A stretch of 64,000 nt of DNA from Winogradskyella sp. (GTDB lineage: Bacteria > Bacteroidota > Bacteroidia > Flavobacteriales > Flavobacteriaceae): assembly GCA_028383925.1 (NCBI GenBank), contig JAOEWO010000006.1, positions 1 to 64,000 of the forward strand, read 5' to 3'. A program made the position numbers and the translations under genes. The notes under the pieces are model-generated. The model ran no database searches and was not told the DNA's origin. It saw nothing but the letters and a program-made list of their open reading frames with translations. This document shows, one piece after another, positions 1 to 64,000 of this stretch (positions are counted from its first letter, which is position 1; each line of letters begins with the position of its first letter).

Positions 1-301
1 CAGAAATAGTATTTATATGCTCTATAGATATGTTATGAGATTCTAAAAAGGCTGTCGCTATGGTAACACTTTCTTTTTCATGGTCTTCAATGGTTTTTGT
101 AAACCCAATATCATGAAACCACGCGGCAATTTTAAGTTGTTGTTTTTCGGTATCAGTTAAAGTACTTTCGGTTGTTAATTCATCTACTTTTTTAACAACA
201 CGTTGTGTGTGTGCTACATTATGATATACAAATGAGGCATCTAAATTGTTATTTAAATATGTGATTACATATTTTTCAACCGCTATTATTATGTTCTCCA
301 T
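1..301 (-). CDS. HD-domain phosphohydrolase, N-terminal part (gene runs off the window)
   Basis: Reading the minus strand from the ATG at 301 gives an open frame of about 100 codons to the window edge, beginning MENIIIAVEKYV. The metal-binding pattern of an HD phosphohydrolase is visible: YHNVAHTQRVV near residue 32 and AAWFHDIGFT near residue 65, followed by EDHEKESV. The C-terminal part lies outside, so substrate and full length cannot be judged. From memory, Bacteroidota proteins that start this way are often annotated as Pycsar effector family proteins, with the HD domain followed by a membrane domain. That is inference here. It is divergent from the SelO gene, with about 200 bp between them. 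Confidence 0.8.
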   Translation of the reverse strand, partial: MENIIIAVEKYVITYLNNNLDASFVYHNVAHTQRVVKKVDELTTESTLTDTEKQQLKIAAWFHDIGFTKTIEDHEKESVTIATAFLESHNISIEHINTIS

Positions 302-502
302 ACGCTTTTATATGAGCCTAATTTAAGAATTATTTATAACCTTTTTTAATTACTATGTAGTAACTTAGCTAAAGTAGATGTCTCTTGTAAAGCCAATGCT
401 GTTTTTACGACTACTTTATAGACGAGATTTGTTTCAAATAATTACTAATAGCACCACGTAAATTTACTTTTTCTATGTGCCAAAGCCAAAAAGCATTTGC
501 AA

Positions 503-2065
503 ATGCAGTTAAATATAAATAATACCTTTACTACAGAATTACCTTCAGACCCTATCACTGAAAACACAAGACGGCAAGTTTTTAAAGCCACACACTCTTA
601 CGTAACACCAAAAGTCCCAACGCAACCAAAACTAATTCATGCGTCTAAAGACATGGCAGAAGCGATTGGGTTAGACGAAAATGAAATCCATTCAAAAGCA
701 TTTTTAGACCTCTTTTCTGGTTCAAATGTTTATCCTAAAACAAACCCTTATGCTATGGCTTATGCTGGTCATCAGTTTGGTAATTGGGCAGGGCAGCTAG
801 GTGATGGTAGAGCAATTAATTTATTTGAAGTCAGTCATAACAACAAGCGTTGGGCCATACAACTCAAAGGGTCTGGCGAAACTCCATACTCGAGACAAGG
901 CGATGGTTATGCTGTTTTAAGATCGTCTATTCGCGAATATTTGTGCAGCGAAGCCATGTATTATTTGGGTGTGCCAACTACTAGAGCGTTAAGTTTAATG
1001 CTGTCTGGTGACACTGTGTTAAGGGATATGCTTTACAACGGTAATGCAGATTACGAAAAAGGTGCGATTGTGAGCAGACTTGCACCAACATTTATTCGTT
1101 TTGGTAATTTTGAATTATTTGCTGCACGTAAAGACACTGAGAATTTAAAAAAACTAGTAGATTATACCATCACATATTTTTATCCAGAATTGGGTGCTCC
1201 TTCAAAAGAAACCTACATTAATTTTTTTGAAGCTGTAGCTAACCGAACTTTAGATATGATTATTCATTGGCAACGTGTAGGTTTTGTGCATGGTGTAATG
1301 AATACAGATAACATGTCTATTTTAGGATTAACCATAGATTATGGACCTTATGGTTGGTTAGAAGATTTTAATTTTGGGTGGACACCAAACACAACAGACC
1401 GTCAAAATAAACGCTATAGATACGGTAATCAGCCCAATATTGGACTTTGGAATTTGTTGCAACTCGCCAATGCACTATATGTTTTAGTTGATGAGGCTGA
1501 ACCTTTTGAAACCATTTTAAATCAATACCAAACCGATTTTGAAATAAAATCTTTAGATATGATGCGCTCTAAATTAGGCTTGCAAATTAAAGACGATACA
1601 GACGCTAAGTTAACATTAGATTTAGAAGCATGCCTATTACTTACAGAAACCGATATGACTCTGTTTTTTAGGCTACTATCTAATTACAAGCACGGTTTTG
1701 CAGCTAATGGTATAAAAACTGTTTATGATGCATTCTACACACCAGAAGCGCTTAAGGATGAAATTTTAGACCGCTGGAAAGTTTGGTTCCTTTCTTACGA
1801 CAAAAGGCTTAAGAAAGAACAGCTAAAAGACAGTGAGCGTCAAGAACTAATGCGCACGGTTAACCCAAAATATGTGCTTAGAAATTATATGGCACAATTG
1901 GCTATAGACGATGCTAATAAGGGAGATTATAAATTAGTTGACGACCTATTTCAACTTCTTAAAAATCCATATAGCGAACAACCAGAAAACGAAAAATGGT
2001 TTGCTAAACGACCAGATTGGGCAAGAGATAAGGTAGGGTGTTCAATGTTATCGTGTAGTTCTTAA
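503..2065 (+). CDS. selO: Protein adenylyltransferase SelO (YdiU/UPF0061 family)
   Basis: This is a pseudokinase-fold enzyme that transfers AMP from ATP to protein Ser/Thr/Tyr and has been linked to redox stress control. Family blocks are clear: YAGHQFGNWAGQLGDGRA near residue 88, GSGETPYSRQGDG near 125, and GFVHGVMNTDNMS followed by the metal-binding TIDYGPYG near 260-285. The protein ends in SCSS, the Cys version of the C-terminal CUSS motif of selenoprotein O. The length, about 520 aa, is normal. I prefer the ATG at 503. A TTG two codons earlier (497) is possible. It leads a plus-strand run with DUF427, a hydrolase-OsmC fusion and the ergothioneine genes. Confidence 0.93.
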   Translation: MQLNINNTFTTELPSDPITENTRRQVFKATHSYVTPKVPTQPKLIHASKDMAEAIGLDENEIHSKAFLDLFSGSNVYPKTNPYAMAYAGHQFGNWAGQLGDGRAINLFEVSHNNKRWAIQLKGSGETPYSRQGDGYAVLRSSIREYLCSEAMYYLGVPTTRALSLMLSGDTVLRDMLYNGNADYEKGAIVSRLAPTFIRFGNFELFAARKDTENLKKLVDYTITYFYPELGAPSKETYINFFEAVANRTLDMIIHWQRVGFVHGVMNTDNMSILGLTIDYGPYGWLEDFNFGWTPNTTDRQNKRYRYGNQPNIGLWNLLQLANALYVLVDEAEPFETILNQYQTDFEIKSLDMMRSKLGLQIKDDTDAKLTLDLEACLLLTETDMTLFFRLLSNYKHGFAANGIKTVYDAFYTPEALKDEILDRWKVWFLSYDKRLKKEQLKDSERQELMRTVNPKYVLRNYMAQLAIDDANKGDYKLVDDLFQLLKNPYSEQPENEKWFAKRPDWARDKVGCSMLSCSS

Positions 2066-2083
2066 AACTTAAAATAAATAATT

Positions 2084-2365
2084 ATGAAAGCCATTTGGAA
2101 TAATAAAGTAATAGCAGAAAGTAATGAGACCGTTGTTATAGAAAACAACCATTATTTTCCGTACGATAGTATAAAAAAAGAGTTTTTTAAAACTAGCAAT
2201 TTACACTCTGTCTGTCCTTGGAAAGGTACAGCATCATATTACACCTTAGAGGTAGATGGAAAACAAAATACGGATGCAGCTTGGTTTTACCCAGAAGTTT
2301 CAGAATTAGCAAAAGGCATTAAAAATAAAGTGGCTTTTTGGCGTGGTGTAAAGATTGAAGACTAA
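2084..2365 (+). CDS. DUF427 domain-containing protein
   Basis: This is a 93-aa protein of the small DUF427 family. It starts MKAIWNNKVIAES and carries the family-typical block CPWKGTASYYTLEVDG near residue 44, followed by AAWFYPEVS. The family has a compact beta fold and no established reaction. The gene lies 18 bp after selO and 80 bp before the hydrolase-OsmC gene, all on the same strand, so co-transcription is likely. The neighbourhood of redox and thiol genes suggests, but does not show, a related role. Confidence 0.88.
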   Translation: MKAIWNNKVIAESNETVVIENNHYFPYDSIKKEFFKTSNLHSVCPWKGTASYYTLEVDGKQNTDAAWFYPEVSELAKGIKNKVAFWRGVKIED

Positions 2366-2445
2366 TAGTTTGGCTGTATTGTCTCCTTGAATGGACTTTA
2401 TGGGTGTTTTTGAATTAAAACAGTATAAGATTACTACAAAGCAAC

Positions 2446-3669
2446 ATGAAAAATACCAAGCTTAAAATAAAAAACAGAAAAGGTTTAACGCTAAATGCAC
2501 ATTTAGAATTACCAGCAAATCAAAAACCAAATTACTATGCCATTTTTGCTCATTGCTTTACATGTAGCAGTAGTCTCAGTGCTGTTAGAAATGTAAGTAG
2601 GGCATTAACACAAGATGGTTTTGCTGTTGTCCGTTTTGATTTTACAGGTTTAGGTCGTAGTGAAGGAGAATTTGCGGACAGCCATTTCTCTGCCAATGTA
2701 GACGATTTAATAGATGTACATACGTTTATGGCAGACAATTATAAAGCACCATCACTGTTAATTGGCCATTCACTTGGTGGTGCAGCCGCTTTAGTCGCAG
2801 CCTCAAAAATTAAAGCTATAAAAGCAGTGGCTACTGTTGGTGCACCAGCCACGGTAAATCATTTCACCCATTTGTTTTCGCATCAGGTAGAAGCGTTAAA
2901 AGAGAAAGGTGATGTTGAGGTAAATATTGGTGGACGGCCATTTGTTATTAATCAAGATTTTGTCACTGAATTTCATAAAACAGATTTACCAAAAGTTGTA
3001 AAAAACTTAAGGAAACCATTACTAATAATGCATTCTCCTTTCGATAAAATTGTGGGTATAGAAAATGCAGAACAATTATACCACAATGCACACCACCCTA
3101 AAAGTTTTGTAACCTTAGATGATGCAGATCATTTATTAACAGAAGCACATGACAGTAACTATGTGGGTGCTGTTATTGGGACATGGGCAAAACGCTATTT
3201 CCCTAAAGTAGAGAACGTAATGTTAAGCACCGAAGGTGAACAATTAGTTGGGCATTTAAATATTTTAGAAGATAATTTTACAACAGCAATTCAAACCAAA
3301 AACCACGCTTTTATAGCAGACGAACCTGCTAGTATTGGTGGTAGTGATTTTGGCCCCTCACCATACGAATATCTTAATGCAGCAATAGCCGCGTGTACCG
3401 TTATGACTCTAAAAATGTATGCAGAGCGCAAACATTGGGATTTACAAGAGGTATTTGTTTATATATCGCATTCTAGAAAACACAGTGATGACTTAAACCT
3501 AGAGGTTGATAAACCAAAATATCTAGATCATATTAGTAAAAAATTAAAATTTGTTGGTAACTTAGATGCTATTCAAAAAGAAAGATTAAAGGCTATTGCA
3601 TCGCGTTGCCCAGTGCATAAAACCATTGCAGGTACTGTAGTTTTTGAAACTAATATAATACAAGATTAA
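2446..3669 (+). CDS. Bifunctional alpha/beta hydrolase / OsmC-family protein
   Basis: Two domains are fused in 407 aa. Residues 1-255 are an alpha/beta hydrolase: nucleophile elbow GHSLGGAA near 108, an acidic residue in HSPFDKIVG near 200, and a late histidine in [10 protein letters not shown] near 228. Residues 265-407 are an OsmC/Ohr-type domain with its two redox cysteines in AACTVMTL near 320 and SRCPVHK near 388. OsmC proteins reduce organic hydroperoxides with thiols. The fusion is a known architecture, but its substrate is not. egtB begins three bases after its stop, so translation is probably coupled with ergothioneine synthesis. Confidence 0.9.
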
Positions 3670-3671
3670 TT

Positions 3672-4838
3672 GTGCAAATAAAAACACCTCAAACAATTAC
3701 GTCAAAACAATTTTTAGAAATTAGATTACAAACCGAAACTATTTGTAACGGTTTAAAACCTGAAGATACAGCCATTCAACCTATAGATTATGTGTCTCCT
3801 CCCAAATGGCATTTGGCACATACAACATGGTTTTTTGAGCAATTTGTATTGTCAGAATTTAAAGACAACTATAAAGTGTTTCACCCAGACTTTGGCTATT
3901 ATTTTAACAGCTATTATAATTCTATTGGTGATCGTGTGGTTAGAGCAGACCGTGGTTTAATGACAAGGCCAGCGCTAAGCGAAGTTTTAACGTACAGAGC
4001 TTACGTTAATACACAGTTGGCTCAACTTTTAGATAAAGGAGTTTCAAAAAAGATAGAGCGTATTATAGAAATAGGGTTGCAGCACGAGCAACAACATCAA
4101 GAATTATTGATCTACGACATAAAATATATTTTTGGACACCAACCGTCATTTCCTCAATTAGAGTATCACATCAACTTAATTCCAGAAACCGATAAACATA
4201 ATTTTATTAAAATAGCTGAAGGTGTTTATGAGATTGGGCATAAGGGCGATAATTTTTGTTGGGATAATGAGCTAGGGAGGCACAAGACGTATATTCATAA
4301 TTTTGAAATTTCAAACAGATTAGTCACCAATAAAGAATATATTGAGTTTATAGACTCAGGTGGCTATAAAGATTTTAATTTGTGGCATGCAGATGGGTGG
4401 GATTTTATTCAAAAGAACAATTTAACGTGTCCAATGTATTGGCATAACGTTGATGGTAAATGGATGTATTATACACTGCAAGGTTTTAAAGATGTAGATG
4501 AGAACTTACCCGTAAATCATGTTTCCTTTTACGAGGCTTTTGCTTTTGCACAATTTAAAGGCATGCGTTTACCAACCGAGTTTGAGTGGGAAGTAGCCGC
4601 AAGTCAATTTAACTATGGCCAGCTTTGGGAATGGACAAATAGTGCATATTTGCCATACCCTAATTACTCAAAACCAGATGGAGCAATTGGTGAGTACAAT
4701 GGCAAGTTTATGATTAACACCATGGTCTTACGTGGCAGCTCGGTCGCAACTGCCCATAATCACAGCAGACTAACATATAGAAATTTTTTTAACCCTGAAA
4801 TGCGTTGGCAATTTTCGGGAATAAGATTAGTAAAATAA
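3672..4838 (+). CDS. egtB: Ergothioneine biosynthesis sulfoxide synthase EgtB
   Basis: This is an iron(II) enzyme that joins trimethyl-histidine (hercynine) to a thiol donor using oxygen. An N-terminal DinB-like helical domain supplies the iron histidines: HLAHTTWFFEQF near residue 48 and EHEQQHQELL near 138. The C-terminal half is an FGE/sulfatase-modifying fold with GMRLPTEFEWEVA near 295 and GSSVATAHNHSR near 355. The length, 388 aa, is typical. The start is GTG at 3672, directly after the previous stop. The egtD ATG follows the TAA with no gap. No egtA, egtC or egtE is present nearby, as in many bacteria with a two-gene pathway. Confidence 0.93.
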   Translation: MQIKTPQTITSKQFLEIRLQTETICNGLKPEDTAIQPIDYVSPPKWHLAHTTWFFEQFVLSEFKDNYKVFHPDFGYYFNSYYNSIGDRVVRADRGLMTRPALSEVLTYRAYVNTQLAQLLDKGVSKKIERIIEIGLQHEQQHQELLIYDIKYIFGHQPSFPQLEYHINLIPETDKHNFIKIAEGVYEIGHKGDNFCWDNELGRHKTYIHNFEISNRLVTNKEYIEFIDSGGYKDFNLWHADGWDFIQKNNLTCPMYWHNVDGKWMYYTLQGFKDVDENLPVNHVSFYEAFAFAQFKGMRLPTEFEWEVAASQFNYGQLWEWTNSAYLPYPNYSKPDGAIGEYNGKFMINTMVLRGSSVATAHNHSRLTYRNFFNPEMRWQFSGIRLVK

Positions 4839-5777
4839 ATGGTAAATACCTTTGCACAAGATGTGCTTAATGGCTTAACTGCCAAAAATAAACACCTCTC
4901 TTCTAAGTATTTTTATGATGATAATGGCAGTCGCATATTTCAAGAAATAATGAACATGCCCGAGTATTATCTCACAAATGCAGAGTTTGAGATTCTTTCA
5001 ATGCAATCCAAACAAATTATTGATGCTTTAGGGTTTTCTACACCATTTAATATAATAGAATTAGGTGCTGGCGATGGTTTAAAGACCTTTAAGTTGTTAG
5101 AATATTTAGTCAATGCTAATATTCAATTTAATTATGTGCCTATAGATATTTCTCAAGAAGCCATAGATATTTTAACAGAAAGATTAAAAGAACGCCTCCC
5201 TGGCCTAAATATAAAACCTAAGGTTGGTGATTATTTTGAGATTTTAAAGGTAAATAAAGAAAGTGCATACCCAAGTTTGTTATTGTTTTTAGGTGGTAAT
5301 ATTGGAAATTATCAAGAAGAAAAAGCTAGTGAATTACTAAGTTTATTTAATGAAAACATGAAGACTGGCGATAAGCTTTTGGTCGGTTTTGATATTAAGA
5401 AAAATCCAATAATTATTCACAATGCCTATTTTGATAAGCATGGTGTTACAAAACGCTTTAACCTTAATTTATTGGTAAGAATTAATAGAGAACTCGATGC
5501 AGATTTTAAAATAGATGATTTTGATTTTTATTGCCATTACGACCCAATAAGTGGTGATGTGAAAAGCTATATTGTAAGTCTAAGAAAGCAAACTGTAGTT
5601 TTAGGTGCGTTAAATAAAACAATTCATTTTAATTATAACGAACTCATTTGGACAGAACTTTCTAAAAAGTATACTATTTATGAAATCAGTAACTTAGCAG
5701 AAGCCACAAACTTTAAATTAACCTCCAATTTTTTAGATTGCAAACACTATTTTACAGATAGTCTTTGGGTAAAGTAA
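4839..5777 (+). CDS. egtD: L-histidine N(alpha)-methyltransferase EgtD
   Basis: EgtD methylates the histidine amino group three times with SAM to give hercynine, the EgtB substrate. The 312-aa protein opens with the family signature YFYDDNGSRIFQEIMNMPEYY near residue 25. It has the SAM-binding motif IIELGAGDGLKTF near 67 and LLLFLGGNIGNY near 150. Its start codon abuts the egtB stop. The order egtB-egtD with zero spacing strongly supports a dedicated ergothioneine module. Confidence 0.94.
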   Translation: MVNTFAQDVLNGLTAKNKHLSSKYFYDDNGSRIFQEIMNMPEYYLTNAEFEILSMQSKQIIDALGFSTPFNIIELGAGDGLKTFKLLEYLVNANIQFNYVPIDISQEAIDILTERLKERLPGLNIKPKVGDYFEILKVNKESAYPSLLLFLGGNIGNYQEEKASELLSLFNENMKTGDKLLVGFDIKKNPIIIHNAYFDKHGVTKRFNLNLLVRINRELDADFKIDDFDFYCHYDPISGDVKSYIVSLRKQTVVLGALNKTIHFNYNELIWTELSKKYTIYEISNLAEATNFKLTSNFLDCKHYFTDSLWVK

Positions 5778-5898
5778 GTATTGGTACATAGGTGTTATCA
5801 TATCTTTTTTTTAAAACGGCTTTTGCTAAAAGCAACCTTAAAGACCTTTAGTAGTAGTAAACTAAACTTTACCATTAAAGACCAATAGACATAAACAC

Positions 5899-8800
5899 AT
5901 GAAGTTATTTTACAAACTCCCACACCTTATAATCTTAGTTTTAGTTTTTAACGGTTGTGCAACACTAAAAAAACAAGTTGTTCAAAATGCAGAAAAAGAC
6001 TTTCCAAAAACCAAAGAAATTAGTCATAGCTTTTATCTTATTGGCGATGCTGGTAATTCAGAATTAGGTAAAACAGATTTAGCAATTCAAGATTTTAAAA
6101 AGGCTTTAAATGCTGCTTCATCAAATAGTATTGCTATTTTTTTGGGTGATAATATTTACCCTAAAGGGTTTAGTAATAAAGACAAGAAAACTAAAAACTT
6201 AGCCGAGCATCGCTTAAAAGTACAAACAGATGCAGCAAAGAAATTTAAGGGTACTACTGTTTTTATACCTGGTAATCATGATTGGTACAGTGGTTTAAAA
6301 GGGTTAAAAAGACAAGAAAAATTTATTGAAGAAGAACTTGGTAAAAACACCTTTTTGCCAGAAAATGGATGCCCAATAGATAAAGTTAAGATTTCTGATG
6401 ATATCGTTTTATTAATTATAGATTCTCATTGGTACATTACCAATTGGGATAAACACCCAACTATTAATGACGACTGTTATATAAAAACACGTGTAGATTT
6501 TTTAAACGAATTAAGTAGCGAAATAAAAAAAGCACGAGGAAAAACAACCGTCATTGCATTGCATCATCCTATGTTTAGTAACGGTCCGCATGGTGGTCAA
6601 TATGCTTTTAAACAACACATGAAGCCCCTACCTGTTTTAGGCACAATAAAAAATATAATAAGAAAGACAGGTGGTGTTAGTAATACCGATTTACAAAATA
6701 AAATGTACAACGAATTAAAAAACAGAGTTGTAAGTCTGGCACAAAATAATGACAAAGTAATTTTTGTTTCGGGTCACGATCATAATCTTCAATATTTAGT
6801 AGAGGCTGGTTTGCCACAAATAGTGAGTGGTTCTGGCTCTAAAAAATCTGCAACCCGTTTGGTGGGTAACGGTCAGTTTTCTTATGGTACTAATGGTTTT
6901 GCCCGTTTAGATGTTTTTAAAGATGGGTCTTCCTTTGTTCGCTTTTATAAAACAAATTCTGATGCTGTTGTGTTTCAAACCGAAGTTTTCAAACCTAACA
7001 CATCAGAAATAATAAATTACACTAAAGATTTTTCAGAAAAAAAAGCAGTCTCTATTTATACTAAAGAAGAGGTTGATAAGTCTAATTTTTATAAATTTTT
7101 ATGGGGTGAACGTTACAGAGCTCAATTTGGTACCCATGTAAATGTTCCATCGGTTAATTTAGACACACTTTTTGGTGGTGTTATTCCTATAAGAAAAGGT
7201 GGTGGTAACCAATCAAAATCATTACGATTAGAAGACAAAAAAGGACGCCAATATGTAATGCGAGCGCTAAAGAAACAAGCTCCTCAGTATTTGCAGGCTA
7301 TTATGTTTAAAGACCAGTATATAGGTAATAAATTAGATGATGATTTTGTTTCTAACTTAGTTAAAGATGTATTTACAGGGTCGCACCCTTATGCGCCATT
7401 TGTTATTGGTGATTTAGCAGATGCTATCGGTGTTTTTCATACTAATCCGGTTTTATACTATGTGCCAAAACAGAATGCGTTGGGAGAATTTAATACCCAT
7501 TTTGGTAATGAGCTTTACATGATAGAAGAGCACACCTCACAAGGTCACAGTAATAAAGCGAGTTTTGGTTTTAGCAATACGCTTTTGAGTACTGCAGATA
7601 TGATGAAGAAGATTCATAAAGATGAAGACATTATAATTGACGAAGCTTCGTATATAAAAGCACGTTTGTTTGATATGCTCATTGGTGATTGGGACAGGCA
7701 CCAAGATCAATGGCGATGGATTGAGTTTAAAGAAAATGGTAAAAAAGTGTATAGACCAATGCCTCGAGATAGAGACCAAGCCTTCTCTAAAATGAGTGAT
7801 GGGTTTTTATTAACTGCTGCAGTAGCTTTAATACCAACGGCAGGTTTGTTAAGAAAATACGATGGTACGCTAAACGATGTAGAAGCTATTAATGTAGAGC
7901 CTTACCCTTTAGATATGGAACTTATTGAAGAATCTAATAAAGATGTTTGGGATGCACAGGTAAGCTATATTAAAGCTCATATAACTGATGAGGTTATTGA
8001 AAAGGCTTTTCTTAATATACCTAAAGAAGTTAGAGATGTAACCATAGATGAGATAAAGAATACGCTAAAAGAAAGGCTTGGTAATCTTCAAGATATCTCT
8101 GACCGTTACTATAAAGTCATTAATACATTTGCGGTTATAAAAGGTACAAATAAAGACGATTGGTTTGATGTTGAGCGTTTACCCGACGGAAAAACTAAGG
8201 TTGTGGCCTATAGAATTAAAGAGGGTAAAAAAGCAGATGTTTTTCATAAACGTACCTATGCCAAAGATGAGACAAAAGAAATTTGGATTTACGCTCTAGA
8301 CGATGATGATGTTTTTAATGTTTTTGGTGAAGGTGATCACCATATAAAAGTTAGGCTAGTTGGTGGGCAAAATAATGATACCTACAATATAAAAAATGGT
8401 AATAAAATAATATTCTACGATCATAAGTCTAAAAAGAACACAATTATTACCAATAAAGGGCGAAAAAAATTAACCGATGATTACGAAACTAATGTTTATA
8501 ACTACAAGAAATTAAAAAATAGTACCAATCAGCTTTTACCTACTATTGGTGCAAACCCAGATGATGGCTTTAGAATTGGTGTTGTAAATACCCTAACCAA
8601 TTATAATTTTGATCGCAATCCGTTTTCGTCACAACACACACTTTCTGCTGGTTACTTTTTTGCTACTAATGGTTTTGATTTTAGTTACAATGGCGAATTT
8701 GCAAATACGTTTGGTAGTGCTAATTTAAACATTGATATAGATTTTACAAGTCCTAATTATGCACGAAATTTTTTCGGATTTGGTAACAGCACACCAAACC

Positions 8801-9600
8801 CAGAATTTGAAGAAGCTGATGGTTTAGATGTTGGTTTTGATTATAATAGGGTTAAAATTAGAACTGTAAGTGCTGCGCCTTCTTTACTATGGAAAGGCCA
8901 AAGTGGCTCTGTTTTTAAAATAGGTATTTCTTATGAGTCTAATGAAGTACAGCGTACCTCTAACCGTTTTTTAGAAAGTATTACAACCGCAGATAATAGG
9001 TTATTTGACAAGCAAGATTTTTATGGTGCACATGCTAAATATGTGTATAATGTAAAAGACAATCTTACGTTTCCTACACTTGGGATGCTTTTTGGTTTGG
9101 ACGCAGGTTTTAAACACAATGTAAGTACCTCAAATGGTTTTGCGTATCTTATTCCAGAACTTAGTTTTGATTATAAAATGCTACCAGAAGGACAAATTGT
9201 ATTCGCCACAAAATTGAGAAGTCATATTAATTTTGGTGATAATTTTGAATTTTATCAAGCAGCAACATTAGGTGATCAAACGGGTTTAAGAGGTTATAGA
9301 AGAGAACGTTTTACTGGTAAACAATCGTTTGTACAAAGCACAGATATACGTTTTAATTTAAGACGAAAATCTTCTAATTTCTTGCCTTTTAATATTGGCT
9401 TTTATGGTGGGTTTGATTATGGTCGGGTTTGGATTGATGATAGTGTAGTACTAGACGCTTCTTTTAACACTAATAACTGGAACACCTCTGTAGGTGGTGG
9501 CCTTTTTATAACAGCATATAATTTAATTACTGCAAATGTGTCTGCATTTAGTAGTGACGATGGTTTGCGTTTAGCATTTAACTTAGGCTTTGGTTTTTAA
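5899..9600 (+). CDS. Large lipoprotein: metallophosphoesterase domain plus C-terminal outer-membrane barrel
   Basis: This 1233-aa protein has a lipoprotein-like signal with Cys at residue 20 (VFNGC). Residues 40-370 form a calcineurin-like phosphoesterase: GDAGN near 48, GDNIYP near 81, GNHDWY near 115, ALHHPMFSNGPH near 218 and SGHDHNLQY near 296. This motif set resembles the TRAP/purple acid phosphatase branch. A central region (about 400-850) is of unknown function but has well-conserved-looking WDRHQDQWRW near 600. Residues 870-1233 look like a surface-antigen/Omp85-like barrel with repeated aromatic strands and a C-terminal Phe. A lipidated enzyme on its own barrel is unusual but recurs in Bacteroidota. 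The substrate is unknown. Confidence 0.82.
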   Translation: MKLFYKLPHLIILVLVFNGCATLKKQVVQNAEKDFPKTKEISHSFYLIGDAGNSELGKTDLAIQDFKKALNAASSNSIAIFLGDNIYPKGFSNKDKKTKNLAEHRLKVQTDAAKKFKGTTVFIPGNHDWYSGLKGLKRQEKFIEEELGKNTFLPENGCPIDKVKISDDIVLLIIDSHWYITNWDKHPTINDDCYIKTRVDFLNELSSEIKKARGKTTVIALHHPMFSNGPHGGQYAFKQHMKPLPVLGTIKNIIRKTGGVSNTDLQNKMYNELKNRVVSLAQNNDKVIFVSGHDHNLQYLVEAGLPQIVSGSGSKKSATRLVGNGQFSYGTNGFARLDVFKDGSSFVRFYKTNSDAVVFQTEVFKPNTSEIINYTKDFSEKKAVSIYTKEEVDKSNFYKFLWGERYRAQFGTHVNVPSVNLDTLFGGVIPIRKGGGNQSKSLRLEDKKGRQYVMRALKKQAPQYLQAIMFKDQYIGNKLDDDFVSNLVKDVFTGSHPYAPFVIGDLADAIGVFHTNPVLYYVPKQNALGEFNTHFGNELYMIEEHTSQGHSNKASFGFSNTLLSTADMMKKIHKDEDIIIDEASYIKARLFDMLIGDWDRHQDQWRWIEFKENGKKVYRPMPRDRDQAFSKMSDGFLLTAAVALIPTAGLLRKYDGTLNDVEAINVEPYPLDMELIEESNKDVWDAQVSYIKAHITDEVIEKAFLNIPKEVRDVTIDEIKNTLKERLGNLQDISDRYYKVINTFAVIKGTNKDDWFDVERLPDGKTKVVAYRIKEGKKADVFHKRTYAKDETKEIWIYALDDDDVFNVFGEGDHHIKVRLVGGQNNDTYNIKNGNKIIFYDHKSKKNTIITNKGRKKLTDDYETNVYNYKKLKNSTNQLLPTIGANPDDGFRIGVVNTLTNYNFDRNPFSSQHTLSAGYFFATNGFDFSYNGEFANTFGSANLNIDIDFTSPNYARNFFGFGNSTPNPEFEEADGLDVGFDYNRVKIRTVSAAPSLLWKGQSGSVFKIGISYESNEVQRTSNRFLESITTADNRLFDKQDFYGAHAKYVYNVKDNLTFPTLGMLFGLDAGFKHNVSTSNGFAYLIPELSFDYKMLPEGQIVFATKLRSHINFGDNFEFYQAATLGDQTGLRGYRRERFTGKQSFVQSTDIRFNLRRKSSNFLPFNIGFYGGFDYGRVWIDDSVVLDASFNTNNWNTSVGGGLFITAYNLITANVSAFSSDDGLRLAFNLGFGF

Positions 9601-9645
9601 TGTATGCATACTTAACATTTTACAAACTCTCAATTAAGCGTATTT

Positions 9646-10455
9646 TTAGTTTAAATTGAAGCTATACATATTTCCACCTTTAGATTTATTGCGCTCATCC
9701 GTAATAAGTACTGTCGTATTTGTTTTAAAACAAAGGCCTTCTTTCTGAGAATTGTGCTTAAAGGTTATGTTTTCTATGCTGCCAGAAAAGAAATCATCAG
9801 TCTTGTAATCTGTAAGTTTCCATATTTTATTATGGTTTAATAAAACTATTGTTTTTCCGTCAGCACTAATATCAGCAGCAGTAATTTTGTTTTTATCACC
9901 ATTAAAGTTATAACTAGATTTTAAGATTGCTATGTGATTACCAGTAACGTTAGGTACTTGTAAAACACTAAATGTTTTGGCTTCTTTACTAAAAATATAG
10001 TAGGCGTTGTTATAAAGAAAAAAGGCTTCAAAATCTCTAGACTTTAAATCTTTTGGTAATTGAAAATTTATAGCTGAGGCTTCTGCTTTTTCTTTAGATA
10101 AATCATTATAATTTATTTTATAAATCGTAAATTTTTCTCTCTTTTTATTGTTGTTTCCAAAGTCGCCAATGTAAATATTCCCTTTACTGTCGGTGGTTAG
10201 GTCTTCCCAGTCCTTATTTAGTGCATTAGTGATTTTTACAGTTTTTACAATTTGGCCGTCAATGTTTAGACCGTATAAATTAGTGCTGTTTCCTGCATCT
10301 TCAATAACCCAAATTAGTTTAGAATAGATGCTTATTTCTGTGCCAGAAACTTCTTTTAAATTAGAAGCTAAATCTGCTTCAAAACTAAGTTGTCCTGTAG
10401 ATTGGCAAGATGTTGTAATAAGTGTTATAAATATTAGTCTTTTGAGGTATATCAT
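9646..10455 (-). CDS. Lipoprotein with beta-propeller-like repeats (SdiA-regulated-like)
   Basis: A 269-aa protein with a lipoprotein signal (ITTSC, Cys near 17). Short repeats such as SKGNIYIGDFGNNN near 92 and ADGKTIVLLNHNKIW near 198, with scattered W/Y/D positions, suggest a beta-propeller of the SdiA-regulated or NHL kind. No catalytic motif is visible. It is convergent with the phosphoesterase gene (46 bp apart) and divergent from the flavoprotein gene, so it is probably monocistronic. The assignment rests on repeat character only. Confidence 0.75.
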   Translation of the reverse strand: MIYLKRLIFITLITTSCQSTGQLSFEADLASNLKEVSGTEISIYSKLIWVIEDAGNSTNLYGLNIDGQIVKTVKITNALNKDWEDLTTDSKGNIYIGDFGNNNKKREKFTIYKINYNDLSKEKAEASAINFQLPKDLKSRDFEAFFLYNNAYYIFSKEAKTFSVLQVPNVTGNHIAILKSSYNFNGDKNKITAADISADGKTIVLLNHNKIWKLTDYKTDDFFSGSIENITFKHNSQKEGLCFKTNTTVLITDERNKSKGGNMYSFNLN

Positions 10456-10484
10456 TGTAATTTTATCGTCTATATTTTCTTATT

Positions 10485-11702
10485 TTGAATAAACGTAAAG
10501 ATATTATAATTATTGGCGGTGGTGCTGCTGGTTTTTTTGCTGCGGTTAACATTGCAGAGCAACATCCTGGTATGTCTGTGGCAATTTTAGAGCGCGGTAA
10601 AGAAGGTTTGCAGAAAGTTAAAATCTCTGGTGGTGGTCGCTGTAATGTTACCCATGCTGAATTTATACCATCAGAGTTGGTACACAATTATCCAAGAGGT
10701 GAGAAGGAACTTTTGGGTCCTTTTCATAGTTTTATGACAGGTGACACTATTGCTTGGTTTGAAGAGCGTGGTGTGGCATTAAAAATAGAAGAAGATGGGC
10801 GTATGTTTCCTGTTTCAAATTCATCTCAAACCATTATAGATTGTTTTTTAAATGAAGCACAAAAGCATAACGTAGAGCTTTTGTATAACCATGCCGTAAA
10901 AGCAATCCGTACTAACCAAAGTGTCTTTTTTATTGAAACGTCTCAAGGTATTTTAGAATGCGATAAATTGGTGGTGGCAACAGGTAGCAATCCTAAAATG
11001 TGGAAGGTTTTAGAAGATTTAGGTCATACTATTGTACAGCCAGTACCGTCATTATTTACATTCGATATTAAAGATAAACGTATTAAAGGTATACCTGGTG
11101 TTGTGGCTCAAAACATCGAGGTTAAAGTTAGAGGTACAGATCTAGTTTCTGAAGGGCCATTGTTAATTACACATGTTGGTATGAGTGCGCCTGCAATTTT
11201 AAAACTATCGGCTTTTGGTGCAGTAGAACTGGCTAAACGAAACTATAATTTTAATATAGAAATTAATTTTATTAGACAAGAAGCCGATAGTTGTTTAGAT
11301 TATCTTAAGAATTTTAAACAAGATTTTGCAAAAAAACTTGTGGTTAATTCTACACAATTCGACTTACCAAAACGCCTTTGGAAACAACTCGTTTTAGCGT
11401 CAAATATTAATGAATCTCAGCGTTGGGCAGAACTCAATAAACAGCAATTAGAAGCGTTGTCTCTTCAGTTAACTGAGGCTGTTTTTAATGTTACAGGTAA
11501 AAGCACTTTTAAAGAAGAGTTTGTTACTGCAGGTGGTGTAGACTTAAAAGAAATAAACTTTAAAACTTACCAAAGTAAATGCATACCAAATTTGTATTTG
11601 GTGGGCGAGGTTATTAATGTAGACGCTGTAACAGGTGGTTTTAATTTTCAAAATGCTTGGACAGGTGCTTATATCGCATCTAAGTCTATCGTTGCTGTAT
11701 AA
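10485..11702 (+). CDS. NAD(P)/FAD-dependent oxidoreductase, HI0933/BaiN (YhiN) family
   Basis: A 405-aa flavoprotein. The FAD-binding Rossmann motif IIIGGGAAGFFAAVNIAE begins near residue 8, so translation must start at or before the TTG at 10485. No in-frame ATG precedes the motif. The family blocks ISGGGRCNVTHAE near 47 and TAGGVDLKEIN near 345 are present, and the C-terminal FAD motif LYLVGEVINVDAVTGGFNFQNAW is near 368. Members reduce enoyl or aromatic substrates, but the natural substrate is usually unknown. Its last 34 bp overlap the convergent histidine kinase gene. Confidence 0.9.
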   Translation: MNKRKDIIIIGGGAAGFFAAVNIAEQHPGMSVAILERGKEGLQKVKISGGGRCNVTHAEFIPSELVHNYPRGEKELLGPFHSFMTGDTIAWFEERGVALKIEEDGRMFPVSNSSQTIIDCFLNEAQKHNVELLYNHAVKAIRTNQSVFFIETSQGILECDKLVVATGSNPKMWKVLEDLGHTIVQPVPSLFTFDIKDKRIKGIPGVVAQNIEVKVRGTDLVSEGPLLITHVGMSAPAILKLSAFGAVELAKRNYNFNIEINFIRQEADSCLDYLKNFKQDFAKKLVVNSTQFDLPKRLWKQLVLASNINESQRWAELNKQQLEALSLQLTEAVFNVTGKSTFKEEFVTAGGVDLKEINFKTYQSKCIPNLYLVGEVINVDAVTGGFNFQNAWTGAYIASKSIVAV

Positions 11703-13864
11703 TGTTTTCTTTTATTACCAAAAGAAGAAATAGTAGCTTTAAAATCTTCAAAAATAAAGGGCTTAGTTATTATTTGATTTATACCAGCTTCTTCTGCTTT
11801 TGTAGATATCTCTGCAGAATTTAAAGCTGTTAATGCTAAAATAGGTATGTCTGGATTAAACATTCTTATGTGTTTTGTTACATCATATCCGTCCATATCG
11901 GGCATGTTAATATCCATTAAAATCAAATCAAAAGCTTTATTTTTAATTATAGATATAGCTTCTTTGCCGTTAGAGATTACCTCGCAGGTGCAACCCTGAA
12001 TTTTTTCTATATTCTTTTTTGTAATAAGTAGGTTTATTTTGTTGTCATCAACTATTAAAATATGCATTTCTTGTTGCAACTCAATTACAGGTATTGATTC
12101 TTTGAGGTTTAAAGCCAATACAATATTAAATGTAACTTCAAAAAAGAATGATGTCCCTTTACCAGGTTCAGAAATAAAATCTATATCAGCCCCATGACTC
12201 TTTAGCAAGGTTTTTACAATATGTAATCCTAGCCCAGAGCCACTGCTGTTTTTGTGTAAAAAAGCTTTGTTTTCAAAAGCACTAAACACAACAGACCTGT
12301 GTTTTTCTTTAATGCCAATACTTGTATCGTTAACTTCAAAACGTAATGTTACATCTTTAGATGTACGTGCTTTTTCAACAACTAATAGCGTTATATGGCC
12401 TTCTTTTGTGTACCGTATAGCGTTATAAGCCAAGTTAATTAGTATTTGGCTAAAAGCGACTTTATCTATTAAGACAAGTTCTGCTTCTTCTGATGCGTCA
12501 ATTTTTGTTATTAATTCTAATCCTTTGTTTTTAGCTGCAATTTTTACAGTACTTAGAACATGGTTAATAATTTTATGAATTTTATCTGGTTTTAGTCTCA
12601 GACTTTTTTCTTCAAATCTTAGTTTATTAGCTTGAAGAATATTGTCTATAAGTATAGATAAATAGTTGCTAGACGAAATTAAGGAATCTAAATACGATTG
12701 ACGTTTTGTATCGTCGTCTTCTTGGTTTACTAAAGTTGCCAAACCTGTTATGCCATAAATAGGTGTACGTAATTCATGACTCAAAATAGTAAAAAACTCT
12801 AATCGATCTTTGTCTATCTCTAAGAGTTTATTGTTAGAGACTATGAGTTCTTCATTGATAAAAAGTTGTGATGCTTTAGTGTCTTTTTTGCTTATTTCTT
12901 TAGCAAGGCTTAGTCGCTGTTCGGTATTAATTATTTTATAAATGAGCGCCCCATTTCTAGAATTTCTATTTTCATAATTTGCTAATGCGGTATATTTATA
13001 AGTATCTGACTTTAATAAATATTTATTTGCAGAATCTAAATTTTTATTGGCTTCAGCATAGTAGAGGTACTTGTAATAGTTAAAAGAAGCTAATTTTCTA
13101 TAGAAATCATTATCGGTTTTAAACGCGGTTTTTAATTCGTTTTCGTTTAGTTTAAAGAGTAGTTTAAAACCCTCTGCTTTATAATCTGCAAATTCTATAT
13201 TAGCTATAGAATTATAAAATTTATAAGATTGTAATAATGTTTTTTTTGTATCGCTTTCAATTGGTCTGTCTGAGTAGTTTAAACTCGGAAAATCTACCTT
13301 TGTTAACGTATCAATAGCAAAGTTGGTAGTATTTAGTAGTGCTTTGTTTTGTCTTGTATAGTAGAAGCGCTTAATTTTATGCTCTAAATTAAAAAAATAA
13401 AGTTCGCTATTAAGTTGTTTAGAAATTTGCTGCGCTTTAGGATATAGACTATCAAATTTTTTATAATTTTTTTCAGATAAATAATTGTGTATTAAATAAG
13501 AGAGTACAGCGTTTCTCCCTTCCTCGTCATTTAATGTTGTGTAGATATCTAATGCTTTTAAATGGTAAATTTCTGCATTTTTATAGTTAGACATTTTGGT
13601 TAAAACCTTAGCTAAAGAATAATAGGCTTTAGCTTGAGTGGGTTTAAGATTGTGTTTCTCAGAAAAAGCAATGGCTTTATTTAAAAGTGTAGTCGCTTTA
13701 TATAAACTATCATTTTTAACGAGCAAGTTTAATTTTATAGTGTTAAAAGAGCAAGCTTTTGAGCTGTCGTTAACCCTAAGTAAGTGGCCTTGACTAAAAC
13801 TTAGGCTTACGGTAAAAAGAAGTGTTAAGCACGTTATAATAATGCTAGATTTTGGGGGTTTCAT
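11669..13864 (-). CDS. TPR-containing hybrid histidine kinase/response regulator
   Basis: A 731-aa sensor with signal-like N-terminus (residues 1-25) and tetratricopeptide-like helices to about 310. The HisKA domain has phospho-acceptor His363 in SHELRTP. The HATPase domain has an N-box (Asn481 in NLAYNAIRYT) and GSGSGLGLHIV near 541. A receiver at 600-715 has acceptor Asp651 in LILMDINMPDMDGY. Two oddities: the G1 motif reads DTSIGI instead of DTGIGI, and no membrane helix is visible between the TPR region and the kinase, where this family normally has one. The gene ends inside the convergent flavoprotein gene. Confidence 0.88.
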   Translation of the reverse strand: MKPPKSSIIITCLTLLFTVSLSFSQGHLLRVNDSSKACSFNTIKLNLLVKNDSLYKATTLLNKAIAFSEKHNLKPTQAKAYYSLAKVLTKMSNYKNAEIYHLKALDIYTTLNDEEGRNAVLSYLIHNYLSEKNYKKFDSLYPKAQQISKQLNSELYFFNLEHKIKRFYYTRQNKALLNTTNFAIDTLTKVDFPSLNYSDRPIESDTKKTLLQSYKFYNSIANIEFADYKAEGFKLLFKLNENELKTAFKTDNDFYRKLASFNYYKYLYYAEANKNLDSANKYLLKSDTYKYTALANYENRNSRNGALIYKIINTEQRLSLAKEISKKDTKASQLFINEELIVSNNKLLEIDKDRLEFFTILSHELRTPIYGITGLATLVNQEDDDTKRQSYLDSLISSSNYLSILIDNILQANKLRFEEKSLRLKPDKIHKIINHVLSTVKIAAKNKGLELITKIDASEEAELVLIDKVAFSQILINLAYNAIRYTKEGHITLLVVEKARTSKDVTLRFEVNDTSIGIKEKHRSVVFSAFENKAFLHKNSSGSGLGLHIVKTLLKSHGADIDFISEPGKGTSFFFEVTFNIVLALNLKESIPVIELQQEMHILIVDDNKINLLITKKNIEKIQGCTCEVISNGKEAISIIKNKAFDLILMDINMPDMDGYDVTKHIRMFNPDIPILALTALNSAEISTKAEEAGINQIITKPFIFEDFKATISSFGNKRKHYTATIDLDAI

Positions 13865-14128
13865 ATATTTTATAAATATCTGAAAGTCAAATGTAGCGCT
13901 TTATTGTCGATAAAGGGTTGTTTTATTCCGATAAAACATATATTTAAATGCGTTGAAATGTGTTTTAATCAGTTTTTTTTTAAAAAGTATATAAAATGCG
14001 TTCTACTCTAAGGTATTATAATTTTTTCTATAGAATTAGTGAAGCTAAATTTAATTTTATTCTTTTTAGATTAAGAATTAAAAAAATCAATACAACCTCT
14101 ATAATCTACAAATCAATGGTAAAACTAT

Positions 14129-14136
14129 TATCTTTG
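14129..14136 (+). promoter_or_regulatory. Candidate -7 element (TATCTTTG) upstream of mvaD
   Basis: TATCTTTG matches the Bacteroidota -7 consensus TAnnTTTG and lies 17 bp before the mvaD ATG. No good TTG box was found at the expected -33 distance. The rest of the 289-bp gap between the kinase and mvaD shows nothing else recognisable. Confidence 0.4.
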
Positions 14137-14153
14137 TCACTGAATTAATTGAA

Positions 14154-15272
14154 ATGACAGAACAAGATTTTATCCTCAAATCATACAATTCCGATATAAA
14201 AGAAGGCTTTGTAAAATGGTCATCACCAAGTAATATTGCGTTGGTAAAATATTGGGGTAAACGAGAGCATCAAATACCAGAAAATCCTTCAATAAGCTTT
14301 ACACTTTCAGATTGTAAGACGCTTACCGAGGTCACTTATACTAAAAAAGAAGGCACTGATTTTAGTTTTGATATTTACTTTGAAGGCGAAAAGAATGAAG
14401 CTTTTAAGCCAAAAATTCAAACTTTTTTTGAGCGTATCGAAGTTTACATGCCGTTTTTAAAAGATTACCATTTTAAGATTGAAACCTCAAATACCTTTCC
14501 GCACAGTTCTGGTATTGCCTCTTCAGCATCTGGTATGAGTGCCATAGCGTTGTGTTTAATGAGTATAGAACAAGAACTTGCAGTTAGTTTTTTAGCTACA
14601 GAGCAAAGCGTTAGCGAAGAAAAACCGCATAGTAAAGAGCATACCTATTTTAACCAAAAAGCATCCTTCTTAGCACGTTTAGGCTCTGGCAGTGCTTGCC
14701 GTAGTATAGAAGGTGAGCTTGTGGTTTGGGGTGAAAATGAAAGCACAAAAAGTTCAGACCTATTTGGTGTAAAGTTTGATGGTGATGTACACTCTAATTT
14801 TGAAGACTACCAAGACGCAATTTTATTAGTAGATAAAGGCGAAAAGCAAGTTAGTAGTACTGTTGGACATAAACTTATGTACAACCATCCGTTTGCAAAA
14901 GAAAGGTTTGCGCAAGCTCATAATAATATGGCTAAGATAAAAGATATTTTAGCCACTGGAGATTTAAAAGCGTTTGTTAAAATAGTAGAAAGCGAGGCCT
15001 TAACATTGCATGCAATGATGATGACAAGCATGCCATATTTTATCTTAATGAAACCAAATACATTAGAGATTATTAATAAAATTTGGGCTTATAGAGCTGA
15101 TAATGATTCTAATATCTGTTTTACTTTAGATGCTGGTGCAAACGTACATGTTTTGTTTCCTAAAGCAGAGAAAGCACAAGTTTATGAATTCATTAAGAGT
15201 GAGTTAGTTGCATATTGCCAAAACGGTCACTATATTTGCGACAGTATTGGTAAAGGTGCCAAACGGTTGTAA
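14154..15272 (+). CDS. mvaD: Diphosphomevalonate decarboxylase
   Basis: This enzyme converts mevalonate diphosphate to isopentenyl diphosphate with ATP. The 372-aa protein shows the family start SSPSNIALVKYWGKR near residue 23, the GHMP-kinase glycine/serine loop PHSSGIASSASGMSA near 117, and the conserved GSGSACRSIEGE near 177. It is followed 22 bp later by mevalonate kinase on the same strand. The downstream prenyltransferase suggests an isoprenoid operon. Confidence 0.93.
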   Translation: MTEQDFILKSYNSDIKEGFVKWSSPSNIALVKYWGKREHQIPENPSISFTLSDCKTLTEVTYTKKEGTDFSFDIYFEGEKNEAFKPKIQTFFERIEVYMPFLKDYHFKIETSNTFPHSSGIASSASGMSAIALCLMSIEQELAVSFLATEQSVSEEKPHSKEHTYFNQKASFLARLGSGSACRSIEGELVVWGENESTKSSDLFGVKFDGDVHSNFEDYQDAILLVDKGEKQVSSTVGHKLMYNHPFAKERFAQAHNNMAKIKDILATGDLKAFVKIVESEALTLHAMMMTSMPYFILMKPNTLEIINKIWAYRADNDSNICFTLDAGANVHVLFPKAEKAQVYEFIKSELVAYCQNGHYICDSIGKGAKRL

Positions 15273-15294
15273 CCCCTCCAGCCAAAATAATATT

Positions 15295-16224
15295 ATGAAA
15301 GGACCACTATTTTATTCTAAGATTTTACTCTTTGGAGAATACGGAATCATTAAAGATTCTAAAGGTTTATCAATACCTTATAATTTTTATAACGGAGCTC
15401 TAAAAGTTGATAAAAACCCAACTGACGTTGCCATAAAATCTAACCAAAGTTTAAAGCGTTTTGTAACCTATTTAAGAGGCTTAGACAAAGCATTAGTGTC
15501 TTTTGATATTGAGACATTACAAACCGATGTAGACCATGGTATGTATTTTGACTCGTCAATACCACAAGGTTATGGTGTTGGTAGTAGTGGAGCTTTAGTT
15601 GCTGCTATTTACGATAAGTATGCTGCAGATAAAATTACGGTTTTAGAAAATTTAACTAGAGAAAAACTCTTAAAGTTAAAGACTATTTTTTCTGAAATGG
15701 AATCGTTTTTTCATGGTAAATCTTCTGGTTTAGATCCTTTAAATAGTTATTTAAGCCTTCCTATTTTAATAAATTCTAAAGATAATATTGAAGCAACTGG
15801 TATTCCGTCTCAAAAAGCAGAAGGAAAAGGCGCTGTCTTTTTATTAGATAGTGGTATAGTTGGTGAAACTGCACCAATGGTCAGTATTTTTATGGAAAAC
15901 ATGAAAAATGAAGGTTTCCGTAGTATGCTAAAAGATCAGTTTATAAAACACACAGATGCTTGTGTAGATGATTTCTTAAAAGGTGATATTAAATCGTTAT
16001 TTAAGAACACAAAACAATTATCAAAAGTGGTATTAAACAATTTTAAACCAATGATTCCAAAACAATTTCATGAGCTTTGGAAAAACGGAATAGATACTAA
16101 TGATTATTATCTAAAACTTTGTGGGTCTGGTGGTGGTGGTTATATTCTTGGTTTTACAGAGAATATAGATAAAGCAAAAGAAGCCTTAAAAGGACAAAAA
16201 TTAGAAATTGTATATAACTTTTAA
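15295..16224 (+). CDS. Mevalonate kinase (GHMP kinase family)
   Basis: A 309-aa GHMP kinase that most likely phosphorylates mevalonate. The ATG at 15295 places KILLFGEYGII at the normal position near residue 9. An upstream in-frame extension reaching 15208 overlaps mvaD and looks spurious. The ATP loop PQGYGVGSSGALVA lies near 85 and the C-terminal GHMP motif LCGSGGGGYILGF near 280. Its place directly after mvaD supports mevalonate as the substrate, although other GHMP substrates cannot be excluded from sequence alone. Confidence 0.88.
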   Translation: MKGPLFYSKILLFGEYGIIKDSKGLSIPYNFYNGALKVDKNPTDVAIKSNQSLKRFVTYLRGLDKALVSFDIETLQTDVDHGMYFDSSIPQGYGVGSSGALVAAIYDKYAADKITVLENLTREKLLKLKTIFSEMESFFHGKSSGLDPLNSYLSLPILINSKDNIEATGIPSQKAEGKGAVFLLDSGIVGETAPMVSIFMENMKNEGFRSMLKDQFIKHTDACVDDFLKGDIKSLFKNTKQLSKVVLNNFKPMIPKQFHELWKNGIDTNDYYLKLCGSGGGGYILGFTENIDKAKEALKGQKLEIVYNF

Positions 16225-16373
16225 AAAGCCTCACTCTAATACGTTTTTATTACAGCTTAATATTACAAATGTTTTATGGTAAATTTTTAATTGTATTGTA
16301 GCGGTTGGCTGTATTTACATCATTTACAAATTCTATAAAGCACTTGTGTCTAAAAAATAAATAAATACGAGTC

Positions 16374-17276
16374 ATGCTATCTCGCAGACAGAAACACATC
16401 CTTATAAAATTTTTCGGCCTGTTTTCTGTGGTAAGAGGCTACAATATTCTTGTAGTAGTTATTGCACAGTATTTGGCATCAGTTTATATTTTTGCACCTT
16501 CTAAAACTATAAAGTCAGTTCTTTTTGATCCTAACCTTTTAATGTTAGTATTAGCGTCTTCTGCAACAATTGCAGCGGGCTATATTATTAATAATTTTTA
16601 CGATTCAGAAAAAGACTTAATAAATAAGCCCACCAAAACCATGTTAGATCGGTTGGTAAGTCAAAACACAAAATTATCTTTTTATTTTGTGCTTAATTTC
16701 TCGGCTTTAGTGTTTGCGAGTTATGTGTCTTTTAAAGCGGTTGTATTTTTTGTACTTTATATATTTGCTATTTGGTTTTATTCTCATCGTTTAAAAAAGC
16801 AGCCAATGATTGGTAATATTGTTTCTGCAATACTTACCGTTACGCCGTTTTTTGCCATTTTTATTTATTATCAAAATTTCGAATTGGTCGTTTTTGCGCA
16901 TGCTATATTCTTGTTTTTATTAGTTTCTATGAGAGAATTAACTAAAGATTTAGAAAATATTAAAGGTGATTTGGCTTTAAATTATCGCACGGTTCCTGTT
17001 GTGTATGGTGTAAAAATTTCTAAAATTATGCTGACTATTGTTGCGTTATTTACAAGTGCTACAGCTATAGCATTAATTTTGTTTTTTAAAATAGGGCAGA
17101 TGTATTATTTCTTTTATTTAAGCATATTTTTACTAGTTGTTTTTATGGTAATTTTATGGAAGTCTAATACCAAAACACACTATTTAATACTACATAATAT
17201 TCTCAAATTTATTATAGTAGCAGGCGTATTTTCTATTTTACTTATAGATATTTCTATCGTCTTAAATCGAATATAA
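16374..17276 (+). CDS. UbiA-family prenyltransferase (geranylgeranylglycerol-phosphate transferase-like)
   Basis: A 300-aa membrane protein with about eight or nine hydrophobic segments and the two UbiA aspartate motifs. The first is NNFYDSEKDLINKP near residue 76 and the second is RELTKDLENIKGD near 188. UbiA enzymes move a polyprenyl group from its diphosphate to a ring or glycerol acceptor. Flavobacterial relatives are usually named geranylgeranylglycerol-phosphate geranylgeranyltransferase, which is a family-level guess. It lies 149 bp after mevalonate kinase, so it may have its own promoter. Confidence 0.85.
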   Translation: MLSRRQKHILIKFFGLFSVVRGYNILVVVIAQYLASVYIFAPSKTIKSVLFDPNLLMLVLASSATIAAGYIINNFYDSEKDLINKPTKTMLDRLVSQNTKLSFYFVLNFSALVFASYVSFKAVVFFVLYIFAIWFYSHRLKKQPMIGNIVSAILTVTPFFAIFIYYQNFELVVFAHAIFLFLLVSMRELTKDLENIKGDLALNYRTVPVVYGVKISKIMLTIVALFTSATAIALILFFKIGQMYYFFYLSIFLLVVFMVILWKSNTKTHYLILHNILKFIIVAGVFSILLIDISIVLNRI

Positions 17277-17340
17277 ACAAACGCAATGTGTTTTTAGTTT
17301 ACTAGAAACCTTATGTGATAATAAAAATATACCTTTTCAA

Positions 17341-18288
17341 ATGCATAGTACCTTAAAAATTGCAATGGCGCAAATTGCACCAGTTTGGTTAGATAAAAGT
17401 GCCACTTTAAAGAAGATTGAAAATTCAATAATAGACGCAGCAAAACAAAAATGCGAACTCGTAGTCTTTGGCGAGGCATTACTGCCAGGATATCCGTTTT
17501 GGTTAGCTTTAACAGGTGGTGCAGAATGGAATACAAAGTTAAATAAAGAACTACATGCACATTATGTACAAAATTCTATTTGTATAGAAAAAGGAGAATT
17601 AGATAGTGTTTGTAAATTAGCTAAAACACACAACATAGCCATTTATTTGGGCATTATAGAGCGCCCAACCGACAGAGGTGGTCATAGTATATACGCATCT
17701 TTAGTGTATATAAATGAAGACGGATTTATAAAATCGGTACACCGTAAATTGCAGCCCACTTACGATGAGCGTTTAACGTGGTCTCCCGGTGATGGTAATG
17801 GTTTAAAAGTACACGACTTAAAAGCATTTAGGGTTGGTGGTCTTAACTGTTGGGAAAACTGGATGCCTTTGCCAAGAACTGCGCTTTACGGGCAGGGTGA
17901 GAATCTTCATATTGCAGTTTGGCCAGGTAGCGATCATAATACAAAAGATATTACTCGCTTTATTGCAAGAGAATCACGCTCATTTGTTGTCTCTGTATCT
18001 TCCTTAATGTCTAACGCCGATTTTCCTAAAAACACACCACATATAGATGCTATTCTTAAAAATGCACCCAAAGTTTTAGCTAATGGTGGCAGTTGTATTG
18101 CAAGACCAGACGGAGAATGGCTTGTTAAACCCGTATTACATAAAGAAGGTTTAATTATTCAAACTATAGATTTTAACCGTGTTTTAGAAGAGCGTCAAAA
18201 CTTTGATGTAGTTGGGCATTATTCTAGACCAGACGTTACAAAGCTTACTGTAAATACTGAAAGACAAACTACTGTAGAAATTAAATAG
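17341..18288 (+). CDS. Carbon-nitrogen hydrolase, nitrilase branch
   Basis: A 315-aa protein with the Glu-Lys-Cys catalytic triad: VVFGEALLPGYP near residue 41, HRKLQPTYDERL near 135 and LNCWENWMPLPR near 169. The CWENWMP form of the cysteine motif is that of true nitrilases, which hydrolyse organic cyanides to acids and ammonia, rather than of amidases. The length is close to normal. No partner gene indicates the substrate. It starts 64 bp after the prenyltransferase. Confidence 0.88.
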   Translation: MHSTLKIAMAQIAPVWLDKSATLKKIENSIIDAAKQKCELVVFGEALLPGYPFWLALTGGAEWNTKLNKELHAHYVQNSICIEKGELDSVCKLAKTHNIAIYLGIIERPTDRGGHSIYASLVYINEDGFIKSVHRKLQPTYDERLTWSPGDGNGLKVHDLKAFRVGGLNCWENWMPLPRTALYGQGENLHIAVWPGSDHNTKDITRFIARESRSFVVSVSSLMSNADFPKNTPHIDAILKNAPKVLANGGSCIARPDGEWLVKPVLHKEGLIIQTIDFNRVLEERQNFDVVGHYSRPDVTKLTVNTERQTTVEIK

Positions 18289-18308
18289 TTAATAGCAACT
18301 ATATGTTA

Positions 18309-18316
18309 TACATTTG
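18309..18316 (+). promoter_or_regulatory. Candidate -7 element (TACATTTG) before the pseudouridine-synthase-like gene
   Basis: TACATTTG fits TAnnTTTG and lies 15 bp before the ATG at 18332. A TTG at 18314 that could extend the reading frame falls inside this element, which supports the ATG as the real start. Confidence 0.4.
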
Positions 18317-18331
18317 CAAAAAATTGGGAAT

Positions 18332-19171
18332 ATGAGCACACAACGAAATAGCAAGTCTAAAGGGAAACCTCAAGGTAAGAGAAATGCTGATAGCAAAACG
18401 AAGAGTTTTGTTAAAGGAAATGCTCCAGTTAAAAAGAAAACCGCACCTAAAAAATCGTCTAACCCAGATGAGATGCGTTTAAATAAATACATATCTAATT
18501 CTGGTATCTGCTCGCGTCGTCAAGCAGATGAGAATATTGCTATTGGTTTGGTTTCTGTAAACGGTAAAGTAGTTACAGAAATGGGTTATAAAGTAAAGCG
18601 TTCAGATGAGGTGCGTTACGATGGTCAACGTATTAACCCAGAGCCAAAAACATACGTGTTACTTAATAAGCCAAAAGGTTTTGCAACTACAACTGCAGAA
18701 GGTAAGGGCAGAACGGTTATGGATTTGGTAGCCAACGCATCTAGTGCAAACATAAAACCTATAGGACGTTTAGGTAGAAATTCTGTTGGACTTTTGTTAT
18801 TTACTAATGACGATATTGTAGTGCAAAAATTTACCAATTCAAAAAATGGTGTAGCGCGTTTATTTCAAATAGAACTCGATAAGAATTTAAAATTCGAAGA
18901 TTTTAAAAAGATACAAGACGGCTTTAAAATAGAAGGCAAACAAATAGAGGTAGACGAGATTAGTTACATACAAGGTGAGTCTAAAAATCAACTAGGTGTT
19001 AAAATTAAAAATACAGGGAATACTATTCTTAGAACTATTTTTGATGAGCTTAAATATGATATCGTGAAAATAGATTGTGTGGCTATAGGGCACTTAACTA
19101 AAAAAGATATTCCTCGTGGACACTGGAAACACTTAACAGAACAAGAAGTAAGTACCTTAAAAATGCTTTAA
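18332..19171 (+). CDS. RsuA/RluB-type pseudouridine synthase-like protein, catalytic Asp position is Gly
   Basis: A 279-aa protein with a basic disordered start (about 50 residues rich in K, S, G), an S4 RNA-binding domain (RLNKYISNSGICSRRQADE near 52), and an RsuA/RluB catalytic-type domain with YVLLNKPKGFATT near 108. In this family the catalytic aspartate sits in GRLD, but here the sequence is PIGRLGRNSVGLLLFTND, with the Gly codon GGT at 18773-18775. The usual following aromatic segment is also altered (LFQIELDKNL). It may bind rRNA without modifying it. A single base error (GAT to GGT) would also explain it. Confidence 0.85.
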   Translation: MSTQRNSKSKGKPQGKRNADSKTKSFVKGNAPVKKKTAPKKSSNPDEMRLNKYISNSGICSRRQADENIAIGLVSVNGKVVTEMGYKVKRSDEVRYDGQRINPEPKTYVLLNKPKGFATTTAEGKGRTVMDLVANASSANIKPIGRLGRNSVGLLLFTNDDIVVQKFTNSKNGVARLFQIELDKNLKFEDFKKIQDGFKIEGKQIEVDEISYIQGESKNQLGVKIKNTGNTILRTIFDELKYDIVKIDCVAIGHLTKKDIPRGHWKHLTEQEVSTLKML

Positions 19172-19229
19172 TAATAAAGTTTTGTTTTCCTTTTTTTTAA
19201 ATTAAAATAGGCATTGATTAAACTTTATG

Positions 19230-19249
19230 GCCTTTAGCCTACTAAAGGC
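19230..19249. terminator. Perfect 8-bp hairpin after the pseudouridine-synthase-like gene
   Basis: GCCTTTAG-CCTA-CTAAAGGC forms a perfect 8-bp stem with a 4-base loop, 59 bp after the stop codon. It is not followed by a T run, so use as an intrinsic terminator is uncertain. Confidence 0.35.
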
Positions 19250-19275
19250 TATACAGTCTTGTGTTAAATTCTTAA

Positions 19276-19461
19276 AAATTCAATAAATTTACACCAATAA
19301 TAGTCCTTACAGCAGCATAAATTGAAGAGTAGAAATATCAGATTTTCGATTGTGGAATGAATGATATTATCTTAAAACCATACGATATAGATCTTTTTAA
19401 AAAGACAATCATTGCTGATTTTAACAAAAGCGAAGCAGACAAACTAAGAAAATTGGCTTAA
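19276..19461 (+). pseudogene. Decayed C-terminal fragment of a response-regulator receiver domain
   Basis: One reading frame gives a run matching the end of a receiver domain: KFNKFTPIIVLTAA, a stop (TAA 19318-19320), IEE, a stop (TAG 19330-19332), then KYQIFDCGMNDIILKPYDID and LFKKTI, to a TAA at 19459-19461. PIIVLTAA is the beta4 block and GMNDIILKPYD the conserved Lys-Pro block. No upstream part with the phospho-acceptor Asp is recognisable. An ATG inside (19357) could still give a 34-aa product, but I see it as a relic. It overlaps the end of the convergent transglutaminase gene by 4 bp. Confidence 0.65.
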
Positions 19462-20468
19462 ATAACTTTTATAGTATACGTAGATATTAAATCTTTACCA
19501 ATATAAACATGCAGGTCATAAAAGCCAGTAGTTTTAAAATAATACTCTAATTCTAAATTTGTTTTTTTAATGGTAGTTTGTGTTGGTTTTGCTATCCAAT
19601 CACTAAAACCGTTAGCAATTATAAAATGTACCTCTTTTGCTTTAGTCATGTCCTTTAGTTGATAATTAAAAGTGATACGCTCGTGTTTTTTTATAACCTG
19701 ATGCAACTGTTTTGGTGTATTATGTAATACCAAATGTTTATAGGCTTGCCCATATATAATAGGATGCTTTAAAAACCCTTTAAGGCTGCTATTATCACCG
19801 TTTAATAAAGACCATTTAGCTTCAACAGGAAAGTGGTTTATAGCAAATAACTGAGGGTCGGCCAAAAAGAAACCGTCATTATACTTAAAGGTAAATTGGT
19901 TGGTTTCTGTATTAGGAATACCACTTGCCCAAGTAGGATCGCACAAATACCATTTGTTATTTAGTTTTACCACATTCCAAGAGTGGTTAGGCCGTTCTAA
20001 GTTTTCAATATCGGTACTGCTAACTCTTCCGTAACCTTGTACTATTTTACAATTTAAGCCAGCAAATTGAGCTAGTTCTTTTAATAGATAAGCATAACCC
20101 GTGCAAATGGTGCGTTTGTCTTTTATGAGTGTTTTAAATAGTGTTTTTTTAAATGTCGTATTCCAAGCTTTAAGCTTTAGTGGATCGTCTTTAAAGCGGT
20201 TGCGTTTACGATTGTTTTTAGTGTACAAGCTGTAATCATTAGCAATGTTGGTGCAAACCCATTTGTAAATGGCTCTAAAGCGTTCCACGTCTGTATTAAG
20301 ACTAGAGGTTAATTTATAAGATAAGTCTGGTAGATGTGTTAGCTCCTCACCTTTATAAGCTAATGCTATGCTATCTGCTTTTTTAAAATTAATAGATTTA
20401 AAATCAGAGATTTGTGCAGGGCATTGACAGGCAAAAAATAGCCATAATATGAGTTTTATTGATTTCAA
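19458..20468 (-). CDS. Secreted transglutaminase-like domain protein
   Basis: A 336-aa protein with a signal peptide (MKSIKLILWLFFACQCPAQ). The transglutaminase-type triad is visible: Cys in KDKRTICTGYAYLLKELA near 117, His in RPNHSWNVVKLNN near 160 and Asp in WYLCDPTWASG near 175. About 130 C-terminal residues look like a beta domain. Bacterial members act as proteases or cross-linking enzymes in the envelope, and the substrate is unknown. It is followed upstream, on the same strand, by a small CarboxypepD_reg-like gene. Confidence 0.87.
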   Translation of the reverse strand: MKSIKLILWLFFACQCPAQISDFKSINFKKADSIALAYKGEELTHLPDLSYKLTSSLNTDVERFRAIYKWVCTNIANDYSLYTKNNRKRNRFKDDPLKLKAWNTTFKKTLFKTLIKDKRTICTGYAYLLKELAQFAGLNCKIVQGYGRVSSTDIENLERPNHSWNVVKLNNKWYLCDPTWASGIPNTETNQFTFKYNDGFFLADPQLFAINHFPVEAKWSLLNGDNSSLKGFLKHPIIYGQAYKHLVLHNTPKQLHQVIKKHERITFNYQLKDMTKAKEVHFIIANGFSDWIAKPTQTTIKKTNLELEYYFKTTGFYDLHVYIGKDLISTYTIKVI

Positions 20469-20543
20469 AAAAAAGAGATGTTAAATTAATATTAGGCATA
20501 GTGAAGCGGTACTTAACTATGCCTAGTTAATGAGTTGCCTACA

Positions 20544-20972
20544 CTAATTTTTACGTTTAGATTTATAAGGCTTTGCACTATCTAAAGCACCTATAATTTC
20601 AACAGCTGCAGTAACCATTTTAATTTTAAGAAACGTTCGGTCTTTATTTATTACAACTTCTACTTTTTCGTAACCTAAATAAGTAAAAACGAGTATGTCT
20701 GTAGCTTTTAGTGATTTTGGAAACGTAAAGTCACCATTAAAGTCTGAGACAATACCCATTTTAGTGCCTTTTAAAATAATATTTGCGCCAGGTAATGGCC
20801 CATCTTCGCTACTCACATTTCCTTTAACTGTAAATTTCTCTTTAGTAACTTCTTGTTGGTTTTGTGCTTGTCCGTAACTAGAATTAAAAACGAATAAAGT
20901 AAGCATCATAATGCCAACAAAACTCAGTGTTTTAAATCCTTTTTTCTGTGTTAACTTTAGTTGTGTTTTCAT
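20544..20972 (-). CDS. Small secreted CarboxypepD_reg-like (carboxypeptidase regulatory-like) protein
   Basis: A 142-aa protein with a signal peptide (about 35 residues ending near FNSSYGQAQ). It is followed by one beta-sandwich domain of the type found at the N-terminus of TonB-dependent SusC proteins: FTVKGNVSSEDGPLPGANI near 47, SDFNGDFTFP near 75 and VFTYLGYEKVEV near 95. There is no barrel or plug behind it, so this is a stand-alone domain. The C-terminus is basic (KPYKSKRKN). Function is unknown. Confidence 0.82.
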   Translation of the reverse strand: MKTQLKLTQKKGFKTLSFVGIMMLTLFVFNSSYGQAQNQQEVTKEKFTVKGNVSSEDGPLPGANIILKGTKMGIVSDFNGDFTFPKSLKATDILVFTYLGYEKVEVVINKDRTFLKIKMVTAAVEIIGALDSAKPYKSKRKN

Positions 20973-21186
20973 AGTATTGTTGTTTTTATTTTTATCAAAA
21001 TTAGAAACTTCTCTTATGTTGTAAAACTAGCTTTGAGTAAACACACCAGTTAACTTAGTAAACGCCTACTTTCGGTTAGGTAATATTTAAGAGTTACTAA
21101 AATAGCATACTATTTAATATTTTAATAGCTTATTAAGTTACTGTTAGTCAGATTTTTGTGTGTATGTAAAATAAATCATAAAAAAG

Positions 21187-21216
21187 TTTTGCATATCAAA
21201 AAATAAATTAAATTTA
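21187..21216 (+). promoter_or_regulatory. Candidate Bacteroidota promoter (TTTTG, 17 bp, TAAATTTA)
   Basis: TTTTG at 21187-21191 and TAAATTTA at 21209-21216 have about the spacing expected for the flavobacterial -33 and -7 elements. Transcription would begin near 21222, ahead of the 50-codon ORF and arginine decarboxylase. The rest of 20973-21254 shows nothing recognisable. Confidence 0.45.
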
Positions 21217-21254
21217 CATCGCTTTTTTAGCTGAACAAATTGAAACATGTTTAT

Positions 21255-21407
21255 ATGTTCGGGTTCTTGAAAATTAGGAAGTCATATTCAAGAGCAGCTT
21301 ATAAGATAAGTAACCGAATTTTAGAGCTAACTTCCGTTTCTTCTATTGCTGCAAGTCAGCATATTTACGGTTTTGTGCCTACCACACAACCTCAAATTCA
21401 GGTATGA
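21255..21407 (+). CDS. Possible 50-aa small protein or leader ORF upstream of arginine decarboxylase
   Basis: ATG at 21255 opens an uninterrupted 50-codon frame ending in TGA at 21405-21407. The product starts MFGFLKIRKSYSRAAYKISN and continues RILELTSVSSIAASQHIYG, with an ordinary protein-like composition. It sits just downstream of a good candidate promoter and 66 bp before the arginine decarboxylase ATG. I recognise no family. It could be a leader peptide controlling the polyamine genes, an independent small protein, or chance. Confidence is low to moderate. Confidence 0.4.
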   Translation: MFGFLKIRKSYSRAAYKISNRILELTSVSSIAASQHIYGFVPTTQPQIQV

Positions 21408-21473
21408 TATAACGTGAGATTTTTTCGCATACGTTACTATTTTTAATTTTCACTTGAATTTTTATTTCACAAA

Positions 21474-22925
21474 ATGAATACAAAATACATTGATCTTATC
21501 GATCAATCTTTCGACTTTCCTCAGCCCGAATTTAAGCTAGAGGACAAAACACTACATTTTCATGATATAGACCTTATGAAATTAGTAGAGCAATACGGTG
21601 CACCTTTAAAATTCACCTATTTGCCTCAAATATCTAACAACATTCAACGCGCTAAAACGTGGTTTGCAGACGCGTTTAAAAAGTACAATTACAAAGGCAA
21701 TTACAACTATTGTTATTGTACAAAAAGTTCGCACTTTAAACATGTTTTAGATGAAGCCTTAACTAATAATATTCATATTGAAACCTCTTCGGCTTTTGAT
21801 ATAGATATAGTTAAAAGTCTTAAAAAAGAAGGCAAAATTTCTAATGACACCTTTATATTAAGTAACGGTTTTAAACGCGATAAATACGTGTCTAATATTG
21901 CAGACTTAATTAATAGCGGACACAAAAACTGTATTCCTATTATAGATAATTACGAAGAAATAGATTTGTTGTCGCAAGAGATAAATGGCAAATTTCAAGT
22001 AGGTATTCGTATTGCATCCGAAGAAGAACCAAAATTTGAGTTTTACACCTCGCGTTTGGGCATTGGCTATAAAAATATTGTACCATTTTACAAAAATCAA
22101 ATTCAAGATAATGAAAAGGTTGAGCTAAAAATGTTGCACTTTTTTATTAATACTGGCATTAGAGATAATGCGTATTACTGGAACGAATTAACAAAATGTC
22201 TTAGAGTTTATACCGCTTTAAAAAAAATCTGTACCACCTTAGATAGTTTAAATATAGGTGGTGGTTTTCCTATAAAAAACTCTATGGCATTCGATTTTGA
22301 TTATGCGTATATGGTTGATGAAATTGTTAACCAAATTAAACAAGTTTGTGAAGAGGAAGCGGTTGATGTGCCAAACATTTTCACTGAATTTGGAAGTTTT
22401 ACAGTAGGCGAAAGTGGTGGTGCTATTTACAAGATATTGTACCAAAAACAACAAAATGATCGCGAAAAATGGAACATGATTAACTCATCTTTTATTACAA
22501 CTTTACCAGACACTTGGGCTATAAATAAGCGTTTTATTATGTTGCCAATTAACCGTTGGCACGAGAGTTATGAGCGTGTTTTGTTAGGTGGTCTTACTTG
22601 CGATAGTGATGATTATTACAACAGCGAGCAGCACGTTAATGCCATTTATTTGCCAAAATACAATAAAGACAAAGCACTTTATATTGGTTTTTTTAATACT
22701 GGTGCTTACCAAGAAACTATAGGTGGTTTTGGCGGCTTACAACATTGTTTAATTCCGTCACCAAAACACGTTTTAATACAGCGAGATGCTAATGGTAAAC
22801 TCATTACCAAAGTATTTGCAGAACAACAAAAAAGTGAAGATTTACTAGGTATTTTAGGCTATAAAAATGAGGCCCAAGTAGAAGTCGAAGCTAAAGTTGA
22901 AACTGAAATTCAAATTGAGGCCTAA
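21474..22925 (+). CDS. speA: Arginine decarboxylase (PLP-dependent, alanine-racemase-fold type)
   Basis: It makes agmatine from arginine, the first step to putrescine. The 483-aa protein has the PLP lysine in NYCYCTKSSHFKHVL near residue 83, the phosphate-binding LNIGGGFPIKNS near 260, and the trans-acting cysteine block GGLTCDSDDYYN near 373. The C-terminus has a Glu/Val/Ala-rich tail (VEVEAKVETEIQIEA). It is shorter than the E. coli SpeA and matches the short form usual in Bacteroidota. It is followed by agmatinase and a homospermidine-synthase-like gene. Confidence 0.88.
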   Translation: MNTKYIDLIDQSFDFPQPEFKLEDKTLHFHDIDLMKLVEQYGAPLKFTYLPQISNNIQRAKTWFADAFKKYNYKGNYNYCYCTKSSHFKHVLDEALTNNIHIETSSAFDIDIVKSLKKEGKISNDTFILSNGFKRDKYVSNIADLINSGHKNCIPIIDNYEEIDLLSQEINGKFQVGIRIASEEEPKFEFYTSRLGIGYKNIVPFYKNQIQDNEKVELKMLHFFINTGIRDNAYYWNELTKCLRVYTALKKICTTLDSLNIGGGFPIKNSMAFDFDYAYMVDEIVNQIKQVCEEEAVDVPNIFTEFGSFTVGESGGAIYKILYQKQQNDREKWNMINSSFITTLPDTWAINKRFIMLPINRWHESYERVLLGGLTCDSDDYYNSEQHVNAIYLPKYNKDKALYIGFFNTGAYQETIGGFGGLQHCLIPSPKHVLIQRDANGKLITKVFAEQQKSEDLLGILGYKNEAQVEVEAKVETEIQIEA

Positions 22926-22948
22926 CAAAAATTAGAATGTTAGGTTAA

Positions 22949-22970
22949 GCGTAGTCGAGACCTAATTAAA
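22949..22970 (+). repeat. Half-site of a GCGCAGTCGAGACCT-type repeat
   Basis: GCGTAGTCGAGACCTAATTAAAG differs at only two or three bases from one arm of the inverted repeat at 46703-46747 (GCGCAGTCGAGACCTCATTAAAA). It lies between arginine decarboxylase and agmatinase. This looks like a degenerate copy of a dispersed intergenic repeat. Confidence 0.5.
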
Positions 22971-23020
22971 GCATTTAAAATTAAAAAATCATTTCCATTT
23001 AATTGGAAAACACATAACAA

Positions 23021-23962
23021 ATGAAAACAAAAACTTACGCTGGTATTCCAGAGCAATTTTCAAAATTAGACCAATCAAAGATTGTTTTAATTCCGGTGCC
23101 TTATGATGGTACAAGTACATGGCAAAAGGGAGCAGATAAAGGACCAGAAGCTTTTTTAGATGCTTCGGCAAATATGGAACTTTATGATATAGAAACCGAT
23201 TCTGAAGTGTATAAGCAAGGTGTTTTTTTAGCAGACGCTGTAACCCAAAACACATCGCCAGAAGCCATAGTTGACGCCGTACACCAAGCGACTAAAACTT
23301 TCATTAAAAAAAATAAATTTGTAACTATTTTTGGTGGTGAACACTCTGTGTCTATTGGTACAATTAGAGCTTTTAACGATATGTTTGAAGATCTTACAGT
23401 ATTACACTTAGACGCTCACGCAGACTTGCGCGAAAGTTATGATGGCTCGCCTTGCAACCATGCATGCGCTGTTTATGAAGCCAGCCAAACAACCAATTTA
23501 ATCCAGGTTGGTATCCGTTCTATGGATGCTATCGAAAAAACGGTTATGGATACCGATAAAACGTATTTTGCTCACCAAATGGCAGTAGATGATAGTTGGG
23601 TAGATGCCGCCATTGACCAAATGACAGAGAACGTTTTTATAACTTTAGATTTAGATGTGTTTGATCCTTCTATTATGCCAAGTACTGGCACACCAGAACC
23701 AGGAGGTTTATTGTGGTATGAAACCCTCGAGTTTTTAAAACAAGTCTTTGAAGAAAAAAATGTAGTTGGTTTTGATATTGTAGAATTATGTCCTAACAAA
23801 GCTGAGAAATCTTCAGACTTTTTAGCTGCAAAACTATACTACAAAATGTTGAGTTATAAATTTAAAGACGAAGCATCAGACGAAAGTTTTGAAAGCAATT
23901 TTAATGATGATAATAAAGGAATAACTAAAATTTCAAAATTCAATACTCAAGATGACTACTAA
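23021..23962 (+). CDS. speB: Agmatinase (ureohydrolase family)
   Basis: It hydrolyses agmatine to putrescine and urea with two manganese ions. The 313-aa protein has all ligand motifs: FGGEHSVSIG near 103, LHLDAHADLRE near 126, HACAVYEA near 146 and ITLDLDVFDPS near 206. GFDIVELCP follows near 247. The gene is between arginine decarboxylase and the deoxyhypusine-synthase-like gene, with which it overlaps by 11 bp, so translation is likely coupled. Confidence 0.93.
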   Translation: MKTKTYAGIPEQFSKLDQSKIVLIPVPYDGTSTWQKGADKGPEAFLDASANMELYDIETDSEVYKQGVFLADAVTQNTSPEAIVDAVHQATKTFIKKNKFVTIFGGEHSVSIGTIRAFNDMFEDLTVLHLDAHADLRESYDGSPCNHACAVYEASQTTNLIQVGIRSMDAIEKTVMDTDKTYFAHQMAVDDSWVDAAIDQMTENVFITLDLDVFDPSIMPSTGTPEPGGLLWYETLEFLKQVFEEKNVVGFDIVELCPNKAEKSSDFLAAKLYYKMLSYKFKDEASDESFESNFNDDNKGITKISKFNTQDDY

Positions 23963-24941
23963 TAAAGGACAGATTTCACAATTTATAGAAAAGTATTATT
24001 TGCACTTTAATGCCGCAGCTTTAGTTGATGCTGCAAAAGGGTACGAAGCACAGTTAAACAATGGTGCAAAAATGTTAGTCTCGCTCGCTGGTGCCATGAG
24101 TACTGCAGAATTGGGTAAGATTTTTGCTGAGATGATACGTAAAGATAAAGTACACATTATATCTTGTACAGGTGCCAATTTAGAAGAAGATATTATGAAT
24201 TTAGTGGCGCATAGCCATTACAAGCGTGTACCAAATTACCGCGATTTAACACCTCAAGATGAATGGGATTTGTTAGAAAAAGGTCTTAATCGTGTAACAG
24301 ATACTTGTATACCCGAAGAGGAAGCCTTTAGAAGAATACAAGAGCATATTGTTAAAATATGGAAAGATGCAGAAGCCAATGGCGAACGTTATTTACCACA
24401 CGAGTATATGTATAAATTATTGCTTTCGGGTGTTTTAGAAGAACATTACGAAATAGATATAAAAGACTCTTGGATGTATGCCGCAGCAGAAAAAAACTTG
24501 CCAATTGTTTGTCCTGGTTGGGAAGATAGCACCATGGGAAACATTTTTGCAAGCTACGTGCTTAAAGGAGAGTTACAAGCCAGCACTATAAAATCGGGTA
24601 TAGAATACATGACATTTTTAGCAGATTGGTACACCGCTAATTCTAATCCTGAAACATCTAGTGGTATTGGCTTTTTTCAAATTGGTGGTGGTATTGCTGG
24701 CGATTTTCCTATTTGTGTAGTGCCTATGTTATACCAAGATATGGAACGTACAGATACACCATTTTGGAGTTATTTTTGTCAAATAAGCGATTCTACAACA
24801 AGTTATGGTTCGTATTCTGGTGCTGTACCAAATGAAAAAATTACTTGGGGAAAGCTAGATATTAATACACCAAAATTTATTATTGAAAGTGATGCTACTA
24901 TCGTTGCACCTTTAATTTTTGCTTACCTCTTAGATATGTAA
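23952..24941 (+). CDS. Deoxyhypusine-synthase-family protein, probable homospermidine synthase
   Basis: A 329-aa member of the deoxyhypusine synthase family. Bacteria lack eIF5A, and characterised bacterial members make homospermidine from putrescine. The NAD-binding region (SLAGAMSTAELGK near 43, SCTGANLEEDI near 73), GFFQIGGGIAGDFP near 237 and the active-site lysine block NEKITWGKLD near 293 are present. It follows agmatinase with an 11-bp overlap, which supplies the putrescine substrate. The product specificity is inferred from family and context. Confidence 0.87.
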   Translation: MTTNKGQISQFIEKYYLHFNAAALVDAAKGYEAQLNNGAKMLVSLAGAMSTAELGKIFAEMIRKDKVHIISCTGANLEEDIMNLVAHSHYKRVPNYRDLTPQDEWDLLEKGLNRVTDTCIPEEEAFRRIQEHIVKIWKDAEANGERYLPHEYMYKLLLSGVLEEHYEIDIKDSWMYAAAEKNLPIVCPGWEDSTMGNIFASYVLKGELQASTIKSGIEYMTFLADWYTANSNPETSSGIGFFQIGGGIAGDFPICVVPMLYQDMERTDTPFWSYFCQISDSTTSYGSYSGAVPNEKITWGKLDINTPKFIIESDATIVAPLIFAYLLDM

Positions 24942-24996
24942 TAGTTGTTAGAGTACTTTGTTTAATAAAAAAGATTAAATTAAAATATCTACGGAT

Positions 24997-25027
24997 TATC
25001 CCCTTGAGGTAACTTTAGGGGTGTTTT
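24997..25027 (+). terminator. Weak CCCCT/AGGGG hairpin followed by T5
   Basis: CCCCTTGAGG...TTTAGGGG followed by TGTTTTTG could form a short stem ending in a T run after the homospermidine-synthase-like gene. The GTG at 25021, a possible upstream start of the next gene, lies inside it, which favours the later ATG. A similar but less paired sequence lies at 2385-2418. Confidence 0.35.
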
Positions 25028-25050
25028 TGAAAATAATGCTCACATACTTT

Positions 25051-26583
25051 ATGGAAGACCAGAAAATTGAAAATATAGAACTAAAGTTTTTAACGGTTGA
25101 TGATTTTGAAGAATTAAAATCTGCAACCCTAGAATCGTATGGTGGTGTTTTAGATTCTTTTTGGAAAAAAGAGCATATAGAACGCCTCACTACTATTTTT
25201 GCAGAAGGCCAAGTGGTTATAAAAATAGATGGCGTATTGGCTGGCTGTGCTTTATCGTTAATTGTAGATTACGATAAAATTGAAGATAACCACACCTATG
25301 CAGATATTATTAAGGGAGATAAGTTTAGCAACCACGATAGTAATGGCGATGTGTTATATGGTATAGATGTTTTTATTAAGCCAGAATTTAGAGGGTTACG
25401 TTTAGGGCGTCGTCTGTACGATTACCGAAAAGAAATTTGTGAAAACTTAAATTTAAAAGGGATAGTTTTTGGCGGAAGAATGCCAAATTACCACAAGTTT
25501 AAAGACCAATTAACACCAAAGGAGTACATAGAAAAAGTAAAACGAAAAGAAATACACGACCCTGTTTTAAATTTTCAGATTTCTAATGATTTTCATCCCT
25601 TACGTGTCATTAAAGGCTATTTAGAAGGTGATACTGCATCTAGCGAATATGCGGTTTTAATGGAGTGGGATAATATATATTATACCAAAAAAAATAAAAA
25701 GGCAAGTAGTGTAAAAACCATTGTGAGATTGGGTTTAATACAATGGCAAATGCGTACTTACAATAGCCTAGAAGAGCTAATGCAACAGGTGGAGTATTTT
25801 GTAGATAGTGTAGCGGCATACCGTTCAGATTTTGCACTATTACCAGAGTTTTTTAATGCACCATTAATGGCTAAGTTTAACCATTTGCACGAGCCAGACG
25901 CTATTAGAGAATTAGCAAAATACACCACTGTTATTGTAGAGAAATTACAGCAACTTTCTATTTCGTATAACATCAATATTATTTCTGGTAGTATGCCAGA
26001 GTTGGTAGATGATAAATTGTATAATGTGGGTTATTTATGCCGTAGAGATGGTAGCTTAGAACGCTACGAGAAAATTCATGTAACGCCAGACGAAGCAAAA
26101 GTTTGGGGTATGCAACCGGGTAATAAATTACAAACTTTCGAAACCGATTGTGGTAAAATTGGTGTGCTTATTTGTTACGATTCTGAGTTTCCAGAATTGT
26201 CTAGATTATTAGCAGATGAAGGTATGGATATTTTGTTTGTTCCGTTTTTAACAGATACGCAAAATGGGTATTCTAGAGTGCGTTTGTGTGCGCAAGCTAG
26301 AGCCATAGAAAACGAGTGTTATGTTGCTATAGCAGGTAGTGTTGGTAATTTACCAAATGTTAATAATATGGACATTCAGTATGCACAATCGGCGGTGTTT
26401 ACACCATGCGATTTTTCATTTCCTAGTAACGGAATAAAAGCAGAAGCTACCACAAATACTGAGATGATTTTGGTTGCAGATGTAGATTTAAGTTTATTGA
26501 GAGAGCTAAATTCTTTTGGAGCAGTAAAAAATTTAAAAGATCGAAGAAAAGATTTTTATAACGTTATTCGTGTAAAAGAATAA
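25051..26583 (+). CDS. Bifunctional GNAT acetyltransferase / carbon-nitrogen hydrolase fusion
   Basis: A 510-aa fusion. Residues 1-200 are a GNAT N-acetyltransferase with an acetyl-CoA loop region IKPEFRGLRLGRRLYDYRKE near 110. Residues 230-510 are a nitrilase-superfamily amidohydrolase with Glu in FALLPEFFNAP near 268, Lys in LERYEKIHVTPDEA near 340 and Cys in IGVLICYDSEFPEL near 375. I chose the ATG at 25051. ATG 25036 and GTG 25021 are alternatives. It follows the polyamine genes on the same strand. An N-acetyl- or N-carbamoyl-polyamine intermediate is an attractive but unproven substrate. Confidence 0.87.
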   Translation: MEDQKIENIELKFLTVDDFEELKSATLESYGGVLDSFWKKEHIERLTTIFAEGQVVIKIDGVLAGCALSLIVDYDKIEDNHTYADIIKGDKFSNHDSNGDVLYGIDVFIKPEFRGLRLGRRLYDYRKEICENLNLKGIVFGGRMPNYHKFKDQLTPKEYIEKVKRKEIHDPVLNFQISNDFHPLRVIKGYLEGDTASSEYAVLMEWDNIYYTKKNKKASSVKTIVRLGLIQWQMRTYNSLEELMQQVEYFVDSVAAYRSDFALLPEFFNAPLMAKFNHLHEPDAIRELAKYTTVIVEKLQQLSISYNINIISGSMPELVDDKLYNVGYLCRRDGSLERYEKIHVTPDEAKVWGMQPGNKLQTFETDCGKIGVLICYDSEFPELSRLLADEGMDILFVPFLTDTQNGYSRVRLCAQARAIENECYVAIAGSVGNLPNVNNMDIQYAQSAVFTPCDFSFPSNGIKAEATTNTEMILVADVDLSLLRELNSFGAVKNLKDRRKDFYNVIRVKE

Positions 26584-26632
26584 ATACTATATTTATTAAA
26601 TATTAGCTCCAAAAAAAATTATAATTAAAGTA

Positions 26633-26956
26633 ATGAAACCAAAAGACGCCCACTTAAAACGAGTAATTGTTGATTTTAAAAAATTAACACCCGAAATTTT
26701 AGCACTACTAGTAGAAAAATACCCTCATGGTTATGACGATGATCACGTGGTTTCATTTAAAAATGCAAAAAACGAAAAGGTACAAGCTGTTGAAGTTACC
26801 ACCGATGATACTAAGTATTTAGTAAAAGTGAGTACAAAGCTAGAAATGACCATGGAAAATTATGATGAAGATGATTACGAAGATTTTCAAGATGATGATC
26901 CAGATGCTGTGCAAGATCCAGATTTGGAGCCAGGAGCAGAAGATGAAGAGTTTTAG
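26633..26956 (+). CDS. Conserved hypothetical protein with acidic C-terminal tail
   Basis: A 107-aa protein. The first 75 residues look folded (HLKRVIVDFKKLTPEILALL, then KYPHGYDDDHVVSFK), and the last 30 are almost all Asp/Glu with a few hydrophobics. I recognise it only as a conserved flavobacterial protein. The label DNA primase sometimes attached to such proteins has no support in the sequence. It lies 50 bp after the GNAT-nitrilase gene on the same strand. Confidence 0.8.
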   Translation: MKPKDAHLKRVIVDFKKLTPEILALLVEKYPHGYDDDHVVSFKNAKNEKVQAVEVTTDDTKYLVKVSTKLEMTMENYDEDDYEDFQDDDPDAVQDPDLEPGAEDEEF

Positions 26957-27030
26957 TAAGGTGATGTAACGTCATCTAGATTGTTTGTTATGTAATAAAA
27001 TTAAATGTTATAATTCTAAATGATTAAGCT

Positions 27031-27444
27031 ATGGAAACGTTATTTCACATGTCATTACCCTGTTTAAGTGTAAAAGAAACTAAGAACTTTTATGTTAATA
27101 ATATTGGTGCTTCTTTAGGACGGTCTGCTCAAACTTGGGTAGATATTAATCTATTTGGGCACCAAATTACATTTATTAAGGCAGATAAATTCAATTTTAA
27201 TAGTCCAAATTACGTGTTTGAAGGTCATATTTTACCCTCTTTTCACTTTGGTATTATTATAAATGAAGACACCTGGAAATCTATTTACGAAAAGCTCAAA
27301 GAAAGCAATCTTAATGTTGTAAATAAAACGACATTTTTACAAGAAAAATCTGGCGAACATTCTTCTTTTTTTATAAAAGACCCGAATGATTATATGCTCG
27401 AATTTAAAAACTTTAAAAATTCTGATACTATATTTAAATCTTAA
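27031..27444 (+). CDS. VOC-family (glyoxalase/bleomycin-resistance-like) protein
   Basis: A 137-aa single-domain vicinal oxygen chelate protein. It starts METLFHMSLPCLSVKETKNF, and the usual closing strand is present: SSFFIKDPNDYMLEFKNF near residue 112, with the Glu metal ligand in LEFK. Another ligand may be His in FHFGIIINED near 73. It is a metal-dependent lyase, isomerase or dioxygenase of unknown substrate. It stands alone between two small genes. Confidence 0.85.
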   Translation: METLFHMSLPCLSVKETKNFYVNNIGASLGRSAQTWVDINLFGHQITFIKADKFNFNSPNYVFEGHILPSFHFGIIINEDTWKSIYEKLKESNLNVVNKTTFLQEKSGEHSSFFIKDPNDYMLEFKNFKNSDTIFKS

Positions 27445-27584
27445 AATTAATTTTCGAAAAAGCAAAAATTATTTTTTGACCACGTGTAATTCAATTCTCT
27501 GAATATACTAAAAGCACTTTTGGACTTGTTGTGGTAAAACTCCGAGAAAAAACATTAAAAATTAATTTTAAAAATTTATTAATA

Positions 27585-27929
27585 ATGAAAACAAAATCAA
27601 TAGTAAATATTGGTGTTTTAATTTTTTCTTTTCTTGTTTTATCTTCAACAAAAAATAGCGATGAGAAGCAGGTTTTTGTTGGTATTTTTGATGGAAAGGA
27701 AGATTATGGTTATAGTTTTTTAGGTGAAGATGAAGAGGGTGATACGTACACTATGACATTTCAAAATATTGAAAGTGCTGCATTAAAATCTTTTAATTTA
27801 GACTCTGAGACCTTTATTGGTTCAAAATTTTCTGTAACCTATACCACTAAAATAGAAGTAGAAAAGGATGAAGATGGTTATGAGGATGAAACAGAAATTA
27901 ACACCATTGTAGCTTTAAAAAAGTTATAA
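27585..27929 (+). CDS. Small secreted protein of unknown function
   Basis: A 114-aa protein from the ATG at 27585, where a signal peptide begins (MKTKSIVNIGVLIFSFLVLS). The frame is open further upstream to 27531, but that part is AT-rich and has no signal character. The mature part is acidic with KQVFVGIFDGKEDYGYSF and a Glu/Asp-rich stretch near the C-terminus. No family was recognised. A good terminator follows. Confidence 0.7.
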   Translation: MKTKSIVNIGVLIFSFLVLSSTKNSDEKQVFVGIFDGKEDYGYSFLGEDEEGDTYTMTFQNIESAALKSFNLDSETFIGSKFSVTYTTKIEVEKDEDGYEDETEINTIVALKKL

Positions 27930-27951
27930 CAGTATTTTTAAAAAAATGACT

Positions 27952-27987
27952 AAGCCAATTCTACTATTTTAGAGTTGGCTTTTTTTT
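27952..27987 (+). terminator. Intrinsic terminator at a convergent gene pair
   Basis: AAGCCAA...TTGGCTT with a T8 run downstream on the plus strand. It follows the small secreted protein and overlaps the last codons of the convergent mannosyltransferase-like gene. Confidence 0.65.
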
Positions 27988-29415
27988 GTGATTACTACTA
28001 ACAATTTCCCAACTAAAAGCAGCAAAAACAATAAGATATTCTAGCCCAATAATCCATAAATTTTCTGAACTAGCGGCATTAGAATACGCCAAATAACTTA
28101 ACACAACAACTAAAGACCAAGTTAGTGGGTATTTATAATTAGTAAACACACAAAGTATAATAAGTGTTGCAATATACCAAGGATGTATTGTTGTACTTAG
28201 AAATAAATAACAGGTAAAAGCTATTAAAATTGAAGTAGATAATTTAGTAATGGTATTATTTTTTCTAAAGAACGAAAATCCTAAAATAATAAGCACCGAA
28301 ATAATTGGAAGAATTTTACTGATAATAGCAATTTGGTTGTAACCCGTTGTGACATAACCAATTTCTCTAAACAAATAATAAATACTTGCATTAAACTCAA
28401 AATCACCAAACCATAAACCCACAGTTTTAGAATAATTAGTAATAAATGCCATAGAGAAGAAGGGAAAGAAGAGGAGTAGCGTTGTAATTATAATAATACT
28501 GTAAAATAAGATTAACTTACTAAAGTTTAAATGTAAACGGTTGTCGCTTTGAGTGCTAAGGAACGGTCTTTTAGTTTTATCTATACTAGTGCTACCAAGC
28601 GCAGTAGAAGCCTCTTTTTTTTGCCTAGTAAACCAACCCAAAAATAAAGGTAAAAACAGTAATGGAATTAGTTTTACAGAAATAGAACAGGCCAAAACAA
28701 CAGCAGCCCATTTCCATTTACCACAATGCAATAAGTATAAACTCCAAATTAAAAAGAAGATCATAACACCTTCAAAATGTAAATTACCAGTGAGTTCTAT
28801 AATTATAAACGGATTTAAAATATACCAAAATATGCGATTAGACGGCAGCTTTAGTCGTTCTAAAAGCTTCTTCCCAAAATAAAGTGTGCCAATATCTGCA
28901 GCAATAATTAATAGGCGCATGGTTACAACTGAACCTAAAATACTTTTACCAGAAAATAATGCGGCTATTGCAAAACAGAGCTGGTTTATAGGCGGATAAT
29001 TAGTAAAATTAGAGGCACTTAAAGCGCCCATACCACTGTGCAATGCTTTTGCTTGTGCAATAGGGAATGTACCATTTTTAATAAAAGAGTCTGGTGTGTA
29101 GAGGTAAGGATTGAGGCCTTCTAAAACCATACGGCCGTCCCATATAAAGCGATAAAAATCTTGTGACAAATTGGGTATTGCAAAAATAAATAACAGTCTA
29201 AATAGTATGGCGGCACTTACCAAAAGTCTAAAATAGAAGCCTGTAGTTTTTATAGTTTGAAAAGCAAATACAAATAGGGCTATGTATAATAGTAACAATT
29301 TTGTAGTGTCTGTTCTTACCAAATTATAAGCAAATGAAATATAAAAAATACTACTCAATAAAATAAAGAGTAGAGGGGCCTTATGATACTTATATAAGTT
29401 GGATAGTCCAAGCAT
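27964..29415 (-). CDS. Multi-pass membrane glycosyltransferase (GT87/mannosyltransferase-like)
   Basis: A 483-aa protein with about ten to twelve hydrophobic segments. The first periplasmic loop after helix 2-3 holds SQDFYRFIWDGRMVLEGLNPY near residue 81, the DxD-like region typical of GT-C fold enzymes that use polyprenyl-phosphate sugars. NYPPINQLCF near 139 is also typical. It is likely to add a mannose-type sugar to a lipid or glycan at the outer face of the inner membrane. It is the last of the minus-strand glycosyltransferases, about 320 bp after the others. Confidence 0.82.
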   Translation of the reverse strand: MLGLSNLYKYHKAPLLFILLSSIFYISFAYNLVRTDTTKLLLLYIALFVFAFQTIKTTGFYFRLLVSAAILFRLLFIFAIPNLSQDFYRFIWDGRMVLEGLNPYLYTPDSFIKNGTFPIAQAKALHSGMGALSASNFTNYPPINQLCFAIAALFSGKSILGSVVTMRLLIIAADIGTLYFGKKLLERLKLPSNRIFWYILNPFIIIELTGNLHFEGVMIFFLIWSLYLLHCGKWKWAAVVLACSISVKLIPLLFLPLFLGWFTRQKKEASTALGSTSIDKTKRPFLSTQSDNRLHLNFSKLILFYSIIIITTLLLFFPFFSMAFITNYSKTVGLWFGDFEFNASIYYLFREIGYVTTGYNQIAIISKILPIISVLIILGFSFFRKNNTITKLSTSILIAFTCYLFLSTTIHPWYIATLIILCVFTNYKYPLTWSLVVVLSYLAYSNAASSENLWIIGLEYLIVFAAFSWEIVSSNHKKKPTLK

Positions 29416-29644
29416 AGAACCAAAGATAGCGTTATTTAGAAAATGGAACGATTATTTGGTTTGAAGATAGTTGCTAAATGCCTAAGGTGTTAAAAGCGGT
29501 ATTAACACGGCTTAAATCTTTTACTATAAATAATCTACATTATAAACTTAGGTGTATTTTACCGTCAACGTTTGTTTTATAAAATAAAATTATTTTTTAA
29601 ATACTAGGTAAGTGTCTGAATGTAATTTGTTTAGTTTAAAGTTT
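29416..29644. other. Gene-free stretch before the structured element
   Basis: AT-rich spacer between the mannosyltransferase-like gene and the structured element at 29645. I saw no ORF with coding character and no clear promoter. Confidence 0.5.
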
Positions 29645-29730
29645 GCGTTAGTGATTGTAGTGGTATCCTTTTTTTTGAGGTACGATACAAAAAGATATAA
29701 CGAAAAGCACGACCCTTGTGGTAACGCCCC
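29645..29730. ncRNA. Structured intergenic element closed by GCGTTA/TAACGC
   Basis: GCGTTA at 29645-29650 pairs with TAACGC at 29722-29727. Inside, TATCCTTTTT and AAAAAGATATA can pair imperfectly around GAGGTACGATA, and AAGCACGACCCTTG follows. It lies between two minus-strand genes. It resembles, from memory, a structured element that recurs between genes in many flavobacteria (core GCGTTAG...GATATAACG...CGACCC...AACGCCC). Whether it acts as RNA or as a DNA repeat is unknown to me, and the strand is undetermined. Confidence 0.45.
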
Positions 29731-29735
29731 AAAAG

Positions 29736-31229
29736 TTATATTTTACTACTTAAAGATTTAAAGAATACATAACCAAACCCAATAAAAAGCATCAGATGAA
29801 AAGGAAATAAACCAAAGTCTCCTCCTTGGTCACCAACCACAAAAGCACTGTATAAACCAAAGCCAAAATAGGCCATTAATATACCTTCTATAATGACATG
29901 TGGTGATACGTTTTTTCTGAGGTATTTATTGCCTTTCCAAGAATCTTTAATAGTACTAATATTAAATTTTGGTGTTCTTACAAATTCGCTACGTTTACCA
30001 ATATGCCCCTCTATTACTGCAATTGAATTGTGTAAAGAAAAGCCCATTGCAATAGAGAAAAACGTAAAAAACATACCAACGTAGCTAAAGAATTTTTTAA
30101 AGCCACTACCATAAATGTTTTTATACATAAACCAGTAACAGATAAAGAAAATTACGGTGCTCATTACAAAGAAGCTCATTACATAAAAGTAGTCTCGTAA
30201 ATGAGCATATTCGTTTTTTATGTATAGCATTGGAATACTTAAAATAGCTACCGTAAAAATGCTTAAAAACATAGTGCTATTTAGTAAGTGTAGTAGGCCG
30301 TGAATTTTTGTTTTTGTGTTTATGTTTTTAGATTTTAAAACACGCCACATCATTTTTCTAAAGTTTTCTGCTCCACCTTTGTTCCAACGGAATTGTTGCG
30401 AGCGCGCAGCACTAATAACAACTGGTAATTCTGCTGGTGTTTCTACGTCTTCTAAATATTTAAATTCCCAATTTTTAAGTTGTGCTCTGTAGCTTAAATC
30501 TAAATCTTCGGTAAGTGTGTCGCCTTCCCAGTTGCCGGCATCTATAATGCATGTTTTTCGCCAAACACCTGCTGTACCGTTAAAATTAATGAAGTGTCCT
30601 TTACTGTTTCTACCCACTTGCTCTAGCGTAAAATGGGCATCTAGTGCAAAAGCCTGAATTTTTGTTAGCAACGAGTAGTTTCTATTAATGTGTCCCCAAC
30701 GGGTTTGGACTACACCAATTTTTTTGTTTTTAAAGTAGGGGATTGTACGTTTTAGCCAATTGGGTTGTGGTAAAAAATCGGCATCAAAAATGGCTATAAA
30801 TTCGCCTTTTGCAATTTCTAAACCTTCTTTTAAAGCCCCTGCTTTAAAACCACTACGGTCTGTTCTGGTAATGTGCTTTATATCTAAACCTGTTTTTGCT
30901 AATGCATCTATGTGTGCTTTTGTAGTAGCAACAGTCTCATCTGTAGAGTCATCTAAAACCTGAATTTCTAATTTGTCTTTAGGGTATTCTAATAGAGCGA
31001 TGTTGTTTAAGAGACGCTCCATAACATACATTTCGTTATAAACCGGTAATTGTATGGTTACATACGGAATTTCGTTTGCGTTAGAAAAATTAAAAGTTGG
31101 TGCTGTATCTCTCTTCTTTTTAGACGAAAGGTAATTGTAAAGTAGGTTGAGCTGTGCTAATGCATACATAAATATGAGCACAATGGCAATGGTGTAAATT
31201 ACAATGATTGTATATTGAACGTATATCAC
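29736..31229 (-). CDS. Family 2 glycosyltransferase, cellulose-synthase-like membrane enzyme
   Basis: A 497-aa processive-type GT2. A single N-terminal helix (residues 1-30) precedes the GT-A domain with YVTIQLPVYNEMYV near 52, IQVLDDSTDET near 87, IFDADFLPQPNWL near 147, and the acceptor-binding QQFRWNKGGAEN near 275 (the QxxRW motif). About five C-terminal helices follow. It probably polymerises or transfers sugars across the inner membrane. Its start overlaps the end of the upstream GT2 gene by 4 bp. Confidence 0.9.
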   Translation of the reverse strand: MIYVQYTIIVIYTIAIVLIFMYALAQLNLLYNYLSSKKKRDTAPTFNFSNANEIPYVTIQLPVYNEMYVMERLLNNIALLEYPKDKLEIQVLDDSTDETVATTKAHIDALAKTGLDIKHITRTDRSGFKAGALKEGLEIAKGEFIAIFDADFLPQPNWLKRTIPYFKNKKIGVVQTRWGHINRNYSLLTKIQAFALDAHFTLEQVGRNSKGHFINFNGTAGVWRKTCIIDAGNWEGDTLTEDLDLSYRAQLKNWEFKYLEDVETPAELPVVISAARSQQFRWNKGGAENFRKMMWRVLKSKNINTKTKIHGLLHLLNSTMFLSIFTVAILSIPMLYIKNEYAHLRDYFYVMSFFVMSTVIFFICYWFMYKNIYGSGFKKFFSYVGMFFTFFSIAMGFSLHNSIAVIEGHIGKRSEFVRTPKFNISTIKDSWKGNKYLRKNVSPHVIIEGILMAYFGFGLYSAFVVGDQGGDFGLFPFHLMLFIGFGYVFFKSLSSKI

Positions 31230-31915
31230 TTAAAACTGTATTTAAAAATCCAAGTCAGAATTTTTACGCCTGCAAATATAGCACCTTTTACGGTTCCAGA
31301 AACTTTTGAGACACCTATTCTGTTTCTATAATTAACGGCTATTTCTTTATAGCTCATTTTCTGTTTTAGCGCTTTAAGTTGCATTTCTACCGTCCAGCCA
31401 TAGGTTTTGTCTTCCATTTTTAAATCTAGAAGTTTACTGTATTTTATAGCTCTAAAAGGACCTAAGTCTGTAAATGTAGATTTAAAAAATAAGCCCATTA
31501 GTGTTGTGGCGAGCCAATTTCCAAATATTTGTGGCTTTGTCATTGCGCCTTCTTCGCGTAACTCTTTTACACGAGCACCAACAACAAAGTCTATATTTTC
31601 TTCTATAATAGGTTTAACAATTTTAGTAAGTTCTTCTGGGTAATCACTATAGTCACCATCTAAAAAAACAACAATATCTGGTTTTGAGTCTTGTTTTGCT
31701 ATATAATCTAAGCCTTTTAAACACGCATAGCCATATCCTTTTTGTGGTTCTATTAACACAGTGGCACCAGCGTTTTTAGCATTTAACTCTGTATTATCGG
31801 TTGAGGTGTTACTAACCACAATAATTTCATTTACAATTGTTGGTATTGCTTTTATAACTAAAGGGATTGAGGCTTCCTCATTATAAGCAGGGATTATAAC
31901 TTTTATTTTAGTCAT
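31226..31915 (-). CDS. Family 2 glycosyltransferase (dolichol/polyprenyl-phosphate mannose synthase-like)
   Basis: A 229-aa GT2 without membrane segments except a weakly hydrophobic C-terminus. Motifs are IKVIIPAYNEEASI near residue 4, IVVFLDGDYSDYPEEL near 80 (DxD-type) and DKTYGWTVEMQLKAL near 172. It probably makes a polyprenyl-phosphate sugar, which could be the donor for the GT-C enzyme at 27964-29415. It overlaps the genes on both sides by 4 bp, so it is in a tight operon. Confidence 0.88.
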   Translation of the reverse strand: MTKIKVIIPAYNEEASIPLVIKAIPTIVNEIIVVSNTSTDNTELNAKNAGATVLIEPQKGYGYACLKGLDYIAKQDSKPDIVVFLDGDYSDYPEELTKIVKPIIEENIDFVVGARVKELREEGAMTKPQIFGNWLATTLMGLFFKSTFTDLGPFRAIKYSKLLDLKMEDKTYGWTVEMQLKALKQKMSYKEIAVNYRNRIGVSKVSGTVKGAIFAGVKILTWIFKYSFK

Positions 31916-32739
31916 TTAAGATCGCTAAATTTATTTTCTTTTCTAAATGTTGCCAAATCTGTCCACTCTTTTATGCGCGTTCCTTTAGCGTATTTAATAG
32001 CCGAAGTTAACTTTTTGTTTTTATACATTAAGCAATATCCGTTTTTTTGATTATTATCTAATTGGCATTTGTGATTTACGTTTTCATTTTTATCGTAAAA
32101 CAACCACCAATTTATTTTTTTTCCGTTTTTAAAATGGCCTTCAGATAATTTTTTTCCGTTTGGGCTGTAAAATTGCCAATAGCTAGTGAATTTTCCTAAC
32201 TTATACCAACCATCTTTTGCTAGTTGTCCGTTTTTGTGATAGAATTTCCAGTGGCCTATGGGTTTGCCATTTAAATACGGTCCTTTTTTTTCTAGAATAC
32301 CGCTTGGGTAATACACCGTCCAATACTTGGTTTTTAGACCGTTATTGTAGTAGCCTTCTTCTTTTGTTTTTCCGTTTGAATGGTAAAATTTCCAATAATT
32401 AGAGGCTTTACCATCAATGTAATTACCTTCTTCTAAAAGCTTGGTGTTAACGTAAGTTCGCCAATAGCCAATCTTACGGTCGTTTTTGTATTGTCCTTTT
32501 TTATGAAGTCGCCCTTTGGTATCGTAAAACTTCCAATTACCGTTTCTTCTGTTTGCATTAAAACTACCTTCTTTAGATACATTACCGTTTTTGTTGTAAA
32601 ATTTCCAATAGTCGGTTTTTAGATTGTTTTCTAACCAGCCTTCAGAACTAATGGTACCATCTTCAAACGTGTTTTTTTGATATGTTTGTTGTGCAAATGC
32701 AAAAGTAGTGAAGAAAAGAAGTGTTATAATTAATCGCAT
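31912..32739 (-). CDS. Secreted MORN/YwqK-like repeat protein
   Basis: A 275-aa protein with signal peptide (MRLIITLLFFTTFAFAQ). It has about nine repeats of roughly 23 residues with the core YWKFYxxNGKxxxEGxYxxG, for example SNYWKFYHSNGKTKEEGYYNNG near 113. Such MORN-type repeats form an extended beta sheet. They are often annotated as YwqK antitoxins, a label not supported by context here. It overlaps the GT2 gene by 4 bp and the 4Fe-4S gene by 1 bp, so it belongs to this operon and may scaffold envelope components. Confidence 0.85.
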   Translation of the reverse strand: MRLIITLLFFTTFAFAQQTYQKNTFEDGTISSEGWLENNLKTDYWKFYNKNGNVSKEGSFNANRRNGNWKFYDTKGRLHKKGQYKNDRKIGYWRTYVNTKLLEEGNYIDGKASNYWKFYHSNGKTKEEGYYNNGLKTKYWTVYYPSGILEKKGPYLNGKPIGHWKFYHKNGQLAKDGWYKLGKFTSYWQFYSPNGKKLSEGHFKNGKKINWWLFYDKNENVNHKCQLDNNQKNGYCLMYKNKKLTSAIKYAKGTRIKEWTDLATFRKENKFSDLK

Positions 32740-34319
32740 TATTTTTGATTTACTAAGTCCATTAAATCAACATCATTACCTAACAAAATTTCTGTTGGAT
32801 TGATTCGTCCTTTTTCTGGTCCATTCTCTAATTTTAATACTCCACGAGGACAAACAGCGCTACAAATACCGCAACCAATACAGCTAGACCGTACAATGTT
32901 TTCGCCTTTTTGAGCATAAGCTCTTACATCAATGCCTTGTTCGCAATAAGTAGAGCAATTTCCGCAAGAAATACATTGTCCGCCATTAGTTGTAATTCTA
33001 AATCGTGATTTAAAACGCTGCACAAAACCTAAGTAAGCAGCTAGTGGACAACCAAAACGGCACCACACCCGATTACCGAAAATAGGATAGAAACCAGTAC
33101 CAATAACTCCAGCAAAAATAGAACCAATCACTAAGCTATAAATACTTTGAACGGTTGAAGTTTTTATACCTAGAATCATACTTGAATCTGTAAAAAAGCT
33201 ATATAAAGTCATGCCAGTCATAAAGAGAACAAAAACTAAAACAGCATGTATTAAATAACGTTCAACCTTCCAAGCAAATAAAGATTTGTCTGAATGTTGT
33301 CTATAAGGATCACCAAGAGTTTCGGCTAAACCACCACAACCACAAACCCAAGAGCAGTACCAACGTTTGCCAAAGAAGTACACCATTACTGGTACTACAA
33401 TTAAGGTTAAAACGATGCCCCAAACCAAAATAAAAATACCGATGCCACCATTATTAATAAGGTCTTTTAAATTCCATTGAAAAAAGAAATCATAATCTAA
33501 AGGAAAAGCATTTTTAAAATCATAGTAAGGCATTTGTAGTCTTACCATTATTTCGGGAATTAGAAACGCAAACACAATTTGAAAGAATAAAACCGAAGTC
33601 GTTCTAAATACCTGATAAATATTATGACGGTATTTGATATACATTCTTACTGCCATTACAGTCATAACTGTACAATACATAAAGCCGTAAACAAACCAAT
33701 GTCCAGCAGGATTACCGCTTAAAGCTTCACTGATTGGGTCTACTAAAAGTGTCCAGTTGGTTGCATATTCAGAAGCAAAATAAAGCACTAAATAGAACGA
33801 GACTAAAAAGATAAATACCATCCAGCCAATCCAACCACGATTTGTTGCACTTTCATGATAAATACCGTCGTTCTTAATTCCTTTTTTGCCTAGTAAAATT
33901 ACATTTGGTAAAATGAACATTAAAGCTCCAATAATACCTAGTCCAAAAGTTAAAAACCACATTAAGCCTTTATTATTAGGGATAAATCCGTTGGCAGATT
34001 TTTTACCAATCATAGCTGCCATATCACTAGATTTGGTGTAGATTTTTTTATCCCATTCCTTATTCTTTGTGTGGGCCTCGTTAGCATTTTCAATGGCTTT
34101 AGAGATTTTGGGTGATAATGTTTGCATACCGCTAAAATCTTGACCTATTATATCAGATTTTATAGTGTTTATAAAAACCTCGCTTTTAATATTCTGACCT
34201 TTAATAATTGTATTAAAATCAGCTTCGTTTAAGTTGAAGGTTCCCAAAAGTGGTAAAGCGGTGAAAGTGGCTAATCCTATTAAGAATATTACTAAGCCTA
34301 TATGTTTAATTGCTTTCAT
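32739..34319 (-). CDS. Membrane 4Fe-4S binding protein (NapH/CcoG-like)
   Basis: A 526-aa protein with an N-terminal helix, a periplasmic segment of about 120 residues, then several helices. Cysteine motifs include WYCSWVCGCGGLAETLGD near 325 and WCRFGCPLAAYLGF near 420. Two ferredoxin clusters follow: CISCGNCSTYCEQ near 450 and CIGCGICSAVCPRG near 478. It should carry electrons between a quinol or cytosolic donor and a membrane partner. The flavoprotein gene directly upstream is the obvious partner. The partly periplasmic start is unlike short NapH proteins. Confidence 0.88.
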   Translation of the reverse strand: MKAIKHIGLVIFLIGLATFTALPLLGTFNLNEADFNTIIKGQNIKSEVFINTIKSDIIGQDFSGMQTLSPKISKAIENANEAHTKNKEWDKKIYTKSSDMAAMIGKKSANGFIPNNKGLMWFLTFGLGIIGALMFILPNVILLGKKGIKNDGIYHESATNRGWIGWMVFIFLVSFYLVLYFASEYATNWTLLVDPISEALSGNPAGHWFVYGFMYCTVMTVMAVRMYIKYRHNIYQVFRTTSVLFFQIVFAFLIPEIMVRLQMPYYDFKNAFPLDYDFFFQWNLKDLINNGGIGIFILVWGIVLTLIVVPVMVYFFGKRWYCSWVCGCGGLAETLGDPYRQHSDKSLFAWKVERYLIHAVLVFVLFMTGMTLYSFFTDSSMILGIKTSTVQSIYSLVIGSIFAGVIGTGFYPIFGNRVWCRFGCPLAAYLGFVQRFKSRFRITTNGGQCISCGNCSTYCEQGIDVRAYAQKGENIVRSSCIGCGICSAVCPRGVLKLENGPEKGRINPTEILLGNDVDLMDLVNQK

Positions 34320-34355
34320 TTATATGTAGTTTGTTAGAATTGAAAAGATGATAAA

Positions 34356-35705
34356 TTAGACTTTGCTAAAAATGCGTTTCCAACTCTTTTTATGTGCAGT
34401 AAGATTGGTGTTGAATTCTAAATTGTATTGCGTTAAAATATCGCTTTCGTAAGCTTTATAAAACTCTGGATCGAAATTGGCATCTTTGAGATAACTCATT
34501 ACATAATCTATATTCCGTTTTTCTGTTAGCCATCTATCAAAAATTTCATGACGCATTCTAATACCGAAGGTGTTGATGCCTAAAAATTCTTTAGTGTCTT
34601 TATGATAAGCAACAGTAATGCAAATATCTTCTTTATCATGTTTCCAATGAAAATGTTGCTCGTAATCTGGTCGTCCTTTTTTACCAAAAACCCAACCATA
34701 GGTCTGGTATTCTATATCTAAAAACTTGGCAGAGTTAAACCAATGGCCTGGTTTGTACTCAATACGATTACCACAAATGGTTTGCGCTAAAGTTTCACCC
34801 ATCATACGGCCTGTGTACCAAACGGCTTCTATTGGTCTTCTGTTTCCAATGGCTTCATGTTGTTCTGCACAATCACCAATGGCATACACATCTGTAATGT
34901 TGGTTTCTAAAAACCGATTCACTTTAACACCACGACCCGTTTCAATGTCTGAATCTTTAATAAAATCAATATTTGGTGTCACTCCAGCCGTTAAACCTAC
35001 CACATTACATTCTAATTCTTCACCTGTTTCCTCAATGATGACAGATTTTACCTTGCCGTTTTCATCTGCTTTTATTTCTTTCAAATTGGTAGATAATCGT
35101 AAATCTATATGGTGATTTTTAATATGTCTATTAATCATTTCGCTTTCGCCTTCTGGTAAAACGCCATTCCAAAAACTAGATTCACGTACTAAAAATGTGA
35201 CAGGAATACTTCTAGAATTCAACATTTCTGCTAATTCAATACCTATGAGTCCACCACCAACAATAACAGCGCGTTTACAAACGTCTTTATTAGGTGCTTG
35301 TTTTTCTAAGTTGTCTAAATCTTGTTTATGGTACATGCCCATCACGCCTTCTAAATCTTGTCCTGGCCAACCAAATTTGTTAGGCTTGCTTCCTGTAGCG
35401 ATTACTAGTTTATCATATTGTAGCGTATTTCCTTCTGCAAAATGAAGTGTTTTTGATGTAGTGTCAATAGTTTTTACATATCCTTTTTTAAGGTCGATAC
35501 GGTTCTTTTTCCAAAACCTGTTTTCGTAAGGCTGGGTGTGTTCAAACTTCATATGTCCCATATACACATACATTAAGGCGGTACGTGAGAAAAAGAAATC
35601 GGTTTCGGCTGAGACAATTGTAATTCTTTTATTAGACAGCTTTCTGATGTGCCTTGCTAGTGTAACGCCAGAAATACCGTTGCCAATAATAACGATGTGT
35701 TCCAT
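34356..35705 (-). CDS. NAD(P)/FAD-dependent oxidoreductase (pyridine nucleotide-disulfide type)
   Basis: A 449-aa flavoprotein with an FAD Rossmann motif IVIIGNGISGVTLARHIRK at residue 4, ATGSKPNKFG near 105, an NAD motif AVIVGGGLIGIELAEML near 147 and VYAIGDCAEQHE near 274. The C-terminal 130 residues are an extra domain. There is no redox-active CxxxxC pair, so it resembles ferredoxin or rubredoxin reductases. It is first in the minus-strand run and lies 36 bp before the 4Fe-4S membrane protein, suggesting electron transfer to it. Confidence 0.88.
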   Translation of the reverse strand: MEHIVIIGNGISGVTLARHIRKLSNKRITIVSAETDFFFSRTALMYVYMGHMKFEHTQPYENRFWKKNRIDLKKGYVKTIDTTSKTLHFAEGNTLQYDKLVIATGSKPNKFGWPGQDLEGVMGMYHKQDLDNLEKQAPNKDVCKRAVIVGGGLIGIELAEMLNSRSIPVTFLVRESSFWNGVLPEGESEMINRHIKNHHIDLRLSTNLKEIKADENGKVKSVIIEETGEELECNVVGLTAGVTPNIDFIKDSDIETGRGVKVNRFLETNITDVYAIGDCAEQHEAIGNRRPIEAVWYTGRMMGETLAQTICGNRIEYKPGHWFNSAKFLDIEYQTYGWVFGKKGRPDYEQHFHWKHDKEDICITVAYHKDTKEFLGINTFGIRMRHEIFDRWLTEKRNIDYVMSYLKDANFDPEFYKAYESDILTQYNLEFNTNLTAHKKSWKRIFSKV

Positions 35706-35910
35706 ATTGATTGTGATTGTTAATTAGTGCTCAGTCGCAAATAAAGATATAAACTTAATGCTACTTTTTAATTTAGATAGACTTTAAATTAAATCTTTTT
35801 GTAAGGTTTAGCTCTAGCAAGAGACGTTTAAAAACTTTATTGATTCTTGTAAGTCGCTAGTTTTTAGTACGACAGAAGTGCTGTAAACTAAACAAAATCA
35901 TATTTATATT

Positions 35911-36621
35911 ATGAAAATAGCAAGCCTTTATATTGCTCTTTTGGTTACGTTAGCTAGTGGTGCACAAGATTTAGAAACTTTCTTTTCTAAAACAGATACT
36001 TTCTTAAAAGCACATGTTACTAATGGTAAAGTAGCTTACGCGCGTTTACACAAAGCGCAATCGCAATTAAACGAACTTTTAACACTTGCCGAGACCATAA
36101 CGATAGATGTCACTGACGCTAAAAACTACCAGGCTTTTTGGATAAACGCATACAATATTGCAGTTATTAAAGGAATTATAGATAGTTACCCACTAAAATC
36201 ACCATTAGACCACAAAGGCTTTTTTGATAAGACAACGTATTATTTAGGTGGTAAAAAAACAACATTAAATTTTATTGAAAACACCTTGCTTCGTGGCAAT
36301 TTTAATGATGCTCGTTTTCATTTTGCACTGGTTTGTGGCGCAATTGGCTGCCCACCTTTAATTGCTGAAGTCTATTTACCAAACACGCTAAATACGCAAT
36401 TAGAAACACAAACAAAACTAGCTTTAAACGGAAATTTTTTAAAGGTAAATGCAAATAAGCAAAAAGTGGAAGTCTCAGAAATAATGAAATGGTATAACGA
36501 AGATTTTACAAGAAACGGAATGACAGAAATTAATTTTATAAATAGGTATAGAATAGAAAAAATACCAGATAATTATAAGCTTGGCTATTTTACTTACAAC
36601 TGGAATTTGAATGAAAATTAA
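35911..36621 (+). CDS. DUF547 domain-containing secreted protein
   Basis: A 236-aa protein with a short signal peptide (MKIASLYIALLVTLASG). The DUF547 core is clear: NYQAFWINAYNIAVIKGII near 72, then SPLDHKGFF, FIENTLLRGNFNDARFHFALVCGAIGCPPL near 135-160, and MKWYNEDF near 193. The conserved Cys-Gly-Ala-Ile-Gly-Cys suggests a catalytic cysteine and a papain-like fold, but the reaction is unknown. It is divergent from the flavoprotein gene. A second DUF547 gene lies in the arsenosugar locus (40649-41545). Confidence 0.87.
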   Translation: MKIASLYIALLVTLASGAQDLETFFSKTDTFLKAHVTNGKVAYARLHKAQSQLNELLTLAETITIDVTDAKNYQAFWINAYNIAVIKGIIDSYPLKSPLDHKGFFDKTTYYLGGKKTTLNFIENTLLRGNFNDARFHFALVCGAIGCPPLIAEVYLPNTLNTQLETQTKLALNGNFLKVNANKQKVEVSEIMKWYNEDFTRNGMTEINFINRYRIEKIPDNYKLGYFTYNWNLNEN

Positions 36622-36651
36622 AAGATAAAGACCAACCAAATAAAAAAAGCA

Positions 36652-37570
36652 ATGAAAAAAATTAGTTTAGTAATTATAGCTTTAGCTATTAGTTTTTTTT
36701 GGGTTTTCTCAAGAAGAAGACGTTCAAGAAAAAAGTGTTATTCAAGAATACACACCTTCAAAATTGTTAGATAAAGGGCAATGGGATATTAAGTGGTTTA
36801 ACAACCTCTACACAGAAACCAAAGATTTATTTGGGCAAGACGGTAGTGAACGCAATATTCCTAGAAATACGTTTTTTACGTCTACGGTAGATATTTTTAC
36901 AGGCATTTCAGAAAAAAGTAATTTTAATATTGGTTTGTTATTAGAATTTAGATCTAACGTCGTTGGTGGTAGAAATGGCTTAGATGTATTTTCTTTTGAT
37001 GGTGATTTTGGTTCTGCCCGTTCTGGGTTTACATCTATTGCACCTGCGGTAAAGTTTAATCCTATTAAAAGTGTTTCAAACTTCACTATACAATCAGCTT
37101 TATTTATTCCTTTAGTTGATAATGAAAGTGAAGATTTTATTTTTGATACTGAAGGAAATCAAATTAATAATGGTGTTTTTTTAGATCAAAATGGGTTTGT
37201 TTTTCAGAATCGTTTTTTCTATGATTATACGTTTCCAAGTGGCGATTGGCAGTTGTTTACAGAGCTAAATGCTGAGTATAATTTTGGAAAATCGAATGCG
37301 AGTTTTGCAAATGACAGTTTACGTTTAACGCCAGGTGTGTTTTTAAGCTATTTTCCAAGTTCAAAATTTACGGTTTTAGGCTTGGTGCAACATTCGCAAT
37401 TAATAGATATTAATAATGATTTCTCTCAAGATTTTACAGCTATTGGTGGTGGATTTAAATACCAAATCACAAAAGAATTAAACATAGAAACCTTGTACAC
37501 AAATTTTGTAAGAGGAACCGATACCGGTTTAGGGCAAACATTTAATATAGGTTTACGAGCATTATTCTAG
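36652..37570 (+). CDS. Outer-membrane beta-barrel protein, frameshifted in its signal peptide (poly-T)
   Basis: The main frame (about 268 codons from 36764) has no signal peptide. Upstream, an ATG at 36652 in another frame encodes MKKISLVIIALAIS, a normal signal start. The two frames meet at a run of eight T (36693-36700). With seven T the protein would read ...AISFFGFSQEEDVQEKSVIQ and continue without a break. The mature part has alternating aromatic strands, for example FQNRFFYDYTFPSGDWQLF, and a C-terminal Phe (IGLRALF), typical of a transporter-type barrel. It is therefore a broken gene, a phase-variable one, or a sequencing error. Confidence 0.75.
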
Positions 37571-37606
37571 TAGATATTTATAAATTAGTCACTTAAACCA
37601 GTTTCT

Positions 37607-38617
37607 ATGAACTATTTTAAGTGGCTTTTTTTGTGCGTTTTAGTTATAGCGCTAACTTCTTGTAATGGTCAAGTAGATAAAATGAATGGTGTTAGTTTTG
37701 TTGCAGCTCGAGACACTATAAATCAGCATCATATAAACCCTGTTGTTAAAGTTAATGCCAACTTTGCTGCGATTATGCCTTTTGGTTTTATAAAAGAGCT
37801 TTCTAATCCCGAAATAGTTCACAATACTGACCGTCAGTGGTTTGGTGAAACTAGAGCAGGTGCAAAACAATATATAGAAGAACTTAGAAAGGCGAATATT
37901 AAAGTAATGATTAAACCTCAAATTTGGGTTTGGCGAGGTGAGTTTACAGGTTTAATTGAAATGAAAACCGAAGAAAACTGGAAACTTTTAGAAGCGTCTT
38001 ACACCAGTTTTATTTTAGAATATACAGAACTTGCTCAAGAGGTAAATGCAGAGGTTTTATGTATTGGCACAGAGCTTGAAAATTTTGTTAAAAACAGACC
38101 AGAATTTTGGAATCGTTTAATCACAAAAATTAAAACCATATACAAAGGTAAATTAACTTATGCCTCAAATTGGGATGAGTTTAAACGCACACCGTTTTGG
38201 GCGCAATTAGATTATATCGGTGTAGATGCCTATTTTCCTGTAAGCGATAAACAAACACCAACGTTTAGTGATGCTATGGAAGGTTGGCAAAAACATAAAC
38301 CAGAAATTAAGGCATTGTCCAAAAAACACAATAGACCTATTTTATTTACAGAATACGGTTACCGAAGCGTAGATTTTTCGGGTAAAGAACCATGGGTGTC
38401 TTCTCGTAGTATGACTGTAGTAAATTTAGAAGCACAAGTCAATACCACAAAAGCACTTTATGAAACTTTTTGGCATGAAGACTGGTTTGCAGGTGGTTTT
38501 ATTTGGAAATGGTTTCATGATTATGACAATGTTGGCGGTGTTAAAAACCCTATGTTTACTCCGCAAAACAAGCCAGTTGAAGAGGTTATTAAAACCTACT
38601 ACAAAATAGAAAAGTAA
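37607..38617 (+). CDS. Lipoprotein glycoside hydrolase, GH113-like TIM barrel
   Basis: A 336-aa protein with lipoprotein signal (ALTSCNG, Cys near 19). It has the two carboxylates of a clan GH-A hydrolase: Glu in VLCIGTELENF near 150 as acid/base and Glu in ILFTEYGYRS near 246 as nucleophile. Motifs IKVMIKPQIWVWRGEFTG near 95 and GFIWKWFHDYD near 298 fit GH113 beta-mannanase-like proteins. The substrate is inferred only. It lies 37 bp after the barrel gene and 64 bp before an Omp85-like gene. Confidence 0.85.
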   Translation: MNYFKWLFLCVLVIALTSCNGQVDKMNGVSFVAARDTINQHHINPVVKVNANFAAIMPFGFIKELSNPEIVHNTDRQWFGETRAGAKQYIEELRKANIKVMIKPQIWVWRGEFTGLIEMKTEENWKLLEASYTSFILEYTELAQEVNAEVLCIGTELENFVKNRPEFWNRLITKIKTIYKGKLTYASNWDEFKRTPFWAQLDYIGVDAYFPVSDKQTPTFSDAMEGWQKHKPEIKALSKKHNRPILFTEYGYRSVDFSGKEPWVSSRSMTVVNLEAQVNTTKALYETFWHEDWFAGGFIWKWFHDYDNVGGVKNPMFTPQNKPVEEVIKTYYKIEK

Positions 38618-38681
38618 AAACTTTAAGCTTAATTGGTAAGGATATGTGAGCTTAACGACCAAGTGTATTCATTGCCATGAC

Positions 38682-39944
38682 ATGAAACAGCTTTCAATTA
38701 TATTTTTTCTCTTAGTTTCTTTAGCAAATGCGCAACAAAATAGTGTTGCAGATCTAAAAATACAGGGTAATAAAAGATTAAAATCTTCTTTTGTTAAAAA
38801 GATGTCATTAGTAAAACCAGGGGTTTTATTAGACTCTACACGTATTGAAGACGATATTAGATTATTAAAACGTTTGCCATCTATTGCGCATGCTTCTTTT
38901 CAGGTTTTTCCGGCAGATGCGCCCAATACCTATAATGTGTTTTATAATATTGAAGAGAATTTTACTATAATTCCTTCTGCCAATGTTTATACTACAAATG
39001 ATGATGAGTTTGCATACCGATTGGGTTTGTATGATTTTAATTTATTTGGTCAAAATATTACCTTTGGTGTCTTTTACCAAAAGGATATTTACGATTCTTA
39101 CGCACTAAATTTTAGAGCCCCATTTTTATTTACTAATAAATTGGGTTTGGCAGTTAATTTTCAGGACTTAACGACCCAAGAACCTGTATTTTTCGATAAT
39201 ACAACAGCAGATTATCGCTACAATAATAGCTCTATTGAGGTTTTAGGACTTTATCAAATAAATTTTACCAATCGTGTAGAATTTGGACTTAACTTTTTTA
39301 CCGAAGATTACAACTATAAATCTGGTGCAACCAACCCAAGTGTGCCACAAGCTTTGGTGGTAGATAAGATGCTTTATAAGCTTATTTATGAATATAATAA
39401 TTTGAATTATGATTATCAGTACGTTGAAGGATTTCGAAGTATTTTTAATTTTCAATATGTGCATTCATCTAACGCTAGACAATTACCAGATTTTTTAATT
39501 GGCTGGAATGATTTTCAATATTTTAAACGTTTTGGTGAAAAAGGCAATTGGGCAAATCGTTTGCGCATAGGTTTTGCAACAAATGACGACACCCCTTTTG
39601 CGCCTTTTGCTGTAGATAATAATCTTAATATTAGAGGTGTTGGTAACCTTATAGATCGTGGTACTGGCGCTATTGTACTTAATACCGAATACCGATACAC
39701 ACTGTATGAAAAAGACTGGTTTAGTTTACAAGGTAATGGGTTTATAGATGCTGGAAGTTGGAGAAACCCAGGTGGAGATTTAGGTGATTTTGTGGAGTCT
39801 CAAAATTTAAGAATATATCCAGGTGTTGGGTTACGTTTTATTCATAAAAAAATCTTCAATGCTATTTTTAGAATAGATTATGGTTTTGGTATTACACCAA
39901 ATGCTACGCAAGGTTTAGTTTTTGGTATTGGTCAGTATTTTTAA
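38682..39944 (+). CDS. Omp85/BamA-like outer-membrane protein with one POTRA-like domain
   Basis: A 420-aa protein from the ATG at 38682, which opens a signal peptide (MKQLSIIFFLLVSLANAQ). A longer frame starting at 38646 has no signal. Residues 20-95 resemble a single POTRA domain (LKIQGNKRLKSSFVKKMSL, then TRIEDDIRLLKRLPSIAHA). The rest is a barrel with NRLRIGFATNDD near 285 and a C-terminal Phe (FGIGQYF). It is shorter than BamA or TamA, so it may insert or export a specific substrate. It is last in the plus-strand run from 35911. Confidence 0.85.
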   Translation: MKQLSIIFFLLVSLANAQQNSVADLKIQGNKRLKSSFVKKMSLVKPGVLLDSTRIEDDIRLLKRLPSIAHASFQVFPADAPNTYNVFYNIEENFTIIPSANVYTTNDDEFAYRLGLYDFNLFGQNITFGVFYQKDIYDSYALNFRAPFLFTNKLGLAVNFQDLTTQEPVFFDNTTADYRYNNSSIEVLGLYQINFTNRVEFGLNFFTEDYNYKSGATNPSVPQALVVDKMLYKLIYEYNNLNYDYQYVEGFRSIFNFQYVHSSNARQLPDFLIGWNDFQYFKRFGEKGNWANRLRIGFATNDDTPFAPFAVDNNLNIRGVGNLIDRGTGAIVLNTEYRYTLYEKDWFSLQGNGFIDAGSWRNPGGDLGDFVESQNLRIYPGVGLRFIHKKIFNAIFRIDYGFGITPNATQGLVFGIGQYF

Positions 39945-39966
39945 ATACCTGTTGCTGTAAACTAAA

Positions 39967-40656
39967 TTAAGAAATATACCTCTTGTAATAGGCGTATAAA
40001 GTATTGGGTGAAGCGCCCAACCATTTTTTTACATAAATGGTCCAAAAGTGATATTGCAGTTTCCAAATACCATGTTTTTTGTATAAACGTGCTGAGGTTT
40101 TAATTTTATGCTGAATGACAGCAAACTCTTTTCTAGCATACAATTCATTTATTAAGATGTTATCTTCATAAATGATGTAATTTTCATCATAACCACCAAT
40201 ATCTTCAAATAAAGCTCTGGTAATAAATTGGCTTTGGTCACCACCTCTACAGGCACGCCAAGAAAATTGAGTGAGCCAACTCGCTAGTTTTAACCACCAA
40301 TGGTTACTATTAAATTGCATTCTAAAACAACCTGCGTTATTGCCTTTTTTTACTGAGTTTATAATAAGCTCATCGTACTTTAATGGTGGGTATGAATCGG
40401 CATGCAGAAAATAAAGAATAGCGCCTGTTGCGTGTTTTGCACCCAAATTCATTTGTTTGGCACGGCCTTTATCAGATTTTAAAAGCTTTATTTTTAAGTC
40501 TAGTTTCTTAATAATTTTAACTGTATCATCGGTACTACCTCCATCAACTACAATTATTTCAGATATATTTTGAAGGTTTGCACAGTCTACAAGGTAATAC
40601 AGTAATTCCTCAATAATTTTGGCTTCATTTAAAACAGGTATTATAATGCTAATCAT
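39967..40656 (-). CDS. TIGR04283-type arsenosugar biosynthesis glycosyltransferase
   Basis: A 229-aa GT2 enzyme with ISIIIPVLNEAKIIEELL at residue 2, IIVVDGGSTDDT near 34, LYFLHADSYPPLKYDE near 83 and RACRGGDQSQFITRA near 132. This matches the TIGR04283 family found with arsenosugar genes. It presumably attaches a sugar or the aglycone to the arsenosugar. It is the last gene of the minus-strand locus and overlaps the DUF547 gene by 8 bp. Confidence 0.88.
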   Translation of the reverse strand: MISIIIPVLNEAKIIEELLYYLVDCANLQNISEIIVVDGGSTDDTVKIIKKLDLKIKLLKSDKGRAKQMNLGAKHATGAILYFLHADSYPPLKYDELIINSVKKGNNAGCFRMQFNSNHWWLKLASWLTQFSWRACRGGDQSQFITRALFEDIGGYDENYIIYEDNILINELYARKEFAVIQHKIKTSARLYKKHGIWKLQYHFWTIYVKKWLGASPNTLYAYYKRYIS

Positions 40657-41545
40657 TTAAATTCCAATTATAATCCATGAAACTTTTCTTTGCTTTACTC
40701 GAAATTTTAATGTCTGTATACAGGTTTAAAAAGTCAATTAAACTACCGCTATTTTCAAAGTCTCTTTTAAACCATTTAAATATTTTTGAAAGCTGAATTC
40801 TATCTTCAGAAAGCTTATTTTTTGAAGTATCATTTAGAAATTCTTTGGTTGCTTTAACGAGTTGTGCTTCTATGTTTAAAGCTGTAAAAGCCTCATTTTG
40901 AAGTTTAGGACAAGAAACAGAAGCACAAACTATGGCGAAATGAATACGTGGTTCGTTCATATTTCGTAAAATTTTGTGTTCAATATCATTGAGGTTTTGC
41001 CATTTGTTGCCAAATTTCCATAAACGTTGATCCCAAGGGTCTTTAATGTCTTTGATACTTTTTGTTGGGTAATTTCTAATAATCAAATCAATGGTAAGTG
41101 CGTTGTAGGCATTGATCCAGTAGGCGATTTTATCATTTTTATCCCAGTCTTCTGTTGGTTGATACGCCTTAAGTAAGTCGATATAGTTTTGTAAAGCCCT
41201 AGATTCAGATTTAAAACCTTTGTAGTTTACGCCACCTGAATCGGTCACATGCTTTTTTAACAACGTACTAAATAGGCCGTGGTCAAAAGCTTCGGTATAA
41301 ATAATTTCTGTAGTTTCAGAAATTCCATTATCACTTATGGTTCCGTCTTCTCCTAAACTAATTTCAATAGAATTATTGTCTTCTGTAGTTTTTGGTATTT
41401 CGGGCTTGATAGGGTGTTTAATAACGTCAGGCGTTTGAGATGGGACTAGAATTTCTTTTGATTCAGGTTGCCCTTCAATAGCCTTTTTTGTGTTAGAACA
41501 AGATGCCGTAAATAATACTATTATTAAAATTGATACGTATTTCAT
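40649..41545 (-). CDS. DUF547 domain lipoprotein of the arsenosugar locus
   Basis: A 298-aa lipoprotein (FTASCSN, Cys near 16) with a low-complexity Pro/Glu/Ile linker to about 90, then the DUF547 domain. Motifs are KIAYWINAYNALTIDLII near 144 and HKILRNMNEPRIHFAIVCASVSCPKL near 190-212. It has the same conserved Cys-x4-Cys as the gene at 35911-36621. Role in arsenosugar metabolism is unknown. Its position between the desaturase (11 bp) and the TIGR04283 enzyme (8-bp overlap) implies co-expression. Confidence 0.88.
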   Translation of the reverse strand: MKYVSILIIVLFTASCSNTKKAIEGQPESKEILVPSQTPDVIKHPIKPEIPKTTEDNNSIEISLGEDGTISDNGISETTEIIYTEAFDHGLFSTLLKKHVTDSGGVNYKGFKSESRALQNYIDLLKAYQPTEDWDKNDKIAYWINAYNALTIDLIIRNYPTKSIKDIKDPWDQRLWKFGNKWQNLNDIEHKILRNMNEPRIHFAIVCASVSCPKLQNEAFTALNIEAQLVKATKEFLNDTSKNKLSEDRIQLSKIFKWFKRDFENSGSLIDFLNLYTDIKISSKAKKSFMDYNWNLND

Positions 41546-41556
41546 GTTCAGTAGTT

Positions 41557-42459
41557 CTATTCATCAGATTCCCGCTTTTGCGAGAATGCAGGATACAATT
41601 CTTGACTCAAAAAGTCCTTCGGAAAGGTTTCATCACCTTTAAAACCTAATTCTATATCTCTACCATCATGCGGCACATGAGCAGTTTTAAATATGTAATC
41701 CCATAAACTTAAGGTTAGTCCGTAATTAACGCCATAACTTACATGCTCTGGTAATTTTTTAGCATGATGCCAAATATGCATTTTCGGATTGTTGAAGACG
41801 TATTTTAAAACACCATAATCCCAGCCTAAATTGGCATGGTTAAGATGTCCAATTACAATACTAAAGAAATAAACTATTGCTACATCTTGCGAGCTGTAAT
41901 TGGCAATAATGGCTAATGGTATATAGCGTATTGAGTTGTAAACTACAGGCTCCATCCAATGGTAGCGCAAATGCGCAGCAAAGCCCATTTGTTTTACAGA
42001 GTGGTGTACTTTATGAAAATTCCATAACCAAGGTACACGATGCAAAAGGCGATGCGTATTCCACTGCACAAAATCATTAACTAAAAAGAAAATTAATAAG
42101 CCTAACCATTTAGGTAATTGAGTAGAATCGAACAGTTGAAAACTAGATAAAGATAAACCTACACTAGCTAAACCATCATTTAAGAATGCTGCAACCGTAT
42201 TTGATAAAGCAATTAAAATAATAAGATTTAGAATAAAAAAATTGAAGAACATATAAAATGTATCTAACCAAAAGTCTTTTCTAAACAAACCTTGTTTTTT
42301 TCGCCAAGGAAATACGATTTCTAATAACCAAACCGCTAACGAAATTAGAATGAGGCCATAAAAATAGTTATCCCAATGGTTAAGGTTTATAAGTTCGTGT
42401 TTGAGATAATTCCAGTATCCCAAATATGAGTTTTTTATGATGTCTATATACTTTTCCAT
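41557..42459 (-). CDS. Sterol desaturase / fatty acid hydroxylase superfamily membrane protein
   Basis: A 300-aa membrane di-iron oxygenase with four or more helices and the histidine clusters of the family: NTHRLLHRVPWLW near 134, NFHKVHHSVKQMG near 148, and HLNHANLGW with HIWHHAKKLPEH near 207-235. It inserts oxygen into, or desaturates, a lipid. Inside an arsenosugar operon it could modify the lipid part of arsenolipids, but this is inference. The final codons (FSQKRESDE) are encoded by a copy of a dispersed hairpin repeat, so the C-terminus may have been extended recently. Confidence 0.88.
   Translation of the reverse strand: MEKYIDIIKNSYLGYWNYLKHELINLNHWDNYFYGLILISLAVWLLEIVFPWRKKQGLFRKDFWLDTFYMFFNFFILNLIILIALSNTVAAFLNDGLASVGLSLSSFQLFDSTQLPKWLGLLIFFLVNDFVQWNTHRLLHRVPWLWNFHKVHHSVKQMGFAAHLRYHWMEPVVYNSIRYIPLAIIANYSSQDVAIVYFFSIVIGHLNHANLGWDYGVLKYVFNNPKMHIWHHAKKLPEHVSYGVNYGLTLSLWDYIFKTAHVPHDGRDIELGFKGDETFPKDFLSQELYPAFSQKRESDE
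41566..41587 (+). repeat. AGATTCCYGCNTTYGCRGRAAT hairpin repeat, copy 1 (inside CDS end)
   Basis: AGATTCCCGCTTTTGCGAGAAT is a diverged copy of the repeat seen at 42603 and 45607. It forms the last codons of the desaturase gene on the opposite strand. Confidence 0.6.
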
Positions 42460-42465
42460 GTCATT

Positions 42466-42490
42466 TGCTGCGAAGGCAAGAATCTCATTT
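42466..42490 (-). repeat. Hairpin repeat, copy 2 (inverted, degenerate)
   Basis: On the minus strand it reads AGATTCTTGCCTTCGCAGCA. It sits just upstream of the desaturase start, opposite in orientation to copies 1 and 3. Confidence 0.55.
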
Positions 42491-42602
42491 TGCTATCCTA
42501 TAAGGTTTTAAACACCTTGTCGGTATTGTTTTAATTATACCTACAAGGTCGAAAAAAAGACCTTGCAGGACATTTTGCATTACTAATTTAGTTCATATTT
42601 AT

Positions 42603-42625
42603 AAGATTCCTGCCTTCGCAGGAAT
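42603..42625 (+). repeat. Hairpin repeat, copy 3 (best paired)
   Basis: AAGATTCCTGCCTTCGCAGG followed by AAT. ATTCCTGC and GCAGGAAT pair perfectly around CTTC. It lies just after the arsM stop codon. Confidence 0.65.
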
Positions 42626-42629
42626 TTGC

Positions 42630-43598
42630 CTAACAACAGCCTCCACCATCATAATGAAATGTAGATGCTGAGAAATAAATATCATCTCTATCTAAAGCTT
42701 GTAATGCACCAGCCGTTTTATCGCAAATAGCTAAAGGCTGATTTTTTAATAAAATATGACCAGCGTTATCATCAAAATAATCTTCATCACCATAATAAAT
42801 AGCCGCTTTACCTGTAAATATACAAGGGCCATCTGCTGGCATTGGGTCTTTAATTGCTGCGACTTCAATAGATTCTATATAGATAAGCTCGTCTGTTGGG
42901 TAATTTTTAGGGTCAAGAATTCTGTAAGGTTTTCTTGCTCTAATTTCAATAGTCCCAAATCCTGCGTCAGTTAGTGCTTTTACATAGTCTGCAATTGGTA
43001 AACTTCCGCTTAAACACAAGGCTCTAAGACGATCGTCATTTCTTAAAGTATCGTTCATGGGTTGCTCACAAGTTGGGTCGCTCATTACCAATTTACCATG
43101 TGGTTTTAATACACGATACATTTCGGCAATAGCTTTCTTTAAATCTTCAGCTTTAAAAATGTTGAATAAACAGTTTTGCGCAGCAACATCTATAGAATTG
43201 TCTTCAACATTTAAGTTTAAAGCATCCCCTTTTACGAGGTCTACAAAGTCAGATTTAAACCAATCGTTTTGCTCTTCTGCTATTTTAAAATTCTTGCGCG
43301 ATGCTTCTAGCATTTCATCTACTACATCAACACCAATAACGCCACCTTTTTGTCTATTGAAGTATGCGAATTGCAATAATTCCATACCACCACCGACACC
43401 AACATAAAGCATTTTTGGGTTGTTGGTTAAATCTCTTGCGTGCACTGTAGAACCGCAACCGTAGTTCATTTCTTGCATAATTTTCGGGATTTTTAAACCT
43501 GGTAATTCCCAAACAGGGTTTGTTGTGCAGCATAAGCCTACATCTGGTGTAAGTGCTGCTTCTTTATATAAATTGTTTGTAGCTTCTAAGTAACTCAT
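42630..43598 (-). CDS. arsM: Arsenosugar biosynthesis arsenite methyltransferase ArsM
   Basis: A 322-aa SAM-dependent methyltransferase that methylates trivalent arsenic. Arsenic-binding cysteines are likely in VGLCCTTNPVW near 21 and NYGCGSTVH near 47. The SAM motif LYVGVGGGMELLQF is near 64, followed by VIGVDVVDEML and DVAAQNCLFNIF near 135. The C-terminus GGGCC resembles a metal-binding tail. It matches the clade linked to ArsS rather than stand-alone ArsM. It lies between the phosphorylase and the desaturase on the same strand. Confidence 0.93.
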   Translation of the reverse strand: MSYLEATNNLYKEAALTPDVGLCCTTNPVWELPGLKIPKIMQEMNYGCGSTVHARDLTNNPKMLYVGVGGGMELLQFAYFNRQKGGVIGVDVVDEMLEASRKNFKIAEEQNDWFKSDFVDLVKGDALNLNVEDNSIDVAAQNCLFNIFKAEDLKKAIAEMYRVLKPHGKLVMSDPTCEQPMNDTLRNDDRLRALCLSGSLPIADYVKALTDAGFGTIEIRARKPYRILDPKNYPTDELIYIESIEVAAIKDPMPADGPCIFTGKAAIYYGDEDYFDDNAGHILLKNQPLAICDKTAGALQALDRDDIYFSASTFHYDGGGCC

Positions 43599-43681
43599 AG
43601 TTTTTTAAGATAAGAGAAAAGAGAAGTTAGAAAAAAGACTAAAAAAACGAAGTCTTGTCTCTTTGTTCTGTTTTCTTGTGT

Positions 43682-44494
43682 CTAAATTTCTTTTATTAAT
43701 TCTTTAAATAATGTAATCATATTAGGTTCTGCTTTTCCTGCCATGGCTATAATTTCACTTATATCTACCGGTTTTAAATTGTCAGGATCGCATTCATCAG
43801 TTAAAACAGACACTGCTGCGGCTTTTAAATTTAAGTGATTAGCCACAATAATTTCTGGTACTGTGCTCATGCCAACAGCATCTGCACCAATAGTTTTAAG
43901 CATTCTGTATTCTGCTCGTGTTTCTAATTGAGGCCCAACCACGCTAGCATACACACCTTTGTGTAAAGTGATATTGTGGGTTTTGGCAATGCTCTCAAAT
44001 TTTGCATTAATTTCGGCATTGTAAGGCGCGCTCATATCTGTAAAGCGTTCCCCTAATTCTGAAACTCCTTTAAATGCTAAAGGTGATCCTCCTTGCAAAT
44101 TAATATGATCGTCAATAAGCATTAATTCACCTTTCTTATAATCTAAATTAATGGCACCAGAGGCATTAGATACTAGTAATGTTTTAATACCCAATTTTTC
44201 CATAATACGCACAGGAAACGTTACATCTTGTAATGTGTAACCTTCGTAAACATGAAAACGGCCCTGCATTACTACTACTTTTTTTCCGGCTAAAATTCCA
44301 TAGACCAATTTTCCCTTATGAAACTCTACGGTAGCAGTAGGGAAGTTAGGAATATGATTATAACTCGCTTCTGCTATTATTTCTATCTCATCTATAAAAT
44401 GCCCCAAACCTGTACCTAAAATGATACCAATTTCAGGATTATCAAAACCTTTACTTTGTAAGTATTCTGTGCTTTCGGTTATAAATTTAATCAT
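43682..44494 (-). CDS. Purine-nucleoside phosphorylase
   Basis: A 270-aa trimeric-type purine nucleoside phosphorylase. Motifs are IGIILGTGLGHFIDEI near 22, VVVMQGRFHVYEGY near 73, VSNASGAINLDYKKGELMLIDDHIN near 108-132 and GPQLETRAEYRMLKTIGADAVGMSTVPE near 187-214. It splits purine nucleosides with phosphate. In this operon it could remove adenine from the 5'-deoxy-5'-dimethylarsinoyl-adenosine expected from ArsS, giving the arsenosugar ribose phosphate. It overlaps the TIGR04282 gene by 8 bp. Confidence 0.92.
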   Translation of the reverse strand: MIKFITESTEYLQSKGFDNPEIGIILGTGLGHFIDEIEIIAEASYNHIPNFPTATVEFHKGKLVYGILAGKKVVVMQGRFHVYEGYTLQDVTFPVRIMEKLGIKTLLVSNASGAINLDYKKGELMLIDDHINLQGGSPLAFKGVSELGERFTDMSAPYNAEINAKFESIAKTHNITLHKGVYASVVGPQLETRAEYRMLKTIGADAVGMSTVPEIIVANHLNLKAAAVSVLTDECDPDNLKPVDISEIIAMAGKAEPNMITLFKELIKEI

Positions 44495-45116
44495 TAAGTT
44501 GTTGTATTTTTTCTTGTAATTTTAAATTCGATTTGTAAAAATCTGAAACTATTAAGTCTTCGTAATTATCTATATCGTTTAGTGTTGCTAAGGTACCTAT
44601 TGTTGTATTATTGTTGTGTAACTCTTGTAACGTTACCTCTAATAAATTTGGTTGGCTCCAGGGTTTATTAGTAAAGATTGAAGCTACCATTTTAGACATG
44701 CCTACAAGGTAATAACCACCATCTTCTGCAGGCCCAAAAACAACATCATTATCTTTTAATACTTCCAAACCTTGTAAAATATGCGAGGCATTAATGTCTG
44801 GCAAATCAGAGCCAATAAGTACAATTTTTTTGTACCCAGCTTTAAAGCCGTCTTTAAAAGCATTAAGCATGCGTTCACCTAAGTCAGCTCCATTTTGTAC
44901 TGTTTTAAAATCGTTTGGCCATTTTGTGCTTACTACAGTATCAGAAAAATAGATGTGTTTATCTACAGGTAAAGTTGCTGTTGCATTCTCAGTAATTTTA
45001 ACCAATTCTGTATAGACTTCAAAAGCACTAATATCGCCTATGGTTTTTGCTAATCTTGTTTTAACGGTACCTAATTTTATATTTTTTACAAATACAATTA
45101 CGAGTGTATCAGTCAT
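44487..45116 (-). CDS. TIGR04282-type arsenosugar biosynthesis glycosyltransferase
   Basis: A 209-aa protein of the TIGR04282/DUF2064 family, related to CofC-like nucleotidyltransferases. Motifs are LVIVFVKNIKLGTVKTRLAK near 5, KIVLIGSDLPDINASH near 95 and NDVVFGPAEDGGYYLVGMSK near 121. It is a marker of arsenosugar loci and may activate or transfer a sugar. It overlaps both neighbours by 8 bp, showing tight coupling with the rhodanese and the phosphorylase. Confidence 0.9.
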   Translation of the reverse strand: MTDTLVIVFVKNIKLGTVKTRLAKTIGDISAFEVYTELVKITENATATLPVDKHIYFSDTVVSTKWPNDFKTVQNGADLGERMLNAFKDGFKAGYKKIVLIGSDLPDINASHILQGLEVLKDNDVVFGPAEDGGYYLVGMSKMVASIFTNKPWSQPNLLEVTLQELHNNNTTIGTLATLNDIDNYEDLIVSDFYKSNLKLQEKIQQLND

Positions 45117-45600
45117 AAATTTTATTTCCTTTTAAAAGCCATTTGCCCCATGTTTTAGAATAAGCATGTACATTTTCTGTTTCACCTTTAGCGTTGTAGA
45201 CTTTAAAGTTATTATTTTTCCATTCAAAAATACCGCCAAAAAGGTTGAATACATTGGTGTACCCTTCTTTTTTAAGTTGTTCGGCAATGTCTTCCGAACG
45301 AATGCCTAAAGAACAATACACTACAATTTTTGTTGATTTATCTGTGATTGAATTTGTTATCGTTTCAATATCAAATTCATCATATCCAACATGAATAGCA
45401 TCTTTTAAATGACTCGTTTCAAACTCTATTAATTCTCTTGAATCTAATAAAACAGTTTCAGTTTTTGGCATCGCTAGTTCTTGAACAGAGATATAAGGAA
45501 TACGCTCAGAATTGTATGTCTTTAGAACTTCTGAAATAGACTCTTGCGCGAAGCTAATGCTCGATAGAAATGTGAATAGGTATAAAATTTTGTTCTTCAT
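45109..45600 (-). CDS. Exported rhodanese-like domain protein
   Basis: A 163-aa protein from the ATG at 45600, where a signal peptide starts (MKNKILYLFTFLSSISFAQ). The longer open frame upstream to 45678 runs through a hairpin repeat and the end of arsS and is not credible as a start. The rhodanese active loop VVYCSLGIRSEDIA near 112 has the catalytic Cys. Rhodaneses carry persulfide sulfur, and a link to thio-arsenicals is only a guess. It overlaps the TIGR04282 gene by 8 bp. Confidence 0.88.
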   Translation of the reverse strand: MKNKILYLFTFLSSISFAQESISEVLKTYNSERIPYISVQELAMPKTETVLLDSRELIEFETSHLKDAIHVGYDEFDIETITNSITDKSTKIVVYCSLGIRSEDIAEQLKKEGYTNVFNLFGGIFEWKNNNFKVYNAKGETENVHAYSKTWGKWLLKGNKIYD

Positions 45601-45606
45601 AGTAAT

Positions 45607-45630
45607 GAGATTTCTGCCTTCGCAGAAATT
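45607..45630 (+). repeat. Hairpin repeat, copy 4
   Basis: AGATTTCTGCCTTCGCAGAA followed by ATT. ATTTCTGC and GCAGAAAT pair perfectly around CTTC. It fills the gap between arsS and the rhodanese start and touches the arsS stop codon. Confidence 0.65.
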
Positions 45631-46684
45631 ATGCGACACTCCCTTGGCAACTACTACCAGCACCAGCGGTACAACCATAACAATGTTGTGAGCTGACGAT
45701 GTTTCGACCTTCTAATAAATCTTCATTAAATTCTGAAATGTGTTTTGCTTTACTATTAACAGGAAGCTCTAACATTTGGTTAAAATCACAATCATATAAA
45801 TAGCCATCCCAACTTACAGATAATGTATTGGTGCACATTACATTTTTAACAGCTGCAGGATTGTAAGCTTCTACTAATTGATACATGTAATCTTCGTAGT
45901 TTTCTGAAGCAATTAAATAATCTAAAAAACGCGCTATTGGTAAATTAGTAATAGCAAACAGATTATGAAATTGAATATTAAAATCCTCTAATAATGCTTT
46001 TTTAAAATCCTTTTCCATAGCGGCTTGGTCTCCTGGTAAAAACGCCCCAGACGGATTGTAAACTAAGTCTAAGCGTAACGCGCTATTTGGCATACCGTAA
46101 CCAACGGCATTTAATTCTTGTAAAGCTTTTATAGACATGTCAAAAACACCCTCACCACGTTGTTTGTCTGTTTTACCTCGCGTCCAGTGTGGCATAGAAC
46201 TCACAACATGTACATTGTGTTTTTTAAAGAATTGCGGTAAGTCGTGATACTTTTTATTAGCTCTAATTATGGTTAAATTAGAGCGTACAATAAAGTCTTT
46301 AATACCAACTTTAGCTGCTGCTTCTACAAACCATCTAAAATCTGGGTTCATTTCTGGTGCGCCACCTGTAAGGTCTAGCGTATGTGCACCAGAGGTTTTA
46401 ATAACTTCGAGACATTGGCGCATGGTATCTTTGGTCATTATTTCTTTACGGTCTGGTCCGGCATCTACATGGCAATGCTCGCAAACTTGGTTACACATGT
46501 AACCCACGTTAATTTGTAGAATCTCTAATTTATTAGCTTTTAAAGGAAACTGAGAGGTCTCAGAAATTTTAGCTTTAAAGGTTGGTAGTTCACCGTTTTT
46601 AAAGATACCGTTAGAGAGTATTTCTAATTGTTTATTGCTTTGTGCTAAATCGCTTCCTTGTTTTTTAAGGGACTTTGTTGCCAT
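45629..46684 (-). CDS. arsS: Arsenosugar biosynthesis radical SAM protein ArsS
   Basis: A 351-aa radical SAM enzyme with the CxxxCxxC cluster motif in GYMCNQVCEHCHVDAGP near residue 61. A C-terminal cysteine set (NTLSVSWDGYLYDCDFNQML near 285, CYGCTAGAGSSCQGS near 335) should hold further iron-sulfur clusters. ArsS is thought to couple the 5'-deoxyadenosyl group to dimethylarsinous acid. It follows the CMD-like gene after a 91-bp gap that contains an inverted repeat. Confidence 0.94.
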   Translation of the reverse strand: MATKSLKKQGSDLAQSNKQLEILSNGIFKNGELPTFKAKISETSQFPLKANKLEILQINVGYMCNQVCEHCHVDAGPDRKEIMTKDTMRQCLEVIKTSGAHTLDLTGGAPEMNPDFRWFVEAAAKVGIKDFIVRSNLTIIRANKKYHDLPQFFKKHNVHVVSSMPHWTRGKTDKQRGEGVFDMSIKALQELNAVGYGMPNSALRLDLVYNPSGAFLPGDQAAMEKDFKKALLEDFNIQFHNLFAITNLPIARFLDYLIASENYEDYMYQLVEAYNPAAVKNVMCTNTLSVSWDGYLYDCDFNQMLELPVNSKAKHISEFNEDLLEGRNIVSSQHCYGCTAGAGSSCQGSVA

Positions 46685-46702
46685 TTATTAAAATTTGTCT
46701 GG

Positions 46703-46747
46703 TCGAGCGCAGTCGAGACCTCATTAAAACCTCTCGACTGCGCTCGA
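46703..46747. repeat. Perfect 16-bp inverted repeat TCGAGCGCAGTCGAGA
   Basis: TCGAGCGCAGTCGAGA at 46703-46718 and its exact reverse complement at 46732-46747 with a 13-base loop. GC content is far above the surroundings. A half copy lies at 22949-22970. It sits between the CMD-like gene and arsS, where it could lower read-through or protect the mRNA end. Confidence 0.75.
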
Positions 46748-46775
46748 GGAGACCTGTAATGTAAATATTGTAAAA

Positions 46776-47111
46776 TTACCCGTCTAACTTATTAACCTTA
46801 TTCATCATTTGTACACCATGTACTAAAGTAGCACCACTTTTTATGGCAGCACCAACATGTATGGCTTCCATCATTTCTTCTTTAGTAACACCACGTTGTA
46901 GTGTGTCTTTTGTGTAAGCATCGATGCAATAAGGACACTGTTCTGTATGTGCTACAGCTAAAGCAATTAACGATTTTTCGCGAGCAGTTAAGGCGCCTTC
47001 TTCAAATACTTTTCCGTAATAATCAAAGAATTTAGTGCCAAGTTCTTCACTCCATTCTGTGATTTTTCCGAATTTTCTGAGGTCGGCTGCGTCGTAATAA
47101 GTTTTAGACAT
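46776..47111 (-). CDS. Arsenosugar-associated peroxidase-like protein (carboxymuconolactone decarboxylase/AhpD family)
   Basis: A 111-aa helical protein with the AhpD redox motif in HTEQCPYCIDAYTKD near 51 (CxxC). It is followed by GATLVHGVQMMNKVNKLDG at the C-terminus. Family members use the cysteine pair in peroxidase or thiol exchange. Small relatives are recurrent partners of arsS. It is the first gene of the minus-strand locus. The promoter should lie in the gap above 47111. Confidence 0.9.
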   Translation of the reverse strand: MSKTYYDAADLRKFGKITEWSEELGTKFFDYYGKVFEEGALTAREKSLIALAVAHTEQCPYCIDAYTKDTLQRGVTKEEMMEAIHVGAAIKSGATLVHGVQMMNKVNKLDG

Positions 47112-47791
47112 AATGTTATAAAATGTATATAAAAATTAGTTTGTCGAAGATAGAACTTAAAGATTACAGAAAAAAATACAAAAAACGATAAAAACTAAAA
47201 AACGCGATGCGTTAGAATTGTGTTTTTTGTGGCGGTGCTTTTAGTACGTTTTATTGTTTTTTGTGTGGGCTTGTGTAAATAAATGGAAATTAGTAGTGTA
47301 TTAACGCAGCTTTTAATGCAAATATAAAATATGGGCGGTGTATTGGTATTTTATAAAGTTGTTAAAACGGAGGTTGCTATAGTTGTCATTTCTTCCAAGT
47401 CCTACCATATCTGTAATTAGAGCTGTCTTTTGAATGTAACTAGACAAGAATTTGTTGATATATTAAATAAGGGATCAAATTTTAATTTAACCGTCAACGG
47501 TCTATGGTAAACACACTAAACAGTTTGTCTATTACTGATGAGGATACCGAATATTAACCCGAAGTGACCTCTCTAAGGTATTAAGTGTAACGATTCAAAC
47601 AATTATAACTAAAGAAGAAAAGCTGTTTTAAATCTATTATAAATAACTGGTAGGTTGTTATATAGAAAAGAGGATGCTTATAACAACTCACTATTGATTG
47701 AATGCGTTTTTAACTAGATTTGGTTTTTGTTAGGTTATTTAGAACATAATAAAACTTTAATTTTCAAACGACCTAAAGCAACCAAAAAAGA
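47112..47791. other. 680-bp gene-free region between the arsenosugar locus and the AraC regulator
   Basis: AT-rich and without a credible ORF. It holds a small pseudogene relic at 47386-47446 (listed separately) and presumably the promoter of the arsenosugar genes at its left end. No hairpin terminator was obvious. Confidence 0.5.
47386..47446 (-). pseudogene. Relic of the zinc-ribbon small-protein gene (C-terminal part)
   Basis: On the minus strand the frame ends KDSSNYRYGRTWKK-stop, close to KDNPDYRYGGTWKK-stop of the intact gene at 53624-53791. A core of 33 bp (ATTTCTTCCAAG...CTGTAAT) differs at only about three positions. Upstream, CL of the second CxxC-like region is out of frame, and the N-terminal half cannot be recognised. 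This is a truncated duplicate. Confidence 0.6.
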
Positions 47792-48889
47792 TTACATTTT
47801 AAATTTTAATACGTTGTTCATTTCTTGTGGACTTTTCCCTGTAAATTTTTTAAAGTTATTATAGAATGTTTTTTTTGATTTAAAGTGAGAATCACTAATT
47901 AAAGAACTTATAGTTTTATTTTGAAGGTAACCATCTTCAAGCAACTTTAAAATATGTATTACTTTACAATAATTGAAAAAATCACTTTTACTGTACACGC
48001 AATAATATTTAAAGATATAGTTTAAATGATACGCATTAATATTAACTCCTTCAGAAATAGATTTAAAGTCTAATGGTATATTATCGCGAAAATCGTAACT
48101 TTCTATAAAACGTTCAATTTTATTAATAATGTCTACAGAGTTTGGAGCAATTTTGTCATGTATTTTGTAATCGTATGCTTGTATTTTCTTTAAAGCGGTT
48201 AAATTCCAAGTGATTTTATTAGATAACTCTTCGGTACGTACAATTTTTTTCAATGTTTTAATACCAAAAAATATTTCTGGATTTACAAATAGGTAGGTCA
48301 AAGAAATCAACCAGATTATAGCACTAAAATTATAATATTTTAAATGTACATCGGATATGTTTTCTGAATATTTTAAAAGAAAAAAATTACTAATTATGTA
48401 AACTAAAAAAACTTGAAAAAACATGATATATAACCAATCTCTTTCTGATTTTAGCATGGTGTTCTTTTTAATAAATGTTATTTTTTGTAGAATAAATAAC
48501 ATGTAGATTGTAGAGAAAATAAAAAATATAATAAATTTTAACTTCCCATCAATTTCGAACAATAAATTTATCAGAATAAAGAAAGACGCCAATACAAAGT
48601 GATTTAAATTTTCTTTTTGGCTAATTCTATACTTTAAATAATCCTTTGTAAAAAGATAAAATAAAGGTGCATATAAATAGGCAACAAAAGAGTAGTTCAG
48701 TTTGTTTTCAATATTTTCAATATATAAAGTTGAAAAGGTAAAAAATAATCTTTGAGCTGTTAATCCTAATAAAATTAGTATAAAATAATAATTGATAGGT
48801 TCTTTATTTTTCTTTGAAGATTTAATAGTTATAATCATAGCAACAGAACCTAAGAATGCTACTAAAAAATTTAAAATTACAAAAATCAT
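47792..48889 (-). CDS. Membrane-anchored AraC-family transcriptional regulator
   Basis: A 365-aa protein. Residues 1-215 hold about seven hydrophobic segments. Residues 250-365 are an AraC-type double helix-turn-helix: ISEGVNINAYHLNYIFK near 275 and LISDSHFKSKKTFYNNFKKF with TGKSPQEM near 330-358. This layout (7TM sensor plus AraC domain) is common in flavobacteria. It is divergent from the T9SS protein at 49010, with 120 bp between, so it may control that surface-protein set. Confidence 0.87.
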   Translation of the reverse strand: MIFVILNFLVAFLGSVAMIITIKSSKKNKEPINYYFILILLGLTAQRLFFTFSTLYIENIENKLNYSFVAYLYAPLFYLFTKDYLKYRISQKENLNHFVLASFFILINLLFEIDGKLKFIIFFIFSTIYMLFILQKITFIKKNTMLKSERDWLYIMFFQVFLVYIISNFFLLKYSENISDVHLKYYNFSAIIWLISLTYLFVNPEIFFGIKTLKKIVRTEELSNKITWNLTALKKIQAYDYKIHDKIAPNSVDIINKIERFIESYDFRDNIPLDFKSISEGVNINAYHLNYIFKYYCVYSKSDFFNYCKVIHILKLLEDGYLQNKTISSLISDSHFKSKKTFYNNFKKFTGKSPQEMNNVLKFKM

Positions 48890-49009
48890 AGTGTCAAAAG
48901 TAACAAATATTATGTCAGATCATCAAAATAAGTAAGAATAGAAAAGTATCTTGTTTTTTTAACCAAAATTATTTTGCAAGATTTGTTTTTATTAATCTAA
49001 ATAAAGTAT

Positions 49010-50572
49010 ATGAAAAAGATACATTTAGTTGTATTGTTATTAATGTCTTATGTCTCAATAGCACAAGATTTAACGGTAATAAGTGGTGGAAGTATTACAA
49101 TACACAAAGATAATTATGTTTTTGTTGGAGGTGATTTTACCAACACAGCAGGCACCGTAACTTTAAATTCAGCTTCTGATCAATATTCGTCTTTGATTAT
49201 AAACGGTACAGCCACAGGAGATGTTAATTATAAGCGTTATATAAATGCTTATACCGATAATGGTATTAGCGATGATAATGACCTTGTATCTGCACCTGTA
49301 TCGGGGCAGACTTTTGGGGCTTTTAGCAGCAATAGTGAAAATGCTAATCTTTTAGCTTCAGAGACACTGCGTGCATTTGCACCCTTTGATAAATCAGTTG
49401 GTGCTTATGTAAATTATAATACCTCTACAAATGCCAATACCGTTATAGCAGCAGGTACAGGCTACCGAGCAGCAACCAGCGATGGTGGTACGCTAACTTT
49501 TACGGGTAGTGTAGAAACAAGTACCGTAGCAATTAATATCCAAGATTCAGGACCCTTTTACGCAGATTGGAACCTTATTGGTAATCCTTACCCGTCTTAT
49601 GTAAATTTAGCGGCTTTTTTAAATCACGAAGTATCAAGTGGAGTTACCAATTTAGATATTTTAGAAAGTGCCTCAGGTATTTACGGTTATGATGGTGATG
49701 TATCAGACGGTTGGGATATCATTACCCTTGCCAACGTAGGCTCAAGACTATTGGCGCCAGGTCAAGGCTTCTTTGTTGCGGCAGATGCTGCAGACGTAAG
49801 TACTTATGATTTGGAGTTTACACCAGCGATGCGCACCACCTCAAGTGATGACGATTTTATAGCAGGGCGAAGTTCGGATAACGACCTAACCTTTTTTAAT
49901 CTTAATCTTAGTACGTCTAATAAGAGCTACAATACGGAGTTTTATTTTAATGCTAATGCTACATCGGGTCTTGATGCGGGCTATGACGCTGTTGTATGGG
50001 GTGCAGATACCTCAGGGTTTGTAATTTATTCTCATTTGGTAGAGAACAATACAGGTGCACCTATAGCATTGCAGGCCTTGGGCAATGATGATTTATCAGC
50101 TATAAGCATTCCATTAGGTGTTAATGCCAATGCAGGCGAACAGCTCACTTTTAGTATCACGGAGTTTAATTTACCAAGTAGCAGCACCGTATATTTAGAA
50201 GATAGCTTTAAAAATACCACCACCTTATTAAATAGTAGTGCTTACGTATTAACACCTGTAGTTAATCTAAGCGGAACCGGCCGTTTTTACCTCAGATTTA
50301 CAAACCATGCGCTTAGTACTACAGAAAATACATTAAGTAGTCTTAATATATTTAATGAAAGTGCTAATAAACGCGTGGTTATAAATGGTGTGCTGCAGCA
50401 ATCTACAACAGCTAGAATATATGATTTACAAGGGCGTGAGGTGGGCTCACAAGATTTAGATAGCAATAAGACATCGCAGTATATGGATGTAGGTTATTTA
50501 AGTACCGGTGTTTATGTAGTAAGCTTAACTAATGACCAGCAATCAATTTCAAAGAAAATCATTATACACTAA
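49010..50572 (+). CDS. Secreted protein with T9SS type A sorting domain
   Basis: A 520-aa protein with signal peptide (MKKIHLVVLLLMSYVSIAQ), a long beta-rich middle with Ser/Thr/Asn/Ala-rich sequence, and a C-terminal T9SS sorting domain. The tail is recognisable from LNIFNESANKRVVINGV near 440, ARIYDLQGREVGSQDL near 466 and YLSTGVYVVSLTNDQQSISKKIIIH at the very end. No catalytic motif was seen. It is first in a plus-strand set that includes a small secreted peptide and two lectin-like proteins. Confidence 0.9.
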   Translation: MKKIHLVVLLLMSYVSIAQDLTVISGGSITIHKDNYVFVGGDFTNTAGTVTLNSASDQYSSLIINGTATGDVNYKRYINAYTDNGISDDNDLVSAPVSGQTFGAFSSNSENANLLASETLRAFAPFDKSVGAYVNYNTSTNANTVIAAGTGYRAATSDGGTLTFTGSVETSTVAINIQDSGPFYADWNLIGNPYPSYVNLAAFLNHEVSSGVTNLDILESASGIYGYDGDVSDGWDIITLANVGSRLLAPGQGFFVAADAADVSTYDLEFTPAMRTTSSDDDFIAGRSSDNDLTFFNLNLSTSNKSYNTEFYFNANATSGLDAGYDAVVWGADTSGFVIYSHLVENNTGAPIALQALGNDDLSAISIPLGVNANAGEQLTFSITEFNLPSSSTVYLEDSFKNTTTLLNSSAYVLTPVVNLSGTGRFYLRFTNHALSTTENTLSSLNIFNESANKRVVINGVLQQSTTARIYDLQGREVGSQDLDSNKTSQYMDVGYLSTGVYVVSLTNDQQSISKKIIIH

Positions 50573-50589
50573 TTTTTAGAATAATAAAT

Positions 50590-50754
50590 ATGTTACCTAT
50601 AAAGCAAAATAAAGACCAAATAACAAGAAAGGCTGCTATTAAGAAAATGGGCAAATATGCGGCACTTACAGCTATAGGCACCTTCATTATATTAAATCCT
50701 CAAAAAGCCCAGGCAACATCACCACCCGATGCTGGTGGCAACCCAATAGGATAA
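50590..50754 (+). CDS. 54-aa exported small protein of unknown function
   Basis: ATG at 50590 opens 54 codons. The first 20 residues are basic (MLPIKQNKDQITRKAAIKKM). A hydrophobic stretch (YAALTAIGTFIILNP) and an Ala-x-Ala site (KAQA) follow, then a short tail TSPPDAGGNPIG. It looks like a signal peptide with a 12-residue mature part, or a membrane-tethered peptide. It starts 17 bp after the T9SS protein and ends 44 bp before the FISUMP gene, so it is probably co-transcribed. No family assigned. Confidence 0.6.
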   Translation: MLPIKQNKDQITRKAAIKKMGKYAALTAIGTFIILNPQKAQATSPPDAGGNPIG

Positions 50755-50798
50755 AATATAGACAAAAAATCCCAAGAAATAAGAAAACCAATAAACCA

Positions 50799-51755
50799 AT
50801 GAAACAAATTTTTACACTTTTAGCTGCCGTATTATTAACAGCAAGCACGTATGCCCAAGTGGGTGTAGGTACAACAACACCAGACAACTCAGCAGCATTA
50901 GATATTACCTCTACTACAAAAGGGTTATTAATACCAAGAATGACAGCAGACCAGCGTGATGCGATTTCATCTCCTGCAACAGGCTTGATGATTTACCAAA
51001 CAGATGGTACAGCAGGTTTTTATTTTTATGATGGTACAGTATGGACAAACCTTCTATCATCATCTTCTGCAGGTGTAGATTCTGGTTCAGTAAATGACAT
51101 TGATGGCAACAGCTATGATTTCATCACCTATGGCAACCAAGCTTGGACAATAGAAAACGCTGAGATGGAAACCTACACAGACGGTACTTCTATACCTCAA
51201 GTGACAGACGCCACAGAGTGGGAAAACCTTACCACAGGTGCGTGGAGTTACTTTGATAATGACTCTACAAAAGGGAAACTATACAATTGGTATGCGGTAA
51301 TGGGCATCCATGATGCTGCCTCACTAACAGATGTAGCCCTTAGAAAAGAATTTGCACCCGAAGGTTGGCACGTGCCAAGTTATGTCGAGTGGATCACTTT
51401 AGAAGTGTATCTAATTAACAGCGGTTACAATTATGACGGCACAAGCTCACAAGACAAAATAGCCAAAGCGATGGCATCCACAACAGGATGGACTGTCAAC
51501 ACTACAATTGAAGGAGCCGTAGCCAATGATCTAAGCTTAAACAACAGCAGCGGCTTCAACGCATTTCCTGTGGGTACCCGTGGCGGCAATGGTTCGTTTT
51601 ATGTCGAAGGCAACTTTGGAGGCTTCAGGAGTTCAACGGAGTCTAATGACAACAGTTCATGGATGCTTTATTTTAGCGGCTATGACAGTAGTCTAGTCAG
51701 CCAAGAATTTGCCGATAAGCTAGATGGCTATTCTGTTCGTTTTGTTAGGGATTAA
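50799..51755 (+). CDS. FISUMP-domain surface protein (C-type-lectin-like tail)
   Basis: A 318-aa secreted protein (MKQIFTLLAAVLLTASTYAQ). Residues 20-90 are a repeat-type adhesin start (VGVGTTTPDNSAALDITS then GLLIPRMT). Residues 97-318 are a FISUMP domain: GNQAWTIENAEMETY near 114, LYNWYAV near 163, APEGWHVPSYVEW near 187, and GGFRSSTESNDNSSW with the closing SVRFVRD. FISUMP proteins have a formylglycine-enzyme/C-type-lectin fold and are known targets of diversity-generating retroelements. The last third uses many C-ending codons, unlike the rest. It shares its N-terminus with the next gene. Confidence 0.88.
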   Translation: MKQIFTLLAAVLLTASTYAQVGVGTTTPDNSAALDITSTTKGLLIPRMTADQRDAISSPATGLMIYQTDGTAGFYFYDGTVWTNLLSSSSAGVDSGSVNDIDGNSYDFITYGNQAWTIENAEMETYTDGTSIPQVTDATEWENLTTGAWSYFDNDSTKGKLYNWYAVMGIHDAASLTDVALRKEFAPEGWHVPSYVEWITLEVYLINSGYNYDGTSSQDKIAKAMASTTGWTVNTTIEGAVANDLSLNNSSGFNAFPVGTRGGNGSFYVEGNFGGFRSSTESNDNSSWMLYFSGYDSSLVSQEFADKLDGYSVRFVRD

Positions 51756-51888
51756 AAATATTGACTCTTGGCTTTTTAAGGGCCTGGCCTTGTTCATCCC
51801 CGGCTTTTGCATCAGCGCCTTAAAACGCGTAAAAATTAAAACCATATTTCTACTTTTTATAAAATCCTAAAGAAATAAAAAAACACCA

Positions 51889-52962
51889 ATGAAACAAATT
51901 TTTACACTTATAGCGGTACTAGTATTAACTGCAACAACCTATGCCCAAGTGGGTATTGGCACAACAATACCAGACGCTTCTGCGGCATTAGATATTGCTT
52001 CTACCACAAAAGGGTTATTAATACCAAGAATGACCAATGCACAGCGTAAAGCTATTTCTAATCCAGCCGCAGGGTTACAGGTCTTTGTCACAGATTTTGA
52101 TGGAGGGACATTTTTATTTTATAATGGTACAGGTTGGAAAGAACTATTATTAACTGAGGCACGTGATACTCCAGACGCTCCCACAATAGGAACTGCCGTT
52201 CCCTTTAACCAACAAGCCACAGTTTCATTTACAGCCCCATCAAGCAATGGAGGTTCAGCGATTACTTCCTACACAGCTACCTCAAGCCCAGGTGGTATTA
52301 CAGGAACAATTAGTCAAGCAGGAAGTGGAAGTATTACAGTAACAGGTTTAACCAATGGTGTCGCTTATACGTTTACGGTTACCGCTACCAATGCCATTGG
52401 AACAAGTTTGGTAAGTGCAGTATCAAATTCAGTAGTACCTGTAGGACTACTAGAAGTTGGTGATTTTTACGGTGGCGGCGTTATTTTTTACTTATTTGAA
52501 GCTGGAGATACTGGTTATGTTACAGGTGAAATACACGGTTTAATTGCAGCAGTAGAAAACCAGAGTTCTGGTATACAATGGTATAATGGTAGTTATGTTA
52601 CAACAGGGGCAACAGGGACAGTTATAGGTACAGGAAGCGCCAATACAGATGCTATTATAGCTATACAAGGCGCAACAGAAACTAATTACGCAGCAGGTTT
52701 GGCAAAAGCCTACACTGGAGGTGGTTTTAACGATTGGTTTTTACCGAGTAAAGATGAGTTGAATGAAATGTATCTAAATAGAGTAGCTATAAACACTACA
52801 GCATCAGCAAATGGTGGTAGTAATTTTGCTGGTAATTTCTATTGGAGTTCTACGGAGTACGATGTCGGTAAAGCGTGGGTACAGGTTTTCGACACTGGTA
52901 TTCAGGCCATCGGCACTAAGTTCTTCACAAACAATAGCGTGCGTGCAGTTCGAGCTTTTTAG
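51889..52962 (+). CDS. Surface protein with fibronectin III and DUF1566 (lectin-like) domains, probable DGR target
   Basis: A 357-aa secreted protein. Residues 1-88 nearly repeat the N-terminus of the preceding gene. Residues 92-185 are a fibronectin type III domain ([35 protein letters not shown]). Residues 188-357 are DUF1566: [14 protein letters not shown] near 190, [15 protein letters not shown] near 282, [13 protein letters not shown] near 318 and the end [13 protein letters not shown]1566 is a recurrent variable domain of diversity-generating retroelements. The 3' end has the expected codon pattern (see 52840-52962). It is followed by the tandem repeat and an Avd-like relic. Confidence 0.87.
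52840..52962 (+). other. Putative variable region (VR) of a diversity-generating retroelement
   Basis: Between TATTGGAGTTCTACGGAGTA and the GC-rich end (GTGCGTGCAGTTCGAGCT), most codons have the form NNC or NNT: GTC, GGT, GTT, GAC, ACT, ATT, GCC, ATC, GGC, TTC. This is what adenine mutagenesis of AAC/AAT template codons gives. C-ending codons are rare elsewhere in this AT-rich window. No template repeat was found here, so the reading depends on domain type and context. Confidence 0.5.
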
Positions 52963-52981
52963 TTATTTAATTATTTATCAC

Positions 52982-53251
52982 TTTAGCGAAGCGATCTCAC
53001 GAACACCTATTAAGGAAATAAGAAAGGGTGCGTAATTTAGCGAAGCGTTCTCACGCACACCTATTAAGAAAATAAGAAAGGGTGCGTAATTTAGCGAAGC
53101 GGTCTCACGAACACCTATTAAGGAAATAAGAAAGGGTGCGTAATTTAGCGAAGCGTTCTCACGCACACCTATTAAGAAAATAAGAAAGGGTGCGTAATTT
53201 AGCGAAGCGGTCTCACGAACATCTATTAAGAAAATAAGAATGGGTGAGTAA
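52982..53251. repeat. Tandem repeat, five copies of a 54-bp unit
   Basis: Units begin TTTAGCGAAGCG at 52982, 53036, 53090, 53144 and 53198. Units 2 and 4 share GTTCTCACGCACACC and AAGAAAA. Units 3 and 5 share GGTCTCACGAACA, and unit 1 is close to them, so the array probably grew by duplication of a 108-bp dimer. The unit length is a multiple of three and leaves an open frame on the minus strand, but this encodes only an 18-residue repetition and is not a credible gene. Confidence 0.9.
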
Positions 53252-53294
53252 TTTAATTAGTACCGCGTAAGCGGACGATTTTTATTTTTTAAAA

Positions 53295-53530
53295 ATGGCA
53301 TTACACACAGAGCTTCCTGTATATAAGGATACGTATAAATTGGTATTAGAAATTTTTGTAAGTACCAAAAATTTCCACAAAGAAACAAGTATAGTTTGGG
53401 TAGAGATATGGAGGGCTATGTATTGGTGTTCTCAAAAAAACAAGCTGCATCTGCACCTCTAAGTCTTTAGAGGTAATAAAAAGCAATTACAAGTGCAAAA
53501 AAAGCTAGAAACATAAAAAAAAAGACGCTA
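53295..53530 (+). pseudogene. Broken Avd-like (four-helix-bundle) DGR accessory gene
   Basis: ATG at 53295 starts MALHTELPVYKDTYKLVLEI and FVSTKNFHKE, the typical beginning of DGR-associated Avd / four-helix-bundle proteins of Bacteroidota. After codon 30 the frame is lost by one base. Adding one base at 53384 restores EYKYSLGRDM. Further on, fragments VLVFS...AASAPL, then LEVIK and QLQVQKKLE in changing frames resemble later Avd helices. An ordinary Avd has about 110-130 residues. The end of the relic is approximate. No reverse transcriptase follows. Confidence 0.6.
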
Positions 53531-53623
53531 CAGTTGGAATGCTTCTTTTTTAATACTGTGCTTATGGCGTTTTAATGGTGCAATAAATACTATAAAAAGT
53601 GTATTGTGGTAGGTATTTAGTTT

Positions 53624-53791
53624 TTATTTCTTCCAAGTTCCACCATATCTGTAATCAGGATTATCCTTTTTAACGTCTATAAGGCACTCTTTACAAACAA
53701 ACACCCATGCTTTTGGTTTTTTATATTGTACGCGGTACATGGTAGAAAAATCTACGTTACAAACTTTACAGTGTTTAATGCGTTGTTTCAT
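53624..53791 (-). CDS. 55-aa zinc-ribbon-like small protein
   Basis: Minus-strand ORF of 55 codons starting MKQRIKHCKVCNVDFSTMYR and ending YRYGGTWKK. Two CxxC pairs (CKVC near 8, CKEC near 36) suggest one structural zinc. Aromatic and basic residues (YKKPKAWVFV) lie between the pairs. It looks like a conserved flavobacterial micro-protein. A truncated relative lies at 47386-47446. It could bind nucleic acid or be a subunit of a larger complex, but there is no evidence for either. Confidence 0.7.
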   Translation of the reverse strand: MKQRIKHCKVCNVDFSTMYRVQYKKPKAWVFVCKECLIDVKKDNPDYRYGGTWKK

Positions 53792-53835
53792 ATTGGGCTT
53801 AATTATAAATAAAGTAAGCTATGTAAACTAATATA

Positions 53836-53987
53836 AACCCGTTGTGCATTTTGGTATAAAAAAACATCAAAATGTCTAAAATTTTCGCTTTTTTTCTCAA
53901 TCCTAAAGGATGAATCGAAAATTTCATCGATATTAACTTTAGGGTTAGGGCAAAATTGATGAAATTAATAAAAATGCACAACGGGTT
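53836..53987. mobile_element. MITE-like element with 17-bp perfect inverted ends and AATATA target duplication
   Basis: AACCCGTTGTGCATTTT at 53836-53852 is repeated exactly in inverted form at 53971-53987. AATATA directly flanks both ends (53830-53835 and 53988-53993), as expected for a target-site duplication. The 118-bp interior has no ORF but a secondary hairpin (AAATTTTCG/CGAAAATTT). This is the structure of a miniature inverted-repeat transposable element mobilised by a transposase elsewhere. The parent IS family is not assigned. Confidence 0.75.
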
Positions 53988-54052
53988 AATATAATTAATG
54001 TTTAATAAGCTTTTTATGCTTTTTGAGTAACCGTTAGGTAGGTCTAAAAACC

Positions 54053-54083
54053 AAAAAACCCGTTTCAGTTGAAACGGGTTTTT
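54053..54083 (-). terminator. Intrinsic terminator downstream of tRNA-Phe
   Basis: AAACCCGTTTCA and TGAAACGGGTTT pair nearly perfectly around the central bases, with T runs on both sides. It lies directly after the tRNA 3' end on the minus strand. Confidence 0.8.
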
Positions 54084-54085
54084 AG

Positions 54086-54161
54086 TGGTGGTGCCTCCAG
54101 GAATCGAACCAGGGACACAAGGATTTTCAGTCCTTTGCTCTACCAACTGAGCTAAGGCACC
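54086..54161 (-). tRNA. tRNA-Phe (GAA anticodon)
   Basis: The minus strand from 54161 reads GGTGCCTTAGCTCAGTTGGT, then AGAGCAAAGGACTGAAAATCC with the GAA anticodon, and ends TGGTTCGATTCCTGGAGGCACC-A-CCA. The acceptor stem GGTGCCT/AGGCACC, D-loop, TTCGA T-loop and an encoded CCA are all present, 76 nt in total. Confidence 0.97.
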
Positions 54162-54238
54162 AATTGCTTATTTAAGCGGTTGCAAATATATATGCAATTT
54201 TATTATTCACAAAAGGAAACTTGTAAAATTTGATTTTA

Positions 54239-54246
54239 TAAATTTG
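54239..54246 (+). promoter_or_regulatory. Candidate -7 element (TAAATTTG) for coaX operon
   Basis: TAAATTTG fits TAnnTTTG, 18 bp before the coaX ATG. CTTG about 16 bp further upstream could serve as the -33 box. Confidence 0.45.
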
Positions 54247-54264
54247 TATTTATAACTTTAGCTT

Positions 54265-54993
54265 ATGAATCTCATTGTAGATGTTGGAAATACCTTTGTT
54301 AAACTAGCTGTTTTTCAGCACGATAAACTGATTTATAAAATTAGCTTTGATATTTCTGAGTTTAAAAAAGAATATAAAAATTTTAAAAAAGAGTACCCAA
54401 AACTAAGATTTGCTATCATTTCTTCGGTTGGTAGGTTGTCAAAAACACAAATAGAACGCATAAAAAACGACTTTGAAGTCTTAGAACTCAGTTCTAAAAC
54501 CAAGCAGCCGTTTACTAATTTATACAAAACACCAGAAACCCTAGGTGTAGATCGTATAGCTTTGGTGAGTGCCTCGGTAAATCAGTTTCCTAATAATAAT
54601 GTACTAATAATAGATGCAGGTACTTGTATTACTTACGATTTTGTAACTACAAAAAACGAATATTTGGGTGGTGCCATATCACCAGGCATTAGACTTAGGT
54701 ATAAAAGTTTAAATAATTTAACAGCAAATCTTCCGTTATTAGAAACAATACAACCCAAACATATTATAGGGGACACTACAGAAGCAGCAATTCATTCGGG
54801 TGTTGTTTTTGGTGTTATTAAAGAAATAGATGGTGTTATTGAGCAATATAGAGCTGAATACCAAGATTTAACAGTTATTTTAACAGGAGGTGATGCCAAA
54901 TTTTTGTCAAACCAATTAAAAAATAGCATATTTGCCAATTCAAATTTTCTTTTAGAAGGTTTGAATTTTATACTAGATTATAATTCAAAATAA
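54265..54993 (+). CDS. coaX: Type III pantothenate kinase
   Basis: It phosphorylates pantothenate in the first step of coenzyme A synthesis. The 242-aa protein has the ASKHA-fold motifs DVGNTFVKLAVF at residue 5, ETLGVDRIALVSAS near 91, LIIDAGTCITYDF near 112 and GGAISPGIRLRYKSL near 134. It is slightly short but complete. The stop codon overlaps the ATG of the outer-membrane protein gene (TAATG), starting an operon that runs to lptC and possibly further. Confidence 0.92.
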   Translation: MNLIVDVGNTFVKLAVFQHDKLIYKISFDISEFKKEYKNFKKEYPKLRFAIISSVGRLSKTQIERIKNDFEVLELSSKTKQPFTNLYKTPETLGVDRIALVSASVNQFPNNNVLIIDAGTCITYDFVTTKNEYLGGAISPGIRLRYKSLNNLTANLPLLETIQPKHIIGDTTEAAIHSGVVFGVIKEIDGVIEQYRAEYQDLTVILTGGDAKFLSNQLKNSIFANSNFLLEGLNFILDYNSK

Positions 54994-56312
54994 TGATAAA
55001 AAGACTCATTGTAATTTGCGTTACAATTATTGGTTCTTGTGCGTTTGCACAACAAGGTACCTCTTCTCCGTATTCATTTTATGGTATAGGAAGCCTAAAA
55101 TTTAAAGGAACCGTAGAAAACAGAAGTATGGGTGGTTTAAGTGTTTACTTAGATAGTATCCATGTTAATTTAAGAAATCCAGCATCTTATGCGGGTAATA
55201 ATATTAAATCTGGCCCTTTTGATGGCGAAAGCAGACCTGTTAAATTTACGGTTGCTGGTACATCAACAGATTTAAATTTAAAAAGTAACTCAGGTGAGTC
55301 AACAGGTAGCAACACTTCCTTTGATTATTTAGCACTATCTATTCCTATTGGTAAATTTGGTTTTGGCTTTGGTTTATTACCTTACACATCGGTTGGTTAT
55401 AAATTAGAGGACTTTAGTGATGATGGCGATTTGCAAAGCAGATACCGTGGTGATGGAGGCCTAAATAAAGTGTTTGCTGGTTTTGGGTATCAAATTACAG
55501 ATAAGTTAAGTGCCGGTTTAGACATGAGCTATAACTTTGGTAATATAAGAAATACGGCAATATCTGTAGCTTACACACCAGAAGGCGATGTAGTAGAATT
55601 TCAAACAAGAGAAAACAATAGATCTGACCTTAGTGGTTTAAACTTAAATTTTGGATTGTCTTACAAAACCATGATTACAGATAAGTTAGAGCTTTCTGCA
55701 GCAGCCACTTTTTCTCCACAAAGTAATTTATCATCACGTAATGAACGTTCTTTCTCTACGGTAACTATAAATACAGTAAACGAAAATATATCAGTTTTTA
55801 ATACTATTGAAGCAGATTTAGAAGCGCAAGGTTTAAGAGATACTAAATTAGTACTGCCTGCACGTTTTTCTATTGGTGGAGGTATTGGTAAGCCAAAATC
55901 TTGGTATGTAGGTACAGAATATACGTTTCAGAATACATCAGATTTTTCTAATCCTATTTTTACAAACGAAATTTCAAGTTTCGAAAACTCATCACAATTT
56001 ACATTAGGTGGTTTCTTTATACCAGACTATAATGCCTTTTCGGGTTACTTAAAACGTGTCGTATATAGAGCAGGTGTTAATTTTGCAGATACAGGTCTTG
56101 TAATAAAAAATGAAACAATTAAAGAGTTTGGCATATCTTTTGGTCTAGGTTTACCAGTTGGAAGTCGAAGTTTATTTTCTAATGCTAATATAGGTGTAGA
56201 ATTTGGACAGCGCGGAACAACTAACCAGAACCTTATTCAAGAGAATTTTGTAAACTTTAATTTAAGTTTGTCTCTTAATGCAAGATGGTTCGAACAACGT
56301 AAATATTTCTAA
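54993..56312 (+). CDS. Predicted outer-membrane barrel protein
   Basis: A 439-aa protein with signal peptide (MIKRLIVICVTIIGSCAFAQ). It begins QGTSSPYSFYGIGSLKFKG, with NRSMGGLSV near 43 and RNPASYAG near 60, a pattern seen in FadL/PorV-type barrels of Bacteroidota. Repeated amphipathic strands run to the end (FVNFNLSLSLNARW). No enzyme motif. It is coupled to coaX by a 1-base stop/start overlap and followed 16 bp later by the TPR gene. Confidence 0.85.
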   Translation: MIKRLIVICVTIIGSCAFAQQGTSSPYSFYGIGSLKFKGTVENRSMGGLSVYLDSIHVNLRNPASYAGNNIKSGPFDGESRPVKFTVAGTSTDLNLKSNSGESTGSNTSFDYLALSIPIGKFGFGFGLLPYTSVGYKLEDFSDDGDLQSRYRGDGGLNKVFAGFGYQITDKLSAGLDMSYNFGNIRNTAISVAYTPEGDVVEFQTRENNRSDLSGLNLNFGLSYKTMITDKLELSAAATFSPQSNLSSRNERSFSTVTINTVNENISVFNTIEADLEAQGLRDTKLVLPARFSIGGGIGKPKSWYVGTEYTFQNTSDFSNPIFTNEISSFENSSQFTLGGFFIPDYNAFSGYLKRVVYRAGVNFADTGLVIKNETIKEFGISFGLGLPVGSRSLFSNANIGVEFGQRGTTNQNLIQENFVNFNLSLSLNARWFEQRKYF

Positions 56313-56328
56313 TATAATTAATTACAAC

Positions 56329-57738
56329 ATGAAAACGAGAATTACAATATTTCTAATCGCACTTTTTGTAAATTTGAACTTGGCAGTTGCTCAAGATGAT
56401 GAAGAATGCAGAAATAACTTGTCAATTTTTGATAGTTACGCTAACAGCAAAAAATACGATGACGCTTACGAGCCTTGGATGAAGGTGAGAAAAGAATGTC
56501 CTAGATTAAGTAGAGCATTATATCTTACAAATAAAGGTAAAGGAGGTAGAGCTATTATAGACTATAAGATAGAAAATAGCACTGGTGCTGAGAAATTAGC
56601 ATTCATTAAAGATTTATTAAAATTAAATGAAGAATACCAGTTAAATTTTGCTTCAAAATATACTGTAGGCGATTTAGCAATGGAGAATGCAAACTTAAGG
56701 TACAAATATAGAACCGAGCTTGGCTTAGCTGGTGATTTACTTTATAAAGAGTTTGATAATGTCTTTGTTAACCATAAAGGTAGTTTTGATAGCGCTGTAG
56801 GGTTATATACTTACTTTTCATTAGCTGTAGATTTATATGATTCAAGTTCAAAATCACCTGCAGAAGCTCAAAAGCTTTTTGATAAGTATGATGACGTTAA
56901 TGAGATTATTGAAGGTGTTATAGAAGATTACACAAAAAAGTTAAATATCTATGCTGAAAAAGAAGCAGCTGGTGAAACGTTATCTAAAAGAGAGCAGAGT
57001 TATAAAAATAGCTACGAGTCTAATATAGATGTTTATGAAACTAAGATTTTATCTAGTATGGATAAAACATTAGGTGACAGAGCAAACTGTGAAGTTTTAG
57101 TGCCATTGTATCAAAAAGATTTCGAAGAAAACAAAAATGATGCTTTATGGTTACAACGTGCTATGAATAAAATGGGTGAGAAGGATTGTACAGATGATCC
57201 TTTATTTGAGAAGCTTGTAGTGCAGAAAAACAGTATTGAGCCAGATGCTAAAACTGCATTTTATTTAGGGGTATTAAAAGAAAAACAAGGTAAAAATGCA
57301 GAAGCAGACCGTTACTATGACCAATCTTTTGAGTTAGAAACTGATCCTATTAAAAAATGGAAATTGGTAATGAGAGTTGCTGAAAAAAATTATAAAAGAG
57401 GAAGTTTTGGTAAAGCAAGACAACAATATATGGAAGCCTTAAAGCTTAACCCATCTAACGGTGGGCCTTATTTAAGAATTGCTGCCATGTATGCAAAGAG
57501 TGCTAATAACTGTGGTGACACTAACTTTAACAAAAGAGCTGTGTTTTGGTTAGCAGCAAACGAAGCTGAAAAAGCGGGTAAAGTTGACGGTCGTCTAAGA
57601 TCTACAGCTGCCAAAACAGCAGCAAGTTATAGAGGTAGTGCTCCAAGTAAAGCAGATATCTTTAACTGTAGTTGTGCAGGTACAACTATAAAGATTGGCT
57701 GTTGGATAGGTCGCTCAGTAACAGTGCCAAATCTTTAA
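56329..57738 (+). CDS. Periplasmic tetratricopeptide-repeat protein
   Basis: A 469-aa protein from the ATG at 56329, where a signal peptide starts (MKTRITIFLIALFVNLNLAVAQ). A longer frame starting at 56278 lies inside the preceding gene and is rejected. TPR units are clearest near the C-terminus (TAFYLGVLKEKQGKNAEADRY, then GSFGKARQQYMEALKLNPSNG near 358). Two Cys-rich spots near the end (NCGDTNF, FNCSCAGTTIKIGCW) may form disulfides. Its TAA overlaps the lptC ATG by one base, which suggests an envelope biogenesis role. Confidence 0.86.
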   Translation: MKTRITIFLIALFVNLNLAVAQDDEECRNNLSIFDSYANSKKYDDAYEPWMKVRKECPRLSRALYLTNKGKGGRAIIDYKIENSTGAEKLAFIKDLLKLNEEYQLNFASKYTVGDLAMENANLRYKYRTELGLAGDLLYKEFDNVFVNHKGSFDSAVGLYTYFSLAVDLYDSSSKSPAEAQKLFDKYDDVNEIIEGVIEDYTKKLNIYAEKEAAGETLSKREQSYKNSYESNIDVYETKILSSMDKTLGDRANCEVLVPLYQKDFEENKNDALWLQRAMNKMGEKDCTDDPLFEKLVVQKNSIEPDAKTAFYLGVLKEKQGKNAEADRYYDQSFELETDPIKKWKLVMRVAEKNYKRGSFGKARQQYMEALKLNPSNGGPYLRIAAMYAKSANNCGDTNFNKRAVFWLAANEAEKAGKVDGRLRSTAAKTAASYRGSAPSKADIFNCSCAGTTIKIGCWIGRSVTVPNL

Positions 57739-58304
57739 TGAAAATAAAGAAACTAAATATTATAAAAAACCTAGTCACAGCAATTGCTGTGACTTTGTTT
57801 TTTGCATGCGAAAACAATTATAACGATGTGCAAAATGTTGGTGTTTTGCAAAATCAGCCCATTGGTGAAGCTACAAACATAAATTTAAAATATACAGAGT
57901 ATAACGATAGTGTTGTAGATCTCTTGGCAAATTTAATAAGTCCAAAAATGTTAGATTATTCTAATAGAAGCTTTAGCTTTTCTGAGTTCCCAAAAGGAAT
58001 AGAACTTAAGGTGTATGATGATGAGCAGCAAGAAACCACCATCTTAGCAAATTATGCTATTTATTACACAGATAAAGATATAATAGATCTGCAAGGTAAC
58101 GTAAGAGTTGCAACACCAGAAAAAGACACCTTGTTTACAGCACAGCTTTATTACAACGAAAAATCAGAATGGGTCTTTACTAATGAGCCTTTTATATTTA
58201 AAAGAACCACTGGTATTACTCATGGTATTGGTTTTGACTCAGATAAAACATTTAAGAAATTTCAAATGTTAGAGATGGGTGGTGATATAGAGATAGATAA
58301 TTAG
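57738..58304 (+). CDS. lptC: LPS export periplasmic protein LptC
   Basis: A 188-aa protein from the ATG at 57738. It has an N-terminal membrane anchor or lipoprotein signal (VTLFFACEN, Cys near 24) and a beta-jellyroll typical of LptC: GIELKVYDDEQQETTILANY near 96, then IDLQGNVRVATPEKDTLFTAQLYYNEKSEW near 118-147, and GIGFDSDKTF near 170. LptC takes LPS from the LptBFG transporter. It follows the TPR gene with a 1-base overlap. Confidence 0.9.
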   Translation: MKIKKLNIIKNLVTAIAVTLFFACENNYNDVQNVGVLQNQPIGEATNINLKYTEYNDSVVDLLANLISPKMLDYSNRSFSFSEFPKGIELKVYDDEQQETTILANYAIYYTDKDIIDLQGNVRVATPEKDTLFTAQLYYNEKSEWVFTNEPFIFKRTTGITHGIGFDSDKTFKKFQMLEMGGDIEIDN

Positions 58305-58343
58305 CTATCTTTGTTTTTTATTATCTTATTATTTATTTAGACT

Positions 58344-58535
58344 ATGAAATTACTATCACTTTTTCAATATGCATATTTAATATTAGGAGTACTATTTCTT
58401 TACAAAGGTGTTTCAGAATGGAATACAGATAGAAATGGAGCTTATATTAGTCTGTTTTTTACAGCATTGGCTATTTTTATGTTTTTCTTTAGACAACGTT
58501 TTAGAAAAAAGTTTGACGACAAAAATAAAAAGTAA
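58344..58535 (+). CDS. Small two-helix membrane protein
   Basis: A 63-aa protein with two hydrophobic segments (LFQYAYLILGVLFLY and YISLFFTALAIFMFFF), separated by a short polar turn (KGVSEWNTDRNG), and a basic end (RQRFRKKFDDKNKK). It sits between lptC and the CNNM gene (3 bp before it), a position in which I expect this small protein in flavobacteria. Function unknown. Confidence 0.8.
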   Translation: MKLLSLFQYAYLILGVLFLYKGVSEWNTDRNGAYISLFFTALAIFMFFFRQRFRKKFDDKNKK

Positions 58536-58538
58536 CAG

Positions 58539-59828
58539 ATGACTTTAGATATAGTCATTATTGTAACTACACTTATATTATCTGCTTTTTTCTCTGGTAT
58601 GGAGATCGCTTATGTGTCCTCTAATAAAATTCATATAGAATTAGAGAAGAAGCAAGGAGATTTTTTAGGAAAAATTTTAGACAAACTTACAGCCAAGCCT
58701 TCAAAGTATATAGCTACCATGCTTATTGGTAATAATATAGCTTTAGTTATTTACGGACTTAAAATGGGTGATGTATTGCTGCGATGGTTTCAGTCTATGA
58801 CGCCATTAGAAAGTACAACACTCTATTATTTAGTTAATGATTTACAGTTACTGTCTCAAACTGTAATATCTACTTTAGTAATACTTATAACTGCAGAGTT
58901 TTTGCCAAAAGTTTTCTTTCAGATTTATGCCAATACCTTATTAAAAGTATTAGCAGTACCAACGTATTTTTTTTATGTAATATTCTCATGGGTTTCAGAT
59001 TTTATTATCTGGATTTCTGATGCAGTATTAAAATATATTTTTAAAGCAGAAGGAGAAGATGCTGTTTTAGCTATGACCAAAGTAGAATTGGGTAACTACA
59101 TTAGTGAGCAGATGGAATCTGTAGAAGACCATGATACTATAGATAGTGAAATTCAGATTTTTCAAAATGCATTAGATTTTTCTGAAGTTAAAGCCCGAGA
59201 GGTTATGATACCACGTACAGAGATTACAGCAGTAGATATATCTGACTCTATAGAAGATCTAAGACAGCTTTTTATTGAAACAGGGCGCACCAAAATTATT
59301 GTTTATAAAAATAATATAGATGATATTTTAGGCTACGTGCACGCGTTTGAGCTTTTTAAAAAACCCAAAACAATTAAGTCTATTTTAATTCCGGTTGGTT
59401 TTGTGCCAGAAACAATTCTTATAAAAGATGTTTTAAATATTCTTACCAAAAAACGCCGTAGTCTATCTGTTGTTATAGACGAGTATGGTGGTACTTCTGG
59501 TATAATGACTATAGAAGATATTATTGAAGAGCTTTTTGGTGAAATAGAAGATGAGCACGATAATATTGCACTTATTGAAGAGCAAATAGATGAAAATACG
59601 TTTAAGTTTTCTGCAAGATTAGAGGTAGACTATGTTAATGAGAATTATAAACTTAATCTTCCTATAGGTGAAAATTACGAAACACTTGGTGGTTTAATCG
59701 TAAATAAAGCAGAAGAAATACCTCAAGAAAACGATGCTATTGTAATAGATAATTTTAAGTTTACAATTACCGAAGTTTCATCTACAAAAATAAATGTGGT
59801 TCTCTTAAAAATCCTAGAAACCGACTAA
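58539..59828 (+). CDS. CNNM/CorC-family membrane protein (hemolysin family)
   Basis: A 429-aa protein with an N-terminal CNNM (DUF21) domain of three or four helices (residues 1-175, with SGMEIAYVSSNKIHIELEKK near 18). A CBS pair follows (MIPRTEITAVDISDSIEDL near 220, VVIDEYGGTSGIMTIEDIIEELFGEIEDEHD near 312-342), then a CorC/HlyC domain (FKFSARLEVDYVNENY near 357). Members are implicated in magnesium or sodium export. In Bacteroidota this gene often sits beside a PpiD-like chaperone, as here. Confidence 0.91.
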   Translation: MTLDIVIIVTTLILSAFFSGMEIAYVSSNKIHIELEKKQGDFLGKILDKLTAKPSKYIATMLIGNNIALVIYGLKMGDVLLRWFQSMTPLESTTLYYLVNDLQLLSQTVISTLVILITAEFLPKVFFQIYANTLLKVLAVPTYFFYVIFSWVSDFIIWISDAVLKYIFKAEGEDAVLAMTKVELGNYISEQMESVEDHDTIDSEIQIFQNALDFSEVKAREVMIPRTEITAVDISDSIEDLRQLFIETGRTKIIVYKNNIDDILGYVHAFELFKKPKTIKSILIPVGFVPETILIKDVLNILTKKRRSLSVVIDEYGGTSGIMTIEDIIEELFGEIEDEHDNIALIEEQIDENTFKFSARLEVDYVNENYKLNLPIGENYETLGGLIVNKAEEIPQENDAIVIDNFKFTITEVSSTKINVVLLKILETD

Positions 59829-60013
59829 TAAGACACTGCTTAAGTAAAAACTAATATTCTCCTTTTATTATTTACTAGAAAGTGCTATTTTCGCATCCTT
59901 ATTTGCACAAAATATCCACTAAGATAATCGTTTTAAGTGTGTAACAAATTATCTAGGATGTGCACAGCAATTAATATTAAACAAACAAAATAAGCACACT
60001 AAACAAAAACGAC

Positions 60014-62161
60014 ATGGCAATTTTAAATAAAATTAGACAACGTTCACTAATATTAATATTAGTAATAGCATTAGCGTTATTTTCATTTGTAATTGGAGAT
60101 TTATTCAAAAACTCTGATGCTTTAACTGGTGGTTCTCAAGATGTAATTGCAACTATAGAAGGTACAGACATTAATAGAAACGACTTTATGCAGAAGGTTA
60201 AAAATTACCAAGAAAGGTTTGGTGGTGGTCAGTCTTCTACACAAGCAATGAATGCGATCTATAATCAAGAATTGCGTAAAGTAATTTTAGATGCAGAATT
60301 TAATAAATTAGAGCTTTCTGTAGAGAAAGATGAAATGAGGGATTTACTAAAAACCAGCTTTTCATCATATCCTGAGTTTCAAGACCAAAATGGTAGCTTT
60401 GATGTTAACCGTCTAAATGCGTTTATCGCTAATCTTAAAGATGTGCAGCCAGAGTCGGTGCAGTTAAGTAACTTTCAAGTTAACTATGAGAGTTGGGCAA
60501 ATAACGAAAACACTATAGCTTCTAACGCTATACAACAAAGTTATTTTAATATGATAAAAGCCGGTGTTGGTTCTACAATTGCCGAAGCTAAAGATGAATA
60601 CCTTGGTGAGTCTAAAACTGTAGATATCTCATTTGTGCAAATACCTTATACTTCCATAGCTGATAGTTTGGTTAAAGTAACTAAAAGTGAAGTGCAAGAT
60701 TTTATAAAGAAGAACAAAGAAGATTACCAAGTAGAGGCTACAAACAAAATCGTTTATGTAGAATTTAAAGAGGAGGCTTCAAAACAAGATGAAGATAATA
60801 TTAAGGCTGGCCTAATGGCTTTAGTTAATGATAAGATTGAGTTTAATGATATTACTAAAGCTACAGACACAATTCTTGGTTTTAACAACGCAACTAATAT
60901 TGAAGACTTTATTAACTTAAACTCAGATGTAAAATATAGTGATACTTATTTAAGAGCATCTCAATTGCCAGCTGTTGCAAAAGATACATTAATGAATCTT
61001 GACGTTGGTAATTATTATGGTCCTTACAGAGATGGTGAGTTTTTTAAGTTATCTAAAGTTGTAGGCATTAAGCAATCTGCAGACTCTTCTAAAGTGCGTC
61101 ATATCTTAATACCTTACGCAGGTGGTAATAGAGCAGATCCTAGTATTACAAAAACAAGAGCGCAAGCACAAACTACTGCAGATAGCATTTTAGCACAAAT
61201 AAAAGGCGGTACTAAATTTGTAGATTTACTAGAGTTATCTTCAGATAAAGTTAGTAACGAAAATGATGGTGAAATAGAAATGGCGTACAACGCGTCTTTT
61301 GCACCAGAATTTAGAGCTTATGGTTTCGAAAACAAAAAAGGTGATATTGCTGTAGTAGAAACTTCATTTGGTTTTCATGTTATAGAAGTTTTAGAGCAAT
61401 CTAACTTTAGTAAAACAATTAAAATTGCAACCTTAGCTGATAAAGTTGAACCATCAGAACAAACACTTCAAGATGTATTTAACAAAATGTCTAAGTTTGA
61501 AATTGCAGCAAGAACAGGTGACTTTAACACTTTAGCAGAGGAACGTAAGTTAACAGCTAAGCCTATAACGTTTAAAGAACTAGACGAAACTATTCCTGGC
61601 TTAGGTAGTCAAAGAGAAGTTGTACGTTGGTCTTTTAATGACAATACAGATGCTGGTGATTTTAAAAGTTTTTCTATCGCAGGTTTTGGCTTTATAGTTG
61701 CAAAATTAGTAGAGAAAAACGAAAAAGGGTTAATGAACGTAGAAGATGCTTCTATCACTGCAATACCTGAAATTAAAAAAGAGAAAAAAGCAAAAATGAT
61801 TCGCGAAAAAATCTCTGGATCTACCGTTACAGATATTGCTAAAAACCAAGGTTTAAGTGCAAGAACAGCTGCTGCGGTAAGTATGAGTAATACAACATTA
61901 TCTGGTGCTGGTGTAGAGCCGCAAGTTGTTGGTGCTGCTTTTGGCTTAAAAGTTGGTGCAACGTCTAAGCCTGTAAATGGTGTAAAGGGTGTTTATGTTT
62001 TAGAAGTGACTAAGATAAATGAAGCGCCTGCTTTAGATAACTATACATCTTACGTTAATAGACTGAACACAGCAAGAAACGGAACAATACAAAGTAAAAT
62101 ATACCAGGCATTAGAGAAATCTGCTGTCATAGAAGATAACAGAGCTAAAACGGTTTACTAA
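60014..62161 (+). CDS. PpiD/SurA-like peptidylprolyl isomerase (periplasmic chaperone)
   Basis: A 715-aa protein with a single N-terminal membrane anchor (LILILVIALALFSFVIGDLF near 12), a SurA N-like helical region to about 190, and one parvulin domain at about 345-460. In that domain SSKVRHILIPYAGG, GGTKFVDLLELSSDK and the closing FGFHVIEVLEQ are clear. A second, diverged parvulin-like region follows. It helps fold or deliver outer-membrane proteins. A strong terminator follows 25 bp after the stop codon. Confidence 0.9.
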   Translation: MAILNKIRQRSLILILVIALALFSFVIGDLFKNSDALTGGSQDVIATIEGTDINRNDFMQKVKNYQERFGGGQSSTQAMNAIYNQELRKVILDAEFNKLELSVEKDEMRDLLKTSFSSYPEFQDQNGSFDVNRLNAFIANLKDVQPESVQLSNFQVNYESWANNENTIASNAIQQSYFNMIKAGVGSTIAEAKDEYLGESKTVDISFVQIPYTSIADSLVKVTKSEVQDFIKKNKEDYQVEATNKIVYVEFKEEASKQDEDNIKAGLMALVNDKIEFNDITKATDTILGFNNATNIEDFINLNSDVKYSDTYLRASQLPAVAKDTLMNLDVGNYYGPYRDGEFFKLSKVVGIKQSADSSKVRHILIPYAGGNRADPSITKTRAQAQTTADSILAQIKGGTKFVDLLELSSDKVSNENDGEIEMAYNASFAPEFRAYGFENKKGDIAVVETSFGFHVIEVLEQSNFSKTIKIATLADKVEPSEQTLQDVFNKMSKFEIAARTGDFNTLAEERKLTAKPITFKELDETIPGLGSQREVVRWSFNDNTDAGDFKSFSIAGFGFIVAKLVEKNEKGLMNVEDASITAIPEIKKEKKAKMIREKISGSTVTDIAKNQGLSARTAAAVSMSNTTLSGAGVEPQVVGAAFGLKVGATSKPVNGVKGVYVLEVTKINEAPALDNYTSYVNRLNTARNGTIQSKIYQALEKSAVIEDNRAKTVY

Positions 62162-62185
62162 TTAGCTCATTATCTTATATAATTA

Positions 62186-62215
62186 AAAAGGCTTTACATC
62201 TCTGTAAAGCCTTTT
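62186..62215 (+). terminator. Intrinsic terminator, perfect 12-bp stem
   Basis: AAAAGGCTTTAC and GTAAAGCCTTTT pair perfectly around ATCTCT. The A and T runs at the two ends allow function on both strands, serving the PpiD gene and possibly the convergent GHMP kinase. Confidence 0.85.
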
Positions 62216-62312
62216 CTGTATTATAAAAAGTATGTAAGTGGTGTGTGTTTAAATGCTTAATTTACAAACTAATTTTGTGTGATGCATTAAGCCTAAAGCC
62301 GTTGATATGGTG

Positions 62313-63245
62313 TTAGCGTACCATCTCAGTATAAGGTATAATAGTATTAAAACCCTTAGATTTAAAATAATCGGTAGGATCTTCTTCTGCAGTTACCATT
62401 ACAAAATCACCTCCCCAAGCACCTAAACTTTTAACAGATCCTTTAAAATCTTTAAATAATCTAGATTTTATAGGCTTTTGGTCAATTAATTCTGCAATAA
62501 GATCTTCATGTTTAACTACTAAAATCTCGAATACAGATAAAGTGTCACAGCTAATTATACTTTCTGTTATTGCGTTTACACGCTCTATAATTTTAGCATC
62601 AATACGGCCTTTCTTTTTGTAAGTTGCTATGGCATCTCTACTATTTTGTTTTTCATTAAGATAAACAAAATAGAGATGGTCTTTAAAGCTAGGCTCAAAA
62701 GTGACTGTCTCAACTAATGGTTTTCTGGCATAGCGTAGTTGGTATGTAACAGGTGCATCATTTTGTGCGCAGGCAATATCATAACCACTACCTTTAAAAG
62801 TTTTTTCTAAAAGTTGGTAAGCATCAACTTCTGCCCAATCTGCTATATTATTAATAAGTGTAGAAGAGGTGCCAAGGCCCCAAAGTCTATTAAAATCTTG
62901 ATCTGTTGTTATGGTATACCCTTGGTCAGAGTTTAAAAACTCAGGGTTTAAATCGTGAGCAACAGTTAAGATTTGTATCAGTCGTTTTGAAATATCGGTA
63001 TAATGCTTCGCTTTTAATCTGAGTTTTCGAGAAGTATTATTAATGGTAAATTCATCTTCAAACCAAACTTCGCCGAGTTCATTACTACTTTTCCAAACAA
63101 TTTTTTTTCTTGTATTTTTTTTCACACTCAGTGATTGTCCGTATTTTGTAGGTATAGCTAATGCTTTAGCACCATCTAAAACGACATACTCAGCCGTTAG
63201 TAATAATTTTCCGTTGCTACGGTATGTTTTAGCTTTAGAACTCAA
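62313..63245 (-). CDS. GYDIA-family GHMP kinase (probable phosphomevalonate kinase role)
   Basis: A 310-aa GHMP-fold kinase with YRSNGKLLLTAEYVVLDGAKALA near residue 9, NRLWGLGTSSTLINNIADW near 118 (ATP loop), and the eponymous motif GSGYDIACAQNDAP near 152. LGAWGGDFVMVTAEED near 275 is the C-terminal GHMP motif. The neighbouring HMG-CoA reductase gene, 18 bp upstream, and the absence of a classical phosphomevalonate kinase in the window suggest that it acts in the mevalonate pathway. That is inference. Confidence 0.88.
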   Translation of the reverse strand: MSSKAKTYRSNGKLLLTAEYVVLDGAKALAIPTKYGQSLSVKKNTRKKIVWKSSNELGEVWFEDEFTINNTSRKLRLKAKHYTDISKRLIQILTVAHDLNPEFLNSDQGYTITTDQDFNRLWGLGTSSTLINNIADWAEVDAYQLLEKTFKGSGYDIACAQNDAPVTYQLRYARKPLVETVTFEPSFKDHLYFVYLNEKQNSRDAIATYKKKGRIDAKIIERVNAITESIISCDTLSVFEILVVKHEDLIAELIDQKPIKSRLFKDFKGSVKSLGAWGGDFVMVTAEEDPTDYFKSKGFNTIIPYTEMVR

Positions 63246-63263
63246 AGTTTTTATTATTTAGTA

Positions 63264-64000
63264 TTAGTTTCTTAATTTTTTTAAAGCGTCAACCACAGCA
63301 CTGTGTGTAACGACATTAGTTTTAAAATGATTAACAATTTCAGCTTTTTCAATTGCAGTAGCTTCAAACTGATTTAGAATATTCATTAAGTGCATTTTCA
63401 TGTGCCCTTCTTGTATTCCGGTAGTGGTTAATGATTTTACAGCTGCAAAATTTTGAGCCAATCCTGCAACAGCCACTACTTGCATTAACGCTTTAGCGGT
63501 GGGTTTCTCTAACAATTCTAACGAAAATTTAACTAGAGGATGTAAGCCAGTTAAACCACCAATGGTGCCTAAAGCTAGGGGTATTTCTATCCAAAACTTA
63601 AACATACCGTCAGTAATAGTGCAATGTGTTAAGCTTGCGTATTTTCCGTTTCTAGAGGCATAAGCATGCACGCCAGCTTCAACGGCTCTAAAGTCATTAC
63701 CAGTAGCTAAAACAACAGCGTCAATACCATTCATTATCCCCTTGTTGTGCGTTACCGCTCTGTAAGGTTCTATTTCTGCAATATTTATGGCTTGCTTAAA
63801 TTTTTGTACAAAGATTTCGGGATGCTCTATGTCTTTACTTTTTAAGTCTGCTATAGGGCAAGACACCTCTGCTTTAACCAAACAGTTAGGTACGTAATTA
63901 GATAGAATACTCATTACAATATCTAGGTTGCCATCTAAGGTGTCTTCAGCTTCGCTTTTAAATGTTTGTGCAAATTGCTCTAAGCACGAATTAATAAAAT
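63264..64000 (-). CDS. mvaA: Hydroxymethylglutaryl-CoA reductase, class II (3' part; start outside window)
   Basis: The open frame continues without a stop to base 64000, beginning FINSCLEQFAQTFKSEAED and running into an internal Met at 63914, which is not the start. Class II HMG-CoA reductase blocks are clear: PYRAVTHNKGIMNGIDAVVLATGNDFRAVEAG with the catalytic Lys and Asp, then GGLTGLHPLVKFSLELL. The C-terminal HMKMHLMNI carries the conserved histidine. It makes mevalonate from HMG-CoA. Although called degradative in databases, this class serves synthesis in Bacteroidota. It is first of a pair with the GHMP kinase. Confidence 0.92.
   Translation of the reverse strand, partial: FINSCLEQFAQTFKSEAEDTLDGNLDIVMSILSNYVPNCLVKAEVSCPIADLKSKDIEHPEIFVQKFKQAINIAEIEPYRAVTHNKGIMNGIDAVVLATGNDFRAVEAGVHAYASRNGKYASLTHCTITDGMFKFWIEIPLALGTIGGLTGLHPLVKFSLELLEKPTAKALMQVVAVAGLAQNFAAVKSLTTTGIQEGHMKMHLMNILNQFEATAIEKAEIVNHFKTNVVTHSAVVDALKKLRN

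What the first reader, a model, noticed from the sequence alone, without database searches (positions are those of the whole stretch)
50799..53530. Remains of a diversity-generating retroelement with two lectin-like target proteins
Two tandem secreted proteins share N-termini but end in FISUMP and DUF1566 domains, both known DGR variable domains. The DUF1566 end is dominated by NNC/NNT codons as expected from mutated AAC/AAT. A broken Avd-like gene lies 330 bp downstream. No reverse transcriptase or template is visible, so this would be a frozen or trans-driven DGR.
Basis: partly seen in the sequence, partly recalled or inferred. Interest (0 to 1): 0.72.

Follow-up and report, generated by a model that had tools for sequence, protein, structure and literature searches.

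The report
Decayed DGR with one mutated target
This stretch of a flavobacterial genome holds the leftovers of a natural protein-mutating machine: one lectin-like protein still carries the machine's scrambled tail, but the machine itself is gone from this spot and was not found in the assembled genome.

Summary
The DUF1566 gene (51889-52962) ends in a DGR variable repeat (52840-52959). Against the closest of 10 relatives' template repeats (L055/L056) it differs at 22 of 48 template adenines and 2 of 69 other bases. The avd-like gene 332 bp downstream is a frame-broken 5' fragment (~45 codons). A Polaribacter MAG (L058) has avd, TR and RT at the same address: target, avd, TR, RT, small CxxC ORF, tRNA-Phe, kinase gene. 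In the window 180 bp stand where L058 has about 1,834 bp with the avd end, TR and RT. RT and TR were not found in the 83%-complete assembly. A second lesion: a 54-bp tandem array puts the conserved hairpin 303 nt behind the VR, against 32-34 nt in the 11 relatives measured. The FISUMP tail shows no adenine bias against this TR. Avd stubs recur in other Flavobacteriaceae, several at tRNA-Phe. Orphan DGR targets are already described in Treponema denticola. New member of a known kind; probably frozen.

The parts
49010..50572 (+). Protein with T9SS C-terminal sorting tail; recurring neighbour of the target cassette
   Evidence: PF18962 38.4 bits; homologues upstream of targets in L039/L072, L071, L074
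50590..50754 (+). 54-aa small ORF preceding the targets; recurring neighbour
   Evidence: tblastn 71-79% in L039/L072, L040, L070, L071, L074
50799..51755 (+). FISUMP (Fib_succ_major) protein; shares its N-terminus with the target but shows no VR of this DGR family
   Evidence: no adenine bias against TR; residues 293-312 are 20% identical to the G025 homologue while the last 6 are identical
51889..52962 (+). DGR target gene: signal-peptide-like N-terminus (by eye), fn3, C-terminal Lcl_C/DUF1566 domain of C-type-lectin-like fold
52840..52959 (+). Variable repeat (VR), 120 bp, up to the stop codon
   Evidence: 22/48 adenine and 2/69 non-adenine differences to the L055/L056 TR plus a 3-nt gap; by TR base A 22/48, C 2/23, G 0/23, T 0/23
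52982..53255 (.). Tandem array, 54-bp unit, 5.1 copies, between VR and hairpin
53263..53274 (.). CCGC-GTAA-GCGG, candidate DGR target-site hairpin
   Evidence: 32-34 nt after the VR in the 11 relatives measured, 303 nt here
53295..53430 (+). Broken avd: first ~45 codons, frame lost after about codon 31
   Evidence: stretch 53250-53430 is 83-93% identical in DNA to 11 loci; intact relative is bAvd PF22296, 62.7 bits, cut-off 40
53431..53610 (.). 180 bp standing where L058 has avd 3' end, TR and RT; 53440-53481 resembles the 3' end of the small ORF that precedes targets
53624..53791 (-). 55-aa CxxC ORF, found directly downstream of the RT in L058
   Evidence: 87% in L058 (2565-2401), 81% in L075
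54086..54161 (-). tRNA-Phe(gaa), 3' end facing the DGR locus
   Evidence: same place in L058, L070, L071, L081
54265..54993 (+). Type III pantothenate kinase-like gene (name recalled), right-hand chromosomal anchor

Best explanation
The locus is the remnant of a cellular diversity-generating retroelement at a tRNA-Phe gene. When the core was present (in this lineage or in the donor it came from), the TR transcript was copied with adenine-specific errors by the RT-Avd complex and the cDNA replaced the 3' end of the DUF1566 gene, changing residues on a C-type-lectin-like domain. The 3' part of avd, the TR and the RT were then lost, avd lost frame, and a 54-bp tandem array came to lie between the VR and its hairpin. 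The target ORF stays intact and now most likely encodes one fixed binding variant. Shown by sequence: VR with adenine-restricted differences, avd fragment, counterpart with avd, TR and RT at the same address, no RT or TR found in the assembly, displaced hairpin. Inferred: the mechanism of past mutagenesis, secretion, ligand binding, present inactivity. The first two rivals below are variants of this same DGR origin, so the confidences overlap.
For: VR against the TR of L055/L056: A 22/48, non-A 2/69, p 1.2e-8, uncorrected for picking the best of 10 TRs; against the G277 TR 22/47 and 3/70. Changes fall 10, 12 and 2 at codon positions 1, 2 and 3. Positive controls, VR beside own TR: L055 18/48 and 0/69, G277 15/47 and 0/70. 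Negative controls: two related DUF1566 ends, 21/44 against 18/67 and 19/67, p 0.02 and 0.03; an internal DUF1566 copy in own contig C83, 29/48 and 15/66. Synteny with L058 up to tRNA-Phe and kinase gene. Avd family of the intact relative. RVT_1 scores that relative's RT at 62.4 bits, cut-off 29.6, so the own-genome RVT_1 search should have seen such an RT. Hairpin 32-34 nt after the VR in the 11 relatives measured, 303 in the window; 303 minus 33 is five 54-bp units.
Against: The assembly is 83.2% complete, so an RT and TR elsewhere are not excluded. The TRs compared come from other genomes; 2 non-adenine differences and a 3-nt length difference remain with the best one, 3 to 18 with the others. 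The second VR of the genome (C83) has 6 non-adenine differences of 70. The FISUMP tail is also hypervariable and NNC/NNT-rich, which this explanation does not account for. Loss of function is inferred, not assayed.
Confidence: 0.85

Rival explanations
1. Trans-driven target: a complete DGR lies in the unassembled sixth of the genome and still mutates this VR and the one on contig C83.
For: Completeness 83.2%. In G277 one TR stands beside five further VR-like matches on three contigs (not read one by one). L071 and L074 share the codon-53 avd deletion, no RT was found in their genomes, and their VRs differ at 27 adenine sites and 1 other while the 150 nt upstream differ at 6 and the avd piece at 3 of 126, as if rewritten after the deletion.
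Against: No RT or TR found in the assembled part. Hairpin at 303 nt; in BPP-1 the distance matters and phage DGRs range from 4 to 34 bp (passages of PMC3240598). The flanks of L071 and L074 are mosaic (two hairpin types), so recombination may have swapped VRs. In G404 and G213, where no RT was found either, the VRs differ at 5 adenine and 1 other site against 5 of 148 upstream, as if frozen.
Confidence: 0.2
2. The core was never active here: the target with its avd stub arrived by horizontal transfer already orphaned and already diversified in another genus.
For: The stretch 53250-53430 is 83-93% identical in DNA to 11 loci, including G213 and G404 (another genus, g143), whereas the kinase stretch is 67-71% to L058, L071, L070 and L081. 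Of 29 congener tRNA-Phe loci fetched, 28 show about 1.3 kb beyond the tRNA and none of these has avd, VR or the CxxC ORF there. A stub cut at codon 53 is shared by 7 distinct loci.
Against: The window's own break (about codon 45, other spacer) was seen in no other locus fetched, and the CxxC ORF that lies right of the RT in L058 is still present, so the core may have been lost after arrival.
Confidence: 0.35
3. Ordinary DUF1566 and FISUMP paralogues under diversifying selection, no DGR history.
For: The FISUMP tail is hypervariable without a TR match.
Against: Adenine restriction, avd fragment and counterpart at the same address.
Confidence: 0.02

Closest known systems
Complete DUF1566-type DGRs of Flavobacteriaceae found here (L058, L056, L054/G277)
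   Same: Target domain, VR anchors, hairpin, avd start, and for L058 the chromosomal address
   Different: Window lacks avd 3' end, TR and RT; hairpin displaced; avd out of frame
Orphan DGR target genes of Treponema denticola isolates lacking RT and TR (PMC4891356, passages read)
   Same: Targets left behind whose VRs differ from relatives' TRs mostly at adenines
   Different: Other phylum; here an avd stub, a tRNA-Phe address and a repeat array between VR and hairpin are also seen
BPP-1 DGR (PMC3240598, abstract and passages read)
   Same: 3' VR, downstream hairpin with 4-nt loop
   Different: Phage; intact core; 8-bp stem against a 4-bp core here; loop GTAA does not fit the GRNA consensus
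Lcl C-terminal domain (PDB 8q4e)
   Different: I know of no DGR relation of that structure (recall)

Membership tests
Diversity-generating retroelement (complete) | VR differing from TR at template adenines | tested here: met
   22/48 against 2/69, p 1.2e-8, with the best of 10 relatives' TRs
Diversity-generating retroelement (complete) | DGR-type reverse transcriptase in the genome | tested here: not met
   RVT_1: two other RTs; relative's DGR RT: no match; assembly 83% complete
Diversity-generating retroelement (complete) | Template repeat | tested here: not met
   Only the two VRs found with TR queries; assembly 83% complete
Diversity-generating retroelement (complete) | Accessory protein (Avd) | tested here: not met
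   Only a frame-broken 5' fragment, about 45 of 119 codons
Diversity-generating retroelement (complete) | Hairpin near the VR 3' end | tested here: inconclusive
   Hairpin present but 303 nt away instead of 32-34; function not assayed
Diversity-generating retroelement (complete) | Target domain of C-type-lectin-like fold | tested here: met
Orphan DGR target (remnant) | VR-bearing target without RT and TR, in a genome whose relatives hold the full element | tested here: met
   limited by 83% completeness
DGR target, FISUMP protein 50799-51755 | Adenine-restricted difference to a TR and 3' anchor | tested here: not met
   28/46 against 26/59 with this TR family, no anchor; a different, unseen TR is not excluded
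bAvd family | Pfam bAvd model over cut-off | tested here: inconclusive
   Window fragment gave no family; the intact G277 protein, 95% identical over the 40-aa query, scores 62.7 bits, cut-off 40

The most novel reading that the evidence does not exclude
tRNA-Phe in Flavobacteriaceae is a hotspot where DGR loci move between genera and repeatedly shed avd-TR-RT, while the target with its hairpin and an avd stub is kept as a satellite that is rewritten in trans whenever a compatible core is present in the cell; the window is such a satellite, with growth of a 54-bp array between VR and hairpin as a way of locking a chosen variant.
Probability: 0.15. Interest if true: 0.65.

Novelty: new member of a known kind. 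Interest (0 to 1): 0.4.

Why it matters
It shows, with a counterpart that holds avd, TR and RT at the same chromosomal address, how a cellular DGR can die: the core goes, the diversified lectin stays. The recurrent avd stubs give a natural series for asking whether core-less targets are frozen or rewritten in trans, and a large survey states that its approach would not detect targets lying away from the RT (PMC8144416, passages read).

Tried and rejected
FISUMP as second target: not supported for this TR family; its tail is hypervariable against the G025 homologue and NNC/NNT-rich, so a different lost TR is not excluded. The two RTs of the own genome as DGR RTs: set aside (maturase by TIGR04416; the other by neighbourhood and by no match of the relative's DGR RT; no tree made). 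Of the congener genomes with an RVT_1 hit (15 of 68 genomes, own included) only the two small RTs of G024 and G076 were looked at, by neighbourhood; the rest were not examined, so a DGR RT elsewhere in the genus is not excluded. A second copy of the tRNA-Phe 3' end in the window: not found, up to 5 mismatches, so integration at tRNA-Phe is not shown for the window. Trans rewriting inferred from L071 against L074: kept only as a rival because the flanks are mosaic. A tract of the spacer (53440-53481) resembling the small ORF's 3' end hints at a duplication and deletion, not resolved. Literature: DGR plus Polaribacter gave one paper, on crAss-like phages by its title; of 541 papers for DGR/Flavobacteri/horizontal/tRNA (at least 3 terms) 12 were listed, of 92 for DGR/orphan/remnant/degenerate/lost (at least 4) 12; none of the listed titles concerns this locus, and of these only listings were seen.

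Full report
What is there. The window lies in contig C58 of a 2.9-Mb, 101-contig, 83.2%-complete genome. The first (50799-51755) is a FISUMP protein, the second (51889-52962) an fn3 plus Lcl_C/DUF1566 protein with a signal-peptide-like start (by eye); their first 87 residues are 69% identical. An avd-like reading frame begins at 53295 and loses frame after about 31 codons.

Finding relatives. RVT_1 found two RTs in the own genome: a group II intron maturase (TIGR04416, 351 bits) and an RT beside an ORF that looks like HsdM by eye. A 40-aa query from the avd fragment matched 2 of 68 genomes of the genus (the own one, and G090 with a broken copy beside DUF1566 genes) and 5 of 397 genomes of the family, own included. 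One of these, G277, has a complete DGR: DUF1566 target, 119-aa avd, TR, 403-aa RT. Its avd is bAvd (62.7 bits, cut-off 40) and its RT scores 62.4 bits with RVT_1; the RT best matches the RT chain 8ub7_A (3.7e-28; I recall this entry as the BPP-1 enzyme). That RT matched 8 of 397 family genomes at 1e-8, G277 itself, two at about 50% in broken pieces, the others at 37% or less, and not the own genome. A scan of genome contigs with that avd gave 35 loci.

The decisive test. A pattern scan of the fetched loci gave 10 distinct TRs and 37 distinct VRs. The window VR (52840-52959) differs from the TR shared by L055 (Polaribacter MAG) and L056 (Psychroserpens burtonensis) at 22 of 48 adenines and 2 of 69 other bases, plus one 3-nt length difference (p 1.2e-8, not corrected for taking the best of 10 TRs); against the other nine, non-adenine differences are 3 (G277) to 18. 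By TR base: A 22/48, C 2/23, G 0/23, T 0/23; by codon position 10, 12 and 2. VRs beside their own TR behave alike (L055 18/48 and 0/69; G277 15/47 and 0/70), while two related DUF1566 ends do not (21/44 against 18/67 and 19/67), nor does an internal domain copy (29/48 against 15/66). In the 300 nt upstream of the VR, differences between the window and L040 show no comparable restriction to A (22/107 A, 18/55 C, 11/66 G, 10/69 T by L040 base). The own genome has one more VR, on C83, with 23/47 and 6/70.

Same address. In L058 (uncultured Polaribacter) the order is target (cut by the contig end), avd, TR, RT, a small CxxC ORF, tRNA-Phe, kinase gene. The window has target, avd fragment, 180 bp, the same CxxC ORF, tRNA-Phe, kinase gene. 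Homology stops at 53430 (L058 550) and resumes at 53611 (L058 2385): 180 bp stand where L058 has about 1,834 bp with the avd end, TR and RT. Part of the 180 bp (53440-53481) resembles the 3' end of the small ORF that precedes the targets (83% to L040, 78% to L070).

A second lesion. A candidate target-site hairpin, CCGC-loop-GCGG, follows the VR by 32-34 nt in the 11 relatives measured (a choice of loci with a close avd, not all loci) and by 303 nt in the window. The difference to 33, 270 nt, equals five units of the 54-bp array at 52982-53255. In BPP-1 the hairpin is required and its distance matters; phage DGRs range from 4 to 34 bp (PMC3240598, abstract and passages). The loops here (GTAA, TTAA, GCAA) do not fit that paper's GRNA consensus and the stem core is short, so its role is inferred from position and conservation.

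RT and TR. The relative's RT finds nothing in the own genome, the relative's TR only the two VRs. Of 18 genomes searched, four have the RT (G277, G486, G488; in G487 it is cut at residue 152), and TR-level matches (94-100%) occur in five (those four and G485). L055 (in G485) keeps TR and avd but only a stub of the RT.

A recurrent pattern. Avd stubs ending after codon 53 and running into the same sequence, with substitutions, occur in seven distinct loci (L039/L072, L040, L070, L071, L073, L074, L081). Three of them hold an intact tRNA-Phe (L070, L071, L081); in L039 and L040 a piece of a tRNA end follows, by eye. Other cut points are about 45 (window; L077; L075 by DNA match, though its protein match runs to 69 at 75%), 72 (L067) and 18 (L088). 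No RT was found in the seven genomes (L071 lies in G485 as the match at C6 shows); one of them, G485, has a TR and avd at another locus. The stretch 53250-53430 is 83-93% identical in DNA to 11 loci, the kinase stretch 67-71% to four of them, with 78% for a tRNA-side piece of L081. The kinase gene was found in 65 congeners; 29 of their loci were fetched, one ends at the tRNA, and the other 28 show about 1.3 kb beyond it without avd, VR or CxxC ORF. I read this as horizontal spread of the locus.

Frozen or trans. For trans: L071 and L074 share the deletion, yet their VRs differ at 27 adenine sites and 1 other while flanks differ little. Against: the flanks are mosaic, and in G213 and G404, both without a detected RT, the VRs are nearly the same (5 and 1, plus a 3-nt length difference). 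For the window, absence of the core, the broken avd and the displaced hairpin favour frozen.

FISUMP. Its tail against the TR shows no adenine bias (28/46 and 26/59), but 28 of 37 tail codons end in C or T against 151 of 281 in the rest, and residues 293-312 are only 20% identical to the G025 homologue while the last six are identical. A different, unseen template stays possible.

Known or new. DUF1566 is called the most common Pfam domain of DGR targets, and 28.6% of DGRs in that study have several VRs (PMC6642488, passages). Target genes left in genomes without RT and TR are described for Treponema denticola (PMC4891356, passages). The window is therefore a new member of a known kind; the hairpin displacement and the tRNA-Phe address are details I did not see in the passages read.

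Noticed in passing
L002:1114-2727 (own genome C31): A 537-aa reverse transcriptase directly follows an ORF that looks like HsdM by eye; it stays under the NCBIfam cut-offs for group II, Drt2 and retron St85 RTs and may belong to a restriction or defence locus.
   Followed up: partly
L001:1309-2589 (own genome C38): Group II intron reverse transcriptase/maturase (TIGR04416, 351 bits).
   Followed up: partly
window 52982-53255: 54-bp tandem array; a similar unit occurs once in the Kordia locus L077 at 7910, there too between a VR and a hairpin by eye.
   Followed up: partly
L040:1080-3003: Five tandem near-identical 119-aa ORFs (GIY-YIG-like by eye) near the DUF1566 targets of G213, a sixth at 10123.
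   Followed up: no
G277 contigs C1, C2, C13, C18: One TR and five further VR-like matches plus a partial one in one genome: probably a multi-target DGR.
   Followed up: no
L055:8484-9600 and L057:8483-9700: Two loci with full-length avd and TR but an RT cut after about 20 and 151 residues: RT loss recurs with the template kept.
   Followed up: partly
L067:8001-8330: Bizionia avd match ends at codon 72 and is followed by the start of another target-like gene.
   Followed up: no
L030:5906-9292: Congener G090: two very similar DUF1566 genes with a stop-ridden avd between them.
   Followed up: partly
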